Part shown: one piece after another, positions 1 through 64,000 of the stretch
Layout: every line of letters begins with the position of its first letter
Position numbering within the stretch: position 1 is the stretch's first letter
Assembly: GCF_003449015.1 (NCBI RefSeq)
Contig: NZ_QRGD01000003.1
Span: 248,001-312,000 of the forward strand
Length of the DNA stretch: 64,000 bases
Direction of reading: 5' to 3'
Source of the DNA: Aureibaculum luteum
GTDB lineage: Bacteria > Bacteroidota > Bacteroidia > Flavobacteriales > Flavobacteriaceae
Position numbers and translations under genes: made by a program
The notes under the pieces: model-generated
What the model was told of the DNA's origin: nothing
Seen by the model: only the letters and a program-made list of their open reading frames with translations
Databases searched by the model: none

Positions 1-3000
1 ATTCCTTACAAAATTTTCTGTCTCAATAGTAGTAGCCAATTCATCTTTACCTAAATGTTCTTTACCGAAAGGCAATAAAACTTTAAATTTTGTTCCACTA
101 CCTATTTCACTTTCCACATCAATAATTCCTCTATGTAATCTAACAAAACTCTGAACAACTTCTAGACCTATGCCTGTTCCTCCATAATAAGCCTTATTTA
201 AGTTATCAACCTGATAAAACCGCTCAAATATTTTAGTTAACTGCTCAGGTTCTAAACCTGGCCCTGTATCAGATATACTAATTGCTACGTATTCTTTGAT
301 CAATAAATTATCGTTTAATTCCTCTAATTTAGAATTAGAATCTTTCATTGATATTTCAATAGTAATAGCACCTCCTTCTGGAGTTACCTTAAATGCATTG
401 GAAAGAATATTAAAAATTATCTTTTCAAGCATATTTTTATCTGCCCACAAATCTAATTCAGAAACGTCTGCATCTACATTCAAATAAATATTCCTCCGTG
501 TAGCCTCTTCGTCAAAGTAACTAACAATGTCTTCGCAAAATGGAATTAGATTTAATTTATTCGCTTTAATTTTTAATTTATGTTGCTCCAGTTTTCTAAA
601 GTCCATTAACTCATTGGTTAACCTTGATAATCTTTTTGCATTTTTTTCAATAATTTGAAGTTTTCCTTTGACATCATCAGGAAAATCTGCAACTTTATTA
701 TTAATTAAATTTGTTAACGGGCTTAGAATAAGTGTTAATGGTGTTCTAAACTCATGGGATATATTTGTAAAAAATTGAAATTTCTTATCATTTAACTCCT
801 CTTCTTGAAACCTTTTATTTCTCTCATTAGCGATTACTTGTTTTTCTCTAATTCTGTTCTGAGTAATCGTATAGAGTAAATATAAAATCAATAAAAGAAG
901 AGCTAAATAGGTCAAAAATGCCCAATTCGTTTTCCACCAAGGGGGTAGGATTTTAATCGACAAACTTAAGGGTACCTCATTCCATACACCATCATTATTA
1001 GCTGCTTTTAATTTGAAAACATATTCACCATGATTTAAATGTGTGTAAGTAGCACTGCGTAAATTGCCCACATAATTCCAAGAACTCTCTAAGCCTTCCA
1101 AATAATAAGCGTATTGATTTTTTTCTGATCTTGTATAATTAATTGCAGCAAATTCTATTGTAAATACCGATTGTGAATTATCTAACGTAATACTTTTAGT
1201 TTCTGCAATTACTTTTTTTAATGGAGAGTTTTTTTGATAAGGCAATATGGATTCATTGAATAATTTAAAGCCTACTAAATATAATGAAGGTACACTAATA
1301 TTAATTTTAATGTCTTTAGGATTAAAATAATCAATACCTTTATAATTACCGAAATAAAGAATACCCTCTTTATCTCTTAACGCAGCATTAAAATTAAAGT
1401 CATTGGAAAGTAGACCATCATTAACTGTATAATTTATAAAAGTATTACTCTTTCTATCTAATTTTGAGATGCCCTCATTACCTGTTAACCATAAATCGCC
1501 TTCTTTACTTTGAATAATTCCTGCAACATTTTCTTCTTGCAAACCCGACAACCTGTTGTACCACTCTAACTCATCAGTATTAATATTGTATTTACATAAA
1601 CCGGCCCCTCTTGTACCAATCCATAAAATATTATCAGTACCTAAGTGTAATGATAAAATATGATTAGCACTGGCATAATTACCATATTTTTCAGCTAACC
1701 TTTTTTCCATAGAAACTATTGAAAATTGGCCATTTGGTAGTTTTTTTATCTTAAACAACCCCTTTGTAGTACCTAACCAAATGTTACTTTCTGGATCAAT
1801 CAACACTTTTCTAACATCACTTGTAGTAATACCATTTTCAACAAAAGGTTTTGACTTATAATGCGTAATTTCTTTACTAACCGGATCAAAAGAGTGAAGC
1901 CCTTTAAAAAAAGTACCTATCCAAATAGTACCATTAGGATCTTCACTAATACTTAATATGGTATTAGAGGTTAACTTCCCTTTTGTGTTTTTTATATTGT
2001 AATTAATAAATTTATTACTACCTTTCTTCAATAGAAAAACACCACTATCCCAACTTCCTGCCCAAATATTCTCTTTACTATCGATAAAAATAGTTTCAAT
2101 ATAATCACTCGTCAATCCTGAATAAGGGAAATTGTCTACTTTATTAATGTGCGTATATTTATCCGTTTTCAGATTATAAATATCTATACCACCACCATCC
2201 ATACCAATCCATAACCTTTCTGATTTATCTTTTACAATTCCCATAACGGAATTTGCTTTTAAAGAATTTGGATTACGTGATAAACTCTCTATATTTCTAA
2301 ACTTATCATATAGATTATCACTTACTGCAAGACCACTATTATAGTATCCCATCCAAATTCTCTTATTAGAATCTAAAAACAAAGACCAAATAGAATTAGA
2401 ATGAATACTTTTCTCATCTTGCTTATTCAGTAAATAATTCTTAATTACTTTACCCGAAGTCTCTAAATGAAACAGTCCATCATTCTCAGTACCAATCATT
2501 AGGCTATGGTCGTCTAATTGAATCATCGTCATAATCATTTTATCAGAAATCGCAAAATGATTATATTCAGTTAGTTCTTTACTACGACTATTCCCAATCT
2601 TAAATTTAAAAACCCCGTCAGACAAAGTTCCTACCCATAAATTATTATCGGTATCTACCAACATGGTTTCTATAAAATTAGCTATTGGTGTTCTCTTGTT
2701 TTTATCAACATACACCACATTAACTAATGAATTTGTTTCAACATCAACTTCCTTTAGGCCTAAATTTGTACCGACAAATAGTCTTCCTGATCCTGCTAGT
2801 TGAATTCTATTTATATTTATGATAACAGATTGATTGTTTAAAGTAGAATTGGATACTTTTTCAGCCTTAAAGCTTTCTAAATTCAACTTAAAAAGCCCTT
2901 GTTTATAGGTACCTACAAAAAGATTACCCAAACTATCTTGCTCTATACTACGAATGGAAGCATTGGTTTGTTTTTCACTGCCCAAAGAAATCTTTTTAAA

Positions 3001-3387
3001 CTGATCTAAATCTTGATTGTACAAATTCAGTCCTTCTTCAGTGCCAATCCATATTCTATTTTTAGAATCTAACTTTGCACAATTAACGAGACTATTACTT
3101 ATAGAGCTATCGTCATTTAATTTATGTTTGTACGAAATATGATCAATACCGTCATACCTTATTAATCCGGTTCCATTGGTACCCATCCAAATAATACCAT
3201 ACTGATCTTGAATAATTGTAGAAATGGCGACATTAGAAATACCATTTTTTATATTGACAAAACTGTAGTCCAAATTTGGCAATTGTGCGGACAAATTACT
3301 TGTAAAAAAACAACAAACAACAAGAAATAGTAACATCAGTTTTTTCAAACTTACTCTATTAACCACGCTGTTATTGTCTTTTAACAT
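1..3387 (-). CDS. Hybrid two-component system sensor (HTCS), C-terminus cut by window edge
   Basis: The minus strand is open from the ATG at 3387 to the window edge (1129 codons seen). After a signal peptide (about residues 1-35, ending SNLSAQ) come many beta-propeller-type repeats with WIGT/WMGT motifs (to about residue 700), a Y_Y_Y-like domain, then the junction ILPPWWKTNWA and a membrane segment at about 822-843. A HisKA box follows with the phosphoacceptor His878 in NISHEFRTPLT, then a HATPase domain with DTGPG (1040-1044) and GTGIGL (1070-1075). The missing end should carry a receiver and an AraC-type DNA-binding domain, as in Bacteroidetes HTCS proteins. Known family members sense glycan fragments in the periplasm and switch on polysaccharide-use genes. 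The adjoining galM-tal-tkt-GH3 genes make such a role likely. The ligand is unknown. Confidence 0.93.
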   Translation of the reverse strand, partial: MLKDNNSVVNRVSLKKLMLLFLVVCCFFTSNLSAQLPNLDYSFVNIKNGISNVAISTIIQDQYGIIWMGTNGTGLIRYDGIDHISYKHKLNDDSSISNSLVNCAKLDSKNRIWIGTEEGLNLYNQDLDQFKKISLGSEKQTNASIRSIEQDSLGNLFVGTYKQGLFKLNLESFKAEKVSNSTLNNQSVIININRIQLAGSGRLFVGTNLGLKEVDVETNSLVNVVYVDKNKRTPIANFIETMLVDTDNNLWVGTLSDGVFKFKIGNSRSKELTEYNHFAISDKMIMTMIQLDDHSLMIGTENDGLFHLETSGKVIKNYLLNKQDEKSIHSNSIWSLFLDSNKRIWMGYYNSGLAVSDNLYDKFRNIESLSRNPNSLKANSVMGIVKDKSERLWIGMDGGGIDIYNLKTDKYTHINKVDNFPYSGLTSDYIETIFIDSKENIWAGSWDSGVFLLKKGSNKFINYNIKNTKGKLTSNTILSISEDPNGTIWIGTFFKGLHSFDPVSKEITHYKSKPFVENGITTSDVRKVLIDPESNIWLGTTKGLFKIKKLPNGQFSIVSMEKRLAEKYGNYASANHILSLHLGTDNILWIGTRGAGLCKYNINTDELEWYNRLSGLQEENVAGIIQSKEGDLWLTGNEGISKLDRKSNTFINYTVNDGLLSNDFNFNAALRDKEGILYFGNYKGIDYFNPKDIKINISVPSLYLVGFKLFNESILPYQKNSPLKKVIAETKSITLDNSQSVFTIEFAAINYTRSEKNQYAYYLEGLESSWNYVGNLRSATYTHLNHGEYVFKLKAANNDGVWNEVPLSLSIKILPPWWKTNWAFLTYLALLLLILYLLYTITQNRIREKQVIANERNKRFQEEELNDKKFQFFTNISHEFRTPLTLILSPLTNLINNKVADFPDDVKGKLQIIEKNAKRLSRLTNELMDFRKLEQHKLKIKANKLNLIPFCEDIVSYFDEEATRRNIYLNVDADVSELDLWADKNMLEKIIFNILSNAFKVTPEGGAITIEISMKDSNSKLEELNDNLLIKEYVAISISDTGPGLEPEQLTKIFERFYQVDNLNKAYYGGTGIGLEVVQSFVRLHRGIIDVESEIGSGTKFKVLLPFGKEHLGKDELATTIETENFVRN

Positions 3388-3588
3388 AAACCTGTAATTG
3401 TTCTTTAAACGTATTGAAAATTTTTATTTTATTAAAATAAGCGGATTCTAAAATAAAAAAAAATACTTAATATTTCATTGCCAATATCAAGTACCTTTTA
3501 GTAAGCATATAAATCTTCGTCATAATTAGTACATCTATCTTGGTAAAAAGTATGAACTATCACTATATCGTTATTTATTAGCAATACG

Positions 3589-4749
3589 CTACTTAACAGA
3601 AAATTTATAAGATGTTCTTGATTTATAAGTTTCACCAACATTCAGTACAACTGATGGAAAATTGAGCTGATTTGGAGAATCCGGATAATGTTGTGTTTCT
3701 AAACAAAACCCTGTTCTTTTACCATGCGTGCCATTAAGGTGGTTCCCTGTATAAAACTGAACGCCAGGTTCATCAGAAAAAACCTCAAGCACTCTTCCGC
3801 TTTCTTCATGATATGCTTCTGCAATTAGCCTGACATCTTCATTTTGATTATTCAACACCCAGCAATGGTCATACCCAAAACCAAACTTTATTTGTTGATT
3901 ATCGGCATCAATATCAGCACCAATTATTTTAAATGATCTAAAGTCAAAGGGTGTATTTTCAACTGAAACAAGCTCACCAGTGGGAATAAGATTTTTATTT
4001 ACGGGCACTATTTTATCTGCTCGTATTTGTAATTTATGGTCTAAAATGTCATTCTTAAAATCCCCAGATAAATTAAAATAAGAATGGTTTGTTAAATTGA
4101 TTATTGTCTTTTTATCTGTACTCGCCTCATATAAAATATCCAGAGTATTTTCAGAATTTAAGGTAAACGTTACCGTTGTATTTAAATTTCCTGGAAATCC
4201 TTCTTCCATGTCTATACTTAGATAGTTTAAGACCAAAGAAACAGAATTTTCATCTGATTTAGTAGTGGCGTTCCAAACTACATTATCAAAGCCTTTATCG
4301 CCACCATGCAAACTATTTGGAGCATTGTTTAAAGCTAAGGTATATTCCTTATCATCTAAGCTAAATTTGCCATTTGCAATACGGTTTCCAAAACGTCCAA
4401 TAGTAGCTCCCAAATAAGAATCACCATTTATATATTGGGGTAACGAATCGTAACCTAAAACAACATTCTCTATTACACCTTTTTTATTAGGCACTTTAAT
4501 AGATTTTATTATTCCTCCATAATTTATTATTTCAACCTCAACACCATTTTTATTTTTTAAGGTAAAACAGTCTATAGAAATTCCATCAGGAGTAGTTCCA
4601 TACTTACTTTTATTAATAGTCATAGCATGATTTTTTAAAGCGTCATCCTTTAAATTTAAACTGCTTTTTATATCCTTTTTACATTGAAATAAAAAACAAA
4701 GGGAAATTACAATTAATAAATTACCAATAAATTTGTTCTGACGTTTCAT
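3589..4749 (-). CDS. galM: Aldose 1-epimerase (mutarotase), lipoprotein
   Basis: This 386-residue protein interconverts alpha and beta anomers of free aldoses. The N-terminus is a lipoprotein signal with lipobox LFQC near residue 23, so it should be anchored outside the cytoplasmic membrane. Family marks are GRFGNRIANG, the catalytic-His region LTNHSYFNL, the GYDHCW segment, and the catalytic-Glu region FCLETQHYPDSPNQ near the C-terminus. It is the last gene of the GH3-tkt-tal-galM run, 59 bp after tal. An exported mutarotase next to an exported glycosidase fits processing of newly released sugar before or during uptake. The preferred sugar (galactose, arabinose, xylose or glucose) cannot be read from sequence. 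Confidence 0.92.
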   Translation of the reverse strand: MKRQNKFIGNLLIVISLCFLFQCKKDIKSSLNLKDDALKNHAMTINKSKYGTTPDGISIDCFTLKNKNGVEVEIINYGGIIKSIKVPNKKGVIENVVLGYDSLPQYINGDSYLGATIGRFGNRIANGKFSLDDKEYTLALNNAPNSLHGGDKGFDNVVWNATTKSDENSVSLVLNYLSIDMEEGFPGNLNTTVTFTLNSENTLDILYEASTDKKTIINLTNHSYFNLSGDFKNDILDHKLQIRADKIVPVNKNLIPTGELVSVENTPFDFRSFKIIGADIDADNQQIKFGFGYDHCWVLNNQNEDVRLIAEAYHEESGRVLEVFSDEPGVQFYTGNHLNGTHGKRTGFCLETQHYPDSPNQLNFPSVVLNVGETYKSRTSYKFSVK

Positions 4750-4808
4750 TATATAAAAAAGTTAACCGATGAAATTTGATTCACCGGCTAACTCATTAAA
4801 AAAAATTC

Positions 4809-5462
4809 TTAATTACCTTTAGCGTAATCGGTTAAAAACTGAGCCAATCCACTATCTGTTAGTGGGTGTTTCAATAATCCCGTGATTGATGATAAAGGTC
4901 CAGTCATTACATCTGAGCCTATTTTTGCACAGTTAATTACGTGCATTGTATTTCTAATAGAAGCGGCTAATATTTGAGTTTTAAAACCATAGTTATCATA
5001 AACAAGTCTAATTTCTTCTATTAAATTCAATCCATCTGTTGAGATATCATCTAAACGTCCTAAAAATGGAGAAACATAAGTAGCTCCTGCTTTGGCTGCT
5101 AACAATGCTTGCCCAACTGAAAACACTAATGTTACATTTGTTTTAATGCCTTTATCTGAAAAGTATTTACAAGCTTTAACACCTGCTGCAATCATTGGTA
5201 ATTTCACAACAATTTGAGGATTTAAGGCTGCTAACTCTTCACCTTGTTTTACCATTCCATCATAATCTGTTGCAATAACCTCTGCTGATACATCACCCTC
5301 AACTGCTTCACAGATATCACGGTAATGTTGTAAAATATTTTCAGCTCCAGTAATTCCTTCTTTCGCCATTAATGATGGATTTGTTGTTACACCATCTAAT
5401 ACTCCTAAATCTTGAGCTTCTTTAATCTGGTCAAGATTTGCTGTGTCTATAAAAAATTTCAT
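4809..5462 (-). CDS. tal: Transaldolase, small TalC/Fsa-like subfamily
   Basis: The 217-residue protein has the length of the short transaldolase subfamily that includes fructose-6-phosphate aldolase. It starts MKFFIDTANLDQIKEA, carries the GVTTNPSL motif, the Schiff-base lysine segment VVKLPM, and the NVTLVFS and YVSPFLGRLDD strands of the TIM barrel. It should transfer dihydroxyacetone units between sedoheptulose-7-phosphate and glyceraldehyde-3-phosphate in the non-oxidative pentose phosphate pathway. It lies 11 bp after transketolase, so the two are probably co-transcribed and work on pentoses released by the GH3 enzyme upstream. Members of this subfamily can be true transaldolases or F6P aldolases; pairing with tkt favours transaldolase. 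Confidence 0.93.
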   Translation of the reverse strand: MKFFIDTANLDQIKEAQDLGVLDGVTTNPSLMAKEGITGAENILQHYRDICEAVEGDVSAEVIATDYDGMVKQGEELAALNPQIVVKLPMIAAGVKACKYFSDKGIKTNVTLVFSVGQALLAAKAGATYVSPFLGRLDDISTDGLNLIEEIRLVYDNYGFKTQILAASIRNTMHVINCAKIGSDVMTGPLSSITGLLKHPLTDSGLAQFLTDYAKGN

Positions 5463-5473
5463 ATAATTTGTTT

Positions 5474-7510
5474 TTATAAGGTTTTTAAATATTCTAATAC
5501 TTCATTGCTTACTTTCTCTCCTGTAAATCCGAATTTTTCATCAAGCACATTTGCCGGAGCAGAGTACCCAAAGTGATCTAATCCGAAGACACTACCGTTA
5601 CCTCCAACTAATCCTTGTAGATTTACAGGTAAACCTGCCGTTAAACCAAACAATGGCTTATCATTAGGAATTACACTTTTTTGATAGTCTTTAGACTGTA
5701 ATCTGAACAAACCTTCTGAAATTATTGAAGCAATGCTCACTTTTAATCCATTTTTAGACTCTAAAATTTCAGCTGCAGCAACCAAAGTGGCAACTTCTGA
5801 TCCGTTGGCTATTAAAACAACATCTGGATTTTCAACTTCTTTCACTAAATAACCTCCTTTTTCTGACGCTAAAGCTTCACTATATCTTGAAGAACCAATT
5901 GCTTCTAAATCTTTAATACCTTGTCTTGAAAGTATTAAACCTGAAGGTGTACTTTTATTCTCCAACGCCATTTTCCATGCTACGCTTGTTTCTGCTGAAT
6001 CAGCAGGTCTTAAGGCTAAAAAACTTGGATCACCGCTATGATTTTTTAATTTTTCTAACAATCGCAATTGAGCTTCTTGCTCAACTGGCTGATGTGTAGG
6101 TCCATCTTCTCCTACGCGGAAAGCATCATGTGTCCACACATACTTTACAGGTAACTCTTGAATACAACTCAATCGAATGGCTGGTTTCATATAATCTGAA
6201 AACACAAAGAATGTTGCTACTACTGGGATAATTCCACCATGTAATGCAATACCATTTGCAATACAAGCCATTGTTAACTCCGCAACACCTGCTTGTAAGA
6301 ATGAACCACTAAAGTCTCCTTTTTGTAATGCATGTGTTTTCTTTAAAAAGCCATCCGTTTTATCACTATTTGATAAATCTGCAGATGACACAATCATATT
6401 TTCTACATTTTCAGCTAAATACGCTAACACATTAGAAGAAGCTGCTCTTGTTGCCAATCCTGCTTTTTGCTCTATAGATTCAAAATCTAATTCTGGTAAC
6501 TCTCCAGATAAAAAGAAATCTAATTTTTTAGCTAATGCTTCATTTTCACTTTTCCAAGTCGCAATTTCTGATTTCTTTTTCGCCGCTTCAGCAGTTTTTT
6601 GTGCTATCAAGTTTTTATAAAATTGCTCTACATCAGCAAAAATATCAAATGGACTTTCAGTATTTGCCCCTAAATTTACCATTGTTTTTGCGTAATCTGC
6701 CCCCGTATTTCCAATAGGCTGACCGTGCAATTCGCAATAGCCCTCAAACATACTTCCGTCAGCGGCAACACAACCTTTACCCATTATGGTTTTACCAATA
6801 ATTAAAGTTGGTCTTTCTGTCTCATTATTTGCATCAGTTAATGCTTTTCTAATTTCATCATGGTTATGACCATCAATAGTCAATACATTCCAGCCCCAAG
6901 CTTTATACTTCATTTCAGTGTCTTCACTTGTCACCTCATCTGTAGAACTTGACAATTGAATATCATTAGAGTCATAAAACATAATAAAATTACTTAGGCC
7001 TAGATGTCCTGCAATTCTACCTGCTCCTTGCGAAATCTCTTCTTGAACACCACCATCAGAAATAAAACCATACGTTTTATAATTCATCCAATCTCCAAAT
7101 CGAGCTTCTAAGAATTTAGTTGCAATAGCTGCTCCAACACCCATAGTATGTCCTTGACCTAATGGCCCAGAAGTATTCTCTATTCCTCTTTTTACATCAA
7201 CTTCTGGATGACCAGGAGTTATTGAACCCCATTGTCTAAAATTAGCAACATCATCTTTCTTATAATTACCTAAAAGATAATACTGAGCATACATTAATGT
7301 TGATAAATGGCCTGCATCCATAAAAAAACGATCTCTAAACGGCCATGTCATATCTGTTGGATCATACTTAAAAAATTCTGAATATAAGATATGCATAAAA
7401 TCTGCTCCACCCATTGGACCTCCTGGGTGTCCCGAATTTGCCTTTTCTACCATTGCTACTGCTAATGCACGTATATTATCAGCTGCTTGTTGATCAATTT
7501 GTTTATTCAT
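5474..7510 (-). CDS. tkt: Transketolase
   Basis: A full-length (678 residues) single-chain transketolase, thiamine-diphosphate dependent, moving two-carbon ketol units in the pentose phosphate pathway. Visible marks are ANSGHPGGPMGGAD at the N-terminus, SGPLGQGHTMGVGAA, the ThDP/Mg region FISDGGVQEE followed by YDSNDIQLSS, and in the pyrimidine domain THDAFRVGEDGPTHQP. The C-terminal domain includes VVLIANGSEVATLV. It sits between the GH3 gene (25 bp upstream) and tal (11 bp downstream) in one direction. The clustering with a glycosidase suggests an inducible copy for pentose use rather than the only housekeeping copy, but that is inference. Confidence 0.96.
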   Translation of the reverse strand: MNKQIDQQAADNIRALAVAMVEKANSGHPGGPMGGADFMHILYSEFFKYDPTDMTWPFRDRFFMDAGHLSTLMYAQYYLLGNYKKDDVANFRQWGSITPGHPEVDVKRGIENTSGPLGQGHTMGVGAAIATKFLEARFGDWMNYKTYGFISDGGVQEEISQGAGRIAGHLGLSNFIMFYDSNDIQLSSSTDEVTSEDTEMKYKAWGWNVLTIDGHNHDEIRKALTDANNETERPTLIIGKTIMGKGCVAADGSMFEGYCELHGQPIGNTGADYAKTMVNLGANTESPFDIFADVEQFYKNLIAQKTAEAAKKKSEIATWKSENEALAKKLDFFLSGELPELDFESIEQKAGLATRAASSNVLAYLAENVENMIVSSADLSNSDKTDGFLKKTHALQKGDFSGSFLQAGVAELTMACIANGIALHGGIIPVVATFFVFSDYMKPAIRLSCIQELPVKYVWTHDAFRVGEDGPTHQPVEQEAQLRLLEKLKNHSGDPSFLALRPADSAETSVAWKMALENKSTPSGLILSRQGIKDLEAIGSSRYSEALASEKGGYLVKEVENPDVVLIANGSEVATLVAAAEILESKNGLKVSIASIISEGLFRLQSKDYQKSVIPNDKPLFGLTAGLPVNLQGLVGGNGSVFGLDHFGYSAPANVLDEKFGFTGEKVSNEVLEYLKTL

Positions 7511-7535
7511 GTTTCTATTCTTAAATTAACATCGT

Positions 7536-10178
7536 TTAGTTCGTTATCTTTATTTTTTTTGTTATTACCTGAGTCGATGATGCATCTGCAATTCCATTAA
7601 AAGAAGGCTGTTTACCTCCAATTGAGACGGTAACCATTCCTTTTCTAATTTCTGCTTCTCCATTTTCTTTTATATAGGCATATTTCTCTGAAGAAATATT
7701 AAATTTTACAATTTTTGTTTCACCAGCTTTTAACTGAATCCGCTTAAAACCAACCAGTGATCTAATTGGAGTTTTTTCGTTACTCTCATCTAACGACACA
7801 TATAATTGCACTACTTCATCTCCATTTAATGCTCCTGCATTAGTAACTTCCACTGATACTGGTATTTGTTCCCCAGCTTTTAAGCCATTTGGCACCGCGA
7901 AATTTCGATATGTAAAGTTAGTATAACTTAATCCATGACCAAAAGGAAAAAGAGATTTTCCTTTAAAAAATTTATAAGTTCTATTTTCCATGTCATAAGA
8001 TTTAAAATCTGGCAGATCATCAACGGACTTATAAAAGGTAACTGGTAGTCTTCCTGCAGGGTTATAATCTCCAAATAATACATCAGCAATTGCATTACCA
8101 CCAAACTCTCCAGGATACCATGCTTCTAAAATTGCTGGAATATTTTCACCTGCCCAATTTATTGCCAAGGCACTTCCATTCATTAAAACTAAAATCGTTG
8201 GTTTACCTAAAGCCTGAATTTCTTTCATTAGTTTAATTTGCGACTTTGGCAACGTAATTTCAGAGCGATCTCCTTTATCAAAACCCTCTAAAACGACCGG
8301 CATTTCTTCGCCTTCAATTTCAGGAGACAAGCCTAAACAAAGTATGATAACTTCTGCTTTTTTAGCGACTTCAATTGCAGGCTTTAATAAATCCTTATCT
8401 GTTTTAGCCCATAATAAATGTACTTGAGAATCTGTATGATGGTTCGTATATTCAATTTTAACAGAATACGCCTTCCCTTTTTTCAATTCAGCATCAAAAT
8501 AACCCGTTTTAGGTTCGTGCTCATTAGTAAAATCAACTCGCAATGAATCATTAAAGTAAACTTTACCTCCGGTTCTCGCTTTAAGACCAATTCTGTATTT
8601 TCCTGTTTCTTCGGGGATTAATTCCCCTGTCCATCTGACTGAAAAATCATCGTTCTTCAATTCTTCTATCGGCTTTTTTAACAACCAACTAAAATCTACT
8701 TGAACATCATTTCTGCTAAATGAGGGCTTTCCTTCAAAATTTTCATTTTGATAATACTCACCGTTTAAACCACTAAATTCTCCATTTTTAAGATTAGCTG
8801 ATGGAATTGCAGTCAACAATGGCCAACCCTCAGCAATTTCACTACCTTGAGAGTAATAAACTGTTGCATTTGGTAACTTGTTTGTAATTGCTTTTAAGGG
8901 AGTTATTTTATTATGTGGAGTTCCGTGATAATTACCCAAAAGAACTTGTTCAAAATCTGCATTTGGGCCAATAACAGCAATGGACTTGATATTTTTATTA
9001 AGAGGTAACATATTGTTTTCATTTTTCAACAATACCATTGCCTCTCTTGCTGCTTTTTCAGACAATTGATAATGTTCTGGACTGCAAACTACACTGTAAG
9101 GTATTTTTGCCCATTTTACATTTTCATCTCCATCAAACATCCCTAATTTAAAGCGGGCCATAAATAATCTAGATAATGCTAGATCAATTTTATCTTCTTT
9201 AATTATACCCTTTAACACAGCTTCCGTTAAGTTTGGATCAAAAACACTACCGCAATTCAAATCCGTCCCTCTATCAACAGCCAATGCAGCAGCTTCCTCC
9301 GGAGTATCAACAAGCTCATGCTTGTTTGGCTCCCAAAAATCATTAATTGCCCAACAATCAGAAACTACATATCCATCAAACTTCCATTCATTGCGTAATA
9401 TATCTGTTAACAATAAATTACTACCACAACAAGCCTCATCATTATAGCGATTATATGCACACATTACAGAATGTACTTTAGCGTCATTAACCGCCGCCTC
9501 AAATGCCGGTAAATAGGTTTGACGTAAATCACGATTAGAGGTGTGATAATTGTCCTCGTGTCTTGACTTTTCAGGACCACTATGTACCGCAAAATGTTTC
9601 GCTGTTGCTATAACTTTTAAATATTTTGGATCATCTCCCTGTAAAGCTTTTATAAAATTAACAGCCATTTTACTCGTTAAAAAAGGATCTTCACCATATG
9701 TTTCTTGACCTCTACCCCATCTAGGATCTCTAAATATATTGATGTTAGGTGACCAAAATGTTAGTCCTTGATAAATACCCCTTCGATTGCTATTTGCAAA
9801 ACTATGATGCTTTGCTCTTGCTTCATCAGATATTGCCGTTCCTACTTTGAACAATAAATCCGGATCCCAAGTAGCACCCATACCAATTGCCTGAGGAAAG
9901 ACTGTAGCTTCACCGGCTCTAGCAACACCATGAAGGCATTCATTCCACCAATTATAGGTAGGTATTCCCAAACGAGTAATTGCAGGAGCATCATATCTCA
10001 TTTGAGACACCTTTTCTTTTAGAGTCATCTGTGAAATCAAGTCAGCTACACGCTCTTTGTTAGAAAGTGATGTATTTTGATATTTAAATTGACTTTGACT
10101 ATATGAATTCCAAATACCAATAATGAGCATTAAAACTAATGTAATACACGGTTTTTTAAATTGTAAAGTGAGTTTCAT
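7536..10178 (-). CDS. Glycoside hydrolase family 3, beta-xylosidase/alpha-arabinosidase type with PA14 insert
   Basis: An 880-residue secreted GH3 enzyme with an N-terminal signal segment (hydrophobic to about residue 26). The motif YNWWNECLHGVA near residue 75 is typical of the xylosidase/arabinofuranosidase branch of GH3. KHFAVHSGPE is at about 194-203. The likely nucleophile is Asp274 in YVVSDCW. A PA14-like domain (about 465-600) interrupts the second GH3 domain, and a fibronectin-III-like domain closes the chain (about 780-870). It should release terminal xylose or arabinose from oligosaccharides in the periplasm or outside. It heads the run with tkt, tal and galM, which would feed pentoses into central metabolism. 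Other GH3 specificities such as beta-glucosidase cannot be excluded. Confidence 0.92.
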   Translation of the reverse strand: MKLTLQFKKPCITLVLMLIIGIWNSYSQSQFKYQNTSLSNKERVADLISQMTLKEKVSQMRYDAPAITRLGIPTYNWWNECLHGVARAGEATVFPQAIGMGATWDPDLLFKVGTAISDEARAKHHSFANSNRRGIYQGLTFWSPNINIFRDPRWGRGQETYGEDPFLTSKMAVNFIKALQGDDPKYLKVIATAKHFAVHSGPEKSRHEDNYHTSNRDLRQTYLPAFEAAVNDAKVHSVMCAYNRYNDEACCGSNLLLTDILRNEWKFDGYVVSDCWAINDFWEPNKHELVDTPEEAAALAVDRGTDLNCGSVFDPNLTEAVLKGIIKEDKIDLALSRLFMARFKLGMFDGDENVKWAKIPYSVVCSPEHYQLSEKAAREAMVLLKNENNMLPLNKNIKSIAVIGPNADFEQVLLGNYHGTPHNKITPLKAITNKLPNATVYYSQGSEIAEGWPLLTAIPSANLKNGEFSGLNGEYYQNENFEGKPSFSRNDVQVDFSWLLKKPIEELKNDDFSVRWTGELIPEETGKYRIGLKARTGGKVYFNDSLRVDFTNEHEPKTGYFDAELKKGKAYSVKIEYTNHHTDSQVHLLWAKTDKDLLKPAIEVAKKAEVIILCLGLSPEIEGEEMPVVLEGFDKGDRSEITLPKSQIKLMKEIQALGKPTILVLMNGSALAINWAGENIPAILEAWYPGEFGGNAIADVLFGDYNPAGRLPVTFYKSVDDLPDFKSYDMENRTYKFFKGKSLFPFGHGLSYTNFTYRNFAVPNGLKAGEQIPVSVEVTNAGALNGDEVVQLYVSLDESNEKTPIRSLVGFKRIQLKAGETKIVKFNISSEKYAYIKENGEAEIRKGMVTVSIGGKQPSFNGIADASSTQVITKKIKITN

Positions 10179-10268
10179 AAATGAGGTGATAAAATAAATA
10201 GTTCGTTTTTTTTAAAATCGCTCCAAAGCCCTTCCATTTCATTTTTAATTATCCCTTGGAGTCAGCTA

Positions 10269-10276
10269 CAAATTTA
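10269..10276 (-). promoter_or_regulatory. Possible -7 box of the GH3 operon
   Basis: TAAATTTG on the minus strand fits TAnnTTTG and lies about 90 bp before the GH3 start. No TTG at the usual distance is present, so this is a weak call; an activator such as the HTCS could compensate for a poor -33 element. Confidence 0.3.
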
Positions 10277-10519
10277 CATCTAGGTTCTTCTAATACTTAT
10301 CACAAATCAATCAACCTATAAGACAAATGATGCGTCTCTTAAATTTTACGATTCTATTGACATTTCATTGAACACAAAGGTGCAAATTTCATGAATAAAT
10401 TGAAAATAAATTAGAAATGTAAAAAAAATGATTAAAAACCTTTTGTTGAAGAAATTTGATTAAGGAAAGTGATTTTTATTAGGACTAAAAACCTCTAATT
10501 GGCAAAAACGAATTTGATT

Positions 10520-10531
10520 AACCTATAGGTT
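10520..10531. promoter_or_regulatory. Perfect 12-bp palindrome, candidate operator
   Basis: AACCTATAGGTT is fully self-complementary. A half-site AACCTATA recurs at 10313-10320 in the same intergenic region, nearer the GH3 gene. This looks like a transcription factor site shared by the divergent GH3 and galK promoters, though chance is possible in AT-rich sequence. Confidence 0.35.
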
Positions 10532-10627
10532 CTGAAAGTTATGGTAATCTTTTGAAGACGATTTACGCAAGAAATAATAATTCAATCTTTTTTTGAGATT
10601 AAAGTTTTGTAACTTTAACTCTTTTTA

Positions 10628-10640
10628 GGTCAACTTGACC
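10628..10640. promoter_or_regulatory. Interrupted palindrome GGTCAA-C-TTGACC upstream of galK
   Basis: Two perfect 6-bp arms around one central base. Its right arm contains a TTG followed 17 bases later by TATACTTA, a poor match to TAnnTTTG. The palindrome could therefore overlap the -33 region of the galK promoter and act as an operator about 90 bp before the galK start. Confidence 0.4.
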
Positions 10641-10730
10641 AATGATCTTATGATTATACTTAAAAGAAAAATAACTTAGTCTTGACAAATATAGAACCAA
10701 ATAGTAAACACTTAAACTTCATTCAAGGAT

Positions 10731-11870
10731 ATGAAAGAAATAGAATTTAATGCAAGCAATTGGGATTTAATTATAGATTCTCCTGGAAGAATAAATATTA
10801 TTGGAGAACACACAGACTATAACCATGGTTTTGTTTTACCCACAGCTATTGATAAAAAAATTCAATTTAAATTTAATAAAAACGGAAGTTTAAACACGTG
10901 TAACATTCATAGTAACAACTTCAATACAGGTTTTAGTTTTGAGCTAGATGCGATAGCTAAAAGTGAAATGCAATGGGAAAATTATGTCTTGGGAGTTATT
11001 TACGAAATACAGCAACTTTCTGATCAATTACAAGGGTTCGACTGCGTATTAGATAGTGACATCCCTGTTGGTTCAGGAATAAGTTCATCAGCAGCTTTAG
11101 AATGTGGGTTGGCTTTTGGCTTGAATGAATTGTTTGATTTGAAGTTATCAAAACTAACCATTGTAGAATTGTCTCAACGTGCAGAGCATAATTATGTAGG
11201 AACCAAATGTGGTATAATGGATCAATTTGCATCTGTTATGAGCAAGAAAGACCATGTGATTCTTCTCGATTGCCAATCTTTAGATTTTGAATATGTCCCT
11301 ATTAAAATAGAACCCTTTAAAATCTTACTATTAAATACAAATGTGTCACATAATCTGGCTTCTGGAGAATATAATATTAGAAGAAGTCAATGTGAAGAAG
11401 GTGTGAAAATTATTAAGAAAAGATATCCAGATGTACATTCTTTACGTGATGTTTCTAGTACTATGCTAAACGAGTTTAAAAACGAACTTTCTAAGGTTAT
11501 TTTCAAAAGATGCACCTATGTTGTTGAAGAAAAAGAACGTGTATTAAACACTGTAGCAGCATTAAAAAAATCACTTTTGCACAAGGTAGGAGAAAATATG
11601 TATAAAACGCATGAAGGCTTACAGAATTTATATGAAGTGAGTTGTCCTGAATTAGATTTCCTAGTTGATTTTTCTAGAAATTATGACGAAGTTATTGGAG
11701 CTAGAATGATGGGTGGTGGTTTTGGTGGATGTACTATAAATATTATTCATCAAGATGCTGTAATCTCTTTTATCAAAGAAGCCTCTAAAGCCTATTTTGA
11801 CAAATACAAAATTAAACTCACGGCTTTTGAGGCCATGCCTAGTGAAGGAACTAGTATAAAGACTGCGTGA
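10731..11870 (+). CDS. galK: Galactokinase
   Basis: A 379-residue GHMP kinase phosphorylating galactose to galactose-1-phosphate, the first committed step of the Leloir pathway, in the cytoplasm. Family marks are the galactokinase signature PGRINIIGEHTDYNHG near the N-terminus, the GHMP ATP-binding motif PVGSGISSSAALE (about 115-127), and the C-terminal glycine-rich MMGGGFGGCT. Length matches the family. It is transcribed away from the GH3 operon and is not followed by galT, so the partner uridylyltransferase must lie elsewhere. The lipoprotein mutarotase at 3589-4749 is a plausible functional partner. Confidence 0.95.
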   Translation: MKEIEFNASNWDLIIDSPGRINIIGEHTDYNHGFVLPTAIDKKIQFKFNKNGSLNTCNIHSNNFNTGFSFELDAIAKSEMQWENYVLGVIYEIQQLSDQLQGFDCVLDSDIPVGSGISSSAALECGLAFGLNELFDLKLSKLTIVELSQRAEHNYVGTKCGIMDQFASVMSKKDHVILLDCQSLDFEYVPIKIEPFKILLLNTNVSHNLASGEYNIRRSQCEEGVKIIKKRYPDVHSLRDVSSTMLNEFKNELSKVIFKRCTYVVEEKERVLNTVAALKKSLLHKVGENMYKTHEGLQNLYEVSCPELDFLVDFSRNYDEVIGARMMGGGFGGCTINIIHQDAVISFIKEASKAYFDKYKIKLTAFEAMPSEGTSIKTA

Positions 11871-12197
11871 ACAAATATTTTATGACCTTAACCCAATCTC
11901 TTTATTGTGTCTAGTCCTGAAATATCACTACAAGTTAATACTATATTTAAGCTGATAATTAACACATCACATTGAAATGAAATAAATAGTACTCCATAAT
12001 TGAATTACTTTATAATAAAGAAAGCCATTTTTAAGGTTGAAAGTAATGGTGCTGTTGCTCATTAATTCATAACTTTGTTTTGTCTCTTCTGAAAATTACT
12101 ACAGTACAAATTGCGTTTTAAACCTATTTGTGATCTGAATAGATATAATATAGAGAGCGATAATAAAACATAAACAATTCTAATAAAAAAAAGTCAA
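11871..12197. other. 327-bp intergenic region between galK and the sulfatase
   Basis: Very AT-rich with no convincing frame, hairpin terminator or clear promoter box. It probably carries the sulfatase promoter, as the gene has its own long upstream gap. Confidence 0.5.
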
Positions 12198-13832
12198 ATG
12201 CTAAAAGCGATAAAGATATTATTTGTTTGTTTAATCATGATGACTTCTTGTAAAGAAGCGAATAAAACTCAAGCTGTAAATGAAACGAAAGGGCTTGATA
12301 GTATTCAACCAAATATCATCTACATAATGGCAGATGATTTAACTACTCAAGCCATAAGTGTTTACGGTGGAATTTATAAAGACATTGCTCCTACACCAAA
12401 TATAGATAGACTTGCCGACGAAGGTATGTTGTTTCAAGACGTATTATGCACTAATGCTATTTGCGGCCCATCACGTGCCTCAATTTTAACAGGTAATTAC
12501 AGCAATAAAAATGGCTATTATAAAAATGAAAGTGGTGGTAAATTTGATAAAAGTCAATGGACGTTTCCACAAGAATTTCAAAAAAACGGATATCAAACAA
12601 GCTTATTTGGCAAGTGGCATTTAGGAACTGAACCACAAGGGTTTGATGATTATAAATATCATAATTCAGCGGGTCAGCAAGGTAATTATTGGGATCCTAT
12701 TTATAATGAAAATGGTAAAGACATCAAAGAAAAAGGTTATGCAACCAACTTAAGCACTGACTTTGCCATAAACTGGCTCGAATCAGGGAGAAAAAAAGAA
12801 GCTCCTTTTATGATGCTCTTACAATATAAAGCACCACACCGATCTTGGCAACCAGAATCTAAATACGAACAGCTATGGGAAGATATTGAAATGCCTTACC
12901 CAGCTACCTTTGATGACGATTACAAAGGTCGTGAGAAAACCGCTGGTGATACTGAAATGACCATGGATTATTTCTCACGAAGAGATATGAAATACGTTGA
13001 ACCTAAAAATTTAAAAGGTAAAGAAAAACTTGCTTGGGCCTTTTATGGGGCAAAAAAAGAAGAAATAGTTCAACCGAAAGGAATGTCGGCACATGAAGGT
13101 AAAAAATGGCGTTACCAAACCTATATTAAAGATTATTTGGCCTGTGTAAAATCCGTTGATGATAATGTTGGACGAATATTAGACTATTTAGATGAAAATA
13201 ATTTAACAGAAAATACAATTATTGTTTTGACTTCAGATCAAGGTTTTTACCTAGGTGACCATGGCTTTTTTGACAAGCGTTTTATTTATGAAGAATCTTT
13301 GCGAATGCCATTTATAGTTAAATATCCTAAAAAAGTTAAATCAAAAACTATAAATGAAGATATTATAACAAATATTGATTTTGCTCCAACATTATTAGAT
13401 TTAGCAAATATTAATACCGAACAAAAAATGCAAGGTAAAAGTTTCAAATCTATTTTGATGGGTAATACACCGAAAGATTGGCAACAGGCTATGTATTATC
13501 ATTATTATGAATTTCCGTATTGGCATCATGTTCAACCACATTACGGAATAAGAACTCAAAAATATACTTTAGCACATTTTTATTACAATATAGATCTTTG
13601 GGAATTGTACGATTTAGAAAAAGATCCTCAACAAATGAATAACATTATAAATGACGAGGCCTACTCAAATACTATTTCCGATTTAAAAATACAACTAACA
13701 GGTTTAATGAAAAAGTATGAAAACAATAAGTCATTGGACGAATTTAGAGTAATAACTGATAAAGATTTTGGTTCAATCGTTGATCAAAAAGATAATGAAA
13801 TGTCAGTAAAAGATATTTTAAATAAAGAATAA
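12198..13832 (+). CDS. Type I (formylglycine) sulfatase, lipoprotein
   Basis: A 544-residue arylsulfatase-fold enzyme removing sulfate esters from a glycan or related substrate. The signal ends in lipobox MTSC (Cys18), so it should be lipid-anchored in the cell envelope. Metal ligands Asp46-Asp47 lie in IMADD. The catalytic residue is Cys89 in CGPSRASILTG, which needs conversion to formylglycine by a sulfatase-maturing enzyme. Further marks are FGKWHLG and TSDQGFYLGDHGFFDKR. The end LYDLEKDPQQMNN is typical of the C-terminal domain. No maturase is in the window. With the GH3 enzyme and HTCS nearby it points to sulfated, probably algal, polysaccharides; the exact substrate is unknown. Confidence 0.94.
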   Translation: MLKAIKILFVCLIMMTSCKEANKTQAVNETKGLDSIQPNIIYIMADDLTTQAISVYGGIYKDIAPTPNIDRLADEGMLFQDVLCTNAICGPSRASILTGNYSNKNGYYKNESGGKFDKSQWTFPQEFQKNGYQTSLFGKWHLGTEPQGFDDYKYHNSAGQQGNYWDPIYNENGKDIKEKGYATNLSTDFAINWLESGRKKEAPFMMLLQYKAPHRSWQPESKYEQLWEDIEMPYPATFDDDYKGREKTAGDTEMTMDYFSRRDMKYVEPKNLKGKEKLAWAFYGAKKEEIVQPKGMSAHEGKKWRYQTYIKDYLACVKSVDDNVGRILDYLDENNLTENTIIVLTSDQGFYLGDHGFFDKRFIYEESLRMPFIVKYPKKVKSKTINEDIITNIDFAPTLLDLANINTEQKMQGKSFKSILMGNTPKDWQQAMYYHYYEFPYWHHVQPHYGIRTQKYTLAHFYYNIDLWELYDLEKDPQQMNNIINDEAYSNTISDLKIQLTGLMKKYENNKSLDEFRVITDKDFGSIVDQKDNEMSVKDILNKE

Positions 13833-14013
13833 AAGACCATTCTTAAAATCACAAGTGAGTTACCTTATAAAATATATGGAGTCTTTTCAATGAAATATAA
13901 ACTCTAAAGGGCTGGCTTAGGCAGTCCTAACAGAAACCCTCCTACCCATGAATTGAACAATAACACAATGACAAAACGCAAAATGCAGAGTTTATGCTTT
14001 ATTATACAGGATT

Positions 14014-14038
14014 ACCTTCGACAGGATTACATTTCCTG
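14014..14038 (-). repeat. Degenerate copy of tRNA-Arg 3' end (copy B)
   Basis: On the plus strand accttcgacaggatt resembles the tRNA segment acctcgacaggatt with one inserted T. Next comes a 5-bp stem with a 7-base loop (CAGGA, seven bases, TCCTG), which is exactly T-arm geometry, but the loop lacks the conserved T-loop sequence. It is read as a decayed tRNA piece or mobile remnant. Confidence 0.45.
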
Positions 14039-14067
14039 AATAAACTCTCTTCTGTAAATATAAAACT

Positions 14068-14084
14068 GTAACGCAAAGCGTTAC
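14068..14084. other. Perfect stem-loop GTAACGC-AAA-GCGTTAC
   Basis: A 7-bp stem with a 3-base loop, followed on the plus strand by a T-rich tract. It could terminate transcription coming from the sulfatase gene about 240 bp upstream, or be one unit of the hairpin series. Confidence 0.45.
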
Positions 14085-14140
14085 CGCTTTTATTATTTTT
14101 TCTTGATTCTGAAGTTACAGTTCAATCATTCAAAAATAAG

Positions 14141-14170
14141 AAAACCTGCAATTTATCAATTACAGGTTTT
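14141..14170 (-). terminator. Hairpin behind partial tRNA copy A
   Basis: Stem AAAACCTG/CAGGTTTT with further inner pairing. On the minus strand it lies about 10 bp after copy A of the tRNA 3' end and is followed by a T-rich tract, the same arrangement as the real tRNA and its terminator. Confidence 0.5.
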
Positions 14171-14179
14171 ATGCTTAAA

Positions 14180-14210
14180 GTGACCTCGACAGGATTGGCT
14201 TCGCCATCCT
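14180..14210 (-). repeat. Partial copy of tRNA-Arg 3' end (copy A)
   Basis: The 17 bases gtgacctcgacaggatt (14180-14196) are identical to 14353-14369, the 3' end of the tRNA. The T-arm is replaced by a stronger hairpin (AGGAT, bulged T, GGC-TTC-GCC, ATCCT). No anticodon arm follows, so this is not a working tRNA gene. Confidence 0.6.
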
Positions 14211-14239
14211 GAAAAACTCACATTTTACAATACAAAGTC

Positions 14240-14263
14240 CAATCGCATAGGCGATTGTTTTTT
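14240..14263 (+). terminator. Hairpin with T-run, CAATCGC-ATAG-GCGATTG
   Basis: A perfect 7-bp stem with a 4-base loop followed directly by TTTTTT on the plus strand, the form of an intrinsic terminator. The only plus-strand gene upstream is the sulfatase, 400 bp away, so it may instead belong to the repeated hairpin series. Confidence 0.5.
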
Positions 14264-14317
14264 ATTTTTATTGCATCTACAAAAGCTCTGGCTTTTGACA
14301 TTCTATAAAAATAAAAA

Positions 14318-14339
14318 TCCATTCCAAAAAAGGAATGGA
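14318..14339 (-). terminator. Terminator of tRNA-Arg
   Basis: TCCATTCC-AAAAAA-GGAATGGA, an 8-bp perfect stem starting 15 bp after the tRNA 3' end on the minus strand and followed there by a T-rich tract. Position and form fit an intrinsic terminator for the tRNA. Confidence 0.7.
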
Positions 14340-14353
14340 CTTTGTGCTCTTTG

Positions 14354-14427
14354 TGACCTCGACAGGATTCAAACCTGTAACCCTCAGAGCCGAAATCTGA
14401 TATTCTATTCAGTTGAACTACGAGGCC
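14354..14427 (-). tRNA. tRNA-Arg, anticodon TCG
   Basis: A complete 74-base cloverleaf on the minus strand: acceptor GGCCTCG pairing with CGAGGTC (one G-T), D-arm GTTC/GAAT, anticodon stem TCAGA/TCTGA around loop TTTCGGC giving anticodon TCG, five-base variable loop, and T-arm ACAGG-TTTGAAT-CCTGT, with discriminator A. CCA is not encoded. The anticodon reads CGA and CGG arginine codons. It lies between yqeY and the sulfatase with its own terminator; partial copies of its 3' end lie further downstream. Confidence 0.92.
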
Positions 14428-14449
14428 GTTATTATTGTACTATTCTATT

Positions 14450-14899
14450 TTAACTTAATAAACTCTTGACAACATTAGAAATTGCTTTACCATCTGCTTT
14501 ACCTGCTAACTCTTTTGAAACCATACCCATTACCTTACCCATATCTTTCATTGAAGTAGCTCCTGTTTTTTCAACAATACCAGCAACAACTTTCTGAAGC
14601 TCTTCTTCGCTCATTTGTTCTGGTAAAAATTGCTCAATTACAGCAACTTGTGCCAATTCTGGGTCTGCTAAATCTGCTCTTCCTTGTTCTTGATAAAGTG
14701 TGGCACTATCTTTTCGTTGCTTTACTAATTTTTGCACTAGTTTTAACTCTTCATCTTCAGTCAACTCTTGCTTAGCTCCTGATTCTGTTTGAGCTATTAA
14801 TATCGCTGATTTTATAGCTCTTAAAGATTCTAAGGCAACAGTATCTTTTGCCTTCATAGCCTCTTTAAGCTTTCCCATTACTTTATCTTGTAAACTCAT
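14450..14899 (-). CDS. GatB/YqeY domain protein
   Basis: A 149-residue protein of the YqeY family, related to the tail domain of the GatB subunit of Glu/Asp-tRNA amidotransferase. It starts MSLQDKVMGKLKEAMKAKD and contains RKDSATLYQEQGRADLA, EQFLPEQMSEEEL and the ending SMKDMGKVMGMVSKELAGKADG, all typical. The whole length is covered. Its exact role is not settled; binding to tRNA or assisting amidation is proposed for the domain. It follows ftsZ in the same direction but behind a strong terminator, so it probably has its own promoter. Confidence 0.9.
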   Translation of the reverse strand: MSLQDKVMGKLKEAMKAKDTVALESLRAIKSAILIAQTESGAKQELTEDEELKLVQKLVKQRKDSATLYQEQGRADLADPELAQVAVIEQFLPEQMSEEELQKVVAGIVEKTGATSMKDMGKVMGMVSKELAGKADGKAISNVVKSLLS

Positions 14900-15009
14900 T
14901 TTTTTTAATTTATAACTGCAAAGATAGAAAACGGGGATTAATATTACATCGAATTAAAACATTAATTTACGCCTAACACAGAAAGATTTAACCAAATGAC
15001 GGAAATAAA

Positions 15010-15046
15010 AAAACCCAAAACGATGATAAACATCATTTTGGGTTTT
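15010..15046 (-). terminator. Terminator of the dcw cluster after ftsZ
   Basis: Stem AAAACCCAAAA/TTTTGGGTTTT plus inner GATG/CATC around a 5-base loop, followed on the minus strand by a T-run. It starts 22 bp past the ftsZ stop codon and closes the long division and cell-wall operon. Confidence 0.88.
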
Positions 15047-15067
15047 ACAAACAAAACTAAATACTAA

Positions 15068-16942
15068 TCAATCCACATTATCATGCAAATATGAATTATT
15101 AGAACGTAACTGAATATCATCATTCTCATCTGAACTTAATGATATTCTAGATTTACTTTCTGTAGGCTCTGATGATGGTTCAACATCATCTAAATCTACA
15201 CCCATCCTCTTATAAGCTGGTTTACTTTGATATTCATCATTATTACTCGGTCTATTGGTAAACCTGTAATTAAAATTTTTCATTTTTCTTCTTCTATCAT
15301 CTGCTCTCTTCTGCAATTCTTCAATTGTAAGACTTAAAGGTGATTCTTCTTCATCTGAGCTCAATATCTTTTTTTCAACTTCTTTCTTCTTTTCAACTCT
15401 AATATTAAAAGCTAATTCTTGATCTTTAATTTCTTCAGCTATTGGTTTACTATTTTGTTTAACTTCATCTTCCATAAAGTGTTCCAATCCATGCTTTATT
15501 TTACCATCAAAAGTTATGGTTGGCTCAATAAACTCAGGATCTATAACTTCTATATCTCTAATACTTGAAGAAGACAATGCATGTTTTACAACTTCTTCAG
15601 TTTCTAACGTCTCCACTTTCCTTTTTGGAGTCAATGGCAAATCAAAAGAAAGCATCCCTTGTGTTTCTTGAACTACTTCTTTAACTTCTTCCATTGAAGT
15701 AACCTGATTTATTACAAAATCATCTAGCGTATCATCACCATTAACCTCTTCATAAACAACATCTATTTCATTAATAGTACGTGGGTTTTGAGTTAGATTT
15801 GTAATTTTTGGCTTAACCTCAACTTCTTCTTGTTCTATCTCTAATGTATGCTTTACAATAGGCTCTGTTGGATTCAGTTTCGCAATAGGCTCATTAATAC
15901 CCTTAGAAGGCTCTAAATCATGAACAATTTTTGGAGCCTCAGTATGCGAAATCTCCATCTGTTGCTCCTTATTAAAACCCGTAGCTATAATTGTTACAGC
16001 TATTGACTCTCCTAATTCAATATCTTCACCAACACCCATTATAATATCAACATTACTCTTAGCTTCACTCTGAATATAATCGTTGATCTCTCCAATTTCA
16101 TCAATTGTAATTTCTGTAGTTCCAGATACAATTAACAATAATACGTTTTTAGCTCCTGTAATTTTATTATCATTTAATAGTGGAGAATCTAATGCTTTTG
16201 TAATAGCCTCTTGAGCTCTATTTTGACCTGTTGCTATAGCAGAACCCATAATAGCAGTACCGCTATTAGAAAGCACTGTTTTAGCATCTTTTAAATCTAT
16301 ATTTTGTGTGTAATGATGAGTAATTACCTCTGCAATACCCATGGCTGCAGTTGACAATACTTCATCTGCCTTAGAGAACCCCGCTTTAAAGCCTAAATTA
16401 CCATATACTTCTCTTAATTTATTGTTATTAATAACAACCAATGAATCAATATGTTTGCTCAATTTTTCAATCCCTCTTTGAGCCTGTTCATTTCGCATTT
16501 TTCCTTCAAAAGAAAAAGGTATTGTTACTATCCCAACAGTAAGTAAATCCATTTCTTTTGCAACCTTAGCAATAATAGGTGCTGCTCCAGTACCAGTTCC
16601 CCCACCCATACCAACAGTTATAAAAACCATTTTTGCACGAGTACTAAGCATTGCCTTAATCTCTTCTATACTTTCAATAGCTGCTTCTTCACCAACTTCT
16701 GGATTAGCCCCAGCTCCTAAACCTTCCGTTAAAGAAACACCTAATTGTATTTTATTTGTAACCGGACTGTTATGCAACGCTTGTTCATCTGTGTTACAAA
16801 CCACAAAATCGATACCTGCAACGCCTTTTTTAAACATGTGATTAACGGCATTACTACCACCACCACCAACACCAATTACCTTAATTACACTAGATTGATT
16901 TTTGGGTAAATCAAAAGCAAGATTTTCAAATTCAGTACTCAT
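15068..16942 (-). CDS. ftsZ: Cell division protein FtsZ with long C-terminal extension
   Basis: The tubulin-like GTPase that forms the division ring. The tubulin signature GGGTGTG is at 113-119 and the catalytic T7 loop NIDLKD at 214-219. GVGGGGSNAVNHM near residue 25 is the first nucleotide loop. The GTPase core ends near residue 330. The remaining about 290 residues are acidic, rich in Glu, Val and Lys, and probably disordered, so the protein (624 residues) is far longer than the roughly 380 of E. coli FtsZ; long tails are common in flavobacteria. It is the last gene of the dcw cluster, 70 bp after ftsA, with a terminator behind it. Confidence 0.98.
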   Translation of the reverse strand: MSTEFENLAFDLPKNQSSVIKVIGVGGGGSNAVNHMFKKGVAGIDFVVCNTDEQALHNSPVTNKIQLGVSLTEGLGAGANPEVGEEAAIESIEEIKAMLSTRAKMVFITVGMGGGTGTGAAPIIAKVAKEMDLLTVGIVTIPFSFEGKMRNEQAQRGIEKLSKHIDSLVVINNNKLREVYGNLGFKAGFSKADEVLSTAAMGIAEVITHHYTQNIDLKDAKTVLSNSGTAIMGSAIATGQNRAQEAITKALDSPLLNDNKITGAKNVLLLIVSGTTEITIDEIGEINDYIQSEAKSNVDIIMGVGEDIELGESIAVTIIATGFNKEQQMEISHTEAPKIVHDLEPSKGINEPIAKLNPTEPIVKHTLEIEQEEVEVKPKITNLTQNPRTINEIDVVYEEVNGDDTLDDFVINQVTSMEEVKEVVQETQGMLSFDLPLTPKRKVETLETEEVVKHALSSSSIRDIEVIDPEFIEPTITFDGKIKHGLEHFMEDEVKQNSKPIAEEIKDQELAFNIRVEKKKEVEKKILSSDEEESPLSLTIEELQKRADDRRRKMKNFNYRFTNRPSNNDEYQSKPAYKRMGVDLDDVEPSSEPTESKSRISLSSDENDDIQLRSNNSYLHDNVD

Positions 16943-17012
16943 AGTTTTATTTTTTTGGGGATATTATAATTCTTCTTATTTTATTAAAATGTAAAAAAAC
17001 ATTTTATCAGCT

Positions 17013-18323
17013 CTATTCTGCGTTGTCTAAAAACTCTCTAAACTTGTCAGCCCACTTTTCAAAAATTGATTTGCGGTCAACTTTTTCAACAGGAATTGAT
17101 TTTTTACTATTCGCTTGCGGCTCTACAACTTCTTTATGCTTTGTTTTACTGATTTCACTCTTTTTAGCTTCTAAGCCTTTCATCAATAAACCAACTGCCG
17201 TTGCAAAAGCAGGGCTTGACAAATCAACTTCGGTACTTCCCGCTAAATGCTCATTAGGATATCCAATTCTTGTATCCATTCCAGTAATATATTCTACTAA
17301 TTGCTTTATATGTTTTAATTCAGCCCCACCACCTGTTAAAACAATACCAGCAATCAATTTCTTTTTGGTCTCTTCATGACCATAATTTTTCACTTCTAAA
17401 TAAACCTGTTCAATAATTTCTACCACGCGAGCATGGATAATTTTCGACAAGTTTTTTAATGTTATTTCTTTTGGCTCCCTTCCTCGTAATCCAGGAATCG
17501 AAACAATTTCATTTTCTTTATTTTCACCTGGCCATGCCGATCCAAACTTCGTTTTTAACAATTCAGCTTGTTTCTCTATAATTGAACACCCTTCTTTTAT
17601 GTCTTCGGTAATAACACCACCACCAAAAGGAATTACAGCCGTATGTCGAATAATTCCATCTTTAAAAATTGCTAAATCTGTAGTACCACCACCTATATCA
17701 ATTAGTGCTACTCCTGCTTCTTTTTCTTCTTGACTCAACACCGCTTCTGACGATGCCAACGGTTCTAATGTAATATTAGAAAGCTCTAAACCTGCACTTT
17801 TAATACATCTACCAACATTTCTAATCGATGAAACTTGGCCAACAACTACATGAAAATTTGCTTCTAATCTAGCTCCATACATACCAATTGGAGCCTTTAT
17901 TTCAGCTTGACCGTCCACTTTATAATCTTGTGGCAATACATGAATAATTTCTTCACCAGGAAGCATTACCAATTTATGTACTTGATTGATTAATTTTTCA
18001 ATATCAGACTCGTCAATAACCTCTTCTGAATTTGATCTTGTTATATAATCACTATGATGTAAACTACGAATATGTTGACCTGCAATACCTACAACAACAT
18101 CTTTTATTTTATGATTTGAAACACTCTCAGCTTCCTCAACTGCTTGTTGAATAGACTGAATGGTTTGTGTAATATTATTAACTACACCACGATGAACGCC
18201 CATACTTTTGGCCTTCCCCATACCAAGTATTTCTAGCTTTCCATATTCATTCGTCTTTCCTATTATGGCAACAATTTTTGTTGTTCCAATATCTAGTCCT
18301 ACGGCTATATTATCTTCTTCCAT
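17013..18323 (-). CDS. ftsA: Cell division protein FtsA
   Basis: A 436-residue actin-like ATPase that ties FtsZ filaments to the membrane. The phosphate-1 motif VGLDIGTTK (about 8-16) and phosphate-2 motif LIDIGGGTTDL (about 203-213) are present, with VLTGGGAELK later. The C-terminus EKWADKFREFLDN can form the amphipathic membrane-targeting helix typical of FtsA, after a linker rich in Lys and Ser. It sits 3 bp after ftsQ and 70 bp before ftsZ, the conserved ftsQAZ order. Confidence 0.97.
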   Translation of the reverse strand: MEEDNIAVGLDIGTTKIVAIIGKTNEYGKLEILGMGKAKSMGVHRGVVNNITQTIQSIQQAVEEAESVSNHKIKDVVVGIAGQHIRSLHHSDYITRSNSEEVIDESDIEKLINQVHKLVMLPGEEIIHVLPQDYKVDGQAEIKAPIGMYGARLEANFHVVVGQVSSIRNVGRCIKSAGLELSNITLEPLASSEAVLSQEEKEAGVALIDIGGGTTDLAIFKDGIIRHTAVIPFGGGVITEDIKEGCSIIEKQAELLKTKFGSAWPGENKENEIVSIPGLRGREPKEITLKNLSKIIHARVVEIIEQVYLEVKNYGHEETKKKLIAGIVLTGGGAELKHIKQLVEYITGMDTRIGYPNEHLAGSTEVDLSSPAFATAVGLLMKGLEAKKSEISKTKHKEVVEPQANSKKSIPVEKVDRKSIFEKWADKFREFLDNAE

Positions 18324-18326
18324 AAT

Positions 18327-19049
18327 TTATTTTTTTGTACACACAACTTGATTAATATACTCAAGATTAATAGTTTTATAGTTTTCTAAGGTTTTATCTT
18401 TAATCACCTTTTGATAGAATACTTTTAATTTTTTTATTTTCTCCTCCAGTTGGTTCAATGTTCCCAATTCTACTTGTTGATTTCCAACTCTCGTTTTTAA
18501 TACAAATTCTTTTTTAGGCTGCTGAACGATACCCACAACTTGCTTTCTAAGAAAGTCATCATTATCAACAATGGTAGCCAACTCAAAAAGTTCATCAGAA
18601 ATCTGACCATCTTTAACACCTTCTATAATTGGAACCCTGGCAGAATAACTTTTAGACAATGGCATTTTTTTGCCATTACTATCCATATAGTAAGCGAATC
18701 CATTCTCATTTATTCTTGCAATCGGTGTTTTTTGCTTAATGGTAGCTCCTAATTCACCATCTATGTTAATAAAAACTTCCGCATTTTCAACCATTTCATT
18801 AGAAAGCAGCGTCTCTTCCAATTTGTTCAAAAATAATTCTTCTTTTGGCTGACTTTGTAGTCTTCCGTAATTTTGTATTAACAATTTATTAACCGTTTCG
18901 TATGTAATGAATAAATTATCTCCATTTTCAAAAGTAACATTCACCTTTTCTACTCGTTTTGCTTTATTTCTTGATGCTGAAAACCCATATAGAAACATCA
19001 CAAAAACCAGCAATAGCAGACCTTTCAGAAATGGTATGTATTTTTTCAT
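18327..19049 (-). CDS. ftsQ: Cell division protein FtsQ
   Basis: A bitopic inner-membrane protein with a short cytoplasmic N-terminus, one membrane segment at about residues 8-22, and a periplasmic domain (POTRA then beta) with TVNKLLI and a final VCTKK. FtsQ links early and late divisome parts. The ATG at 19049 (MKKYIPFLKG) is preferred to an in-frame TTG at 19058, giving 240 residues and a 5-bp gap after the murC stop. Sequence conservation in this family is low, so the call leans on size, topology and the murC-ftsQ-ftsA order. Confidence 0.9.
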   Translation of the reverse strand: MKKYIPFLKGLLLLVFVMFLYGFSASRNKAKRVEKVNVTFENGDNLFITYETVNKLLIQNYGRLQSQPKEELFLNKLEETLLSNEMVENAEVFINIDGELGATIKQKTPIARINENGFAYYMDSNGKKMPLSKSYSARVPIIEGVKDGQISDELFELATIVDNDDFLRKQVVGIVQQPKKEFVLKTRVGNQQVELGTLNQLEEKIKKLKVFYQKVIKDKTLENYKTINLEYINQVVCTKK

Positions 19050-19054
19050 TGTTC

Positions 19055-20407
19055 TCAATTTTGTGTTTCAATTTTCAAGTTCTGATACACTTCCTCTACC
19101 AATACTCCGATATCACCAGCTCCTATCATTACAATAATCTTAGCATCTGACGCCTTTATTTTTTTTATAACTTCTTCTTTTAAAGAAATTTGCTTCTTTT
19201 GAGTGTCAATTTTACCTAATAACCATTCAGAGGTTACTCCTTCAATTGGTTTTTCTCTTGCGGGATAAATATCTAAAAGAATTAATTCATCAAATTTTGA
19301 TAAACTTGTTGCAAAATCATCAATAAAGTCTCTTGTTCTTGTAAATAAATGAGGTTGAAAAACAGCAAGTATTTTATCTGATGGAAACAATTCTCTAACA
19401 GCATCTGCCACCGCATTTATTTCTGTTGGGTGATGTGCATAATCATCAATCAATACTAAATTATCCGTTTTAATTTTATAATTAAACCTACGCTTTATTC
19501 CTTTAAAAGACTTTAATGCCTCAGCAATGGTAGCCAACGGAACTCCGTAACTATCAGCCATTGCCAAAGCAACCACAGTATTTAGCACATTATGTCTTCC
19601 TGGGATATTTATCTCAATATTTTTATATAATTCTGTTGGTGTCTGTACATCAAATATGTAAGTCCCATTCTCAATTTTTATATTTTTAGCATCGTAATCT
19701 GCACCTTCCTCTATTCCATAAGTAATTCCTTCAATAGGCAAACCTTTACGGATAAATAATTTATCGGAAACTAGATTTGCAAAATCGTTAAACGATTGTG
19801 TCAACGCAGCCTCTTCACCATAAATATCTAAATGATCTGCATCCATTGATGTAATACAAGCAAAATTGGGCGACAACTGCAAAAACGAACGATCAAACTC
19901 ATCGGCTTCAACCACACTTATCTTATCACCACCTAAAATCAGATTTGAATTATAATTCACAGCAATACCACCTAAAAAGGAAGTTGCATTTAACTTTGCT
20001 TCGTGTAAAATATGACCTAAAATAGTTGATGTTGTTGTTTTACCATGTGTACCCGCTACACCAAAACAAAAGGTATTTTTAGTAATGGCCCCTAAAATTT
20101 CAGAACGCTTATAAATGGTATAACCCTTATCCTTAAAATAATTAAATTCTGCATGGTCTTTCGGAATAGCGGGTGTATAAACTATTACTGTATCTTTTTT
20201 GTCAAAAATCTGCTTAGGAATAGCCTTGATATCATCTTCAAAATGAATAGAAATACCCAATTCATTAAGTCCTTTAGTAACTAGAGATGGTGTTTTATCA
20301 TAACCACTCACAAAGAAATTATTGGCATTAAAATAACGAGCCAAAGCACTCATACCAATTCCGCCAATACCGATGAAATAAATGTTATGTATGTTCTTTA
20401 AATCCAT
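19055..20407 (-). CDS. murC: UDP-N-acetylmuramate--L-alanine ligase
   Basis: A 450-residue cytoplasmic Mur ligase adding L-Ala to UDP-MurNAc. Domain 1 begins with the glycine loop FIGIGGIGMSALA, the ATP P-loop is GTHGKTTTS (about 117-125), and the central domain has DEFDRSFLQL and SMDADHLDIYG. The third domain contains VLIDDYAHHPTEI and VFQPHLFTRTRDF, both characteristic of MurC. It is 6 bp after murG in the dcw cluster. Confidence 0.97.
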   Translation of the reverse strand: MDLKNIHNIYFIGIGGIGMSALARYFNANNFFVSGYDKTPSLVTKGLNELGISIHFEDDIKAIPKQIFDKKDTVIVYTPAIPKDHAEFNYFKDKGYTIYKRSEILGAITKNTFCFGVAGTHGKTTTSTILGHILHEAKLNATSFLGGIAVNYNSNLILGGDKISVVEADEFDRSFLQLSPNFACITSMDADHLDIYGEEAALTQSFNDFANLVSDKLFIRKGLPIEGITYGIEEGADYDAKNIKIENGTYIFDVQTPTELYKNIEINIPGRHNVLNTVVALAMADSYGVPLATIAEALKSFKGIKRRFNYKIKTDNLVLIDDYAHHPTEINAVADAVRELFPSDKILAVFQPHLFTRTRDFIDDFATSLSKFDELILLDIYPAREKPIEGVTSEWLLGKIDTQKKQISLKEEVIKKIKASDAKIIVMIGAGDIGVLVEEVYQNLKIETQN

Positions 20408-20413
20408 TACTCG

Positions 20414-21508
20414 CTAACTATTAATTAATTTTTCTACTTCGTTTGCAATATGCTCCGTTGCTTTTGGCAAGGCTAACTTCTTAATATTCTCACTTAATTC
20501 TTGTTGCTTATAATCATCATGCAACAAACCTTCAAACACACTTACAAAACCATCCAACTCACTTTGCTTTAACAAAATAGCGGCATTCTTTTCTACAACC
20601 GCTAACGCATTTTTTGTTTGATGATCTTCTGACACATTGGGTGACGGTATAAATATTACAGGCTTTCCTACAATACATAATTCCGAAATAGAACTAGCTC
20701 CTGCTCTACTTATAATCACATCTGCGGCAGCATAGGCATAATCCATTCTATTGATAAACTCAAGCACTTCTACGCCTTCTAAATTGCGGTATTTTTTGTA
20801 TTCTTGATAATACAATTTTCCTGATTGCCACAATACCTGTACTTCTTGTTTTACTAGCCATTCTATGTTTTTTTCAATTAACTGATTTATTGCCCTCGCC
20901 CCTAAACTACCTCCTAAAATCAACAATGTTTTTTTGTCCTTGCTGATCTTAAAATAATCTTGTGCTTCAACTCTATTATCTGAAATTTCAATTAAATCTT
21001 GCCTTACAGGATTACCTGTTTTGACTATTTTATCTTTTGGAAAAAAGCGTTCTAATCCGTCATAAGCGACGCATATGGTATTTACTTTCTTCCCCAACAA
21101 CTTATTGGTAATTCCTGGATACGAATTTTGTTCTTGAACCAAGGTTGGCACCCCTTTACTTTGAGCCATTTTTAAGGTGGGTCCTGATGCAAAACCACCA
21201 GTTCCTATAACCACATCGGGTTTAAATTTTCTAATAATTTTCCTTGCATTCCATAAGCTACTTATTAGCTTAAATGGAAAAGCCATATTCTTTAAGGTTA
21301 ACTTTCGCTGCAAACCTGTAATCCACAATCCTTTTATTTCATAACCTGCTTGTGGTACTTTTTCCATCTCCATTCTATCTTTTGCACCAACAAATAGAAA
21401 TTTAGCATTTACATTGCGTTTTTTTAACTCATTGGCAATCGCTATTGCAGGATAGATGTGTCCACCTGTACCACCTCCACTTATCAATATGTTAACCGAT
21501 TGCTTCAT
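20414..21508 (-). CDS. murG: UDP-GlcNAc--lipid I GlcNAc transferase
   Basis: The glycosyltransferase (GT28 type) that converts lipid I to lipid II at the inner face of the membrane. The N-terminal [17 protein letters not shown] loop and the C-terminal donor-site segments [19 protein letters not shown] and [18 protein letters not shown] are present. The ATG at 21508 (MKQSVNIL) is family-typical; a GTG at 21517 is an alternative. With it the gene overlaps the end of ftsW by 17 bp, which suggests translational coupling. Confidence 0.97.
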
Positions 21509-22694
21509 GTAGTACACTTAAAGGGTTATCATCATTTATCTTCTTATGGGTAGCAATTTTCGCCTCTCTATCAGCACTTACACTTAACACAACACCTAGT
21601 GCAAAACAGGTCATCCATATGGAAGTTCCACCCGTACTTATTAACGGCAATGGCTGCCCCGTTACAGGAAATAAACCTACAGCAACTGCCATATTGATCA
21701 GGGCTTGAAACACAATAGGGATACCAACACCGAGCACTAATAATGTACCGAATATGGTATCTGTTTTTGTAGCTACAATCACAATTCTAAACAGCAATAA
21801 AAGGTAAAGAATCATTAACATAAACCCACCTGCAGAGCCAAACTCTTCCACAATTATTGCATAAATAAAATCTGAAGATGATTGCGGTAAAAAATTCTTT
21901 TGAACACTTTTCCCCGGCCCTTTTCCTTGAATTTCACCAGATGCAATTGCCAATTTTGCTTTTTCAGCCTGATAATTAGCATCTTCATTAGGACTAGAGA
22001 AATTTTCTATCCTTGCGGTCCAAGTTTTGATTCTACTATTTTTAAAAGTCTCAGGAAATGCCTTTGCCGAAAGAATAAATAGAGTAAATATTAAAATACC
22101 CGAACCTAAAATAGCTCCTATATATTTTATTGGATAACCTCCTAAAAAAGCCACTAATAAAACCATTGCAAAAATGATTGCAGTCGTTGAAAAGTTAGCG
22201 GGCAATATTAATGCCAACACAACACCTACAGGAATCCACAATTGGAATAGACTGTCTTTAAAAAATATTTTCTTTTCTCTATTTCTAGCTAAATACCTCG
22301 CTGTAAACATCATTACCACAACACTTGCCAACGTTGAAGTTTGAAAACCAATTCCGACAAATGGAATGTTGATCCACCTACTCGCATTTACACCACTAAT
22401 TGTTTTTCCTTGAAATAAAGTATAAATTAACAACACTAAAACCACCGGAATTAACAGCACCGAAAGGCCACTAAAATATCTATACGGAATTTTGTGTGTA
22501 GCATAAATGATTACAAAACCAAGGACCAATAGCATAGCGTGTTTAAGCAAATACCCTAGGGTGGTGCCGGTTCCGACTACACCTACTAGATTAGTACTGG
22601 CACTATACACAGGGAGAAAGGAAAAAATTGCCAATACTGTAATAATAGCCCAAATGGTTCTGTCGCCACTTATATTTTTTAATACTTTTGTCAT
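21492..22694 (-). CDS. ftsW: Cell division protein FtsW (SEDS glycosyltransferase)
   Basis: A 400-residue polytopic membrane protein of the SEDS family that polymerises lipid II at the septum together with FtsI. About ten hydrophobic segments are visible. Conserved pieces include [16 protein letters not shown], the extracellular loop with [16 protein letters not shown], and the end [17 protein letters not shown]. It lies between murD and murG. Its cognate transpeptidase ftsI is in the same cluster, favouring FtsW over RodA. Confidence 0.95.
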
Positions 22695-24029
22695 TTACAA
22701 TTGTCTAACCGCATCTTTAAATTGTCTACCTCTATCTTCATAATTTTCAAATAAGTCAAAACTTGCACAAGCAGGTGCTAATAACACCGTATCACCTTTT
22801 TCAGAAACTTTATAAGCTACCTTTACAGCTTCTTCCGCACCAGCAGTTTCTATCATAAAATCAACCACATTACCAAAAGTTTCTATAATTTTTGCATTGT
22901 CTAATCCCAAGCAGATTATGGCTTTCACTTTTTCTCTTACCAAAGGTAATAATGAAGTATAGTCATTACCCTTATCCGTACCACCAACTATCCAAACAAT
23001 TGGAGTTCGAACGCTCTCCAACGCATAATAAGCAGCATTTACGTTGGTCGCTTTTGAATCGTTAATATATTGGACACCATTTATTTTTAAGACAGATTCT
23101 AACCTGTGCTCAACACTATCAAAGTCTTCTAAACTCTCTCTAAGCGTATTGTTACGCACACCTAGTAATTTTGCTATCATGGCCGATGCCATAGCATTTT
23201 TTGTATTGTGTTTACCTTGTAATGCTAATGCTGCTATACTCATTGTAAATAGGTTTGAATTAGTGTTAATTATAATTTTATCATCTTGCACATACGCTCC
23301 TTTATCAAATGATTTCTCTAAAGAAAAAGGCAACAATTGTGCTTTTGTTTTATTGTTTTTAAGCCAATTTTCAATGGCTTCATCATCGGCGTCATAGATT
23401 AAAAAATCGTCAGCTGTCTGATTCATTGTAATTCTAAATTTAGAATTGATATAATTTTCATATTTGTAATCATATCTATCTAAATGGTCTGGTGAAATGT
23501 TGGTGATCACCGCAATATGTGGAGCAAAATCAACAATTCCATCTAACTGAAAACTACTCAGTTCTAATACATATTTATCATAAGTTTCATTTGCCACTTG
23601 CAAAGCAAAACTATCGCCGATATTACCTGCCATACCCACATTTAACCTTTCTTTTGTTAAAATATGGTTGGTTAGCATGGTCGTTGTGGTTTTACCATTA
23701 CTACCCGTAATACCCACCAGCATAGCATCCGTATATTTGGAGGCGAATTCAATTTCTGATACTATAGGAATATTCCTTTTCAATAACTCTTGTATAAGAG
23801 CTACCTTATCTGGAATTCCAGGACTCTTCATCACCAAATCGGCATCAAATATTTTACGTTCCGTATGCCCTTCTTCTTCAAAAAGAATATCATTATGTAA
23901 AAGAACTTTTTTATACTCATCAGCTATTGTTCCTTTGTCAGAAACAAAAACTGAATACTCTTTTTTTTTAGCAAGCATTGCCGTCCCTACTCCACTTTCA
24001 CCACCACCAAGCACTACTATCTTTTTCAT
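22695..24029 (-). CDS. murD: UDP-MurNAc-L-alanine--D-glutamate ligase
   Basis: A 444-residue Mur ligase adding D-Glu to UDP-MurNAc-L-Ala. It has the N-terminal loop VVLGGGESGVGTAML, the P-loop GITGSNGKTTTTML (about 108-121), the segment NISPDHLDRYD and the third-domain motif YINDSKATNVNAAY, which is specific to MurD. The stop is followed immediately by the ftsW start, so the genes are tightly packed. Confidence 0.97.
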   Translation of the reverse strand: MKKIVVLGGGESGVGTAMLAKKKEYSVFVSDKGTIADEYKKVLLHNDILFEEEGHTERKIFDADLVMKSPGIPDKVALIQELLKRNIPIVSEIEFASKYTDAMLVGITGSNGKTTTTMLTNHILTKERLNVGMAGNIGDSFALQVANETYDKYVLELSSFQLDGIVDFAPHIAVITNISPDHLDRYDYKYENYINSKFRITMNQTADDFLIYDADDEAIENWLKNNKTKAQLLPFSLEKSFDKGAYVQDDKIIINTNSNLFTMSIAALALQGKHNTKNAMASAMIAKLLGVRNNTLRESLEDFDSVEHRLESVLKINGVQYINDSKATNVNAAYYALESVRTPIVWIVGGTDKGNDYTSLLPLVREKVKAIICLGLDNAKIIETFGNVVDFMIETAGAEEAVKVAYKVSEKGDTVLLAPACASFDLFENYEDRGRQFKDAVRQL

Positions 24030-24030
24030 C

Positions 24031-25269
24031 TTATCTTATTTTCAATGTGATTATTGACAATACAGCTAACATGATTCCTACAATCCAAAAACGGACAACA
24101 ATTTTACTCTCGTGATATCCTTTTTTCTGATAATGATGATGTAAAGGAGACATTAAGAATATTCTTTTTCCTTCACCATATTTCTTTTTGGTGTATTTAA
24201 AATAACTCACCTGAATAATGACCGATAAATTCTCAGCCAAAAAGATACCCGCCAGAATAGGAATTAATAATTCTTTTCGCACAGAAATAGCAATTACCGC
24301 AATAATACCACCTACTGTTAAACTACCCGTATCTCCCATAAATACTTGTGCGGGATAGGTATTGTACCATAAAAAACCAATAAGCCCACCTACGAAAGCA
24401 CTAATAAAAATGGTCATTTCACCTGAATAGGGTATATACATCACATTCAGATAACTAGCGAAAATAATATTACCAGAAACCCAAGCGAAAACCCCCAAGG
24501 CTAATACAATAATTGAGGAAGTACCTGCTGCCAAACCATCAACACCATCGGTTAGATTAGCTCCATTTGAAACAGCCGTTATTATTAAAATCACCATCAG
24601 TACAAAAGGAATCCAAGCATATTTCTCATACCCATCTCCCATCCAACTTACTAGTTTTGAATAGTCAAATTCATTATTTTTTACTCCCGGAATAGTTGTT
24701 TTCAACGACTTCGTTTCTTTACCAAATAAGGCTGATGGGTTTGCAGTTTGAAACTCCTGTGTTTGTACAATTGCTGGACTGTTTATTTTTTCTTTAATTA
24801 CTACTTGCGGTGAAAAATAAAGCATTAGCCCCACAAAAACACCTAAACCAACTTGTCCTAAAACTTTAAACTTTCCTTTTAACCCGTCCTTATTCTTTTT
24901 GAATACTTTTATATAATCGTCTATAAAACCAATGAGCCCCATCCAAACAGTAGAAACCACTAAAATGATGATGTATACATTGTCTAATTTGGCAAAAAGA
25001 AATACTGGAACCAACGTTGCTAGAATAACAATAATACCACCCATAGTAGGCGTACCCGCTTTTTGAACTTGTCCATCTAACCCTAAATCTCTTACGGTTT
25101 CACCAACCTGAAGACGTCTTAACTTGTCGATAATCCTTCTACCAAAAATGGTAGAAATCAACAATGACAAAACAAATGCCATTGCAGAACGGAAGGAGAT
25201 AAATTGAAATAACCCCGCACCGGCAAGCTGGTAATGTTTGTCTAAATAGTCAAATAAGTAATATAACAT
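24031..25269 (-). CDS. mraY: Phospho-MurNAc-pentapeptide transferase
   Basis: A 412-residue integral membrane enzyme moving phospho-MurNAc-pentapeptide onto undecaprenyl phosphate to make lipid I. Visible catalytic regions are [12 protein letters not shown] (Asp-Asp), [29 protein letters not shown] and [23 protein letters not shown]. It is longer than the roughly 360 residues of E. coli MraY because of an insert before the NLTDG motif (around residues 150-205), a feature common in Bacteroidetes. It lies between murE and murD. Confidence 0.97.
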
Positions 25270-25285
25270 CTATATACTGTTGTTT

Positions 25286-26749
25286 TTATTTTTGTAATTC
25301 CTTTAATGTTTCTGTGATGATTTCATAATCATCAAAATGAGCTCTTACCCCATTCACTTCTTGATAAGCTTCATGACCTTTACCCGCTATCAATAAAATA
25401 TCTCCTTTTTCAGCCATGGCACTCGCCGTTTTAATGGCTTGCTTTCTATCTACAATAGAAATGTATTTCTTAAAATTTTGAGGCTCTACACCAGCTTCCA
25501 TTTCCTCAATAATCGTTTGTGGATTTTCACTTCTAGGATTATCAGATGTGAAAATGGCTTGGTTGGATAATTGTGTAGCTATATGTGCCATTTTTGGCCG
25601 TTTTGTTTTATCTCTATCACCACCACAACCTACTACGGTAATTACTTTTTCATTATTAGTTCTTATAGCACCTATGGTTTCCAATACATTTTTTAATGCA
25701 TCTGGCGTATGGGCATAATCAACAATTGCCGTTATTCCGCTCTCAGAAATTAAGTATTGAAACCTACCACTTACACTCTCTAATTCACTTAGCAATCTTA
25801 AATTCTCTATAGACTCTAACCCCATTAAATCTGCAGTAGCATAAATTGCCAAAAGATTATAAGCATTAAAAGTACCGATGAGCTTAGACCAAACTTCGTG
25901 TGTATTTATAGTTAATAGCAATCCACCTAGTTGGTTCTCTAAAATCTTCGCTTTATAATCTGCAACCGTTTTTAAAGCGTAACTATATTTCTTTGCCTCA
26001 CAATTTTGTAGCATTACCGAACCATTCTTATCATCAATATTTACCAAAGCGAAAGCCGTTTTTGGTAATTCATCAAAAAATGACTTTTTTATATCTCTAT
26101 ACTCTGCAAACGTTTTATGATAATCCAAATGATCGTGTGATAAATTGCTAAAAATACCACCCGTAAAATGCAATCCTTTTGTTCGTTTTTGATGAATTCC
26201 ATGCGAACTTACCTCCATAAAACAATGCGTAACACCATTTTCAACCATCGACCTTAAATATGTATTGATGGTTAAAGAATCTGGAGTTGTATGTGTTGCA
26301 GGGAACTCCTGATCATCAACCAATACTTTTACAGTTGATAACAACCCCACTTTAAATCCTGCTTTTTTAAACAAATTATAAAGTAATGTTGCAATGGTTG
26401 TTTTCCCATTTGTACCAGTAACACCTACCAATTTTAATTCCCGAGAAGGATTTCCGTAAAAATTATCAGCCATGATTGCCAAGGCTTCTTGCGAATCTTT
26501 CACCACAATAAAAACAATATTATCTAGTGGATTTTCAGGTAAATCTTCACACACAACAACAGTAGCTCCTTGAGAAATTACTGAAGAAATGTATTTATGA
26601 GCATCAACTACGGTTCCTTTTATGGCTATAAAAACATCGTTTTCTGTCACTTTCCGCGAATCAAAAACAAGCGTATTTATGTGAATATCGGTACTACCAT
26701 ACACCGCTTCAACAGCTACTCTATACAATATGTCTTTTAACTTTTTCAC
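25286..26749 (-). CDS. murE: UDP-MurNAc-tripeptide ligase, meso-diaminopimelate type
   Basis: A 487-residue Mur ligase adding the third residue of the stem peptide. The P-loop is GVTGTNGKTTIATL (about 109-122), followed by NLSHDHLDYHKT. The motif DNPRSENP is the one that marks meso-diaminopimelate-adding enzymes rather than lysine-adding ones. The start is GTG at 26749 and overlaps the ftsI stop by 4 bp, which suggests translational coupling. Confidence 0.97.
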   Translation of the reverse strand: MKKLKDILYRVAVEAVYGSTDIHINTLVFDSRKVTENDVFIAIKGTVVDAHKYISSVISQGATVVVCEDLPENPLDNIVFIVVKDSQEALAIMADNFYGNPSRELKLVGVTGTNGKTTIATLLYNLFKKAGFKVGLLSTVKVLVDDQEFPATHTTPDSLTINTYLRSMVENGVTHCFMEVSSHGIHQKRTKGLHFTGGIFSNLSHDHLDYHKTFAEYRDIKKSFFDELPKTAFALVNIDDKNGSVMLQNCEAKKYSYALKTVADYKAKILENQLGGLLLTINTHEVWSKLIGTFNAYNLLAIYATADLMGLESIENLRLLSELESVSGRFQYLISESGITAIVDYAHTPDALKNVLETIGAIRTNNEKVITVVGCGGDRDKTKRPKMAHIATQLSNQAIFTSDNPRSENPQTIIEEMEAGVEPQNFKKYISIVDRKQAIKTASAMAEKGDILLIAGKGHEAYQEVNGVRAHFDDYEIITETLKELQK

Positions 26750-28725
26750 GAAAGTGTTAATTCTATAATTTTAGTTTTATCAAATTTTTGACCCGCTTTT
26801 AAAGACTGATTTAATACTTTTCCAGTACCTTTAAAGACTACTGTAAATCCTAAATTCTCTAATAACGCAACAGCATCCATCCCATTCATATTCTTTAGAT
26901 TAGGCATGGTTTCATATTTTTTATTCGCCTTAACATTATAGCGATCAAAATTTTCAACTATTAGCTCAGGGCTCTGTTTATAACCACTCACCTCATCCAT
27001 TACAGGTGTTTTTGTATATATTTGATGAGCTATTTGCTCAAACACAGGTGCTGCAACTACATTACCGTAGTATCCGATTTTCTTATTAGGCTTGTGAATA
27101 ACCACAATGCATGAATATTCAGGATTATCAGCTGGAAAATAACCTGCAAAAGAGGCTATATACTGTGTATTATCTGTCCAATATTCAGTTTGACACGTAC
27201 CTGTTTTACCCGCCAATTCATAATTCTTATTGTAAATATTTGTAGCTGTACCTTTTTTAACAACATTTTTCATTAGCACTTTCATCTTGTCAATAGTGGC
27301 TTGAGATGCTATTTTCGGGTTAATAACTACCTTATCATATGTTTTAACAACGCTGTGTTGATTTCTTATTTCCTTTATAAATCGTGGCTTTACCATCTCA
27401 CCATTATTTGCTACGGCATTATAAATTGCCAATGTCTGTAATGGTGTTATATGCACACCATAACCATAGGCCATCCAAGCCAAAGAAGTTCCAAACCAAT
27501 GTTCTTTATCATTCGGATTTGGTAAAGTTGGCACCCCTTCTCCTTTGATAGGTACATCTAATTTATAACCCACTTCCATTCGATTTAGACCATCAATAAA
27601 TTTCTGAGGATTATCTTTATAATACTTCTCTATAATTTTTACCACACCAACATTTGAAGACAATTCAAAAACGCGACCTGCAGAAATCTTACCATAACCC
27701 CCTCGATGCGAATCACGCACCGTTCTGTTATAAACTTTATAAGTTCCATCATCTGTATCTATAACTGTAGATGTATCAATAACCTTATCTTCTAAAGCTA
27801 CCATCAGACTCATTAACTTAAAGGTAGAACCCGGCTCATGCGATTCACCTACCGCATAATTTAATCGCTCATAATAATTACCCTCCTTATTTCGACCTAA
27901 ATTCGATATCCCCTTAATTTCACCCGTTTTAGTTTCCATAACCACCACAGTTCCATGTTCAGCTTCAAATTTCTGTAGCTGACTTAACAACGCATGATGA
28001 GCAACATCTTGAATATCTAAATCTATCGTAGTGATAACATCTTTACCATCAATTGGCTCTACCTCATTATTATCATTTAACGGCTTCCATTGTCCTTTTG
28101 CAATTTTTTGCTTTAAACGTTTACCATTTTTCCCTCTTAAAAACTCATAAAAATTACCTTCTATACCCACTCTTCCTCTACCATCATCATATCCTACTGC
28201 TCGCTCTGCTATTTTGCCTATGGGATGCTCTCGCACCGTACGTTGCTCTGTAATAATCCCTCCTTTGTACGTTCCTAAATTGAACATAGGAAAGCTTTTA
28301 ATTTTCAAATAGTCATTATATCCCAGATTACGAGTAATTGGCATATACCTACTATCCGTTTTTCTACCCTTACGTATGTAATTCTCCCAATAGCTAGCCG
28401 ATTTTCCAATCATTTGAGACAAGGATTTACTCAGTCCTTTTATATTTTTTTCAAAATTCTCCTTAGACACTGTCACAGCATCCATTTTAATATCGAATCG
28501 TGAAACTGAGGTTGCCAAAAGACTTCCATCTGAAGAATATATATTGCCCCTATTTGCCTTTATTACAAAATCTTTTACAGTAAGACTCTCTGCCTTTTCC
28601 TTGTAAAAATCACCCTGAATAAACTGAATATCAATAACTTTGTAAGTAATAGCCAATGCAAACAAAAACATAGCACCAGCTAACAAATACAATCTATTCA
28701 ATATGTTCTTTTTTTCTATTGCCAA
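26746..28725 (-). CDS. ftsI: Septal peptidoglycan transpeptidase FtsI (PBP3) with PASTA domain
   Basis: A 659-residue class B penicillin-binding protein with one N-terminal membrane segment (about 12-30). Active-site motifs are SxxK in EPGSTFKLM, SxN in LSSNVGVV, and KTG in LAGKTGTCQ. The last about 60 residues, from YETMPNLKNMNGMDA, form a PASTA domain, uncommon in Gram-negative PBP3 outside Bacteroidetes. The only plausible start is TTG at 28725 (MAIEKKNILN), 4 bp after ftsL. It cross-links septal peptidoglycan with FtsW. Confidence 0.96.
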   Translation of the reverse strand: MAIEKKNILNRLYLLAGAMFLFALAITYKVIDIQFIQGDFYKEKAESLTVKDFVIKANRGNIYSSDGSLLATSVSRFDIKMDAVTVSKENFEKNIKGLSKSLSQMIGKSASYWENYIRKGRKTDSRYMPITRNLGYNDYLKIKSFPMFNLGTYKGGIITEQRTVREHPIGKIAERAVGYDDGRGRVGIEGNFYEFLRGKNGKRLKQKIAKGQWKPLNDNNEVEPIDGKDVITTIDLDIQDVAHHALLSQLQKFEAEHGTVVVMETKTGEIKGISNLGRNKEGNYYERLNYAVGESHEPGSTFKLMSLMVALEDKVIDTSTVIDTDDGTYKVYNRTVRDSHRGGYGKISAGRVFELSSNVGVVKIIEKYYKDNPQKFIDGLNRMEVGYKLDVPIKGEGVPTLPNPNDKEHWFGTSLAWMAYGYGVHITPLQTLAIYNAVANNGEMVKPRFIKEIRNQHSVVKTYDKVVINPKIASQATIDKMKVLMKNVVKKGTATNIYNKNYELAGKTGTCQTEYWTDNTQYIASFAGYFPADNPEYSCIVVIHKPNKKIGYYGNVVAAPVFEQIAHQIYTKTPVMDEVSGYKQSPELIVENFDRYNVKANKKYETMPNLKNMNGMDAVALLENLGFTVVFKGTGKVLNQSLKAGQKFDKTKIIELTLS

Positions 28726-28729
28726 TTTT

Positions 28730-29053
28730 TTATTCTGATTTTACCATTATTTTTTTTGGTGGATTCTCAGGCATAAACAAACCTCTTTCCTCCAACCTTG
28801 ACACAATTGACGACTCCATTTTCAACTTCATCAGCTGAGACCGAGTGGCTATAAAAACGTCACGCTTTTCACGCATTTCCTTATTTAGAACAGCTATTTC
28901 TTGTACTTTTTTATCAATAGCATGAGAACTTGCAATCATAAACAAAGCGAGTCCCGCTAAAAAAACAAGCATGTACCAAGTCTTAGGTGCACCTTCGTCT
29001 ACCAAAAACTTTCCTTTTAAAATGTTATATAAAGTTTGCTTTACTTTAGCCAT
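28730..29053 (-). CDS. ftsL: FtsL-like cell division protein
   Basis: A 107-residue bitopic protein with a membrane segment at about 27-43 (YMLVFLAGLALFMIASSHA) followed by a Leu/Ile-spaced heptad region (QEIAVLNKEMREKRD) able to form the coiled coil that pairs with FtsB-like partners. Primary sequence is weakly conserved. The call rests on size, topology and position between rsmH and ftsI, where ftsL always sits in dcw clusters. Confidence 0.85.
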   Translation of the reverse strand: MAKVKQTLYNILKGKFLVDEGAPKTWYMLVFLAGLALFMIASSHAIDKKVQEIAVLNKEMREKRDVFIATRSQLMKLKMESSIVSRLEERGLFMPENPPKKIMVKSE

Positions 29054-29947
29054 TTATAATTTTGTTGCTATTCTTAATTTTGCACTTCGTGCCCTATTAT
29101 TTACTTTTATTTCTTTCGCAGATGGCACTATCAGTTTTCCTTTTTTAAATGGAACAGAATAATTTCCATAAAAATCCTTTTCAGGCTCACCCTCAAACAA
29201 ACCACTTCTGATATACCTCTTTACCAATCTATCCTCTAACGAGTGATACGAAATCACACTTAATTTACCACCCACTTCCAATAAATCTTCAGTTTGTAAT
29301 AAAAACTCCTTTAACACATCTAGCTCTTCGTTAACTTCAATTCTAATTGCTTGAAAAATCTGAGCTAAAATTTTATGCTCTTTACTGTTTGGTAAAAACC
29401 TTTTTAAAACTTCTTTTAATTGAAAACTAGTTTTAATTGGTTCGTTTTTTCTTTTCTCTACAATCTCTTTTGCCAATGCCTTTGAGTTTCTCAACTCGCC
29501 ATACATAAACAAAATTTCACCCAACCTCTTTTCACTGTACTGATTGATAATTTTATAGGCAGATTTTTTAGCTTTCTGATGCATTCGCATATCTAATTCA
29601 GCATCAAAACGAGTAGAAAACCCACGCTCTGCAACATCAAATTGATGTGACGAAACACCTAAATCAGCTAAAATTCCGTTTACCTTTTTTACTCCATAAA
29701 ACCTTAAAAATCGTGAAGCATATCTAAAATTCTCATGAATTAACACAAATCGATCGTCATCAATAGTATTCAGCAACGCATCTTCATCTTGATCAAAAGC
29801 AAAAAGTTTTCCTTCTGGACCCAACCTTCTCAAAATCTCTTTAGAATGACCACCCCCACCAAATGTAACATCTACATATATGCCATTAGGTTCTATTTCT
29901 AAACCATCGATACTTTCAGTAAGTAATACAGGATTATGATAACTCAT
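29054..29947 (-). CDS. rsmH: 16S rRNA m4C1402 methyltransferase RsmH (MraW)
   Basis: A SAM-dependent methyltransferase acting on N4 of C1402 in 16S rRNA. Family marks are YHNPVLLTESI at the start, the SAM loop DVTFGGGGHSKEIL, GILADLGVSSHQFD with the following RGFSTRFDAELDMRM, and near the end SYHSLEDRLVKR. The ATG at 29947 gives the family-typical start MSYHNP (297 residues); the frame is open further up to a GTG at 29968. It overlaps the mraZ stop by 14 bp. Confidence 0.96.
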   Translation of the reverse strand: MSYHNPVLLTESIDGLEIEPNGIYVDVTFGGGGHSKEILRRLGPEGKLFAFDQDEDALLNTIDDDRFVLIHENFRYASRFLRFYGVKKVNGILADLGVSSHQFDVAERGFSTRFDAELDMRMHQKAKKSAYKIINQYSEKRLGEILFMYGELRNSKALAKEIVEKRKNEPIKTSFQLKEVLKRFLPNSKEHKILAQIFQAIRIEVNEELDVLKEFLLQTEDLLEVGGKLSVISYHSLEDRLVKRYIRSGLFEGEPEKDFYGNYSVPFKKGKLIVPSAKEIKVNNRARSAKLRIATKL

Positions 29948-30407
29948 CTGGAATGTCATTTTCACCACCCATTACATCTTCTGCCAATTGAGCAAAATCT
30001 CCCGTAGCATCATCAATTGCTTTTTCATAACTATCCTTATCCCAAATCTCAATAATATTCACAGCTGAAGACAACACTACTTCATTAGAAATACTTGCAA
30101 AAGAATGCAAGTCCTTCGGTATTAATAACCGGCCAGAAGCATCTAAATCGACCATTTTTACACCAGCCGTAAACCTTCTTATAAAATCATTGTTCTTTTT
30201 CACAAACCTATTCAGTTTGTTCACTTTTTGCATTAGCACATTCCACTCACTCATTGGGTAAATTTCCAGGCAGGGTTGAAACACCGCTCGCTTAATAACA
30301 AAACCTTCATCTATAACAGAATTCAGTTGTTTTTTAAGCTGAGATGGCAACATTAACCGACCTTTTTTATCGGCCTTACATTCGTATGTCCCAATCAGGT
30401 TTACCAC
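29934..30407 (-). CDS. mraZ: Transcriptional regulator MraZ
   Basis: A SpoVT/AbrB-fold DNA-binding protein with two MraZ repeats, visible as IGTYECKADKKGRLMLPSQL near the N-terminus and VDLDASGRLLIPKDL in the second half. It represses its own dcw operon in E. coli. The start is uncertain: GTG at 30407 (MVNLIGTYE, 157 residues) is family-like, while TTG at 30416 adds three residues. The promoter, with three operator-like direct repeats, lies immediately upstream, and a fourth repeat lies over the start codon itself. Confidence 0.94.
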   Translation of the reverse strand: MVNLIGTYECKADKKGRLMLPSQLKKQLNSVIDEGFVIKRAVFQPCLEIYPMSEWNVLMQKVNKLNRFVKKNNDFIRRFTAGVKMVDLDASGRLLIPKDLHSFASISNEVVLSSAVNIIEIWDKDSYEKAIDDATGDFAQLAEDVMGGENDIPDELS

Positions 30408-30409
30408 TT
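30400..30409 (-). promoter_or_regulatory. Fourth MraZ-type repeat over the mraZ start codon
   Basis: The plus-strand 10-mer TTTACCACTT is identical to the promoter repeats at 30441-30450 and 30461-30470. It overlaps the proposed GTG start. The distance to the first promoter repeat is 41 bp, about four helical turns, so it would face the same side of the DNA. Confidence 0.5.
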
Positions 30410-30426
30410 GATGCAATATTTAAGGA

Positions 30427-30434
30427 CAAATATA
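30427..30434 (-). promoter_or_regulatory. -7 box of the mraZ/dcw promoter
   Basis: TATATTTG on the minus strand matches TAnnTTTG fully. The predicted start of transcription lies near 30420, giving a leader of only about 10-15 bases before mraZ. The -33 region is occupied by the operator-like repeats rather than by a TTG. Confidence 0.65.
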
Positions 30435-30438
30435 CAGA

Positions 30439-30470
30439 TTTTTACCACTTTTTACCATTTTTTACCACTT
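30439..30470 (-). promoter_or_regulatory. Three tandem 10-bp repeats, probable MraZ operator
   Basis: On the minus strand the units read GTGGTAAAAA, ATGGTAAAAA, GTGGTAAAAA with an exact 10-bp period, immediately upstream of the -7 box. MraZ of E. coli is known to bind direct repeats with a TGGG core spaced 10 bp before mraZ. Here the core would be TGGT. Position, period and number make autoregulation likely. Confidence 0.75.
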
Positions 30471-30629
30471 TGTTAATAACTTTATATCTTGAAATTTATT
30501 GCATTGATTGATAAGCATTTAAATTTTTTGTTCATTTTTTTGGCAATAAATGATAGATCATTTTAAAGAATTGCAGTACTTTAATCCAAAATCATTATTT
30601 TTGTCAATAACGCAACAAACCAATTTTTA

Positions 30630-31394
30630 ATGGGATACGAATACAAGGAAGAAGGGAAATTTAATTACTTAGAAGCTGGAGAAGGAAGACCTATCATTAT
30701 TTTACATGGATTGATGGGTAACCTAAGTAACTTCGATAAAGTTTTTGAATATTTTTCCAAAAAAGGGTACAAAATTTTAATGCCAGAATTACCTATTTAT
30801 AAGCTTCCGATACTAAAAACTAATGTAAAAAATCTGGCAAAATTTATTAAATCATTTACCGAACATAAAAAACTCGATAATTATATTTTATTAGGCAATT
30901 CACTAGGTGGCCATATTGCACTTTACTACACAAAGCAATATCCAGAAAAAGTTGACGGAATTGTGCTAACTGGAAGTTCTGGTTTATACGAAAACTCTAT
31001 GGGTGAAAGCTACCCAAAAAGAGGTGATTATGAATATATAAGAAACAAGGCCGAAAGTGTTTTTTATGACCCAAAAGTGGCTACAAAAGAAATTGTTGAT
31101 GAAGTATATGAAAGCATAAACGACAGAAACAAATTGATTAGAACATTAGCCATTGCCAAAAGTGCTATACGTCATAACATGGCAAAAGACCTGCCTAAAA
31201 TGAAGTTACCAGCAGGATTAATTTGGGGTAAAAACGACGAGGTTACACCTCCTGAAGTTGCTAAAGAGTTTAATCAGCTACTCCCAAATTCTACACTATA
31301 TTGGATTGACAAATGTGGACATGCCCCTATGATGGAGCATCCAGATAAGTTCAATGAGCATTTGGAAGCATGGTTAAATCAAGAGAAGTTGTAA
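30630..31394 (+). CDS. Alpha/beta hydrolase
   Basis: A 254-residue cytoplasmic alpha/beta-fold hydrolase. The oxyanion segment IILHGLMGN is near residue 26, the nucleophile elbow is GNSLGG (Ser at about 92), the acid lies in IWGKNDEVTPPE and the catalytic His in KCGHAPMMEHP near the C-terminus. The architecture fits small esterases and C-C hydrolases of the MhpC/BphD type; the substrate cannot be named. It is divergent from mraZ and 69 bp before engB, an arrangement that suggests co-transcription with the GTPase. Confidence 0.85.
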   Translation: MGYEYKEEGKFNYLEAGEGRPIIILHGLMGNLSNFDKVFEYFSKKGYKILMPELPIYKLPILKTNVKNLAKFIKSFTEHKKLDNYILLGNSLGGHIALYYTKQYPEKVDGIVLTGSSGLYENSMGESYPKRGDYEYIRNKAESVFYDPKVATKEIVDEVYESINDRNKLIRTLAIAKSAIRHNMAKDLPKMKLPAGLIWGKNDEVTPPEVAKEFNQLLPNSTLYWIDKCGHAPMMEHPDKFNEHLEAWLNQEKL

Positions 31395-31463
31395 GACATA
31401 TATCTGCTTCACTCATTAAATAAAGATACTTCCTGATAGTACTTATAAATTGATTTTTGAAAT

Positions 31464-32078
31464 ATGAAAATTAAAACCGCTGAATTTGTTATTAGCAATA
31501 CAGACATAAAAAGATGTCCTACAGATCAAATTCCAGAGTATGCCTTTATCGGAAGATCTAACGTAGGAAAATCTTCATTGATTAACATGTTAGTCAATCA
31601 AAACAAATTGGCTAAAACTTCAGGAAGACCTGGGAAAACACAACTAATCAATCATTTTAAAATTAATGACGAATGGTTTTTAGTAGATTTACCTGGCTAT
31701 GGCTATGCCCAAGTTTCCAAAAGTAAACGTAAAGTTTTTCAAGAGTTTATAACTGAATATTTCCTAAAAAGAGAACAACTCGTTTGTACTTTTCTTTTAG
31801 TTGACAGCCGACACGAACCGCAAAAAGTAGATCTAGAATTTATGCGTTTTTTAGGAGAGCATGAAATTCCATTTATGCTTGTCTTTACCAAATCAGACAA
31901 ACTAAAACCGGGTGCGATTCACAAAAACTTAAAAATATTTGAAAAGAAAATGTTAGAAGCTGGTTGGGGAGCTATCCCTAGAGCTTTTGTTACCTCCGCA
32001 ACAGGAAAAGACGGAAAAGAAGAACTGCTAGAATATATAGGCGAATTAAATGCAATGATCGCATCGCAAGAGGAGTAA
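31464..32078 (+). CDS. engB: Ribosome biogenesis GTPase YsxC/EngB
   Basis: A 204-residue TRAFAC GTPase for assembly of the large ribosomal subunit. G1 is GRSNVGKSSLIN (about 30-41), G2 is the TSGRPGKTQ region, G3 is DLPGYGYA, G4 is TKSDK and G5 is in FVTSATGKDG. Size and motif spacing match the family. It lies between the hydrolase and the pseudouridine synthase in the same direction. Confidence 0.96.
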   Translation: MKIKTAEFVISNTDIKRCPTDQIPEYAFIGRSNVGKSSLINMLVNQNKLAKTSGRPGKTQLINHFKINDEWFLVDLPGYGYAQVSKSKRKVFQEFITEYFLKREQLVCTFLLVDSRHEPQKVDLEFMRFLGEHEIPFMLVFTKSDKLKPGAIHKNLKIFEKKMLEAGWGAIPRAFVTSATGKDGKEELLEYIGELNAMIASQEE

Positions 32079-32108
32079 AAAAAATAGCAGTAAAATAATT
32101 TTTATAAA

Positions 32109-32795
32109 GTGAAATCCACCAAAGACAATTTACAAGTTTTACACGAAGATAATCATATTATTATCGTGAATAAACGCGTTGGGGATATTATTCAAGGAGA
32201 CAAAACTGGCGACACACCCCTAAGTGAAATTGTAAAGCAATACATTGCAATTAAATATCAAAAAAAAGGAAATGTATTTCTAGGCGTAGTGCATCGTTTA
32301 GATAGACCAACAAGTGGAATTGTTATTTTTGCACGAACTTCAAAAGCCTTAGAACGTCTTAATAAAATGCTTCGTGATAAAGAAATTAAGAAAACCTATT
32401 GGGCCATTGTAAAAAACAAGCCTGAAAAGGAAAAGGACACACTAATACACTACTTGAAAAAAAATCCGAAAAACAATAAATCAACGACCTTCCCTAACCC
32501 AACACCAGAAGCAAAAAAAGCAATTCTACACTATCAACTTATTAAAAGGTTAGATAATTACTTCTTACTAAAAGTAGATTTAGAAACCGGACGTCATCAT
32601 CAAATCAGAGCACAATTAGCGGCCATAAAAAGCCCTATCAAAGGCGATTTAAAGTATGGTGCTAAAAGAAGTAACCCAGACGGCGGAATAAGCTTACATG
32701 CCAAAGCTATAGCATTTACACACCCCGTAAGTAAAGAGTTGATTTCTATAATCAGTGAGACACCCAACGAACCAGTATGGAACAGCTGTACCTAA
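32109..32795 (+). CDS. RluA-family pseudouridine synthase
   Basis: A 228-residue RNA pseudouridine synthase. The catalytic Asp lies in VHRLDRPTSGIVIFA, and the later motifs ETGRHHQIRAQLA and LHAKAIAFTHP are characteristic of the RluA family. There is no N-terminal S4 domain, so it is a minimal type similar to RluA/TruC. The start is GTG, 30 bp after engB, so the pair is probably one transcript with a joint ribosome or RNA maturation theme. The modified position is not predictable. Confidence 0.92.
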   Translation: MKSTKDNLQVLHEDNHIIIVNKRVGDIIQGDKTGDTPLSEIVKQYIAIKYQKKGNVFLGVVHRLDRPTSGIVIFARTSKALERLNKMLRDKEIKKTYWAIVKNKPEKEKDTLIHYLKKNPKNNKSTTFPNPTPEAKKAILHYQLIKRLDNYFLLKVDLETGRHHQIRAQLAAIKSPIKGDLKYGAKRSNPDGGISLHAKAIAFTHPVSKELISIISETPNEPVWNSCT

Positions 32796-32800
32796 TAATA

Positions 32801-34348
32801 TTACCGCTTTGCTAATCTAAATTTTGCTTGTATAATTTCGTCTATGGGCTTATTTTCTATTTTACTTTCTAACCAAGACACAATATCTAGATATAAAAAT
32901 GCTCTTCGTTCGTAAGGATCGTCTTCGTATTGTTTCAATGTAGTATGTAATTTTATAAATTCTTTTTTGAATTCATGCGGATACACATCTCCAATAGTTC
33001 TTAAAAATTTAATCATTTCTTTTTGCACCTCATTGAGCTCATTCATCTTCAGTAAAAACTTGTAAGTACTCTTCAACTGTACTTCTAAATGATAATCTAA
33101 ACCAACCTCATAATGTGCAAATAAACTTAGCACCCTTGCAAAACAGAGTAAATCTTCACGCATTTCTAAGGTTTTGTTATTGATAATTTTATCTAAATAT
33201 TCAATACATTTCCTACAGTTTCCAGCTCCAAAATACAAACTCGCAATTTTGTAATAAAACACCATAACATGATGACTATCAATCCTATCCTTATAAAGCT
33301 TAATTCCTTTTAAAATTTCATCAACTAAAGGCAATCCCTCTTTAAAGGTACCCTCCAGAAAGTGTAAATTTAGTTTATTGCTATACAGATACATAAAACT
33401 CAACACGTTTACATTATCCTCGTTTGGCAACAAGTCCTTATCTGCAATTATAATCTCAAACTTAGCTAACGCTTTTTTAAATTTAGAATCGTATTGGGTA
33501 TAAAAAAGTGATTCTAATAAATAATGATACCCTTTTAAAAAGAATACAGGATTTAAACGAATCATGCTGTCATTTTTCATAAATAAATCAACCCATTTGG
33601 TGGCATATTTATAAGAATTTAAAAAATCTTGGATTAAAAAACTATACCACAGATGGGATTTATACAGCCATAATTTTTCTCTAAACCCCAATTCGGAAAG
33701 CTTGAAATTTGGCATTCTCGCATTAAAATAATCTGTAATTTCTTGATATTCTGCATTGTTTTTGGCATAACCAGACTTCAATAAAATACCATACAGTTGT
33801 AAGGATAAATTCGACAATTTACTGGTTATGGTATTTTGAATGCTCAACATCTTTGCCTGTTCGGTAAGCTCATCAGCACGATTACTAAGACTTCGTGTAA
33901 TATATTGAGATTCAATTACTTTTTCAAGCTCTACAATTTCATAAGCTAATATTTTCTCTTCATTATCAATAGCTGTATTTTTGGCTTTATCTAATAATTT
34001 TAAACTCTGTTTGTATAACCCTTTATGATAAAGTATGGTAGCAAAATCAAGCTGCTCTCTTATCTGAGCTCTAGTATTTTGATGAAGCGGATTTAATCGT
34101 AGACTAATTAAAATTTGCTTGTATAGGTGGGCCTTTAAATTAGAGAGTTGTGCCTTTTTAACGATATCGCTCTTTAGAATAGATTTCTCATCATATTTGT
34201 TTAATTTGTCAAGCAAATTAAACAAAGCCAAAAACTTAGAATCAGTATTACCTCCAAGTCGACCTACATAAAGTTTAAACTGTCTTTTTTCTGATTTTGA
34301 TAGTGATTTTACTAAAACAAATAAATTATCTTTTTGCTGGCTAGTCAT
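32801..34348 (-). CDS. Uncharacterised helical-repeat protein
   Basis: I do not recognise a characterised family. The 515-residue protein has no signal peptide or membrane segment. It begins with a charged segment (KSLSKSEKRQFKLYVGR) and then shows many amphipathic helices with TPR-like spacing, for example YYKIASLYFGAGNCRKCIEYLDKII near residues 365-390. A scaffold or regulatory role is possible but unsupported. It is convergent with the pseudouridine synthase (5-bp gap) and divergent from leuA. Codon use looks like its neighbours. Confidence 0.75.
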   Translation of the reverse strand: MTSQQKDNLFVLVKSLSKSEKRQFKLYVGRLGGNTDSKFLALFNLLDKLNKYDEKSILKSDIVKKAQLSNLKAHLYKQILISLRLNPLHQNTRAQIREQLDFATILYHKGLYKQSLKLLDKAKNTAIDNEEKILAYEIVELEKVIESQYITRSLSNRADELTEQAKMLSIQNTITSKLSNLSLQLYGILLKSGYAKNNAEYQEITDYFNARMPNFKLSELGFREKLWLYKSHLWYSFLIQDFLNSYKYATKWVDLFMKNDSMIRLNPVFFLKGYHYLLESLFYTQYDSKFKKALAKFEIIIADKDLLPNEDNVNVLSFMYLYSNKLNLHFLEGTFKEGLPLVDEILKGIKLYKDRIDSHHVMVFYYKIASLYFGAGNCRKCIEYLDKIINNKTLEMREDLLCFARVLSLFAHYEVGLDYHLEVQLKSTYKFLLKMNELNEVQKEMIKFLRTIGDVYPHEFKKEFIKLHTTLKQYEDDPYERRAFLYLDIVSWLESKIENKPIDEIIQAKFRLAKR

Positions 34349-34497
34349 TGTAACAAATAAAGTGATATACCTCTTATTATCAGTATTTTAAATACCTCAC
34401 GCTTTGGTTAAGCATTGTAAAAATACATTATATTTCGCTTTAAAAAGCACAGCAAAATATAAATTCGTTAAATAATAAAGAAATATATCATTAAAAA

Positions 34498-35670
34498 ATG
34501 AGCAAAGATAAAGTCCAAATATTCGACACCACACTAAGAGACGGAGAGCAAGTCCCTGGATGTAAGCTAAATACAGAACAGAAGTTAGTTATTGCAGAAC
34601 GTTTAGACGAGTTAGGTGTTGATATTATTGAAGCAGGCTTCCCCGTTTCTAGTCCAGGTGATTTTAAATCGGTTGAAGAAATTTCAAAATTAATAAAGAA
34701 TGCTACTGTTTGCGGATTAACAAGATCTGTAAAAAAAGATATTGAAGTAGCTGCTGAAGCATTAAAATATGCTAAAAAACCAAGAATTCATACTGGTATT
34801 GGAACATCAGATTCTCATATTCTACATAAATTTAATTCAACTAGAGAAAAAATTATAGAACGTGCTGTTGATTCCGTAAAATATGCAAAATCGTTTGTAG
34901 AAGATGTTGAATTTTATGCCGAAGATGCGGGTAGAACGGATAACGATTATTTAGCCCAAGTTTGTGAAGCTGTAATCAAAGCAGGAGCTACGGTATTAAA
35001 CATTCCAGATACTACAGGGTATTGTTTACCTGAAGAATATGGTGCAAAAATGAAATACCTAAAAGAAAATGTAAAAGGTATAGATAAAGTTATCTTGTCT
35101 TGTCATTGTCACAACGATTTAGGTTTGGCAACTGCCAACTCCATTGCTGGTGTAGTAAATGGTGCAAGACAGATAGAATGTACCATTAATGGCATTGGAG
35201 AAAGAGCTGGTAACACTGCTTTGGAAGAGGTTGTAATGATATTAAAACAACATCCATATTTGAACTTAGACACTAATATCAATACACAATTATTATATGA
35301 CACGAGTCAAATGGTTATTGAGAACATGGGTATTTATGTTCAACCGAACAAAGCAATTGTTGGTGCAAACGCATTTGCTCATAGCTCAGGAATTCATCAA
35401 GATGGAATGATAAAAAACAAAAAAACGTACGAAATTATCGATCCAAATGAAGTAGGCGTAACCGATTCAGCTATTATATTAACTGCTAGAAGTGGAAGAG
35501 CGGCTTTGGCATATAGAGCTAAAAAAGTAGGTTATGATCTTACTAAAATTCAATTGGATGAAGTGTATCCAATATTTCTAAACTTTGCGGATAAAAAGAA
35601 AGAAATTGTTGATATGGATATTCATCTAATAATTAAGAATAGTAGTGTAGATTGCTCTATAGTTGCTTAA
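34498..35670 (+). CDS. leuA: 2-isopropylmalate synthase, short form lacking the regulatory domain
   Basis: A DRE-TIM metallolyase condensing 2-oxoisovalerate with acetyl-CoA, the first step of leucine synthesis. Visible are [13 protein letters not shown] with the metal Asp, the general base segment [11 protein letters not shown], metal-binding histidines in SCHCHNDLG, and [14 protein letters not shown]. The chain stops after 390 residues, so the C-terminal LeuA dimer/allosteric domain of the about 520-residue enzymes is absent. Homocitrate or citramalate synthase are alternatives, but leuB follows at 58 bp in the same direction, supporting leucine. Confidence 0.9.
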
Positions 35671-35728
35671 TTAAAAAAATAGAGAATAGAAAAAACAGTA
35701 AATAAGAATAAATAATAGAACATATAAT

Positions 35729-36844
35729 ATGAAATTAAATATAGCAGTTTTACCAGGAGATGGTATCGGACCAGAAGTCACAAAACAGGCTAAAAAAGTA
35801 TTAGAAGCAGTTGCTCATCAATTCAATCATACTTTTATTTTTAAGGAAGCCTTAGTAGGTGCTGTGGCAATTGATAAAACAGGAGAACCATTTCCACAAG
35901 AAACAATGGATTTATGTTTAAATACTGATGCGGTACTTTTCGGTGCTATTGGCGACCCTAAATATGACAACGATCCTTCTGCAAAAGTAAGACCTGAGCA
36001 AGGTTTATTAAAAATGAGAAAAGATTTAGGTTTATTTACTAATATTAGACCTGTAAAAGCTTTTGAACAATTATTAGATAAATCTCCTCTAAAAAAGGAA
36101 ATTATTAAAGGAGCTGACCTCACAATTTACCGTGAACTTACTGGCGGTATCTATTTTGGTGAGAAAAAAATAAGCGAAGATGGTAAAACGGCTTCTGATT
36201 TAGGAGAATATAGTGCCTACGAAATTGAACGTATTGCTCACGCAGCTTTTAAAGCAGCTCAAACTAGAAGAAAAAAATTAACCTTGGTTGATAAAGCCAA
36301 TGTATTAGAATCTTCTCGATTATGGAGAAAAGTAGTTACTGAAATTGCTAAAGAATATAAAGATGTAGAATTGCACTATCTTTTTGTAGACAATGCTGCA
36401 ATGCAAATGATTTTAAACCCTACACAATTCGATGTTATTTTAACTGATAATTTATTTGGCGATATTATCTCTGACGAAGCTAGTGTAATAGGTGGTTCAA
36501 TTGGTTTATTAGCATCAGCTTCTATAGGTGAAAAACATGCTGTATTTGAGCCTATTCACGGATCATACCCTCAAGCAACAGGAAAAGGAATTGCAAATCC
36601 AATTGCTTCTATTTTATCTGCTGCAATGTTACTCGAACATTTTGGTTTGAATGAAGAAGCTGCGGTAATTCATAAAGCGGTAAATAAATCTTTAGAATTA
36701 AAAATATCAACACCTGATATTTTACCAGATTCTAAAATCACAACGTCTAAAGTGGGCGATTTCATTGCCGACTATATTCATTATCCAGAAGATACAAATA
36801 TGAATTATCATAATATTCATATTGGACAATCGACAATTATTTAA
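35729..36844 (+). CDS. leuB: 3-isopropylmalate dehydrogenase
   Basis: A 371-residue NAD-dependent decarboxylating dehydrogenase of the leucine pathway. Marks are LPGDGIGPEV at the start, GAIGDPKYDN, RPEQGLLKMRKDLGLFTNIRP with substrate-binding arginines, DKANVLESSRLWR with the catalytic Lys, the metal Asp region LTDNLFGDIISDEAS, and FEPIHGSYPQATGKGIANP. It pairs with leuA; leuC and leuD are not in the window. A strong terminator follows. Confidence 0.96.
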   Translation: MKLNIAVLPGDGIGPEVTKQAKKVLEAVAHQFNHTFIFKEALVGAVAIDKTGEPFPQETMDLCLNTDAVLFGAIGDPKYDNDPSAKVRPEQGLLKMRKDLGLFTNIRPVKAFEQLLDKSPLKKEIIKGADLTIYRELTGGIYFGEKKISEDGKTASDLGEYSAYEIERIAHAAFKAAQTRRKKLTLVDKANVLESSRLWRKVVTEIAKEYKDVELHYLFVDNAAMQMILNPTQFDVILTDNLFGDIISDEASVIGGSIGLLASASIGEKHAVFEPIHGSYPQATGKGIANPIASILSAAMLLEHFGLNEEAAVIHKAVNKSLELKISTPDILPDSKITTSKVGDFIADYIHYPEDTNMNYHNIHIGQSTII

Positions 36845-36862
36845 TATTTGAATTTGATTGAT

Positions 36863-36894
36863 AAAAAAACCGAAGCCAAGGCTTCGGTTTTTTT
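36863..36894. terminator. Bidirectional terminator between leuB and the beta-barrel gene
   Basis: CCGAAGC-CAAG-GCTTCGG flanked by A-run and T-run on the two sides, so it can stop transcription from leuB (plus) and from the convergent gene ending at 36915 (minus). Confidence 0.92.
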
Positions 36895-36914
36895 GTACTT
36901 ATTATTTGTTTTTC

Positions 36915-37463
36915 TTAGAAGTGAAGAGCAAATCCAATATTTAATGAAAGAGGATTAGTTTCACCATCTCCTGCATCTTCATTGAATCCATAATCATATC
37001 TTATACCTGGCTCGATACTCACATTTTCATTTAAAAACCAAGCGTATCCTGCATGTGCACCAATAAACATTGGACTAAATTCATCTCCAGAAACTCCGTT
37101 TAAATCTATTCCTACAGGAATCTTACCCATAATATAATATTTACCTCCAACTTTATAAGAGAAAATTCCATCACCATTACTAGAATCACCATAACCCAAT
37201 CCAACTTTTACAGCTAAATCATCTATAACGAAGTAACCCCCTTCTGCACCAACATTCCATTGATTATCACCATCAATATCGGTAAAAGAAAAACCTGTAT
37301 TACCGCCATAACCTAGGCTACCAAAAGCAGCAAACTTAGTATTAGCTTCTATTAACCATTTACCTTGAGATGTTTGGCTAGCATTTTGACTTACATTTTC
37401 CTCTTGAGCATTCACATTAAAACTAAACAATGCAACTGCTGCAACTACTAATAATTTTTTCAT
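36915..37463 (-). CDS. Small outer-membrane beta-barrel protein
   Basis: A 182-residue secreted protein with a clear signal peptide (MKKLLVVAAVALFSFNVNAQ, cleavage near residue 20). The rest shows alternating hydrophobic strands with aromatic residues (VGAEGGYFVIDDLAVKVGLGYG) and ends in LSLNIGFALHF with a terminal Phe, typical of outer-membrane barrels of about eight strands. It resembles the OmpW/OprF-type small barrel proteins common in Bacteroidetes. Function is unknown. It is isolated, with a bidirectional terminator behind it. Confidence 0.85.
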   Translation of the reverse strand: MKKLLVVAAVALFSFNVNAQEENVSQNASQTSQGKWLIEANTKFAAFGSLGYGGNTGFSFTDIDGDNQWNVGAEGGYFVIDDLAVKVGLGYGDSSNGDGIFSYKVGGKYYIMGKIPVGIDLNGVSGDEFSPMFIGAHAGYAWFLNENVSIEPGIRYDYGFNEDAGDGETNPLSLNIGFALHF

Positions 37464-37806
37464 GATTTAATTAATTTTTATTTTGTTAAACAATGTAAAC
37501 GATGACTCTTATCTTTTATTTCACAAAAAAACAGTTGTTAAATAGTTCTTTTTTTATGGTCAACATAAGTAACTAATTCCCTACATTTTACTAAATATTA
37601 TTTTTCAATTTCGATTAAAATTATTTCTATAAAAAATCAATTCACAATGGCTCCTTTCTAAAGTGGTATTTATAGATAATAGAAGTACGATAAGTGTTAA
37701 ATTTCAAAGTTTTCCAGTATTTGTGTAACAAACCTATGTCTTAAGGCGTCTCTTATAAAAGCAATACGCTTTTATACATTTTTCATTCAACACTAAAATC
37801 CAATTA
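37464..37806. other. 343-bp divergent intergenic region before the ABC/HlyD operon
   Basis: No coding frame is convincing. It separates the barrel gene from the efflux operon and carries one strong palindrome at 37754-37776, noted separately. No ATPase gene is hidden here. Confidence 0.55.
37754..37776. promoter_or_regulatory. Inverted repeat before the efflux operon
   Basis: TATAAAAGC-AATAC-GCTTTTATA, two perfect 9-bp arms ending 30 bp before the first permease start. It may be an operator for a repressor of the operon or a leader hairpin. Confidence 0.4.
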
Positions 37807-39051
37807 ATGTTCGACATTGATCGTTGGCAAGAAATATTTGATACTATATCAAAAAACAAATTAAGAACCTTTCTTACAGGTATTTCTGTGGCTTCTGGTA
37901 TTTTTATTTTGGTAATTTTATTAGGTTTTGGACAAGGATTTCAAAATGGCATTCAAAAAGAATTTGAAGGTGATGCTACCAATAGAGTTTGGGTTTGGAC
38001 CGAAGTTACTACCAAAGAATTTAACGGCTTAAACCCTGGAAGATCAATTCACTTGAGCAACTCAGACTATAACCAAGCTTCTATCCTTTTTAGTGATGAT
38101 ATAGAATATAAATCTGGAGTATTTAGAGTTTGGGGTTCTACCATAAATTACAAGAAAGAATCTGGCTCTTTTGGTATTCAAGGCGTGAGCCCTGATTATC
38201 AAAAAATAGAAAATGTAAAAATGATTACTGGACGTTTTTTGAACCAAATTGATATGGATAAACTTCAAAAAGTGGTTATTATCAGTAAAAAAATCAAACG
38301 CGAATTAATGAAGGAGGTTGAAAACCCCTTGAATGAATTTTTACAAATCTCAGGTATTAATTTTAAAATTGTTGGTGTATATACCGATGCTGGTGGAGAA
38401 CGTGAAGAAAATAGAGTTTATGTACCTACTAGTACAGCTCAAAGTGTTTTTAATGGTAAAAATAGAATGGCCAATATGTCTTTTACGATTGCCCCTCAAG
38501 AAACTTTTGAAGCATCAGTAATAGCATCAACCAAATTCACAAATAAATTAAAACAGTATCTCCAACAATCGCATCAAGTAGCTCCAGACGATAATGCCAT
38601 AGGTATTTTTAATGCCCAGCAAGAAGCCAAACGCTTTTTCACATTAACAGATAACATTTCACTATTCTTTTGGTTTGTAGGCATATGTACTATTATAGCT
38701 GGCGTAGTTGGCGTAAGTAATATTATGTTAATCATCGTGAAAGAACGAACCAAAGAAATTGGAATTAGAAAAGCATTAGGAGCTAAACCTTTATCAATTG
38801 TAGGTATGATTCTGCATGAGTCTATTTTTGTAACCGCAGTATCGGGATTTGCAGGATTAATTTTAAGTATGGGATTATTGGAAGTGTTGGGGCCCAATAT
38901 TGAAGTCGATTATATTTCAAACCCAACCGTCAATTTTTCAATTGCCATGACCATGGTAATTTTATTAATAGTAGCAGGTGCCTTGGCAGGTTTTTTTCCT
39001 GCATGGAAAGCGGCAAAAGTTCAACCCATTGTAGCGTTAAGAGATGAATAA
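37807..39051 (+). CDS. MacB-like ABC transporter permease (first)
   Basis: A 414-residue permease with the FtsX/MacB fold: one membrane segment near the N-terminus (about 24-42), a large periplasmic MacB_PCD-type domain, then three membrane segments in the last 150 residues. NIMLIIVKERTKEIGIRKALGA is the conserved cytoplasmic coupling segment. It overlaps the next permease by one base (stop/start) and is followed by an HlyD-like adaptor. Such sets export macrolides, peptides or envelope lipids. The usual MacB-type ATPase gene is not present on either side. Confidence 0.93.
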   Translation: MFDIDRWQEIFDTISKNKLRTFLTGISVASGIFILVILLGFGQGFQNGIQKEFEGDATNRVWVWTEVTTKEFNGLNPGRSIHLSNSDYNQASILFSDDIEYKSGVFRVWGSTINYKKESGSFGIQGVSPDYQKIENVKMITGRFLNQIDMDKLQKVVIISKKIKRELMKEVENPLNEFLQISGINFKIVGVYTDAGGEREENRVYVPTSTAQSVFNGKNRMANMSFTIAPQETFEASVIASTKFTNKLKQYLQQSHQVAPDDNAIGIFNAQQEAKRFFTLTDNISLFFWFVGICTIIAGVVGVSNIMLIIVKERTKEIGIRKALGAKPLSIVGMILHESIFVTAVSGFAGLILSMGLLEVLGPNIEVDYISNPTVNFSIAMTMVILLIVAGALAGFFPAWKAAKVQPIVALRDE

Positions 39052-40310
39052 TGTTTAGTAGAGACCGCTGGAGCGAAATATTAGAAGTAATGTCTGCCAA
39101 TTGGTTCAGAACAACACTAACTGCATTTGGTGTTTTTTGGGGAATCTTTATATTAATTATTTTATTAGCTGCAGGAAAAGGTTTTGAAAATGGTGTAAAT
39201 ATTGACTTTGGCGATACTGCCACAAACACTATGTTTATGTGGACAAGAACCGCAACCAAAGCCTATCAAGGTATGCCGAAAGATAGACGCATAAATTACA
39301 CAACACAAGACGTTGAAGATATACGACTAAATGTTCCAAACCTTAGATATATTTCTCCACGTAATCAATTAGGTGGCTTCAATGGAGCAAACAATGTTGT
39401 TAGAGGAATTAAAACAGGTGCTTTTGATGTGTATGGCGATTATCCTGAAATTATAAAGCAAGAACCCATGGATATTATCCAAGGTAGATTTATAAACCAA
39501 AATGATATTAATAAAAACCGCAAGGTTGCCATAATTGGAAGAGGTGTAAGAAGTAGTTTATATGAAAAAGGTGAAGATGCTCTAGGTTCCTACATTAAAA
39601 TTCAAGGGGTAAACTTTATGGTTATTGGGGTTTATAAGAAAAAATCTTCTGGTGGTGATGGTGAAGAAGATCAAAAACAAATATACATTCCATTCACTGC
39701 ATTTTCTCAAGCTTTTAACATGGGGAATCGTGTGGGCTGGATGGCCGTAACAGCAGTTGATGGCAAACCGATTACAGACATAAAGGAAAGTGTATTTGAC
39801 ATTGTAAGAAAAAATCATAAAATACACCCAGAAGACGAAAGAGCTATTGGACATTTTGACTTATTTGAGCAATATAGTAAAGTACAACGTCTTTTTTCGG
39901 CCATAAGAATCATCGCTTATTTTGTAGGTATAATGGTGTTATTATCCGGTGTTATTGGCGTAAGTAACATTATGCTTATCGTGGTAAGAGAACGCACCAA
40001 GGAGATAGGAATTAGAAGATCATTAGGTGCATCTCCATGGAATATACGGGGACAGATTCTTACGGAATCTGTTTTTTTAACGATCATATCGGGTATGGCA
40101 GGTATTGTATTTGCATCACTAATCATCTTTCTAATCAATTTTGCAATTGACAGTAGCGGACCTGTAGATATGTTTGCAAACCCAAGCGTTAACCTCGGTG
40201 TTGTAATAGCGGCACTAAGTATATTAATTATTTCAGGATTATTGGCTGGATTTATTCCTGCACAAAATGCCATAAAAATTAGACCCATTGAAGCGTTAAG
40301 AATTGAATAA
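39051..40310 (+). CDS. MacB-like ABC transporter permease (second)
   Basis: A 419-residue paralogue of the preceding permease, with the same layout: MFSRDRWSEILEVMSANWFRTTLTAFGVFWG at the N-terminal membrane segment, a periplasmic domain, and the C-terminal VSNIMLIVVRERTKEIGIRRSLGA coupling region. The start codon overlaps the stop of the first permease, so the two probably form a heterodimer in fixed ratio. Both end with similar IRPIEALR/VQPIVALR tails. Function as for its partner; the substrate is unknown. Confidence 0.93.
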   Translation: MFSRDRWSEILEVMSANWFRTTLTAFGVFWGIFILIILLAAGKGFENGVNIDFGDTATNTMFMWTRTATKAYQGMPKDRRINYTTQDVEDIRLNVPNLRYISPRNQLGGFNGANNVVRGIKTGAFDVYGDYPEIIKQEPMDIIQGRFINQNDINKNRKVAIIGRGVRSSLYEKGEDALGSYIKIQGVNFMVIGVYKKKSSGGDGEEDQKQIYIPFTAFSQAFNMGNRVGWMAVTAVDGKPITDIKESVFDIVRKNHKIHPEDERAIGHFDLFEQYSKVQRLFSAIRIIAYFVGIMVLLSGVIGVSNIMLIVVRERTKEIGIRRSLGASPWNIRGQILTESVFLTIISGMAGIVFASLIIFLINFAIDSSGPVDMFANPSVNLGVVIAALSILIISGLLAGFIPAQNAIKIRPIEALRIE

Positions 40311-40341
40311 AACAATAAACAGATACTAAATAACTATCCCA

Positions 40342-41448
40342 ATGAAAAAATCAATAACCGTAATTATATTGCTCTTTATAATTATATCATTTTCGGCAGC
40401 AATGTATTATTTATATACCAAAAATGCTGAAGACCCTGTTGTATATGAAACCGAAAAACCAACTACACAAACCATTATTAAAAAAACAGTGGCTACAGGT
40501 AGTATTCTTCCTGTGGAAGAAGTCTTAATAAAACCCAATATCTCTGGAGTTATTCAAGAAATCTATGTAAAAGGAGGTGATAATGTAAAACAAGGAGATT
40601 TAATTGCTAAAATTAAAGTAATACCAAATTCATCATCTTTAAACAATGCTAAAAACACCATTCAAACGAATAAAATTGCATTAGATGATCAACAACGTAA
40701 TTACAACCGTCAAAAAAGTTTATTTGACAAAGGTGTTATTTCAAAACAGGAATTAGAGCAGGCTGAAGTGGCTTTCAACCAAGCCAAACAATCATACAGT
40801 GCAGCGAATCAAAATTATGAAATTGTAAAAACAGGATCTACCCGTGGATTAGGGAATTCAGCAAATACTTTGATAAGATCTACCGTTTCCGGAATGGTAT
40901 TGGAAGTTCCTGTTGAAGTAGGAAACCAAGTTATTGAGAGTAACAATTTTAATGAAGGTACAACTATAGCTTCTTTGGCAGATGTAAACAAGTTGATTTT
41001 TGAAGGAAAAATAGATGAATCTGATGTTGGTAAAGTTAAAGAAGGATTGCCCTTAGAAATTACTATTGGAGCTGTAGAAAATCAAATTTTTGAGGCAACA
41101 TTAGATTATATAGCACCCAAAGGAAATTTAGAAAATGGTGCCATACAATTTGAAATTGAAGGGATACTAAAAAAACAAGATAGTATATTTATCAGAGTAG
41201 GCTTAAGTGCGAATGCTTCTATCATTTTAGCCAGAGCGGATAGTGTAATGGCTATAAAAGAGGCATTGGTACAATTTGATAAAGACACAAAAGCTCCGTT
41301 TGTTGAAATAAAAAATGGTAATGGCTTTGAACGTAAAAACATTACGCTAGGTGTAAGTGACGGAATTCAAGTTGAGATTAAAGATGGTATATCTAAAGAT
41401 GACGAAATTAAAGTTTGGAATCAGCTTGTTGAGGAAGATGATAATTAG
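40342..41448 (+). CDS. HlyD/MacA-like periplasmic adaptor protein
   Basis: A 368-residue membrane-fusion protein with an N-terminal membrane anchor (about 4-24), a lipoyl/barrel-sandwich region (IKPNISGVIQEIYVKGGDNVKQGDLIAKI), a helical hairpin (about 105-160, YNRQKSLFDKGVISKQELEQAE) and a beta-barrel region with DESDVGKVKEG. It would connect the two permeases to an outer-membrane channel. The gene lies 31 bp after the second permease. No TolC-like gene is adjacent. Confidence 0.92.
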   Translation: MKKSITVIILLFIIISFSAAMYYLYTKNAEDPVVYETEKPTTQTIIKKTVATGSILPVEEVLIKPNISGVIQEIYVKGGDNVKQGDLIAKIKVIPNSSSLNNAKNTIQTNKIALDDQQRNYNRQKSLFDKGVISKQELEQAEVAFNQAKQSYSAANQNYEIVKTGSTRGLGNSANTLIRSTVSGMVLEVPVEVGNQVIESNNFNEGTTIASLADVNKLIFEGKIDESDVGKVKEGLPLEITIGAVENQIFEATLDYIAPKGNLENGAIQFEIEGILKKQDSIFIRVGLSANASIILARADSVMAIKEALVQFDKDTKAPFVEIKNGNGFERKNITLGVSDGIQVEIKDGISKDDEIKVWNQLVEEDDN

Positions 41449-41564
41449 TGAATTTTAACTATTGAGTAAATCAAAAATGATATCAATTCTAAACCTAATT
41501 TATTTAGAGTATGTGACAGTAAAAGAGATTTTAAAATTATATGCTGAGTTGAATAAAGTCATAA

Positions 41565-41966
41565 TTAATCACTCGATAAAAGAATTTTCATCTCTTTTAC
41601 CCTTTTTGCCATTTGCAACGAATATTCATTAGAATTCTCAATAAAATATTCTTGTAATTGGATGGCTTTTTTTACAAGTTTAATTCTTTTCTCTCTGTCC
41701 GTTTGTAGTTCTGCATCCAAGCTGATTAATTCAGCAAGCATCTGAACTCTTCTTAAATAATCGCCCTCTTTTGTTTTAAAAAAAGTTAAAAGGTCATCTA
41801 CATCTGTATTTATAAAATAATCAGAATCATTACCTAAAAATCCATAGGACCGTTGTATTTGAGTTTTAGCTCCTTCTATATCTTCTTTATCTATACTATT
41901 TACAATTCTATTTATACCATTCATAAAATCTGTAAACAATCGCATTAAATAATCTTTTTCAAACAT
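41565..41966 (-). CDS. Small all-helical protein of unknown function
   Basis: A 133-residue cytoplasmic protein with no signal peptide, starting at ATG 41966 (MFEKDYLMRLFTDF); an in-frame TTG at 41972 is less likely. It is predicted to be almost wholly helical, with DREKRIKLVKKAIQLQEYF towards the end. It resembles the small DUF6483-type proteins in its opening pattern, but I cannot confirm this. It is the last gene of the minus-strand cluster 41565-46764, 7 bp after the gene upstream. Confidence 0.7.
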   Translation of the reverse strand: MFEKDYLMRLFTDFMNGINRIVNSIDKEDIEGAKTQIQRSYGFLGNDSDYFINTDVDDLLTFFKTKEGDYLRRVQMLAELISLDAELQTDREKRIKLVKKAIQLQEYFIENSNEYSLQMAKRVKEMKILLSSD

Positions 41967-41973
41967 TATCAAT

Positions 41974-42606
41974 TTAATTCTTTATTTCAACATATATAAC
42001 AGTATCTCCCATTGGGTCTGGTGCTAATTCAGCATGATACTCTTCTGTGGCAATGCCCGTACTTTTATTTATAATATAAGCAGCTTCGTTAAACTCTCCG
42101 TATGATTTTTCGACATAATAATGATCTCCTCTGTCATAAATAATCATACCATTATAATTTGCATAATACTCCCAATCAATTGTTTCAACAACTGCTTGTT
42201 TATCTAAAGCCTTTATCACAAATTTGATTTGATCTAAAACAGCATCATCATATTTAAAAAATTGAATTTCCTCTAAATTGTATTTTACAGTTTCTGGGTT
42301 TTTACGAGGCTGTAAATAATTTGAACCATTTAAAAATACGGTTACATTATAAAAATATACAGTGTTTTCTGGTATAAACGTTATAGGATTTTGAAAAGCA
42401 ACATAAATATCATTTTCAGATGCCATAACCTTTATACTTTTAAAATAACTAGTATCAACCTTTTTATCCAATTGTTTTAATGCCAGGTTAACAATTGCTT
42501 GTTTACCTAAACTTATGGTATTTTTTACTTCTTTTTTTGACATGTTTTTATTTTGTGCCATTACATAATTACTTACTATACAAAACAACAGTATTTTAAA
42601 TTTCAT
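41974..42606 (-). CDS. Exported protein of unknown function
   Basis: A 210-residue protein with a short signal peptide (MKFKILLFCIVSNYVMAQ). The mature part is mixed alpha/beta, rich in Tyr and Asp, with no motif I recognise; segments such as IDWEYYANYNGMIIYDRGDHYYVEKSYGEFN suggest a beta-rich fold. It is 7 bp from the lipoprotein gene upstream and 1 bp from the small helical gene downstream, so the three are surely co-transcribed. Function unknown. Confidence 0.75.
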   Translation of the reverse strand: MKFKILLFCIVSNYVMAQNKNMSKKEVKNTISLGKQAIVNLALKQLDKKVDTSYFKSIKVMASENDIYVAFQNPITFIPENTVYFYNVTVFLNGSNYLQPRKNPETVKYNLEEIQFFKYDDAVLDQIKFVIKALDKQAVVETIDWEYYANYNGMIIYDRGDHYYVEKSYGEFNEAAYIINKSTGIATEEYHAELAPDPMGDTVIYVEIKN

Positions 42607-42612
42607 ATTTTC

Positions 42613-43143
42613 CTATTTAAAAGTTAAACCAACAATGATTCTTTTAATCCACTCCACTTGTTCGTTTTCTTTGTAGTATTCTGTGTTGAATCTGAAATTT
42701 CCTGGATTTCCAAATTGTTTCCAACTTTTATTATCTGAATTTCGAAGATACATCTTTACGGTAAAATTAGGTGTGTTATCTGTCAATGGCTTATTGTAAA
42801 CGAGTTCTATTTTTACCATATATTCATCAATATCTGAATCACTTTTTAATGCTTTAAAAGCATGTATTTCAGGGTAATATTTAGACAAATCAGAAAGATC
42901 AACCTCAGCGTTATAAGGTAGAATGCCATTCCAGTCATTTTTCTTCAAAGAGAGTACAAATTCCTTATTTTGTAATTGAGAATAAGCTTCTGCTATTATC
43001 TTTTTTGATTGGTTTGTTTGAACTGAATCTATAACCTCAACAAAGTATGTTTGTTTTTTTATTTCTACATCAGAAGTTAACCAACTACAGCTCGTTAAAA
43101 AGAATGCAAAGGCTATCCCCAAAAAATATACGCTACTTCTCAT
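42613..43143 (-). CDS. Lipoprotein of unknown function
   Basis: A 176-residue protein with lipobox LTSC (Cys19) after a hydrophobic signal, so probably membrane-anchored in the envelope. The mature part holds VEVIDSVQTNQSK and alternating strands such as YMVKIELVYNKPLTD and FTVKMYLR. No recognised domain. It lies 12 bp after the 298-residue unknown gene and just before the exported protein, forming part of a small envelope sub-cluster downstream of the ketosynthase fusion. Confidence 0.75.
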   Translation of the reverse strand: MRSSVYFLGIAFAFFLTSCSWLTSDVEIKKQTYFVEVIDSVQTNQSKKIIAEAYSQLQNKEFVLSLKKNDWNGILPYNAEVDLSDLSKYYPEIHAFKALKSDSDIDEYMVKIELVYNKPLTDNTPNFTVKMYLRNSDNKSWKQFGNPGNFRFNTEYYKENEQVEWIKRIIVGLTFK

Positions 43144-43155
43144 TTCTTGTATTTA

Positions 43156-44052
43156 TTATGCAGACTTTGGCGTCATTATGCCATCGTTAGACTTCCCTAA
43201 TTTTAAATTGACCAATATTTCATGTAATGTTTCTGATGCCAAGCCATGCAGCACCAACCTGTAGGCCGCACTATAAGTTGTTGCGGGTACCATTGGATGC
43301 TTGTTATTTACCAAACCTAAATGCCCAGGAGTACCTAAAATTTGTGCTGTATAAATAGCAATGGTTTCATCTAACTGTAAAGAATTTGAAGCTCTTACAA
43401 AATCATTAGCCGTTAAAAACAACTGATAAAATGGTGTAAACAATTCAATAGCTGAACGCAAATCTAAGATGTTGGTCCATTTATTTGGAAATTGAATATG
43501 ATCAAATTGATCTTCAGTAATCATTGATAAATCCAAATCACTCTTTTGTTTTATGGTGAGATTTTTTGTCTTCAGTTCACTATTCAAATTAATAACAAAA
43601 TTGTATAAATTCAAATCGTGTAATAGAAATAAATCATCTTTAACATCTTCGAAATTTTTCGGTCGCAACGGACTTGACTTGGTTTCTACACCATCTATAT
43701 TAGCCCAGATAAAGGATAAAATATCACTACCTACATGAAAATGTCTAAAGATTAATAAATTGGCATCAGGACTCACCCATGTCTTTAAACCCCAAGCTAA
43801 CATTCGGTGTAATATTTTAGACGAGTTGAATAGCTTTGGAAAAATAAACTTAAAAATATGGATGAAAAACATCGTGATTTTTGACCATAACTGAACAAAG
43901 GGCATTAAATATCTTGCGGACTTTGAATTGTTATCTCGCATCAATGCCTGTTTTGTTTTTTCATTGATAGGAATACTACTATCCAAATACATCGCTAACC
44001 ATGGATTTGGGTCGCGATCATCATGTTTTGAAATATCTAATTCGTTTGACAT
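43156..44052 (-). CDS. Unknown protein with conserved-looking histidines, linked to the ketosynthase fusion
   Basis: I cannot assign a characterised family to this 298-residue protein. There is no signal peptide; a hydrophobic stretch lies at about 50-72 (FVQLWSKITMFFIHIFKFIF). Histidine-rich spots include FRHFHVGSD (about 103-111), LLHDLNLYNF and GTPGHLGLVNNKHP, and a late helical part has DETIAIYTAQILG. The mix of His and acidic residues in helices could bind metal, but this is speculation. It follows the ketosynthase fusion after 128 bp and may work in the same pathway. Confidence 0.75.
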   Translation of the reverse strand: MSNELDISKHDDRDPNPWLAMYLDSSIPINEKTKQALMRDNNSKSARYLMPFVQLWSKITMFFIHIFKFIFPKLFNSSKILHRMLAWGLKTWVSPDANLLIFRHFHVGSDILSFIWANIDGVETKSSPLRPKNFEDVKDDLFLLHDLNLYNFVINLNSELKTKNLTIKQKSDLDLSMITEDQFDHIQFPNKWTNILDLRSAIELFTPFYQLFLTANDFVRASNSLQLDETIAIYTAQILGTPGHLGLVNNKHPMVPATTYSAAYRLVLHGLASETLHEILVNLKLGKSNDGIMTPKSA

Positions 44053-44097
44053 TTTTTTGTGTTTTTCTGTTCTGTTTTAAAAATTGACACTATTTAT

Positions 44098-44118
44098 ATC
44101 CCGCTCAAATAGCGGGAT
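44098..44118. other. Stem-loop between the ketosynthase fusion and the 298-residue gene
   Basis: ATCCCGCT-CAAAT-AGCGGGAT, a perfect 8-bp GC-rich stem. On the minus strand a T-rich tract follows some 15 bases later, so it may act as a partial terminator or a processing stem that lowers expression of the downstream genes. A weaker stem TCTCG/CGAGA lies beside it. Confidence 0.5.
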
Positions 44119-44180
44119 TAGTTCAACTTACAATTTTAAGTTCTCTCGCAAAAAAACGAGATTCTCAAAACTGAGTTTCA

Positions 44181-46037
44181 CTAATAACTACCTAATTCTT
44201 CTAATTGCATTTCATATAATTTCGCCGTCGTTTTTGCCGTTTTGGCAATTTGTTTGGCTAAATCCATATTCATAAATGGATGATTTAGGGCTTCTTCTAA
44301 GCGATGGAAATGATTTTCATCTGCAACACCGTGATACGTAAAAAAGGACACTTGCTCTTTGTCCAACTCCAGCTGATCCTTTATCATATCTCCCCAATAC
44401 CCTGCCAATCGCTTTCCAATACCTTCAATAATAAACATGGCTCCTAGTAAATCAATCGGATTGTTTTTACTGGCTTGTTGAAACATAAAAGAAGTTAAGG
44501 CTACACTTCCAATATTTTTATTACCTGTTTGAATGTCTTCCAAAGATTCGCCTAAAGCTACAAAATTTCGTTCTAAGATTTGAAAATCCTTATGTTCTGC
44601 AGCCGTGTGTTTTATAAAGGCAGAGCGTAACTCGAACAACTCAATATCAATATTTGAAGCGGCTCTCGAAATCCATTGTGAACCATCAATTACTTGTTGT
44701 CGTAAATCATGTAATAATAATTTGTAATCTGACAGACTTAACTTACCACTATGAATTTTGGACACCACTGGAACTTGTAATAATTTCGTTTCAAAATCGA
44801 TCCAAATTTGCGTGAGTTGACGCACTAACCATTCAGATGTCGGATTTTTATCCACTACTAACTCAGGGGCTTCAATTTTTCTTTTTGGATACACTTTTAC
44901 GTCTTCATCTTGACCAACAACTATTAATTGCATAAAAGATGTGATAAATCGACCACTTTCTGGCACCATACACAAAATGGTTTCACCAGCCTTTAGCTTA
45001 CCAGAATACAACAATTCTTCTAACATGATATATATAGAAGCCGCACCTGTATTTCCTTTTGTAGTTAGGTTACTAAACCATTTTTCATCAGAAATTAAAG
45101 CACCACCTTTGGTCATCAAATCCTTAATCGGCTTTTTAAAATACTCAGATGAATAATGACAGCATAACCAATCGGTTTTATCAGGATTAACCATTCCTTT
45201 ATCAATCAATTCAAAATAATGAGCTACGCCAACTTGAATTACTTTATCCAGTAGTCGGATATCTTGTTTTAGATTGATAGCTCCTGCTTTGGAAGCCGAT
45301 TCATAATCTGGGTAATCTAACCAAGTTGGTTCTTTTTCATTTTTATTATCATTTTTACCTGTAAACATACAGACTGGAAATTCATTGGCATGAGACTTTA
45401 ACTCCATCCAATCAATTCTTAATGATAAACCCTTTGTATTTTTTTTATTAGAAAGTACCATCGCTCCTGCCCCATCAGAAAGCATCCATCGTAAAAATTC
45501 TGTATCAAAAGGTACTGACTTCTGTTCTTGCCCATCAAATCTTGAACCTTTAAACAGGCGACTAGCAAACTCACTACCCACCGCTACGGCCTCTTGCTTT
45601 TCTTTGTATTTTATTTGGGAAAAAGCAGTTTTTAACGCCATCATTCCACTCGCACAAACACTTTGAAAACTGGCCAATTCACATTTATTAAAATCCGTTA
45701 AGGCATGCACCATACTCGCGAAACCTGGAACTGGTAAATCACCTTGAGTTGTTCCTGTTGATAGCAGTTCTATTTCAGTAACGTTAGCTCCACTTTTATC
45801 CAACGCTATTTCAATTGCATTGGCTGCCAATTCAGCATTACTATGTGTACTTTCTTGATTCTTATTCAAGGCATAATACCTCGATTTTATACCGTTTTGT
45901 TTAAGAATACGTTCTTTTACCCCACTTTTCTTACCATTAATCAATCCCAAATAATCTTCCATTTGGTTGTTCTCAATGGGTTTATTCGGTAAAAACACAC
46001 CTATACCTGTAATATATACTTCTTCTTTCTCTATCAT
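44181..46037 (-). CDS. Ketosynthase III fused to a heme-oxygenase-like (candidate diiron) domain
   Basis: A 618-residue two-domain enzyme. Residues 1 to about 375 form a beta-ketoacyl synthase III (thiolase fold) with a plausible triad Cys128 (SVCASGMMAL), His294 (CCHYSS) and Asn329 (KGNTGAAS). Residues about 405-618 form a helical TenA/heme-oxygenase-like domain with Glu481-His482 (AAEHKDF), Glu538 (IIEGIG) and His569-xxx-Asp573-xx-His576, the HxxxDxxH pattern of HDO-type diiron oxidases such as CADD and UndA. The first domain should make a C-C bond between acyl groups; the second could oxidise the product. The gene starts 1 bp after a membrane hydroxylase gene. The real product is unknown. 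Confidence 0.88.
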   Translation of the reverse strand: MIEKEEVYITGIGVFLPNKPIENNQMEDYLGLINGKKSGVKERILKQNGIKSRYYALNKNQESTHSNAELAANAIEIALDKSGANVTEIELLSTGTTQGDLPVPGFASMVHALTDFNKCELASFQSVCASGMMALKTAFSQIKYKEKQEAVAVGSEFASRLFKGSRFDGQEQKSVPFDTEFLRWMLSDGAGAMVLSNKKNTKGLSLRIDWMELKSHANEFPVCMFTGKNDNKNEKEPTWLDYPDYESASKAGAINLKQDIRLLDKVIQVGVAHYFELIDKGMVNPDKTDWLCCHYSSEYFKKPIKDLMTKGGALISDEKWFSNLTTKGNTGAASIYIMLEELLYSGKLKAGETILCMVPESGRFITSFMQLIVVGQDEDVKVYPKRKIEAPELVVDKNPTSEWLVRQLTQIWIDFETKLLQVPVVSKIHSGKLSLSDYKLLLHDLRQQVIDGSQWISRAASNIDIELFELRSAFIKHTAAEHKDFQILERNFVALGESLEDIQTGNKNIGSVALTSFMFQQASKNNPIDLLGAMFIIEGIGKRLAGYWGDMIKDQLELDKEQVSFFTYHGVADENHFHRLEEALNHPFMNMDLAKQIAKTAKTTAKLYEMQLEELGSY

Positions 46038-46038
46038 A

Positions 46039-46764
46039 TTAATGTCTTTTTATATAGCAATTGTAAAATTTATCTAATGCATTTGAGGCAAATCCATAAT
46101 TGGCTCTCCCTTTTGAGTGATGTTCATTATGATGTGTACCAAAAAGCCTCCATGAATTGCCATAACCATCCCCAAAGCGATAATTACAATGTCCTGCATA
46201 ATTCAACAAGACACTCGCCAAAGGGTATAGAAATACGCCAACAATTGAAAATGGCACAAATAACATAATGATCAACGGAACAGTACTCAACAATAAGGCT
46301 TCAAACCAATGAAAACTATATACTGACCACACGGTAGGAATTCTAGATTGATGATGTACAAAATGGACGCGTTTCATAAAAAAAGGCAAATGCATTATTC
46401 TGTGTACTATAAAAAAGTGCACCTCATTCCAAAGCGTTAACACCACAACTGCCAATATCACATTAAAAAAAGTATCGGGTAGTAGTGTAATTTTATCATT
46501 TCTAATTAAATAAATAATAGGTAATACTGAAAATCCAAAAACAAAAATAGATTGCAAGGAATGTTTGATTTCAAAACTTAACTGCTTTCGTTTTACCTTT
46601 TTATTGATAATCTTATGAAGCAATCCTTTTTTATGTAACAGCTTACAAACTCCTAAAAATACAGGTGCTACTACAAAATACAAAATCATAAAATACGCAA
46701 ATGTTAGTCCGTAAAGACTAAAATAAGATGTACTATAAATTATGTTTTCAATAATCTCTTGCAT
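46039..46764 (-). CDS. Fatty acid hydroxylase/sterol desaturase superfamily membrane enzyme
   Basis: A 241-residue integral membrane protein with four or five hydrophobic segments and the histidine clusters of the non-heme diiron hydroxylase superfamily: HFFIVHRIMH (about 126-135), HFVHHQS (about 144-150), and GTHHNEHHSKG (about 209-219). It should hydroxylate or desaturate a lipid or isoprenoid at the membrane. The following ketosynthase-HDO fusion begins 1 bp after its stop, so they are translationally linked. Carotenoid hydroxylase is a possible alternative role, but no carotenoid gene is near. Confidence 0.88.
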   Translation of the reverse strand: MQEIIENIIYSTSYFSLYGLTFAYFMILYFVVAPVFLGVCKLLHKKGLLHKIINKKVKRKQLSFEIKHSLQSIFVFGFSVLPIIYLIRNDKITLLPDTFFNVILAVVVLTLWNEVHFFIVHRIMHLPFFMKRVHFVHHQSRIPTVWSVYSFHWFEALLLSTVPLIIMLFVPFSIVGVFLYPLASVLLNYAGHCNYRFGDGYGNSWRLFGTHHNEHHSKGRANYGFASNALDKFYNCYIKRH

Positions 46765-46833
46765 TTATTTAGGTTGATAAACTGAAAATGAATCTAACTC
46801 TCAAACGTCTTCAGTTCCGTTTAATTACCCTTA

Positions 46834-46860
46834 CAAATATAGATTGTGGAATTAATGCAA
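46834..46860 (-). promoter_or_regulatory. Putative promoter of the hydroxylase-ketosynthase operon
   Basis: On the minus strand TTG (46860-46858), a 16-base spacer, and TATATTTG (46841-46834), a full match to TAnnTTTG. The spacer is slightly short. The expected transcript start is about 60 bp before the hydroxylase ATG. Confidence 0.45.
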
Positions 46861-47007
46861 AGACCCCTGTATTCAGTTATTGTATTTATTTTAACAAAAA
46901 ACCGTACTCGAAATAACTATAACAACTTACCCTTTGCTTTCGTTTATTGACCAAAAGGAATCTATATGAACTCTTATAGATATGCAATTGCACATTGCAT
47001 TTAGTGT

Positions 47008-47043
47008 AAAAAAAAGCCGAAAATGAAAATTTTCGGCTTTTTT
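47008..47043 (-). terminator. Terminator after the GIN-domain gene
   Basis: AGCCGAAAAT-GAAA-ATTTTCGGCT with A and T runs on either side, beginning about 20 bp past the stop of the gene at 47063-47743. Because of the flanking runs it could act in both directions. Confidence 0.88.
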
Positions 47044-47062
47044 ACAAAACTGAGAAGTTACA

Positions 47063-47743
47063 TCACTTTTTGATAATAATTTTACCTCCAAGTTTTTTAT
47101 TTTCATTTACCTTATCAGGATTTCCTGAAATTTCAATAGTACCACCAGCGTTCACCGTTGCATCAACCAAATCTTTGGCTTTTACATACGCTTTTCCTCC
47201 AGCAAAAATAGTAACATCTGCACGGTTAGATTCTAAGTCCTTACCATAAAACTCACCACCTGTTCTTATTAATACATCTTGATTATCTGTAGTACCACTA
47301 ACAGTTATTAAACCACCTGTTACTGATTTTACATTCATATTTTTAGTTTTAACTTTCACATTTATGCTTGCACCTTCTTGGGTCCGTAAGGTTATATAAT
47401 CGGCATCTATTTCATCAATTGATGTAATTTTAGAGCCTTCATTCGCATCGATCATAACTATATTTTCAGTATGATAAATAGTGACTTTCGTTTCATTACC
47501 ATCAAGAATTTTCTCAACCTCCATACGTACTTTTAACAAATTACCTTGATTGTCTATGGCGACTTTGTCAATATCATCACCAGTTATTACGGCCTTGTTA
47601 TAGGTAGCTTTAACCAACGTAATTTTTAATTGATCATATCCTTTAATTTGACTAAATTTTTGCAAGTCTATGGTCGCTTCTTGAGCAAAAAGATGAGCTC
47701 CGACAAGCATAAACAAAACAATTACCATTGCTGTTTTTTTCAT
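47063..47743 (-). CDS. Secreted GIN-domain (DUF2807) protein
   Basis: A 226-residue protein with signal peptide (ending AHLFAQ) and a right-handed, beta-helix-like head GIN domain: QFSQIKGYDQLKI-type opening, then repeated short strands such as VKVKTKNMNVKSVTGGLITVSG and GKAYVKAKDLVDATVNAGG. These proteins are frequent in Bacteroidetes and their function is not established, though adhesion has been proposed from the fold. It stands alone between two unrelated genes, with its own terminator. Confidence 0.85.
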   Translation of the reverse strand: MKKTAMVIVLFMLVGAHLFAQEATIDLQKFSQIKGYDQLKITLVKATYNKAVITGDDIDKVAIDNQGNLLKVRMEVEKILDGNETKVTIYHTENIVMIDANEGSKITSIDEIDADYITLRTQEGASINVKVKTKNMNVKSVTGGLITVSGTTDNQDVLIRTGGEFYGKDLESNRADVTIFAGGKAYVKAKDLVDATVNAGGTIEISGNPDKVNENKKLGGKIIIKK

Positions 47744-47882
47744 TTTATATATTTTTTAAATCCGTTTATTACAGATTGAATTGAACTTCTAATAGATTAG
47801 AATGTACTACATTTAAACCCTTGATATTTCAACAAAGGTACTTATTAAGAGAGATATAGATTTTTAAAAAAGTGTTAATTTT

Positions 47883-48419
47883 TCAAGTAGAAGAAAGTTC
47901 AAATAACTTAGTCACTGTTTTCCAATTTCTACTGGTAGCAGTCACTTTTAATTTATTTTCTATGAGATTATTGGTAAGTTTTGAATCGCTACTTTTTGTA
48001 TTATACTGCATAAACACATGCTTACCATTTATTTCATAGTTCGCATTATCAAAATGAATAGCAGTCAGTTTTTCTAGATTTTCATCTGAAGGAATTTCCG
48101 CTAAAAAGGCGACATATAATTTATTAATATCCGTTTGTTTTAGCAAAAAAGGATTGTTATGAAAGATATTTTCTATTTCATTGGCTGTTCGAACCAACAC
48201 GGGCACATCAAATCCGTATTTTTCAAAAATAATTTGTTTTATTTTTTGTTCTATTTCAATTACAGGCTTATCTGTTAAAAAAATAACATTACCACTTTGA
48301 ATATATGTAGTACAATTTTTAAAGCTATTTTTGTTTAATAGTTCTTTTAAGTCGGCCATTAAAATTTTACGTTTACCGCCAACATTAATCCCTCTTAAAA
48401 TTGCGATATGTTTTTTCAT
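47883..48419 (-). CDS. DUF1697 family protein
   Basis: A 178-residue cytoplasmic protein. The opening HIAILRGINVGGKRKILMADLKELL and the segment TYIQSGNVIF are the hallmarks of DUF1697, followed by FGFDVPVLVRT-like text (YGFDVPVLVRTANEIE) and the ending KVTATSRNWKTVTKLFEL. No biochemical function is established for this widespread family. The gene is monocistronic in appearance. Confidence 0.9.
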   Translation of the reverse strand: MKKHIAILRGINVGGKRKILMADLKELLNKNSFKNCTTYIQSGNVIFLTDKPVIEIEQKIKQIIFEKYGFDVPVLVRTANEIENIFHNNPFLLKQTDINKLYVAFLAEIPSDENLEKLTAIHFDNANYEINGKHVFMQYNTKSSDSKLTNNLIENKLKVTATSRNWKTVTKLFELSST

Positions 48420-48513
48420 AATAGCTTATTAAAAACAGTTTTACTGCTTAAAAGTACACTTAATCACAGTGCTTATTTTAATTTTGTAATAAATTATTAC
48501 ACTAAACTAAAAC

Positions 48514-48960
48514 TTATTTGATGACGTCAAAAACTAGCGTTTTCTTTTTAAACACGAATTGTAATTCCGTATATCCTTTGCCTCTGATATAGTCAATATC
48601 TTTTTTATCAATATTATAATTTGCTTTTGTCATCCATCTATTAGAAACATTAGAATAATCAGACTCCAACTGATTGTCATCTGTGTCTAAAACAAAGGTG
48701 TCTTTTGACCCTAAAAATGATAATTTTCCACCTTTTATAGTCTTAATATTTACACCACTCAATATGGTCGTATTTAAAGAATAATAACCACCCAATTCTT
48801 GAATGTGAGCCCAAATTTCTCCATGTTCAGAAGCGGATAGTTTTTCACCTTCTACACTTTCCATCAATCCTTCGGTAAATGTGTCTACATGCACACGCTT
48901 CATCGCTTTCATATTACCTAAGCCAGCCAACACCTTATCTACCTTACTAAAGAACCCCAT
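48514..48960 (-). CDS. Small protein of unknown function next to an FKBP lipoprotein
   Basis: A 148-residue soluble protein without signal peptide, starting MGFFSKVDKVLAGLGNMKAM. A helical N-terminal part is followed by a beta-rich part (KTIKGGKLSFLGSKDTFVLDTDDNQLESDYS). No family is recognised. It lies 6 bp after the FKBP lipoprotein gene, so the two probably share a transcript. Confidence 0.7.
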   Translation of the reverse strand: MGFFSKVDKVLAGLGNMKAMKRVHVDTFTEGLMESVEGEKLSASEHGEIWAHIQELGGYYSLNTTILSGVNIKTIKGGKLSFLGSKDTFVLDTDDNQLESDYSNVSNRWMTKANYNIDKKDIDYIRGKGYTELQFVFKKKTLVFDVIK

Positions 48961-48966
48961 ATCGAA

Positions 48967-49422
48967 CTAATTTACGGAAATCAAATTAATATCAAAAAGA
49001 AGTACAGCACCTCCAGGAATACCCGGACGCCCATCACTCCCATAACCTAAAGCCGAAGGAATTAACAACAAACCACTACCACCTTCTTTAAAATAGGTAA
49101 TACCTTCCGTCCATCCTTTAATAACTTGTTGTAAACCAAATGAAACTCCATCAGCATCACTTTCGTCAAAAGTACCACCATCCGTAAAGTAGCCTTTGTA
49201 TGCCACAGTAACGTTGGAAGTTCCTACAGGTTGCTCTCCGTCTCCAAGTTCGTCAATAACGTAATACAAACCTGAACTACTTTTTTGTGCATCTAAATCA
49301 TTAGCCGCAATATAGGCTACAATTTCTTCTTCATTTTTCACTGTATAATCTACCGTGTCATCATTCTTATTACACGCTGATAATAATGTTATTACTAAAA
49401 GTACAATGGTATATTTTTTCAT
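48967..49422 (-). CDS. FKBP-type peptidyl-prolyl isomerase, lipoprotein
   Basis: A 151-residue envelope protein with lipobox LSAC (about Cys17) and an FKBP domain in the C-terminal 100 residues: VTVAYKGYFTDGGTFDES, FGLQQVIKGWTEGITYFKEGG and IPSALGYGSDGRPGIPGGAVLLFDINL. It should help fold periplasmic or outer-membrane proteins. ATG at 49422 is taken as start; a TTG one codon earlier is open. It belongs with the small unknown gene directly downstream. Confidence 0.92.
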   Translation of the reverse strand: MKKYTIVLLVITLLSACNKNDDTVDYTVKNEEEIVAYIAANDLDAQKSSSGLYYVIDELGDGEQPVGTSNVTVAYKGYFTDGGTFDESDADGVSFGLQQVIKGWTEGITYFKEGGSGLLLIPSALGYGSDGRPGIPGGAVLLFDINLISVN

Positions 49423-49553
49423 CAAAATTTGTTTTTTAAAGCGTCAAATATAAGAAAAGCAACGTGGTAAACAGTATTATAAAATTCACTTATTTATTTA
49501 GAACCAATTTTTTCAAATCCAATAGTAATAATTTGACATTCAATATGCTAATT

Positions 49554-50327
49554 CTAATGGTACATATCTTCTTTATCCATGGCACATATCTCTACAAACA
49601 CATTTCCTATTTTCTCAGTAACATCTTTAAAAAATTGAGCCCCTTTTTCTGTACTCGCTTTTTTAGGATTACCTATCCCCGTATCTTTAGTTACTGAAGA
49701 CCATGGTCTTTCCGACCATAACCAAGATTCTGAAAATGCTTTTACCTTATGCTTTTTTTCTGCCCCGTCTCCCCATTCTTCTTTAGGCAAAATCAACTCT
49801 GGTTTTAAATGCATTAGTAAACTTGTTTCCATTTCATCAGCATGGTCGCCTTTGTTATCGAAATAAGCCTCTTTATCCATGGCCTGAAACCAATTGGAAG
49901 TGCATAAAAACATATTTGGATATTTAAGCCCCAATTCTCTCAGTAAAGTTTTGAAGTCATTACCTCCATGACTATTGAGTATTAAAAATTTATGAATTCC
50001 TTGTCTATTCAACACTTCGATAATATCTCCCAAAATAGCCATCTGTGTTGATGGGTTCATATTTATATCTAAATAGATATCGCTTTGTCCCGTATTTACT
50101 CCAAACGGAATAGTGGGTAATACAATTAAGTTTGCTCCTTGATTATAAGCTACTCTTGCCGCTTCAGCAACAATGTATTGAGACTCAAAATTATCGGTAC
50201 CATAAGGCAGATGATAATTATGGGCTTCTGTAGCTCCCCATGGCAAAATAGCCAATTCAATATGAGCATCTTTAAGGTGTTTCCAATTGGTTTCAGCTAA
50301 AATGTAGGGTCTGATTTGTGGTGTCAT
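49554..50327 (-). CDS. Creatininase family protein
   Basis: A 257-residue metal-dependent amidohydrolase. The metal-binding text LPWGATEAHNYHLPYGTDNF near the start, LPTIPFGVNTGQ, LNSHGGNDFK and GDHADEMETSLLMHL match the creatininase/FAPy-deformylase fold. True creatininase, FAPy deformylase and mycofactocin-type members cannot be separated by eye. The gene is transcribed away from the lipoprotein pair at 50424. Confidence 0.9.
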   Translation of the reverse strand: MTPQIRPYILAETNWKHLKDAHIELAILPWGATEAHNYHLPYGTDNFESQYIVAEAARVAYNQGANLIVLPTIPFGVNTGQSDIYLDINMNPSTQMAILGDIIEVLNRQGIHKFLILNSHGGNDFKTLLRELGLKYPNMFLCTSNWFQAMDKEAYFDNKGDHADEMETSLLMHLKPELILPKEEWGDGAEKKHKVKAFSESWLWSERPWSSVTKDTGIGNPKKASTEKGAQFFKDVTEKIGNVFVEICAMDKEDMYH

Positions 50328-50423
50328 TGCATAAATATTAGTTAGCTAAGCTACTAAAAGATGTTGTATTTTTGCCCAATTCAGTTACATTTTTATGCTT
50401 TTCCCATCTAATTAATTATCAAA

Positions 50424-51407
50424 ATGAAATTTGTTTCTTCACTTCTTATTTGTTTTTTTGTGATTAGCTGTACACAACAAAATCGACCAAAAATTCAATT
50501 TTATCATTGGAAAAGTAATGTAGATTTTAATGATACAGAAGTTCTACTTTTTAAAAATTTACACTCCGATAAATTATACCTCCGCTTATTTGATGTCGAT
50601 ACTAAAAATGGTATCGTAGAGCCAATAGGAGCCATAAACAAATTTGATAGCCAAACACTTTCCGCAGACTATATTCCTGTAATATTTATTACCAATCGAA
50701 CTTTTACAAACACTACTCCAAATGAAATTGCCATCCTTGCTGAGCATGTTTCTATATTGATATCTAGAATAACTTCAGACACTAAAATATTTAATTTTGA
50801 AGAAATTCAAATTGATTGCGATTGGACCGCAACTACCAAAGAAAAATACTTCTTATTTCTGGAAACATTAAAAAAAATTACCAATAAAAATATAACCTGC
50901 ACTTTAAGATTACATCAAGTAAAGTTTAAAAAAACCACAGGAATCCCTCCCGTAAAAAAGGTATATTTAATGTGTTACGCCACCTCTAACCCTATTCAAA
51001 ATAATGGCGAAAATTCAATTTTAGATTTAGATTTATTAAAAGATTATTTACAGAAAATTAACGACTACCCAATCTCCTTTGACATTGCACTACCAATTTA
51101 TTCTTGGGCAATTGTTACCAATCATTTAGGTAAATCTAAATTGATAAATGCAGTAACCCAAAGTGATTTAAGTACTATTAATTTTAAAAAAGAAAATAAC
51201 AATAATTTTACAGCTATTGACGATACATTTTTAAGAGGTTTTTATGTCAATAAAGGGTTTACAATTAAAGTGGAAACCATTTCTCCAGAGCTATTAAATG
51301 AAACTAAGGCTTTTCTAAAATCAAAAATTAATCAGCCTTATGACATCGTATATTATCACCTAGATAGTATATTTACAAACCGATATTCATTAAAAGATTT
51401 GCAATAG
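50424..51407 (+). CDS. Lipoprotein of unknown function, TIM-barrel-like
   Basis: A 327-residue protein with lipobox VISC (Cys16). The mature part alternates strands and helices and includes EIQIDCDWTATTKEKYFLFLETLKK (about 133-157), TCTLRLHQVK and SFDIALPIYSWAI, which recall glycosidase-like (alpha/beta)8 folds such as DUF3142 proteins; this is a tentative likeness only. It is followed after 28 bp by an 836-residue exported protein, so the two are likely partners. Confidence 0.75.
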   Translation: MKFVSSLLICFFVISCTQQNRPKIQFYHWKSNVDFNDTEVLLFKNLHSDKLYLRLFDVDTKNGIVEPIGAINKFDSQTLSADYIPVIFITNRTFTNTTPNEIAILAEHVSILISRITSDTKIFNFEEIQIDCDWTATTKEKYFLFLETLKKITNKNITCTLRLHQVKFKKTTGIPPVKKVYLMCYATSNPIQNNGENSILDLDLLKDYLQKINDYPISFDIALPIYSWAIVTNHLGKSKLINAVTQSDLSTINFKKENNNNFTAIDDTFLRGFYVNKGFTIKVETISPELLNETKAFLKSKINQPYDIVYYHLDSIFTNRYSLKDLQ

Positions 51408-51435
51408 GTCTTTATGACGTATCTACATTACAACT

Positions 51436-53946
51436 ATGAAAAAAACCATTCTCTTTTTACTAATAGTCATACTCAGCTCATGGGTTTCCATAAATAGAAC
51501 TAACAAAGATATTATTACAGAAGAAGCTTCCTTTTGCGGCCCTGGTTATTACCCAGACCATGAATATTATAACCTTTTTGCTCAAGAAGTAATTGATGCT
51601 CCTAGTTATAATCCATTTTTATTATCTTATGATAGTTTCTATTATAGTTCTAAAAACATCTCTAATTTAAAAAATGAAAACATTGAGGATTGGCAGAAAT
51701 ATTTAAATATTTCTTATGATGAAGCTCACTATTTAGTTTTTAAATCGGCTCGAAAAGATTTACAAAGTTTACTAAATAAGAATACTGTTGAAGATAAAAA
51801 TCTAGCTTTTGTTACCAGCAAATTCATTAAAAAACAAAAACAGGCCTTACTCTATTTATCATACGCTAAATATTTAGAACCTTACATGGCTGTTATCAGT
51901 CAAAATGAAGGGTATTACTGGGGCGAAAAACCAGTACACACTGTTGCTGAACTTGACTACAAAAAAGTATTTACTGTTTTGAAGAATAGTTGGAAAGCTG
52001 AAAAAGACAAAGAATTAAAACTTCGTTATGGCTATCAAATGGTACGTCTAGCACATTACAATTTAAATTTCTCTGATGCTATTTCTTATTTTAAGGAATA
52101 TGTTGAAAGTTTGAATTATAAAGGTATCATGTATTATTATGCCTTAGACCAAAAAGGTGGTGCTGAAAGAGGATTAGGCAATTTTATACAAGCCAATTAC
52201 GACTTTTTTCAATTTTTTTCACATACCAAAAATTTAAAAGAGCAGGCTTATAACTCTATGATGGTTACGCAAGATTTAGATTTTGAAAACATATTAAAAC
52301 AAGTTAAAACAGAAGATGAAAAAAATGACATATATCTCATTTTAGGCAGAAAAGCATTTAATAACCCCATCTCTTCTTTTGAAAAAATAATAGCACAATC
52401 GCCAAATGCTGTACAAGCTAAAGTTTTAATGGCTCGAGCAATAAACCAACTCGAACGTGATATTTTGAAATTGAATTATGACTGTTATTATGATTGTGGT
52501 GAACAAATTGCTTCCAAGCGATTACCAGTATCAACTGCTGAAGATGCCATTCCTTTTTTAAACCAAACCTTAGATGCTTCTAAAAAGCAAGCTGAAAATG
52601 CTAAAGTTACAGATAAGGATTATTGGAATTTGACGACGGCATATCTTTATTTTATTCAAAAAAAATACGACATGGCCACTTCTTACCTTGCAAAAGTTGC
52701 TTCGACGACTTCCAATTACGAATCTCAAAAAAATAAGCTCGAAATGTTAATACACATTACAGAGCAACCTAAAATAACTTCAGAGTTTGAAGAGGTTTTA
52801 ATGAATAAATACAAAATCAATTTAATACCTACAAAAGATGAATTGTACTGGAACAGAAATGGCACTCGTGATTTTATACTTGATATATTAGCGAATCGCT
52901 ATTTAATACAAGGTGACACTGCAAAATCATTTCTATTGCATAATGATATAACAGCGTTGGAATATGGTCCGGATATAAATATTTTAAAAGCAATTGAAAA
53001 GCTTTACTATAAAAAAGACAAAAGTGATTTTGAAAATTTTGTAGTTGAAAACATTGTACCTGTAGATCATTTGCAACAGGAACCTAGAAATAGTCGACTT
53101 CAAAGTTTTAACTTTCCTGAATATGCAGCTATTATGAAGGGTACCATTTATATTAGACAAGGCAAATTTAAACGAGCTGAAAATGAACTTAAACAAGTAG
53201 TTCCTTATTCCGTTTCGACTTCTGAGTTTGATGGTTATGCAAACATCCCTAATACCGTTTTTGGATACAACCAAATTGAATGTTTTGAATGCCCTGCATC
53301 TACAACAATGGTGATAGATTATTTGAAAGATTTTAAATTCATTCCAAGGTTGATGGACAAACATAACCTTGCCAAATCCTTAATTAAATTAGAGCAATTG
53401 TCTAGAAAAAAGAACCTTTTAGCTGCTAAAGCAAGTTATCTTCTTGGCAATTTCTTTTTCAACACCTCTATTTACGGCTATTACAGACATATTTTGACTT
53501 ACGAAGTTAATAATTATTATACCGAAAAATATCGAGATATTGAAAGGAAGTTAAATATGACAATTTCTTCTAAATATTATTTTAAAGATTATAACTGGTA
53601 TGCTAATTATACTGATGACTTCAGTTTACCTCTAATCCATTTAGACAAGGCTATTCTGATAAGTAAAGATAAGGAATTGACTGCAAAAGCACTTTTTGCT
53701 GCTGCTAAATGTGAACAAGGTCAATCTTATAATGGATGGGCCAATACTATCGAAAACAATTCTATTAGAGAAAAATACCATAATGGTAGTTTAAATTTTG
53801 AAGAATATCAAATTGCTTTAGTCAATGCCAAAAATGTGTACAAGAGAACCTATTTTAAGAAATTAAAGGAATTTGACAACACTTCTTTTTATGATAAAGT
53901 TATTTCTAATTGCTTGTACTTTTCTCATTATGTAGATAATTATTAA
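51436..53946 (+). CDS. Large exported protein of unknown function with helical repeats
   Basis: An 836-residue protein with an N-terminal signal segment (hydrophobic to about residue 20). I recognise no named domain. Much of it has TPR-like amphipathic helix pairs, e.g. KARMAINQLERD-type stretches and DYWNLTTAYLYFIQKKYDMATSYLAKV (about 394-420), plus unusual cysteine pairs (YDCYYDCGEQ and IECFECPAS). Tyr and Asn are abundant. It directly follows the lipoprotein gene and ends 6 bp from the convergent DinB gene. The pair may form an envelope complex. Confidence 0.75.
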   Translation: MKKTILFLLIVILSSWVSINRTNKDIITEEASFCGPGYYPDHEYYNLFAQEVIDAPSYNPFLLSYDSFYYSSKNISNLKNENIEDWQKYLNISYDEAHYLVFKSARKDLQSLLNKNTVEDKNLAFVTSKFIKKQKQALLYLSYAKYLEPYMAVISQNEGYYWGEKPVHTVAELDYKKVFTVLKNSWKAEKDKELKLRYGYQMVRLAHYNLNFSDAISYFKEYVESLNYKGIMYYYALDQKGGAERGLGNFIQANYDFFQFFSHTKNLKEQAYNSMMVTQDLDFENILKQVKTEDEKNDIYLILGRKAFNNPISSFEKIIAQSPNAVQAKVLMARAINQLERDILKLNYDCYYDCGEQIASKRLPVSTAEDAIPFLNQTLDASKKQAENAKVTDKDYWNLTTAYLYFIQKKYDMATSYLAKVASTTSNYESQKNKLEMLIHITEQPKITSEFEEVLMNKYKINLIPTKDELYWNRNGTRDFILDILANRYLIQGDTAKSFLLHNDITALEYGPDINILKAIEKLYYKKDKSDFENFVVENIVPVDHLQQEPRNSRLQSFNFPEYAAIMKGTIYIRQGKFKRAENELKQVVPYSVSTSEFDGYANIPNTVFGYNQIECFECPASTTMVIDYLKDFKFIPRLMDKHNLAKSLIKLEQLSRKKNLLAAKASYLLGNFFFNTSIYGYYRHILTYEVNNYYTEKYRDIERKLNMTISSKYYFKDYNWYANYTDDFSLPLIHLDKAILISKDKELTAKALFAAAKCEQGQSYNGWANTIENNSIREKYHNGSLNFEEYQIALVNAKNVYKRTYFKKLKEFDNTSFYDKVISNCLYFSHYVDNY

Positions 53947-53952
53947 ACGACT

Positions 53953-54519
53953 TTATTTCTTAACCCTTTTGCTTATTAATGCTATTTGTCCCATATGATT
54001 GGCTTGATGTTCCATGACATGATACCACGCAAAATGATTGTTCATATTGCTATTTTTTACGCCGGATTCAAACCATTTATCATTCTTGGTTTTTAATAAT
54101 TGTAACGTTTCCTTTCTAACCTCATCGCAAATATCGAGATAATATGATATAGGCTTATCTTTTAAAATCCCTCTTGCATTGTCTCCTAAACTTAAAGCTG
54201 TCGTCCATTTTTCTTCCTCTTTATTAAAACCTCTATTCTCAAAAGTGTATAGTTGATAGTATTTTTCAGTAGCTGCTAAATGATATATTAAAGCTCCAAT
54301 TCTATTAGCATCGGCATCTAGTAAAAAATCTATTTCCTCTAGGCTTAAATTTTTAACATTACGTGTTACTCTACTTTTTAAGTCCTCTAGCATAGCTACC
54401 ATATTCCCTATCTGTTGGGTATACCCTTTTTTTGCTTTGATGGTTTGTGCTTGACTAGTAAAACTAGATATTATAATAAATAGTATTGAGATTGAAATAA
54501 GTTGAAGTTTATAAATCAT
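53953..54519 (-). CDS. Exported DinB-family protein
   Basis: A 188-residue protein of the DinB/YfiT four-helix metalloenzyme fold. Metal-binding histidines are visible in LIYHLAATEKYY and in the helix YHVMEHQANHMGQI (HxxxH type). Unusually there is an N-terminal signal peptide (ISILFIIISSFTSQAQ, cleavage near residue 25), so the protein should act outside the cytoplasm, whereas most family members with thiol-transferase roles are cytoplasmic. It precedes nothing obvious in the pathway sense. Confidence 0.85.
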   Translation of the reverse strand: MIYKLQLISISILFIIISSFTSQAQTIKAKKGYTQQIGNMVAMLEDLKSRVTRNVKNLSLEEIDFLLDADANRIGALIYHLAATEKYYQLYTFENRGFNKEEEKWTTALSLGDNARGILKDKPISYYLDICDEVRKETLQLLKTKNDKWFESGVKNSNMNNHFAWYHVMEHQANHMGQIALISKRVKK

Positions 54520-54530
54520 GAGATTAAATT

Positions 54531-54950
54531 TTAATTCGTTTTTGAGCCTTTTAAAGCTATTTTACCACCAATCCATGCCATTGGTATATATGCCAGTAAT
54601 ATATCAACCACAGCAAACCATGTTGGGCCGGGTAGCATATAATTTACCGCTATTCCTCCTAATAGAAATAATCCTCCAATAGCTAATGAAAATTTCATTT
54701 TATTATTGACAGCTATAAAACCGGCTACAACTGCTCCGATAAGTGTACCCAAGGCATGTGCCAAAAAAGGAAACAAAAAATACTTAGGTTCTAAATTAGG
54801 CATAATCTCGGCCAAAGCTGTCATACTATTCGCGTCAATACCTTCAATAGGAAATAACTTATTTCCCGTTTTTATAAGTCCCATATTAACAATACTGCCT
54901 CCTAGCCACCCGGCTATAACTACTAAAACATTTCTTAGTATTGGATTCAT
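54531..54950 (-). CDS. Small membrane protein of unknown function
   Basis: A 139-residue protein with four hydrophobic segments (about 7-24, 58-80, 88-106, 112-130) and many Gly and Ala residues. No recognised family. It lies 11 bp upstream of the exported DinB gene in the same direction, so the pair may be co-transcribed. Confidence 0.75.
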   Translation of the reverse strand: MNPILRNVLVVIAGWLGGSIVNMGLIKTGNKLFPIEGIDANSMTALAEIMPNLEPKYFLFPFLAHALGTLIGAVVAGFIAVNNKMKFSLAIGGLFLLGGIAVNYMLPGPTWFAVVDILLAYIPMAWIGGKIALKGSKTN

Positions 54951-55086
54951 AGGTCTTGATTTTAAGTCTGTTAATTAATTAGTAAAGGAACTAAGTTAGT
55001 AAATAGAAACGAAATAGAAAATCTACAAGAATTTTACTAGCACATCTATACTTCTACCAAATTACACAAGACATTTTTTTATGACT

Positions 55087-55704
55087 TCAATTCAGTTGTC
55101 TTTTAAAACCACAAAACAAGAAATTCTGTTTTGTACCAAATGGTGTTAAATGGTCTTCTGACATACACTTCATTTTGTCAAACCCATCTTTAAATTCCAA
55201 TATTAACCGCTCTTCATTATATTGTTTGATTTCGAGGCCGCTACATTTTTCAGGTCCATTTTGTGAAAAAGTTCCAATTACCAAGAATCCACTTACAGAC
55301 TGCCTTACCGTTTTTATGTATTTTTTTATTTGATTAGTCGTTGTGAGAAAATGAAAAGTAGCTCTATCGTGCCAAACATCAAATGTACCGTTAGGTTCAA
55401 ACTCCAAAATATCGCTTACGATCCAAGTTACCTTATCTACTTTTTCTCCAAGCCGATTCTTAGCTTTTTCAAGTGATTTAGCTGAAATATCAAGTACAGT
55501 AACATTTTCATATCCTTCATCAAGCAAACAATCCACAAGTTTACTATCTCCACCACCAACATCTATTATTCTTGCTGTTTTCTTTAGTCCGAACGAATGC
55601 ATAAATTCAAGTGAAGATTTCGGCGTTTTTTGTGTCCAGCTCACTTGGTCTGGATTTTTAGTTTCATAAACTGTTTCCCAATGTTTCTTTCTGTCTAACT
55701 TCAT
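55087..55704 (-). CDS. Class I SAM-dependent methyltransferase
   Basis: A 205-residue cytoplasmic Rossmann methyltransferase. Motif I is RIIDVGGGDSKLVDCLL (about 41-57), followed by VTVLDISAKSLEKAK and WIVSDILEF, then the segment DVWHDRATFHFLT, common to a group of methyltransferases related to TPMT and tellurite-type enzymes. The opening DRKKHWETVYETKNPDQVSW is typical for the same group. The substrate is unknown. Confidence 0.9.
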   Translation of the reverse strand: MKLDRKKHWETVYETKNPDQVSWTQKTPKSSLEFMHSFGLKKTARIIDVGGGDSKLVDCLLDEGYENVTVLDISAKSLEKAKNRLGEKVDKVTWIVSDILEFEPNGTFDVWHDRATFHFLTTTNQIKKYIKTVRQSVSGFLVIGTFSQNGPEKCSGLEIKQYNEERLILEFKDGFDKMKCMSEDHLTPFGTKQNFLFCGFKRQLN

Positions 55705-56249
55705 TTTTATTTTGTTTGTTTATGATTTGTCGTATGTTTTAATCAACCAATTTAATCAATACAAACGGAATAGAAAAACCATTAAAATTTTTGAAAACAG
55801 GTAAAAACTATACAATTCTCTTATCTCGATCTTAGAAAACGTTTTTATTTTTATTAAATGTGATGCAAGCATAGTACTATTGATAACAAAACAAAAACAG
55901 ATATACAAGTTGAATAAAATAATTGAAATAAATTGTTTAGAATATTTTTTGTAAAATTGGCACAAATAGTTTGCTGAATTTAACTTTAACTGACATATTT
56001 ACCGATTAACTTATTTCACTTTAAGATTATTTTAATTGTAGTACTAAAGTTGCGATTCACTATCATTAAAGGACTACAGCACAATTTCTGCATAATATTC
56101 TTGTCAATTAATAAGTTTATGCACATTCATTGTGTTTTTTTTAGTTTTTTGGCTTGATTTTGGCACATTGTTCAACAATAAGTTTAAACTAAAATGTTTG
56201 CTATCTAAAAATTGGATAACAAGTATTTTTTAAAATTAAGAAACACAGT
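55705..56249. other. 545-bp divergent intergenic region
   Basis: Highly AT-rich. A 69-codon minus-strand frame at 55756-55965 has a composition typical of random AT-rich sequence and is not accepted. Near the FKBP gene lie two small palindromes, ATTGTT-C-AACAAT (56167-56179) and AGTTTAAACT (56181-56190), which may be regulatory. No RNA gene is recognised. Confidence 0.5.
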
Positions 56250-56696
56250 ATGATTCAAGTTAAAGAGAACAACACAGTTAAAGTAAATTACACAGGTAAG
56301 TTATCTGATGGACAAGTTTTTGATAGTTCTGAGGGAAAAGAACCTTTAGAATTCACATTAGGACAAGGACAGTTAATACCTGGTTTTGAAAAAGGTTTAA
56401 TTGACATGAAGTTAAAGGAAAAGAAAACCATTACAATTCCTAAAGAAGAAGCGTATGGCGAAGTCAATGAGCAATTGATACAAGAAGTAAATAAATCGGA
56501 GCTTCCACAAGATATGGAACCCAAAGTTGGTATGGGACTAGTTTCTAAATCACCAGATGGACAAGAAATGAATTTGATGGTAGTTGAAGTTAAAGATGAG
56601 AGTATTGTTATAGACGGAAATCATCCATTAGCGGGTAAAGACCTTATTTTTGATCTTGAAGTGGTAGACATTAAAGATTCAGAGCTTACAAAATAA
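56250..56696 (+). CDS. SlyD-like FKBP peptidyl-prolyl isomerase
   Basis: A 148-residue cytoplasmic isomerase/chaperone of the SlyD type. The FKBP part is split by an insert-in-flap domain: NYTGKLSDGQVFDSS, FTLGQGQLIPGFEKGLIDMKLKEKKT, then the flap region PKEEAYGEVNEQLIQEV, and the return VIDGNHPLAGKDLIFDLEVVDI. The His/Cys-rich metal-binding tail of E. coli SlyD is absent. It is a single gene with a terminator behind it. It is distinct from the FKBP lipoprotein at 48967. Confidence 0.93.
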   Translation: MIQVKENNTVKVNYTGKLSDGQVFDSSEGKEPLEFTLGQGQLIPGFEKGLIDMKLKEKKTITIPKEEAYGEVNEQLIQEVNKSELPQDMEPKVGMGLVSKSPDGQEMNLMVVEVKDESIVIDGNHPLAGKDLIFDLEVVDIKDSELTK

Positions 56697-56715
56697 AATA
56701 AGTTACTTATTTATA

Positions 56716-56760
56716 AAATACCTGACAGCACTTGGTTAACAAGGAGTGTCAGGTATTTTT
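56716..56760 (+). terminator. Terminator of the SlyD-like gene
   Basis: AAATACCTGACA pairs with TGTCAGGTATTT, followed by T residues on the plus strand, about 20 bp after the stop codon. Confidence 0.85.
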
Positions 56761-56831
56761 ATGCTTATTTTGGTGCTCCTTCTTCAAACTACAAGCATGA
56801 CGCTTCATAAATCACCGAAAATTAATTCTAT

Positions 56832-57701
56832 TTACTCATTGGGTTCAATATGAATTAATACATGACCTAAGTTAGGTAATTGAGCTCTCAAATAGTCCTT
56901 TAAATCATGAGCAATATCATGGCCCTTTTTGACTGAAATATCACCATTTACGATGGCATGTAAATCTACATTATATTTCATTCCCGCTTTTCTAATAAAA
57001 CATTTCTCCGTTCCTAAAACCCCCTCTACTTCAGTTGACTTTTCTCTAATTAAAATTATAAGATCACCATAAATTTGCTCATCCATAATTTCACCTAAGG
57101 CAGGTCTTAAAATTAAATAACTGTTATACAAAATAATAACTGAAGCAAATAAGGCCGCCCAATCATCTGCCGTTTCATAACCTTTTCCAAATATAATAGC
57201 TACTGAAATCCCAATAAAAGCCATTACAGAGGTTATGGCATCACTCCTATGGTGCCACGCATCTGCTTTAAGTGATGTGCTATTTGTTTCTTTACTCTTT
57301 TTGATTACAACGCGATATGAAACTTCTTTCCATATAATAATTACCCCTAATACAATTAAGGTCCACGATTTGGGAACTTTTTGAGGTGACTGAATATTCT
57401 GAATACTTTCAAAAGCAATTATGGTAGCAGAAATAACTAGGAAAGCGACAACAGCAAAAGTAATTATAGGTTCTATTTTGCCATGTCCATATGGATGGTT
57501 TTCGTCAGCTGGTCGCTTCGCATATTTAAAACCAAACAAGACCAATAGTGACGCCACAACATCGGTTGCCGATTCAATAGCATCTGCAATTAGAGCATAA
57601 GAATTACCAAAGAACCCTGCAACTCCTTTAATTAAAGCTAAACTGATGTTCCCTATTATACTAAAGTATGCTGTTCGTATTGCAGTTTTTTCGATTTGCA
57701 A
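56832..57701 (-). CDS. Cation diffusion facilitator (CDF) metal exporter
   Basis: A 289-residue inner-membrane transporter with about six membrane segments and a cytoplasmic C-terminal domain. The metal site aspartates appear in ALIADAIESATDVVAS and in the later LKADAWHHRSDAITS. YGHGKIEPI and the C-terminal HIEPNE also fit. It should export divalent metal such as Zn, Co, Mn or Fe by proton antiport; specificity is not visible. The only plausible start is TTG at 57701, because the frame is closed upstream and no ATG lies nearby. It is 43 bp after gapN. Confidence 0.92.
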   Translation of the reverse strand: MQIEKTAIRTAYFSIIGNISLALIKGVAGFFGNSYALIADAIESATDVVASLLVLFGFKYAKRPADENHPYGHGKIEPIITFAVVAFLVISATIIAFESIQNIQSPQKVPKSWTLIVLGVIIIWKEVSYRVVIKKSKETNSTSLKADAWHHRSDAITSVMAFIGISVAIIFGKGYETADDWAALFASVIILYNSYLILRPALGEIMDEQIYGDLIILIREKSTEVEGVLGTEKCFIRKAGMKYNVDLHAIVNGDISVKKGHDIAHDLKDYLRAQLPNLGHVLIHIEPNE

Positions 57702-57744
57702 TTTAAAAAAGATTAATCTTCAATTTTTATATTGTTAACACCGC

Positions 57745-59322
57745 TTACAAAATATAATCGGTACTAATGAAATTAGACTTTCTAGAAGTTAATAGATCTT
57801 CCAAAATTTTATTGTTATAGTCGTTGTCTTTAGAAGCTAAAAATGTTCTAATAGAAAATGATCTTAATGCATCATGAACACTTAATGTTGATACCGCTGA
57901 ATCTTTACGACCAGTAAATGGAAAAACATCTGGACCACGTTGACAAGAGCTGTTTAAATTTACTCTACATACCAAATTTACCAACGTATCAATTAATGGT
58001 GCTAATGAGCTCACATCCTCACCAAATAAACTTACTTGTTGTCCGTAATTAGAATCAGCCATAGCGTGCAATGGCTCTTGAATATCTTTAAAAATTACAA
58101 TTGGCACTACAGGTCCAAATTGCTCTTCATTATATACTCTCATATCTTTATTTACAGGATATAAAACCGCTGGAAAAATATAATTCTCAGTAGTTTCTCC
58201 TCCTTTTTTATTAAGCACTTTTGCTCCTTTTGCCACTGCATCATCAATTAATTCTTGAATATAAGCTGGCTTATCAGGTTCTGGTAATGGTGTTAGCTTT
58301 ACGCCATCTTCCCAAGGATTACCATATGTTAATTCATCTACTCTTTTTGCATAACGCTTATTAAATTCTTCACGAATATCCTCATGAACAAAGATTAACT
58401 TTAAAGCTGTACAGCGTTGTCCGTTAAAGGATAAAGAACCCGCAATACATTCATCAATAGTTAAATCTAAATCAGCATCTGGCAATATAATAGCTGGGTT
58501 CTTGGCTTCTAGACCTAATACTAAACGTAATCTATTTTTATTTGGATGCTCATCTTGTAAAGCAATGGCCGATTTGCTATTACCTATTAAGGCCAGCACA
58601 TCTACTTTACCTGTTTGCATAATAGGTGTTGCCACTTGTCTGCCTCTACCATAAATAATATTTACTACTCCTTTTGGAAAACTTTTTTGAAATGCCTCTA
58701 ATAAAGGTGAAATACATAATACTCCGAACTTTGCAGGTTTAAAAACAGCCGTATTTCCCATGATTAAAGCGGGAATTAACAACGCAAAAGTTTCATTTAA
58801 CGGATAATTGTATGGGCCTAAGCACAGAATTACACCTAAAGGACCTCTACGAATATGTGCATTTACGCCTCCTTCTTTTGAGAATCGAGCACTGTCTCTG
58901 TCTAACTCCTTATATTCTTCAATAGTATCGTATATATAATCTACAGTACGGTCAAACTCCTTTTGAGAATCTGGTAAGGCTTTACCAATTTCCCACATCA
59001 AGTATTTTACAACTTCATCTCTCTCCTTCTTCATTAACTCCACAAATTTCTCCAAACAGGCAATCCGTCCTTCCACCTTCATGGTTGGCCATAAGCCTTG
59101 TCCTTTATCATAAGCATCACATGCTGCATCAAGAGCTTCGAGAGCCGTTTCCTTTTCCATATATGGAATTGTACCCAACAGTGTTGGTTTATATTCCTCC
59201 GTTGAAGAAATGCTCGAAAAAACCTCTGTAGTTTTTCCTGTCCATGGTTTTAATTCACCATTTACTAAAAAAGTGTTTTGATGTAATGGTTTTGTAATTT
59301 GATATTGACTTGGGATATTCAT
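57745..59322 (-). CDS. gapN: NADP-dependent non-phosphorylating glyceraldehyde-3-phosphate dehydrogenase
   Basis: A 525-residue aldehyde dehydrogenase superfamily enzyme. The catalytic Cys lies in [14 protein letters not shown] (about 302-315), and the catalytic Glu in [12 protein letters not shown]. Earlier are GPYNYPLNE and FKPAKFG of the cofactor site. Text and length match the GapN branch common in flavobacteria, which oxidises glyceraldehyde-3-phosphate to 3-phosphoglycerate and makes NADPH. A general aldehyde dehydrogenase is the alternative. It lies 105 bp after ilvA; NADPH supply for the NADPH-using IlvC reaction is a possible link, though only inferred. Confidence 0.88.
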
Positions 59323-59427
59323 AATGAGTTCATTTTAAAAAGTAAAAATACTATATTAAGAAATAAAGACCGTTGCGTTTTTAAGAAAACAACGAAAAGG
59401 TTTGCATCTACAAATTGCTGATTGACA

Positions 59428-60690
59428 CTATACTAAGAAATCAAATAAGTCAGGCTTATCATTTATATACTCTCCAAAGAAATTTCGAGCTTTCATTCTG
59501 GTTATTAAAGGCTCTAAATCATCCTCATTTTTCAATTCTATACCTACTACCGCAGGTGCATTTTCCTTACTGTGTTTCTTTGTATATTCAAAATGTGTAA
59601 TATCGTCATTTGGGCCTAAAATTTCTACTACAAATTCCTTTAACGCTCCAGCTCTTTGCGGAAAACGAATGATAAAATAATGTTTCAAATTAGCATACAA
59701 CAGAGCCCGTTCTTTAATTTCTGAAGTTCTGGTAATATCGTTATTACTTCCACTAACAATACAAACAACGTTTTTACCCTTAATTTCTTCCTTAAAACTA
59801 TACAATCCTGCAATTGACAACGCTCCAGCAGGTTCTACTACTATAGCATCTTTATTATAAAGATCTAAAATAGTTTGACAGACTTTACCTTCAGCAACAG
59901 TGGTCATTTTATATAAGTTTTCTTTGCAGATATCAAACGTTAATTGCCCAACTTGTTTTACAGCTGCACCATCAATAAACTTATCAATAGTGTCTAAAAT
60001 TACCACTTTGTTTTGCTCAATTGCTGTTTTCATGGAAGGAGCTCCTTCTGGCTCAACACCAATAATTTTTGTTTCGGGAGATAATAATTTAAACACACTT
60101 GATACTCCAGAGGCCAATCCTCCACCTCCTACAGGAAGAAATACATAATCAATCGGTTTCTTTGATTTTTCAATTATTTCTAATGCGATTGTCGCTTGGC
60201 CTTCTATAATTTTAATATCATCAAAAGGGTGGACAAATGTTTTATTTTGATCGGAACACAGTTTTTTAGCAGCGGTTGAAGCGTCATCAAAAGTATCGCC
60301 AGTGAGCAAAACTTCTACAAAATCTCCACCAAACATTCTAACTTGCTCTATCTTTTGCTTGGGTGTTGGAGTGGGCATTACTATGGTACCATGTATCTTT
60401 AACTTATTACATGCAAATGCAACCCCTTGAGCGTGATTACCGGCACTGGCACATACAATTCCGTTTACAGTTTCCTTTTTAGTTAAAGAGCTAATTTTAT
60501 GGAATGCTCCTCTAATTTTATAGCTTCTAACCTGTTGTAAATCTTCTCGTTTTAAAAAAACATTTGCATTAAATATTGACGATAAATTTAGATTTTTTTG
60601 CAAAGGTGTTCTTATGGCCACCTCCTGTAAAATTTCAGCAGCTTGCTTTACCGATTCTAAAGTTATATTTGTTGATGTATTTTGACTCAT
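59428..60690 (-). CDS. ilvA: Threonine dehydratase, biosynthetic type with C-terminal ACT-like domain
   Basis: A 420-residue PLP enzyme converting threonine to 2-oxobutanoate for isoleucine synthesis. The PLP lysine lies in QVRSYKIRGAFHK (about residues 54-66), with CASAGNHAQGVA, the phosphate loop PVGGGGLASG and VSGSNND. The last 90 residues (YFIIRFPQRAGALKEFV) form one ACT-like regulatory unit, so isoleucine feedback is likely. It follows ilvC but is separated by a terminator-like hairpin ending only about 20 bp before its start. Confidence 0.95.
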   Translation of the reverse strand: MSQNTSTNITLESVKQAAEILQEVAIRTPLQKNLNLSSIFNANVFLKREDLQQVRSYKIRGAFHKISSLTKKETVNGIVCASAGNHAQGVAFACNKLKIHGTIVMPTPTPKQKIEQVRMFGGDFVEVLLTGDTFDDASTAAKKLCSDQNKTFVHPFDDIKIIEGQATIALEIIEKSKKPIDYVFLPVGGGGLASGVSSVFKLLSPETKIIGVEPEGAPSMKTAIEQNKVVILDTIDKFIDGAAVKQVGQLTFDICKENLYKMTTVAEGKVCQTILDLYNKDAIVVEPAGALSIAGLYSFKEEIKGKNVVCIVSGSNNDITRTSEIKERALLYANLKHYFIIRFPQRAGALKEFVVEILGPNDDITHFEYTKKHSKENAPAVVGIELKNEDDLEPLITRMKARNFFGEYINDKPDLFDFLV

Positions 60691-60709
60691 TTATAAGTGC
60701 AATATTAGT

Positions 60710-60751
60710 AAAAAAACCTACAATTCCATCTTAATGGAAGTGTAGGTTTTA
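60710..60751 (-). terminator. Terminator-like hairpin directly before ilvA (possible attenuator)
   Basis: On the minus strand AAAACCTACA/TGTAGGTTTT with a one-base mismatch and inner TTCCAT/ATGGAA around a 4-base loop, followed by seven T residues. It lies between ilvC and ilvA, and its T-run ends 19 bases before the ilvA ATG, leaving no room for another promoter. Confidence 0.75.
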
Positions 60752-60777
60752 AAATTATTATATTGTGTTAAAATTTA

Positions 60778-60808
60778 AAAATATAGTACCGTAAAAGTTT
60801 CTTTTCAA
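60778..60808 (-). promoter_or_regulatory. Possible ilvA promoter upstream of the hairpin
   Basis: On the minus strand TTG (60808-60806), a 20-base spacer, and TATATTTT (60785-60778), seven of eight positions counting the consensus TAnnTTTG. A transcript from here would include the hairpin as an about 80-base leader. Confidence 0.45.
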
Positions 60809-60852
60809 TGACTATCTAGAAGCCAGAAACATACTATATCTCAATCTTACTA

Positions 60853-62328
60853 TTAAACAATTTTTTTCATTGCCGTCATAGAAGCTCTTAAGCTTGCTCC
60901 AATACTCTCAACTGGATGTTGTCTTATCGCTTTGTTCACTGCTATTAATTCTTGATTTTCAACGCCAGTATCTTTACCTTTTCCATAAGCCGTACCAATT
61001 ACATCGATATCAATATCTTTCATAAAATCAGTTAATAATGGCTTACAAGCATGGTCAAATAAATAACATCCATATTCTGCAGTATCAGAAATTACTCTGT
61101 TCATTTCAAACAGTTTTTTTCTTGCGATAGTATTCGCAATTAATGGCGTTTCATGTAATGATTCGTAATAGGCAGACTCTGGTTTTATACCTGCTTCTGT
61201 CATAGTTTCAAAAGCCAATTCAACACCTGACTGTACAAAAGCAACCATTAGAACTGCATTATCGAAATACTCTTGTTCTGGAATATCTTGACTTGTATTT
61301 TCTGTTTTTTCAAAATCAGTTTCACCTGTAGCTTCTCTCCAAGTTAACAAATTTTTATCTCCATTAGCCCAATCTTCCATCATCGTTTTTGAAAAATGAC
61401 CACTCATAATATCATCCATATGTTTTTGAAAAAGTGGACGCATTATTTGCTTTAATTCTTCATTTAACTTGAAGGCTTTAATTTTAGCAGGATTTGACAA
61501 TCTGTCTAACATATTTGTAATACCACCATGCTTTAAAGCTTCGGTAATAGTTTCCCAACCGTATTGGATTAATTTTGAAGCATAAGCAGCATCAACTCCT
61601 TTTGCTACCATTTTATCAAATGACAAAATTGAACCTGTTTGTAACAAACCACATAGAATAGTTTGCTCTCCCATTAAATCTGATTTTACCTCAGCTACAA
61701 ATGAAGAATTTAACACTCCTGCTCTATCTCCTCCTGTTGCAGCAGCATATGCTTTTGCTTGCTCAAAACCTTTTCCTTCAGGATCATTTTCTGGATGTAC
61801 AGCAATTAAAGTAGGTACTCCAAATCCTCTCTTATATTCTTCTCTTACTTCTGATCCTGGAGATTTTGGTGCAACCATAATGACAGTAATATCTTTACGC
61901 ACTTCCATACCTTCTTCAACAATGTTAAAGCCATGAGAATAGGATAATGTTGCTCCTTTTTTCATCAAAGGCATCACCGCTTTTACAACAGCAGTATGTT
62001 GCTTATCTGGTGTTAAGTTTGAAACTAAATCAGCCGTTGGAATCAATTCTTCATAGGTACCAACAGTAAATCCATTTTCAGATGCATTTTTAAAAGAAGC
62101 TCTTTTTTCTTTAATTGCACCTTCTCTTAAGGCATAAGAAATATCTAAACCTGAATCACGCATGTTTAAACCCTGATTCAATCCTTGTGCACCACAACCA
62201 ACAATTACAATTTTTTTACCTTTTAAAGCTTTTACGCCAACTGTAAATTCTGATTGGTCCATAAAATCACATTGACCCAATTGTTCCAATTGCAATCTTA
62301 ATGGTAGTGTGTTAAAATAATTTGTCAT
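60853..62328 (-). CDS. ilvC: Ketol-acid reductoisomerase, class II (long form)
   Basis: A 491-residue enzyme converting acetolactate or acetohydroxybutyrate to dihydroxy acids in valine and isoleucine synthesis, using NADPH. The Rossmann loop is [19 protein letters not shown] (about 45-63), and the C-terminal knotted domain carries [15 protein letters not shown]. The duplicated C-terminal part makes it the E. coli/plant-like long form rather than the about 330-residue class I. It is co-directional with ilvN and ilvB; dihydroxyacid dehydratase is not in the window. Confidence 0.97.
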
Positions 62329-62390
62329 TTTTTGATACTTTATTATTGTTTGATTTATTTATTTTTATAATTTAATTCAATACTTTGGGA

Positions 62391-62452
62391 TATCGAGAAC
62401 CTCTTCTCGATACATTTTCTTCACTACTATCACTTCGAAAAAACTTAAAGTG
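62391..62452. repeat. Palindromic intergenic element between ilvN and ilvC
   Basis: TATCGAGAA-CCTC-TTCTCGATA is a perfect 9-bp stem (62391-62412), followed by a second, weaker inverted pair CACTT (62431-62435) and AAGTG (62448-62452). The double-hairpin form is like small intergenic palindromic repeats of flavobacteria, but no second copy is in the window. Confidence 0.45.
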
Positions 62453-62503
62453 ACGCCATGAGATACTCCCCCTTAAAATCCAGAAAAGGGACTATCATTA
62501 CTA

Positions 62504-63025
62504 TTAACTATATTCTTTTAATAATTCCGAAATAGCCATTTTAGGTCTTGAAATTGAAATACGTCCAGAACGTACAAATTGTAGCAAACCATAAGGCTTC
62601 AATTTATCATGCATATTGTCTATCTCATCTTTTAAACCAGAAGCCTCAATCACAAAATAATGAGGTGTAATTGCAATGATATTTGCCCTTCTAAATTTTA
62701 GTTTATTCTGAATCTCCTCATCATAAAGGTGCTTTGAAGAAATTTTAAACAATGCTGTTTCCTGGTATATAATTTCATCTTCAGTATGTGAATAAGCTCT
62801 TATGACTTCAATCTGTTTTTCTAATTGACCAATCAATTTATCAGATTGTGATTTTGTGATATTTACCACAAAAATAAATCTGTGTACATCGTCAATTTCC
62901 GACTTAGAAACAGTCATACTTTCAATGTTGAAATGACGCTTTAAAAATATTGCCGAAAGGCGATTTAATATACCTATATTATTTTCAGTATAAACCGAAA
63001 ATGTAAATTTTTGAATATCTTCCAT
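62504..63025 (-). CDS. ilvN: Acetolactate synthase small (regulatory) subunit
   Basis: A 173-residue protein with an N-terminal ACT domain (FTFSVYTENNIGILNRLSAIF, then RHFNIESMTVSKSE) and the C-terminal small-subunit domain ending GLLQFVRSGRISISR. It binds the large subunit and carries valine feedback sensitivity. It follows ilvB by 12 bp, so the two subunits are made together. Confidence 0.95.
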   Translation of the reverse strand: MEDIQKFTFSVYTENNIGILNRLSAIFLKRHFNIESMTVSKSEIDDVHRFIFVVNITKSQSDKLIGQLEKQIEVIRAYSHTEDEIIYQETALFKISSKHLYDEEIQNKLKFRRANIIAITPHYFVIEASGLKDEIDNMHDKLKPYGLLQFVRSGRISISRPKMAISELLKEYS

Positions 63026-63037
63026 GTAATTATATAA

Positions 63038-64000
63038 TTAACTTAATCTAACATCTGAAACACTTGCCCCTGAAGGAATCATCGGAAACACATTCCCTTC
63101 TTTTTCTACACATACTTCTAAAAAGAAAGCATCTTTTGAGTCCATCATTCTTTGAACTGCACTCGCTAAATTTTCTCTTTTTGATACTTGCTCTGCTTCA
63201 ATATGATACCCTTTTGCAATGGTTACAAAATCAGGGTTTACCATTTCCGTTGAGGCATATCTTTTATCAAAAAATAATTGTTGCCATTGACGTACCATCC
63301 CTAAAAACTCGTTGTTTAATACTACAATTTTTACAGGCACTTTTGTTTGATAAATAGTACCTAACTCTTGTATTGTCATTTGGTAACTTCCATCTCCAAT
63401 GATGGCAACCACATCTCTATCAGGTTGTCCCATTTTAGCTCCAATGGCAGCAGGTAGAGCAAAGCCCATTGTACCTAATCCACCAGAAGTTACATTACTT
63501 TTAGACTTATTAAATTTGGCATACCTACAGGTTATCATTTGGTGTTGACCAACATCAGATACAATAATAGCATCTCCTTTTGAGGCCTCATTAATATGTT
63601 TGATAACTTCACCCATGGTTAAACCTTCCTTTTCAGGATATAAATCATCTTTAATGACTTTATCATATTCAATATCCATATAATCTTTAAATTCTTGCAT
63701 CCAACTTGAATGAGAATTCTTATTGATTTTTGGTAAAATTCTAGCTAAAGTCTCCTTAACATCTCCTAATACCGCAACATCTGTTTTCACATTCTTATCA
63801 ATTTCGGCAGGGTCTATTTCAAAATGAACAATTTTTGCTTGTTTAGCATAGAAATCTAAATTTCCAGTAACACGATCGTCAAAACGCATACCAACTGCTA
63901 TAAGAGCATCGCACTCATTTGTTAACTTGTTTGGTCCGTAATTACCATGCATACCTACCATACCAACATTTAAAGGATGGTCTGTTGGTAATGCTGACAA
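63038..64000 (-). CDS. ilvB: Acetolactate synthase large subunit, N-terminal part beyond window
   Basis: The C-terminal 320 residues of the thiamine-diphosphate enzyme joining two pyruvates (or pyruvate and 2-oxobutanoate). The first seen codon is TTG inside the open frame, so the real start lies to the right of position 64000. Present are the middle domain (GVGMRFDDRVTGNLD-type text) and the cofactor domain with GTMGFALPAAIGAK, IGDGSYQMTIQELGT and NNEFLGMVRQWQ. The order ilvB-ilvN-ilvC-ilvA runs leftwards on the minus strand. Confidence 0.96.
   Translation of the reverse strand: MSALPTDHPLNVGMVGMHGNYGPNKLTNECDALIAVGMRFDDRVTGNLDFYAKQAKIVHFEIDPAEIDKNVKTDVAVLGDVKETLARILPKINKNSHSSWMQEFKDYMDIEYDKVIKDDLYPEKEGLTMGEVIKHINEASKGDAIIVSDVGQHQMITCRYAKFNKSKSNVTSGGLGTMGFALPAAIGAKMGQPDRDVVAIIGDGSYQMTIQELGTIYQTKVPVKIVVLNNEFLGMVRQWQQLFFDKRYASTEMVNPDFVTIAKGYHIEAEQVSKRENLASAVQRMMDSKDAFFLEVCVEKEGNVFPMIPSGASVSDVRLS

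What the first reader, a model, noticed from the sequence alone, without database searches (positions are those of the whole stretch)
43156..46764. Ketosynthase III-HDO fusion coupled to a fatty-acid-hydroxylase-like enzyme: candidate unknown lipid pathway
Seen: a 618-residue protein joins a KAS III domain with a plausible Cys128-His294-Asn329 triad to a heme-oxygenase-like domain that has HxxxDxxH (569-576) and Glu481 and Glu538. It begins 1 bp after a four-histidine-cluster membrane hydroxylase gene and is followed by an unknown protein with HFHVG. Known: stand-alone KAS-III-like OleA does head-to-head acyl condensation, and HDO enzymes such as UndA oxidatively decarboxylate fatty acids. Inference: condensation and oxidative tailoring are built into one chain, with a membrane hydroxylase acting before or after, giving an unusual lipid, ketone or hydrocarbon. 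No acyl carrier protein or typical fatty-acid operon gene is adjacent.
Basis: partly seen in the sequence, partly recalled or inferred. Interest (0 to 1): 0.72.

Follow-up and report, generated by a model that had tools for sequence, protein, structure and literature searches.

The report
Fused lipid-ring synthase and iron oxidase
A bacterial protein joins a ketosynthase of the kind that makes resorcinol lipids to an oxygen-using, probably iron-containing domain, travels with the same partner genes, and probably makes an undescribed ring lipid.

The parts
46039..46764 (-). Membrane fatty-acid-hydroxylase-superfamily protein (PF04116), 241 aa, usual but not constant partner
   Evidence: upstream of the fusion in 16 of 19 loci; His clusters invariant in 15 of 15 compared
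44907..46037 (-). Ketosynthase domain of the fusion, residues 1-377, StlD/DarB-type, triad C128/H294/N329
44181..44870 (-). Haem-oxygenase-like (HDO) domain of the fusion, residues 390-618, with stop codon
   Evidence: Pfam PF14518; AF2 model pLDDT 81.7, pTM 0.83, one of five models; Foldseek and VIA-align
44586..44609 (-). Core-helix-1 candidate ligands His477, Glu481, Asp484
   Evidence: invariant in 19 of 19 fusions and in the split HDO; Asp484 lies at the spacing of the His of a CADD-family protein
44424..44426 (-). Core-helix-2 candidate ligand Glu538
44310..44333 (-). Core-helix-3 candidate ligands His569, Asp573, His576
43156..44052 (-). DUF6999 (PF22523), 298 aa, constant partner of unknown fold and function
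   Evidence: next same-strand gene after the fusion in 18 of 19 loci and one gene further in the other

Best explanation
The locus is a compact biosynthetic cassette for a ring lipid, scattered over distant genomes. The ketosynthase half of the fusion joins two fatty-acid-derived thioesters and closes them into a cyclohexane-1,3-dione, as StlD and DarB do (inferred from family). The HDO half uses a metal site and O2 to oxidise that ring in place of the separate DarA, most simply by aromatising it to a dialkylresorcinol, possibly going further (inferred). DUF6999 carries out a required further or supporting step (co-occurrence shown, role unknown). In most of the loci read a membrane hydroxylase then hydroxylates chain or ring (inferred). 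The cassette is separate from the flexirubin-type DarB cluster that the same genome also carries (shown).
For: StlD/DarB family: 421.6 bits to NF005293, StlD E 7.4e-76. Fusion and split ketosynthases plus one Streptomyces ketosynthase form a clade (100/100), next to StlD (93/96); all of them with DarB are split from FabH (100/100). Of 25 positions that I chose and printed, nine (R183, M224, Q258, S296, S297, W320, G331, E360, R363) are the same in 13 of 13 fusion/split and 23 of 23 DarB/StlD rows and differ in 6 of 6 FabH rows. HDO fold. HDO as partner of the ketosynthase: adjacent separate genes in Pseudoalteromonas sp. THAF3. DarA-like protein in 9 of 9 searched genomes with stand-alone DarB and 0 of 6 with only the fusion. 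DUF6999: 9 of its 10 genomes among 397 Flavobacteriaceae are the 9 fusion genomes; sought by DUF6999 alone in the class, 7 of 7 new hits sit in the cassette.
Against: No product, metal or activity was tested. The fusion falls below the curated StlD/DarB cut-off (421.6 against 450) and far below the DarB cut-off (384.7 against 550), so its reaction may differ. The core-helix-1 His of known HDOs appears to be Asp here, so ordinary diiron chemistry is not assured. The stand-alone Pseudoalteromonas protein is not recognised by Pfam's Haem_oxygenas_2 model at E up to 0.1; it is called HDO by the record's annotation and by 36% identity to the fusion's domain. Absence of DarA fits equally well a product that is never aromatised. 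Only one of five AF2 models was confident. No acyl carrier protein was recognised among the neighbours scanned in the window.
Confidence: 0.45

Rival explanations
1. The HDO domain acts on the cyclohexanedione but does not stop at, or form, a resorcinol: it cleaves, contracts or hydroxylates the ring and gives a new scaffold that the hydroxylase and DUF6999 process further.
For: Known HDOs cleave C-C bonds, desaturate and rearrange (PMC13108848 section 4). The ligand set is unusual. DUF6999 is kept in 19 of 19 loci read, whereas it was not found in genomes with only a stand-alone DarB such as G016 and G028.
Against: No direct evidence; aromatisation is the simplest reading of DarA's absence.
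Confidence: 0.22
2. The HDO domain works before condensation, UndA- or desaturase-like, making an unsaturated acyl thioester or acid that the ketosynthase uses.
For: UndA acts on fatty acids (abstract of PMC13108848) and is among the fold matches. StlD-type enzymes are recalled, from no call, to need an unsaturated partner. One operon carries an extra fatty-acid desaturase (L165).
Against: The nearest folds are 3dde, HmuO and CADD rather than UndA, though fold proximity shows no function. Dialkylresorcinols are described as made from two fatty acid metabolism intermediates (PMC3949708 passages).
Confidence: 0.15
3. The haem-oxygenase-like domain is metal-free or structural (PqqC/TenA-like), for example binding the product or acting as a cofactorless oxidase.
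For: PqqC and TenA share the fold and need no metal (PMC11363339 passages); both are among the fold matches; a canonical His is replaced.
Against: Seven His/Asp/Glu candidates are invariant in 19 of 19 fusions and in the split HDO, more than a scaffold would need.
Confidence: 0.1
4. One reading: OleA-like head-to-head condensation leading to a ketone or hydrocarbon.
For: Both are thiolase-fold ketosynthases (general knowledge).
Against: The family placement is StlD/DarB; no OleA-named chain is among the 35 solved sequences matched at E up to 0.1. OleA itself was not compared directly.
Confidence: 0.04

Closest known systems
StlD (stilbene ketosynthase, PDB 5gk0/5gk1/5gk2) and DarB (dialkylresorcinol/flexirubin ketosynthase)
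   Same: Catalytic triad and family-wide residues; StlD is the nearest solved relative
   Different: Separate clade, below the curated cut-offs; fused or adjacent to an HDO-like protein; seven columns separate the groups with few exceptions, among them residues 105, 106, 252, 254 and 293; no DarA-like protein in 6 of 6 fusion-only genomes
Haem-oxygenase-like dimetal oxidases (UndA, CADD, SznF, BesC)
   Same: Fold, Glu on helix 2 and His/Asp/His on helix 3
   Different: Asp484 where spacing puts the helix-1 His of the E-H-X-H-D-H motif, plus invariant His477; fused to a ketosynthase
3dde, Shewanella denitrificans Sden_3740, function unknown
   Different: Its helix-1 His (chain position 87) falls on Asp484 if the helix is counted back without gaps from the shared Gly; HMMER's own alignment, which opens a one-residue gap after it, pairs that His with Phe485. 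A stand-alone protein of 239 residues.
Sterol desaturase/fatty acid hydroxylase superfamily (PF04116)
   Same: Profile match and invariant His clusters
   Different: No NCBIfam model reached its cut-off; weak likeness to ornithine-lipid hydroxylase OlsE (22 bits against cut-off 475)

Membership tests
StlD/DarB beta-ketosynthases (NF005293) | Score above the curated cut-off of 450 bits | tested here: not met
   421.6 bits; in 13 genomes the 13 fusions score 417-449 and the 7 stand-alone relatives 551-584
StlD/DarB beta-ketosynthases (NF005293) | Common ancestry with StlD and DarB to the exclusion of FabH | tested here: met
   FabH split off with 100/100; fusion clade next to StlD 93/96
StlD/DarB beta-ketosynthases (NF005293) | Cys-His-Asn triad and family-wide positions absent from FabH | tested here: met
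   nine of 25 chosen positions
StlD/DarB beta-ketosynthases (NF005293) | Formation of a 1,3-cyclohexanedione | not testable with these tools
   needs enzyme assay
DarB of dialkylresorcinol/flexirubin synthesis (NF053539) | Score above 550 bits and DarA as neighbour | tested here: not met
   384.7 bits; the DarA-like protein lies beside the other ketosynthase on contig C45 and was not found in 6 of 6 fusion-only genomes
HDO superfamily (PF14518) | Profile score above the gathering score | tested here: met
   31.9 against 28.9 bits for the window fusion; fusions in all 13 genomes searched pass. The split Pseudoalteromonas protein gave no match at E up to 0.1
HDO superfamily (PF14518) | Haem-oxygenase fold | tested here: met
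HDO superfamily (PF14518) | E-H-X-H-D-H or E-H-X-H-E-H ligand motif (about 85% of groups analysed in PMC11363339 section 10) | tested here: not met
   Helix 2 and 3 ligands kept; helix-1 His replaced by Asp484 by spacing, His477 added; the register rests on spacing and aligned range, not on measured coordinates
HDO superfamily (PF14518) | Dimetal site that activates O2 | not testable with these tools
   needs metal analysis and spectroscopy
OleA (head-to-head condensation) | Sequence kinship with OleA | tested here: inconclusive
   no OleA-named chain among 35 matched solved sequences; no direct OleA comparison was made
Fatty acid hydroxylase superfamily (PF04116), upstream gene | Profile score and His clusters | tested here: met
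   73.9 against 31 bits; invariant in 15 of 15 compared
DUF6999 (PF22523), downstream gene | Profile score | tested here: met
   393.9 against 27 bits; 13 of 13 aligned members match

The most novel reading that the evidence does not exclude
A previously undescribed ring-lipid pathway in which a StlD/DarB-type ketosynthase is physically joined to an HDO with a rearranged metal site (Asp in place of the helix-1 His, with Glu one turn and His two turns before it), so that carbon-carbon ring formation and O2-dependent ring oxidation occur in one protein. DUF6999 would be a new enzyme of the pathway. The pathway would be shared between Bacteroidota and Proteobacteria.
Probability: 0.35. Interest if true: 0.78.

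Novelty: new variant of a known kind. Interest (0 to 1): 0.62.

Why it matters
If right, it adds a new chemical partner to the StlD/DarB ketosynthases (a metal oxidase instead of DarA), a new ligand arrangement and probably a new substrate class (cyclic lipid) to the HDO superfamily, of which only about a dozen members have been validated (PMC13108848 section 4), and a first functional context for DUF6999. The three-gene unit is small enough to express whole, so the product question is directly testable.

Tried and rejected
OleA/hydrocarbon reading: rejected because family placement is StlD/DarB. That the fusion is simply the flexirubin ketosynthase: rejected, since the genome has a separate DarB at 653 bits in a flexirubin cluster. 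That DUF6999 is a distant HDO: no support (hhalign probability 0.3%). DUF6999 has no solved relative up to E 10 and no second Pfam family in its 13 members beyond one chance match. Its structure prediction failed (pLDDT 47), so no fold search was made with it. That the Streptomyces protein after the related ketosynthase is a DUF6999 relative: no support. PHROGs gave no match; a viral-contig scan gave one stand-alone ketosynthase; the viral fold library gave nothing at E up to 0.001. Promoter-like and terminator-like sites are at or below the shuffled mean. That the hydroxylase has merely moved elsewhere where it is not adjacent: not supported, as G259 and G690 hold only distant matches (28-29% identity over about 140 residues) and G664 none. 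The profile comparison with a CADD-family protein covered helices 2 and 3 but not helix 1, and its probability was low (10.7%), so the helix-1 register rests on ungapped spacing and the aligned range; HMMER's alignment to 3dde is off by one residue there. Pseudomonadota could not be surveyed: only a plasmid record and the control genome Caulobacter vibrioides, which rings for DUF6999, StlD/DarB and HDO, adjacency not seen. Rows dropped: G007 and G009 (97-98% identical, same genus) were left out of the set of 19, though both carry the same three genes.
Full report
What is there. The window lies in a genome (G000, 5.10 Mb) whose named near relative is Aureibaculum flavum A20, with a fusion protein 97% identical; I take the family to be Flavobacteriaceae from that name. 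On the minus strand lie, in order of transcription, a 241-aa hydroxylase-like protein (46039-46764), a 618-aa fusion (44181-46037) and a 298-aa protein (43156-44052). Pfam assigns FA_hydroxylase, ACP_syn_III_C plus Haem_oxygenas_2, and DUF6999.

Which ketosynthase. NCBIfam places the first 374 residues nearest the StlD/DarB family (421.6 bits, curated cut-off 450; DarB itself 384.7 against 550; FabH 68.8 against 292.1). The best solved relative is StlD (E 7.4e-76). In a maximum-likelihood tree of 44 rows, 12 fusion ketosynthases, the stand-alone Pseudoalteromonas one and one Streptomyces plasmid ketosynthase form a clade with 100/100 support. It lies next to StlD (93/96), and all of these with DarB are split from FabH (100/100). 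Within that clade the fusions form one group only weakly (70/74), and two rows there (Streptomyces, Pseudoalteromonas) are long branches whose place is unsure. Of 25 positions chosen and printed, nine are the same in 13 of 13 fusion/split rows and 23 of 23 DarB/StlD rows (two of these identical) and differ in 6 of 6 FabH rows; seven columns separate the fusion/split group from DarB/StlD, allowing one or two exceptions per side. The product family (1,3-cyclohexanediones, resorcinols) is taken from the literature on DarB: PMC3949708, passages seen, labels DarB a DAR-cyclase and DarA a DAR-aromatase and cites Fuchs et al. 2013, which I did not read.

It is not the flexirubin enzyme. G000 has a second, stand-alone ketosynthase on contig C45 that scores 653 bits to DarB and sits with FlxA, FlxB and DarH. 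Its neighbour of 312 aa matched no NCBIfam model at E 1e-10 and has only a flavodoxin likeness below cut-off (14.5 against 24 bits); I take it to be DarA by position. That protein was found in 9 of 15 genomes searched, the nine with a stand-alone DarB, and in none of the 6 genomes (G050, G337, G259, G327, G664, G690) whose only StlD/DarB-type ketosynthase is the fusion. The fusion therefore does not depend on DarA. This is the main ground for proposing that the HDO domain supplies the oxidising step. It does not prove it, since a non-aromatic product would show the same pattern.

Conserved unit. Nineteen non-redundant fusion loci were read (window, L022, L025, L026, L085-L092, L159-L165; two close same-genus copies set aside). 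DUF6999 is the next gene on the same strand in 18 of 19; in L165 a fatty acid desaturase gene lies between. A hydroxylase is the next gene upstream in 16 of 19; it is missing beside the fusion in L087, L091 and L092 (in L092 only 639 bases of contig precede the fusion), and in L164 it is cut by the contig end. In those three genomes no close hydroxylase was found elsewhere. Hydroxylase and fusion overlap by 4 bases in 6 of 16. The surrounding genes mostly differ between genera; L089 and L090 share several. One group of loci is free of circularity: searching the class by DUF6999 alone (8 of 395 genomes, one of them G000) led to seven new genomes, and all seven hold the whole cassette. In the same family draw, fusion genomes number 9 of 397 and DUF6999 genomes 10 of 397, nine being the same. 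The tenth, G322 (84% complete), has only the C-terminal three quarters of DUF6999 and no ketosynthase within the 13 kb read. In a draw over the phylum, 4 of 395 genomes have the fusion (G000, G017, G664, G690), two of them outside the class. The cassette is thus rare and scattered, which fits lateral spread or repeated loss.

Split form. On a Pseudoalteromonas sp. THAF3 plasmid, a ketosynthase, an 'iron-containing redox enzyme' and DUF6999 are three adjacent genes in the same order. The ketosynthase is 46% identical over 368 residues, the HDO-like protein 36% in the alignment, and DUF6999 scores 321.9 bits. Against this, Pfam's Haem_oxygenas_2 model does not recognise the middle protein at E up to 0.1. 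No hydroxylase is annotated in the stretch shown. The fusion is therefore a joined form of neighbouring partners, which supports a shared pathway. The control genome Caulobacter vibrioides also rings for all three families, but adjacency there was not seen.

DUF6999. It has no solved relative (E up to 10) and no convincing second Pfam family, and its model failed. Invariant in 13 of 13 sequences are, among others, R103, H104, H145, D146, D197, D228, K251, H252, R265, H269 and E274, a pattern that would suit a metal or acid-base enzyme. That is a guess.

Mechanism, with the standing of each step. Shown: the gene order, family placements, co-occurrence and the split form. Supported by model: the HDO fold. 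Inferred: condensation to a cyclohexanedione; O2-dependent oxidation of it by the HDO domain in place of DarA; chain or ring hydroxylation by the membrane protein; a needed but unknown role for DUF6999. The substrates presumably come from fatty-acid metabolism; no carrier protein was recognised among the eight window proteins scanned (one chance-level Nm-ACP match below cut-off), whereas the related Streptomyces ketosynthase has an ACP gene next to it.

Literature. The listings of searches in a library of open PMC papers, judged by title and start of abstract, showed no paper on a ketosynthase-HDO fusion. DUF6999 had no occurrence in any of the 18 papers, and the 2026 HDO review contains neither 'fusion' nor 'ketosynthase' in its main text. 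Subscription papers were mostly not searched, so this is not proof of novelty. Seen: PMC13108848 (outline, passages, section 4), PMC13232832 (abstract, section 6), PMC11363339 (passages, section 10), PMC3949708 (passages); PMC11965152 was looked up for ligand numbers and gave none.

Verdict. The chemistry should be recast from OleA/hydrocarbon to StlD/DarB-type ring lipid. I rate it a new variant of known kinds, with a probably unusual metal site and an unknown constant partner.

Noticed in passing
L158 6476-7165 (G322): DUF6999 lacking about 75 N-terminal residues and without ketosynthase or HDO in the 13 kb read: possibly a remnant of the cassette.
   Followed up: partly
L165 7424-8191 (G1093): A fatty acid desaturase (PF00487) gene between the fusion and DUF6999, hinting at further lipid tailoring.
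   Followed up: partly
L088 12125-12838 (G327): A second FA_hydroxylase-family gene downstream of DUF6999 (92.4 bits).
   Followed up: partly
L027 (G000:C45:63501-83500): Flexirubin cluster of the same genome with DarB, FlxA, FlxB and DarH.
   Followed up: yes
window 41974-43143: Two same-strand ORFs starting 12 bp after DUF6999 (one a likely lipoprotein by its N-terminus) that are kept in the same-genus copies but not matched in the other loci read.
   Followed up: partly
L097; hits H5-H8; L098: Stand-alone StlD/DarB-type ketosynthase genes on plasmids of Bacteroides, Phocaeicola and Prevotella, and one on an IMG/VR contig.
   Followed up: no
L096 7706-15352: Streptomyces plasmid cluster with a ketosynthase of the same clade, ACP genes, an aromatic-ring-hydroxylase-like FAD enzyme and a P450: possibly an actinobacterial relative of the pathway.
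   Followed up: partly
fusions L022, L088, L089, L090: Two-residue insertion between the Asp and second His of the helix-3 motif (HxxxDxxxxH) in 4 of 19 fusions.
   Followed up: partly
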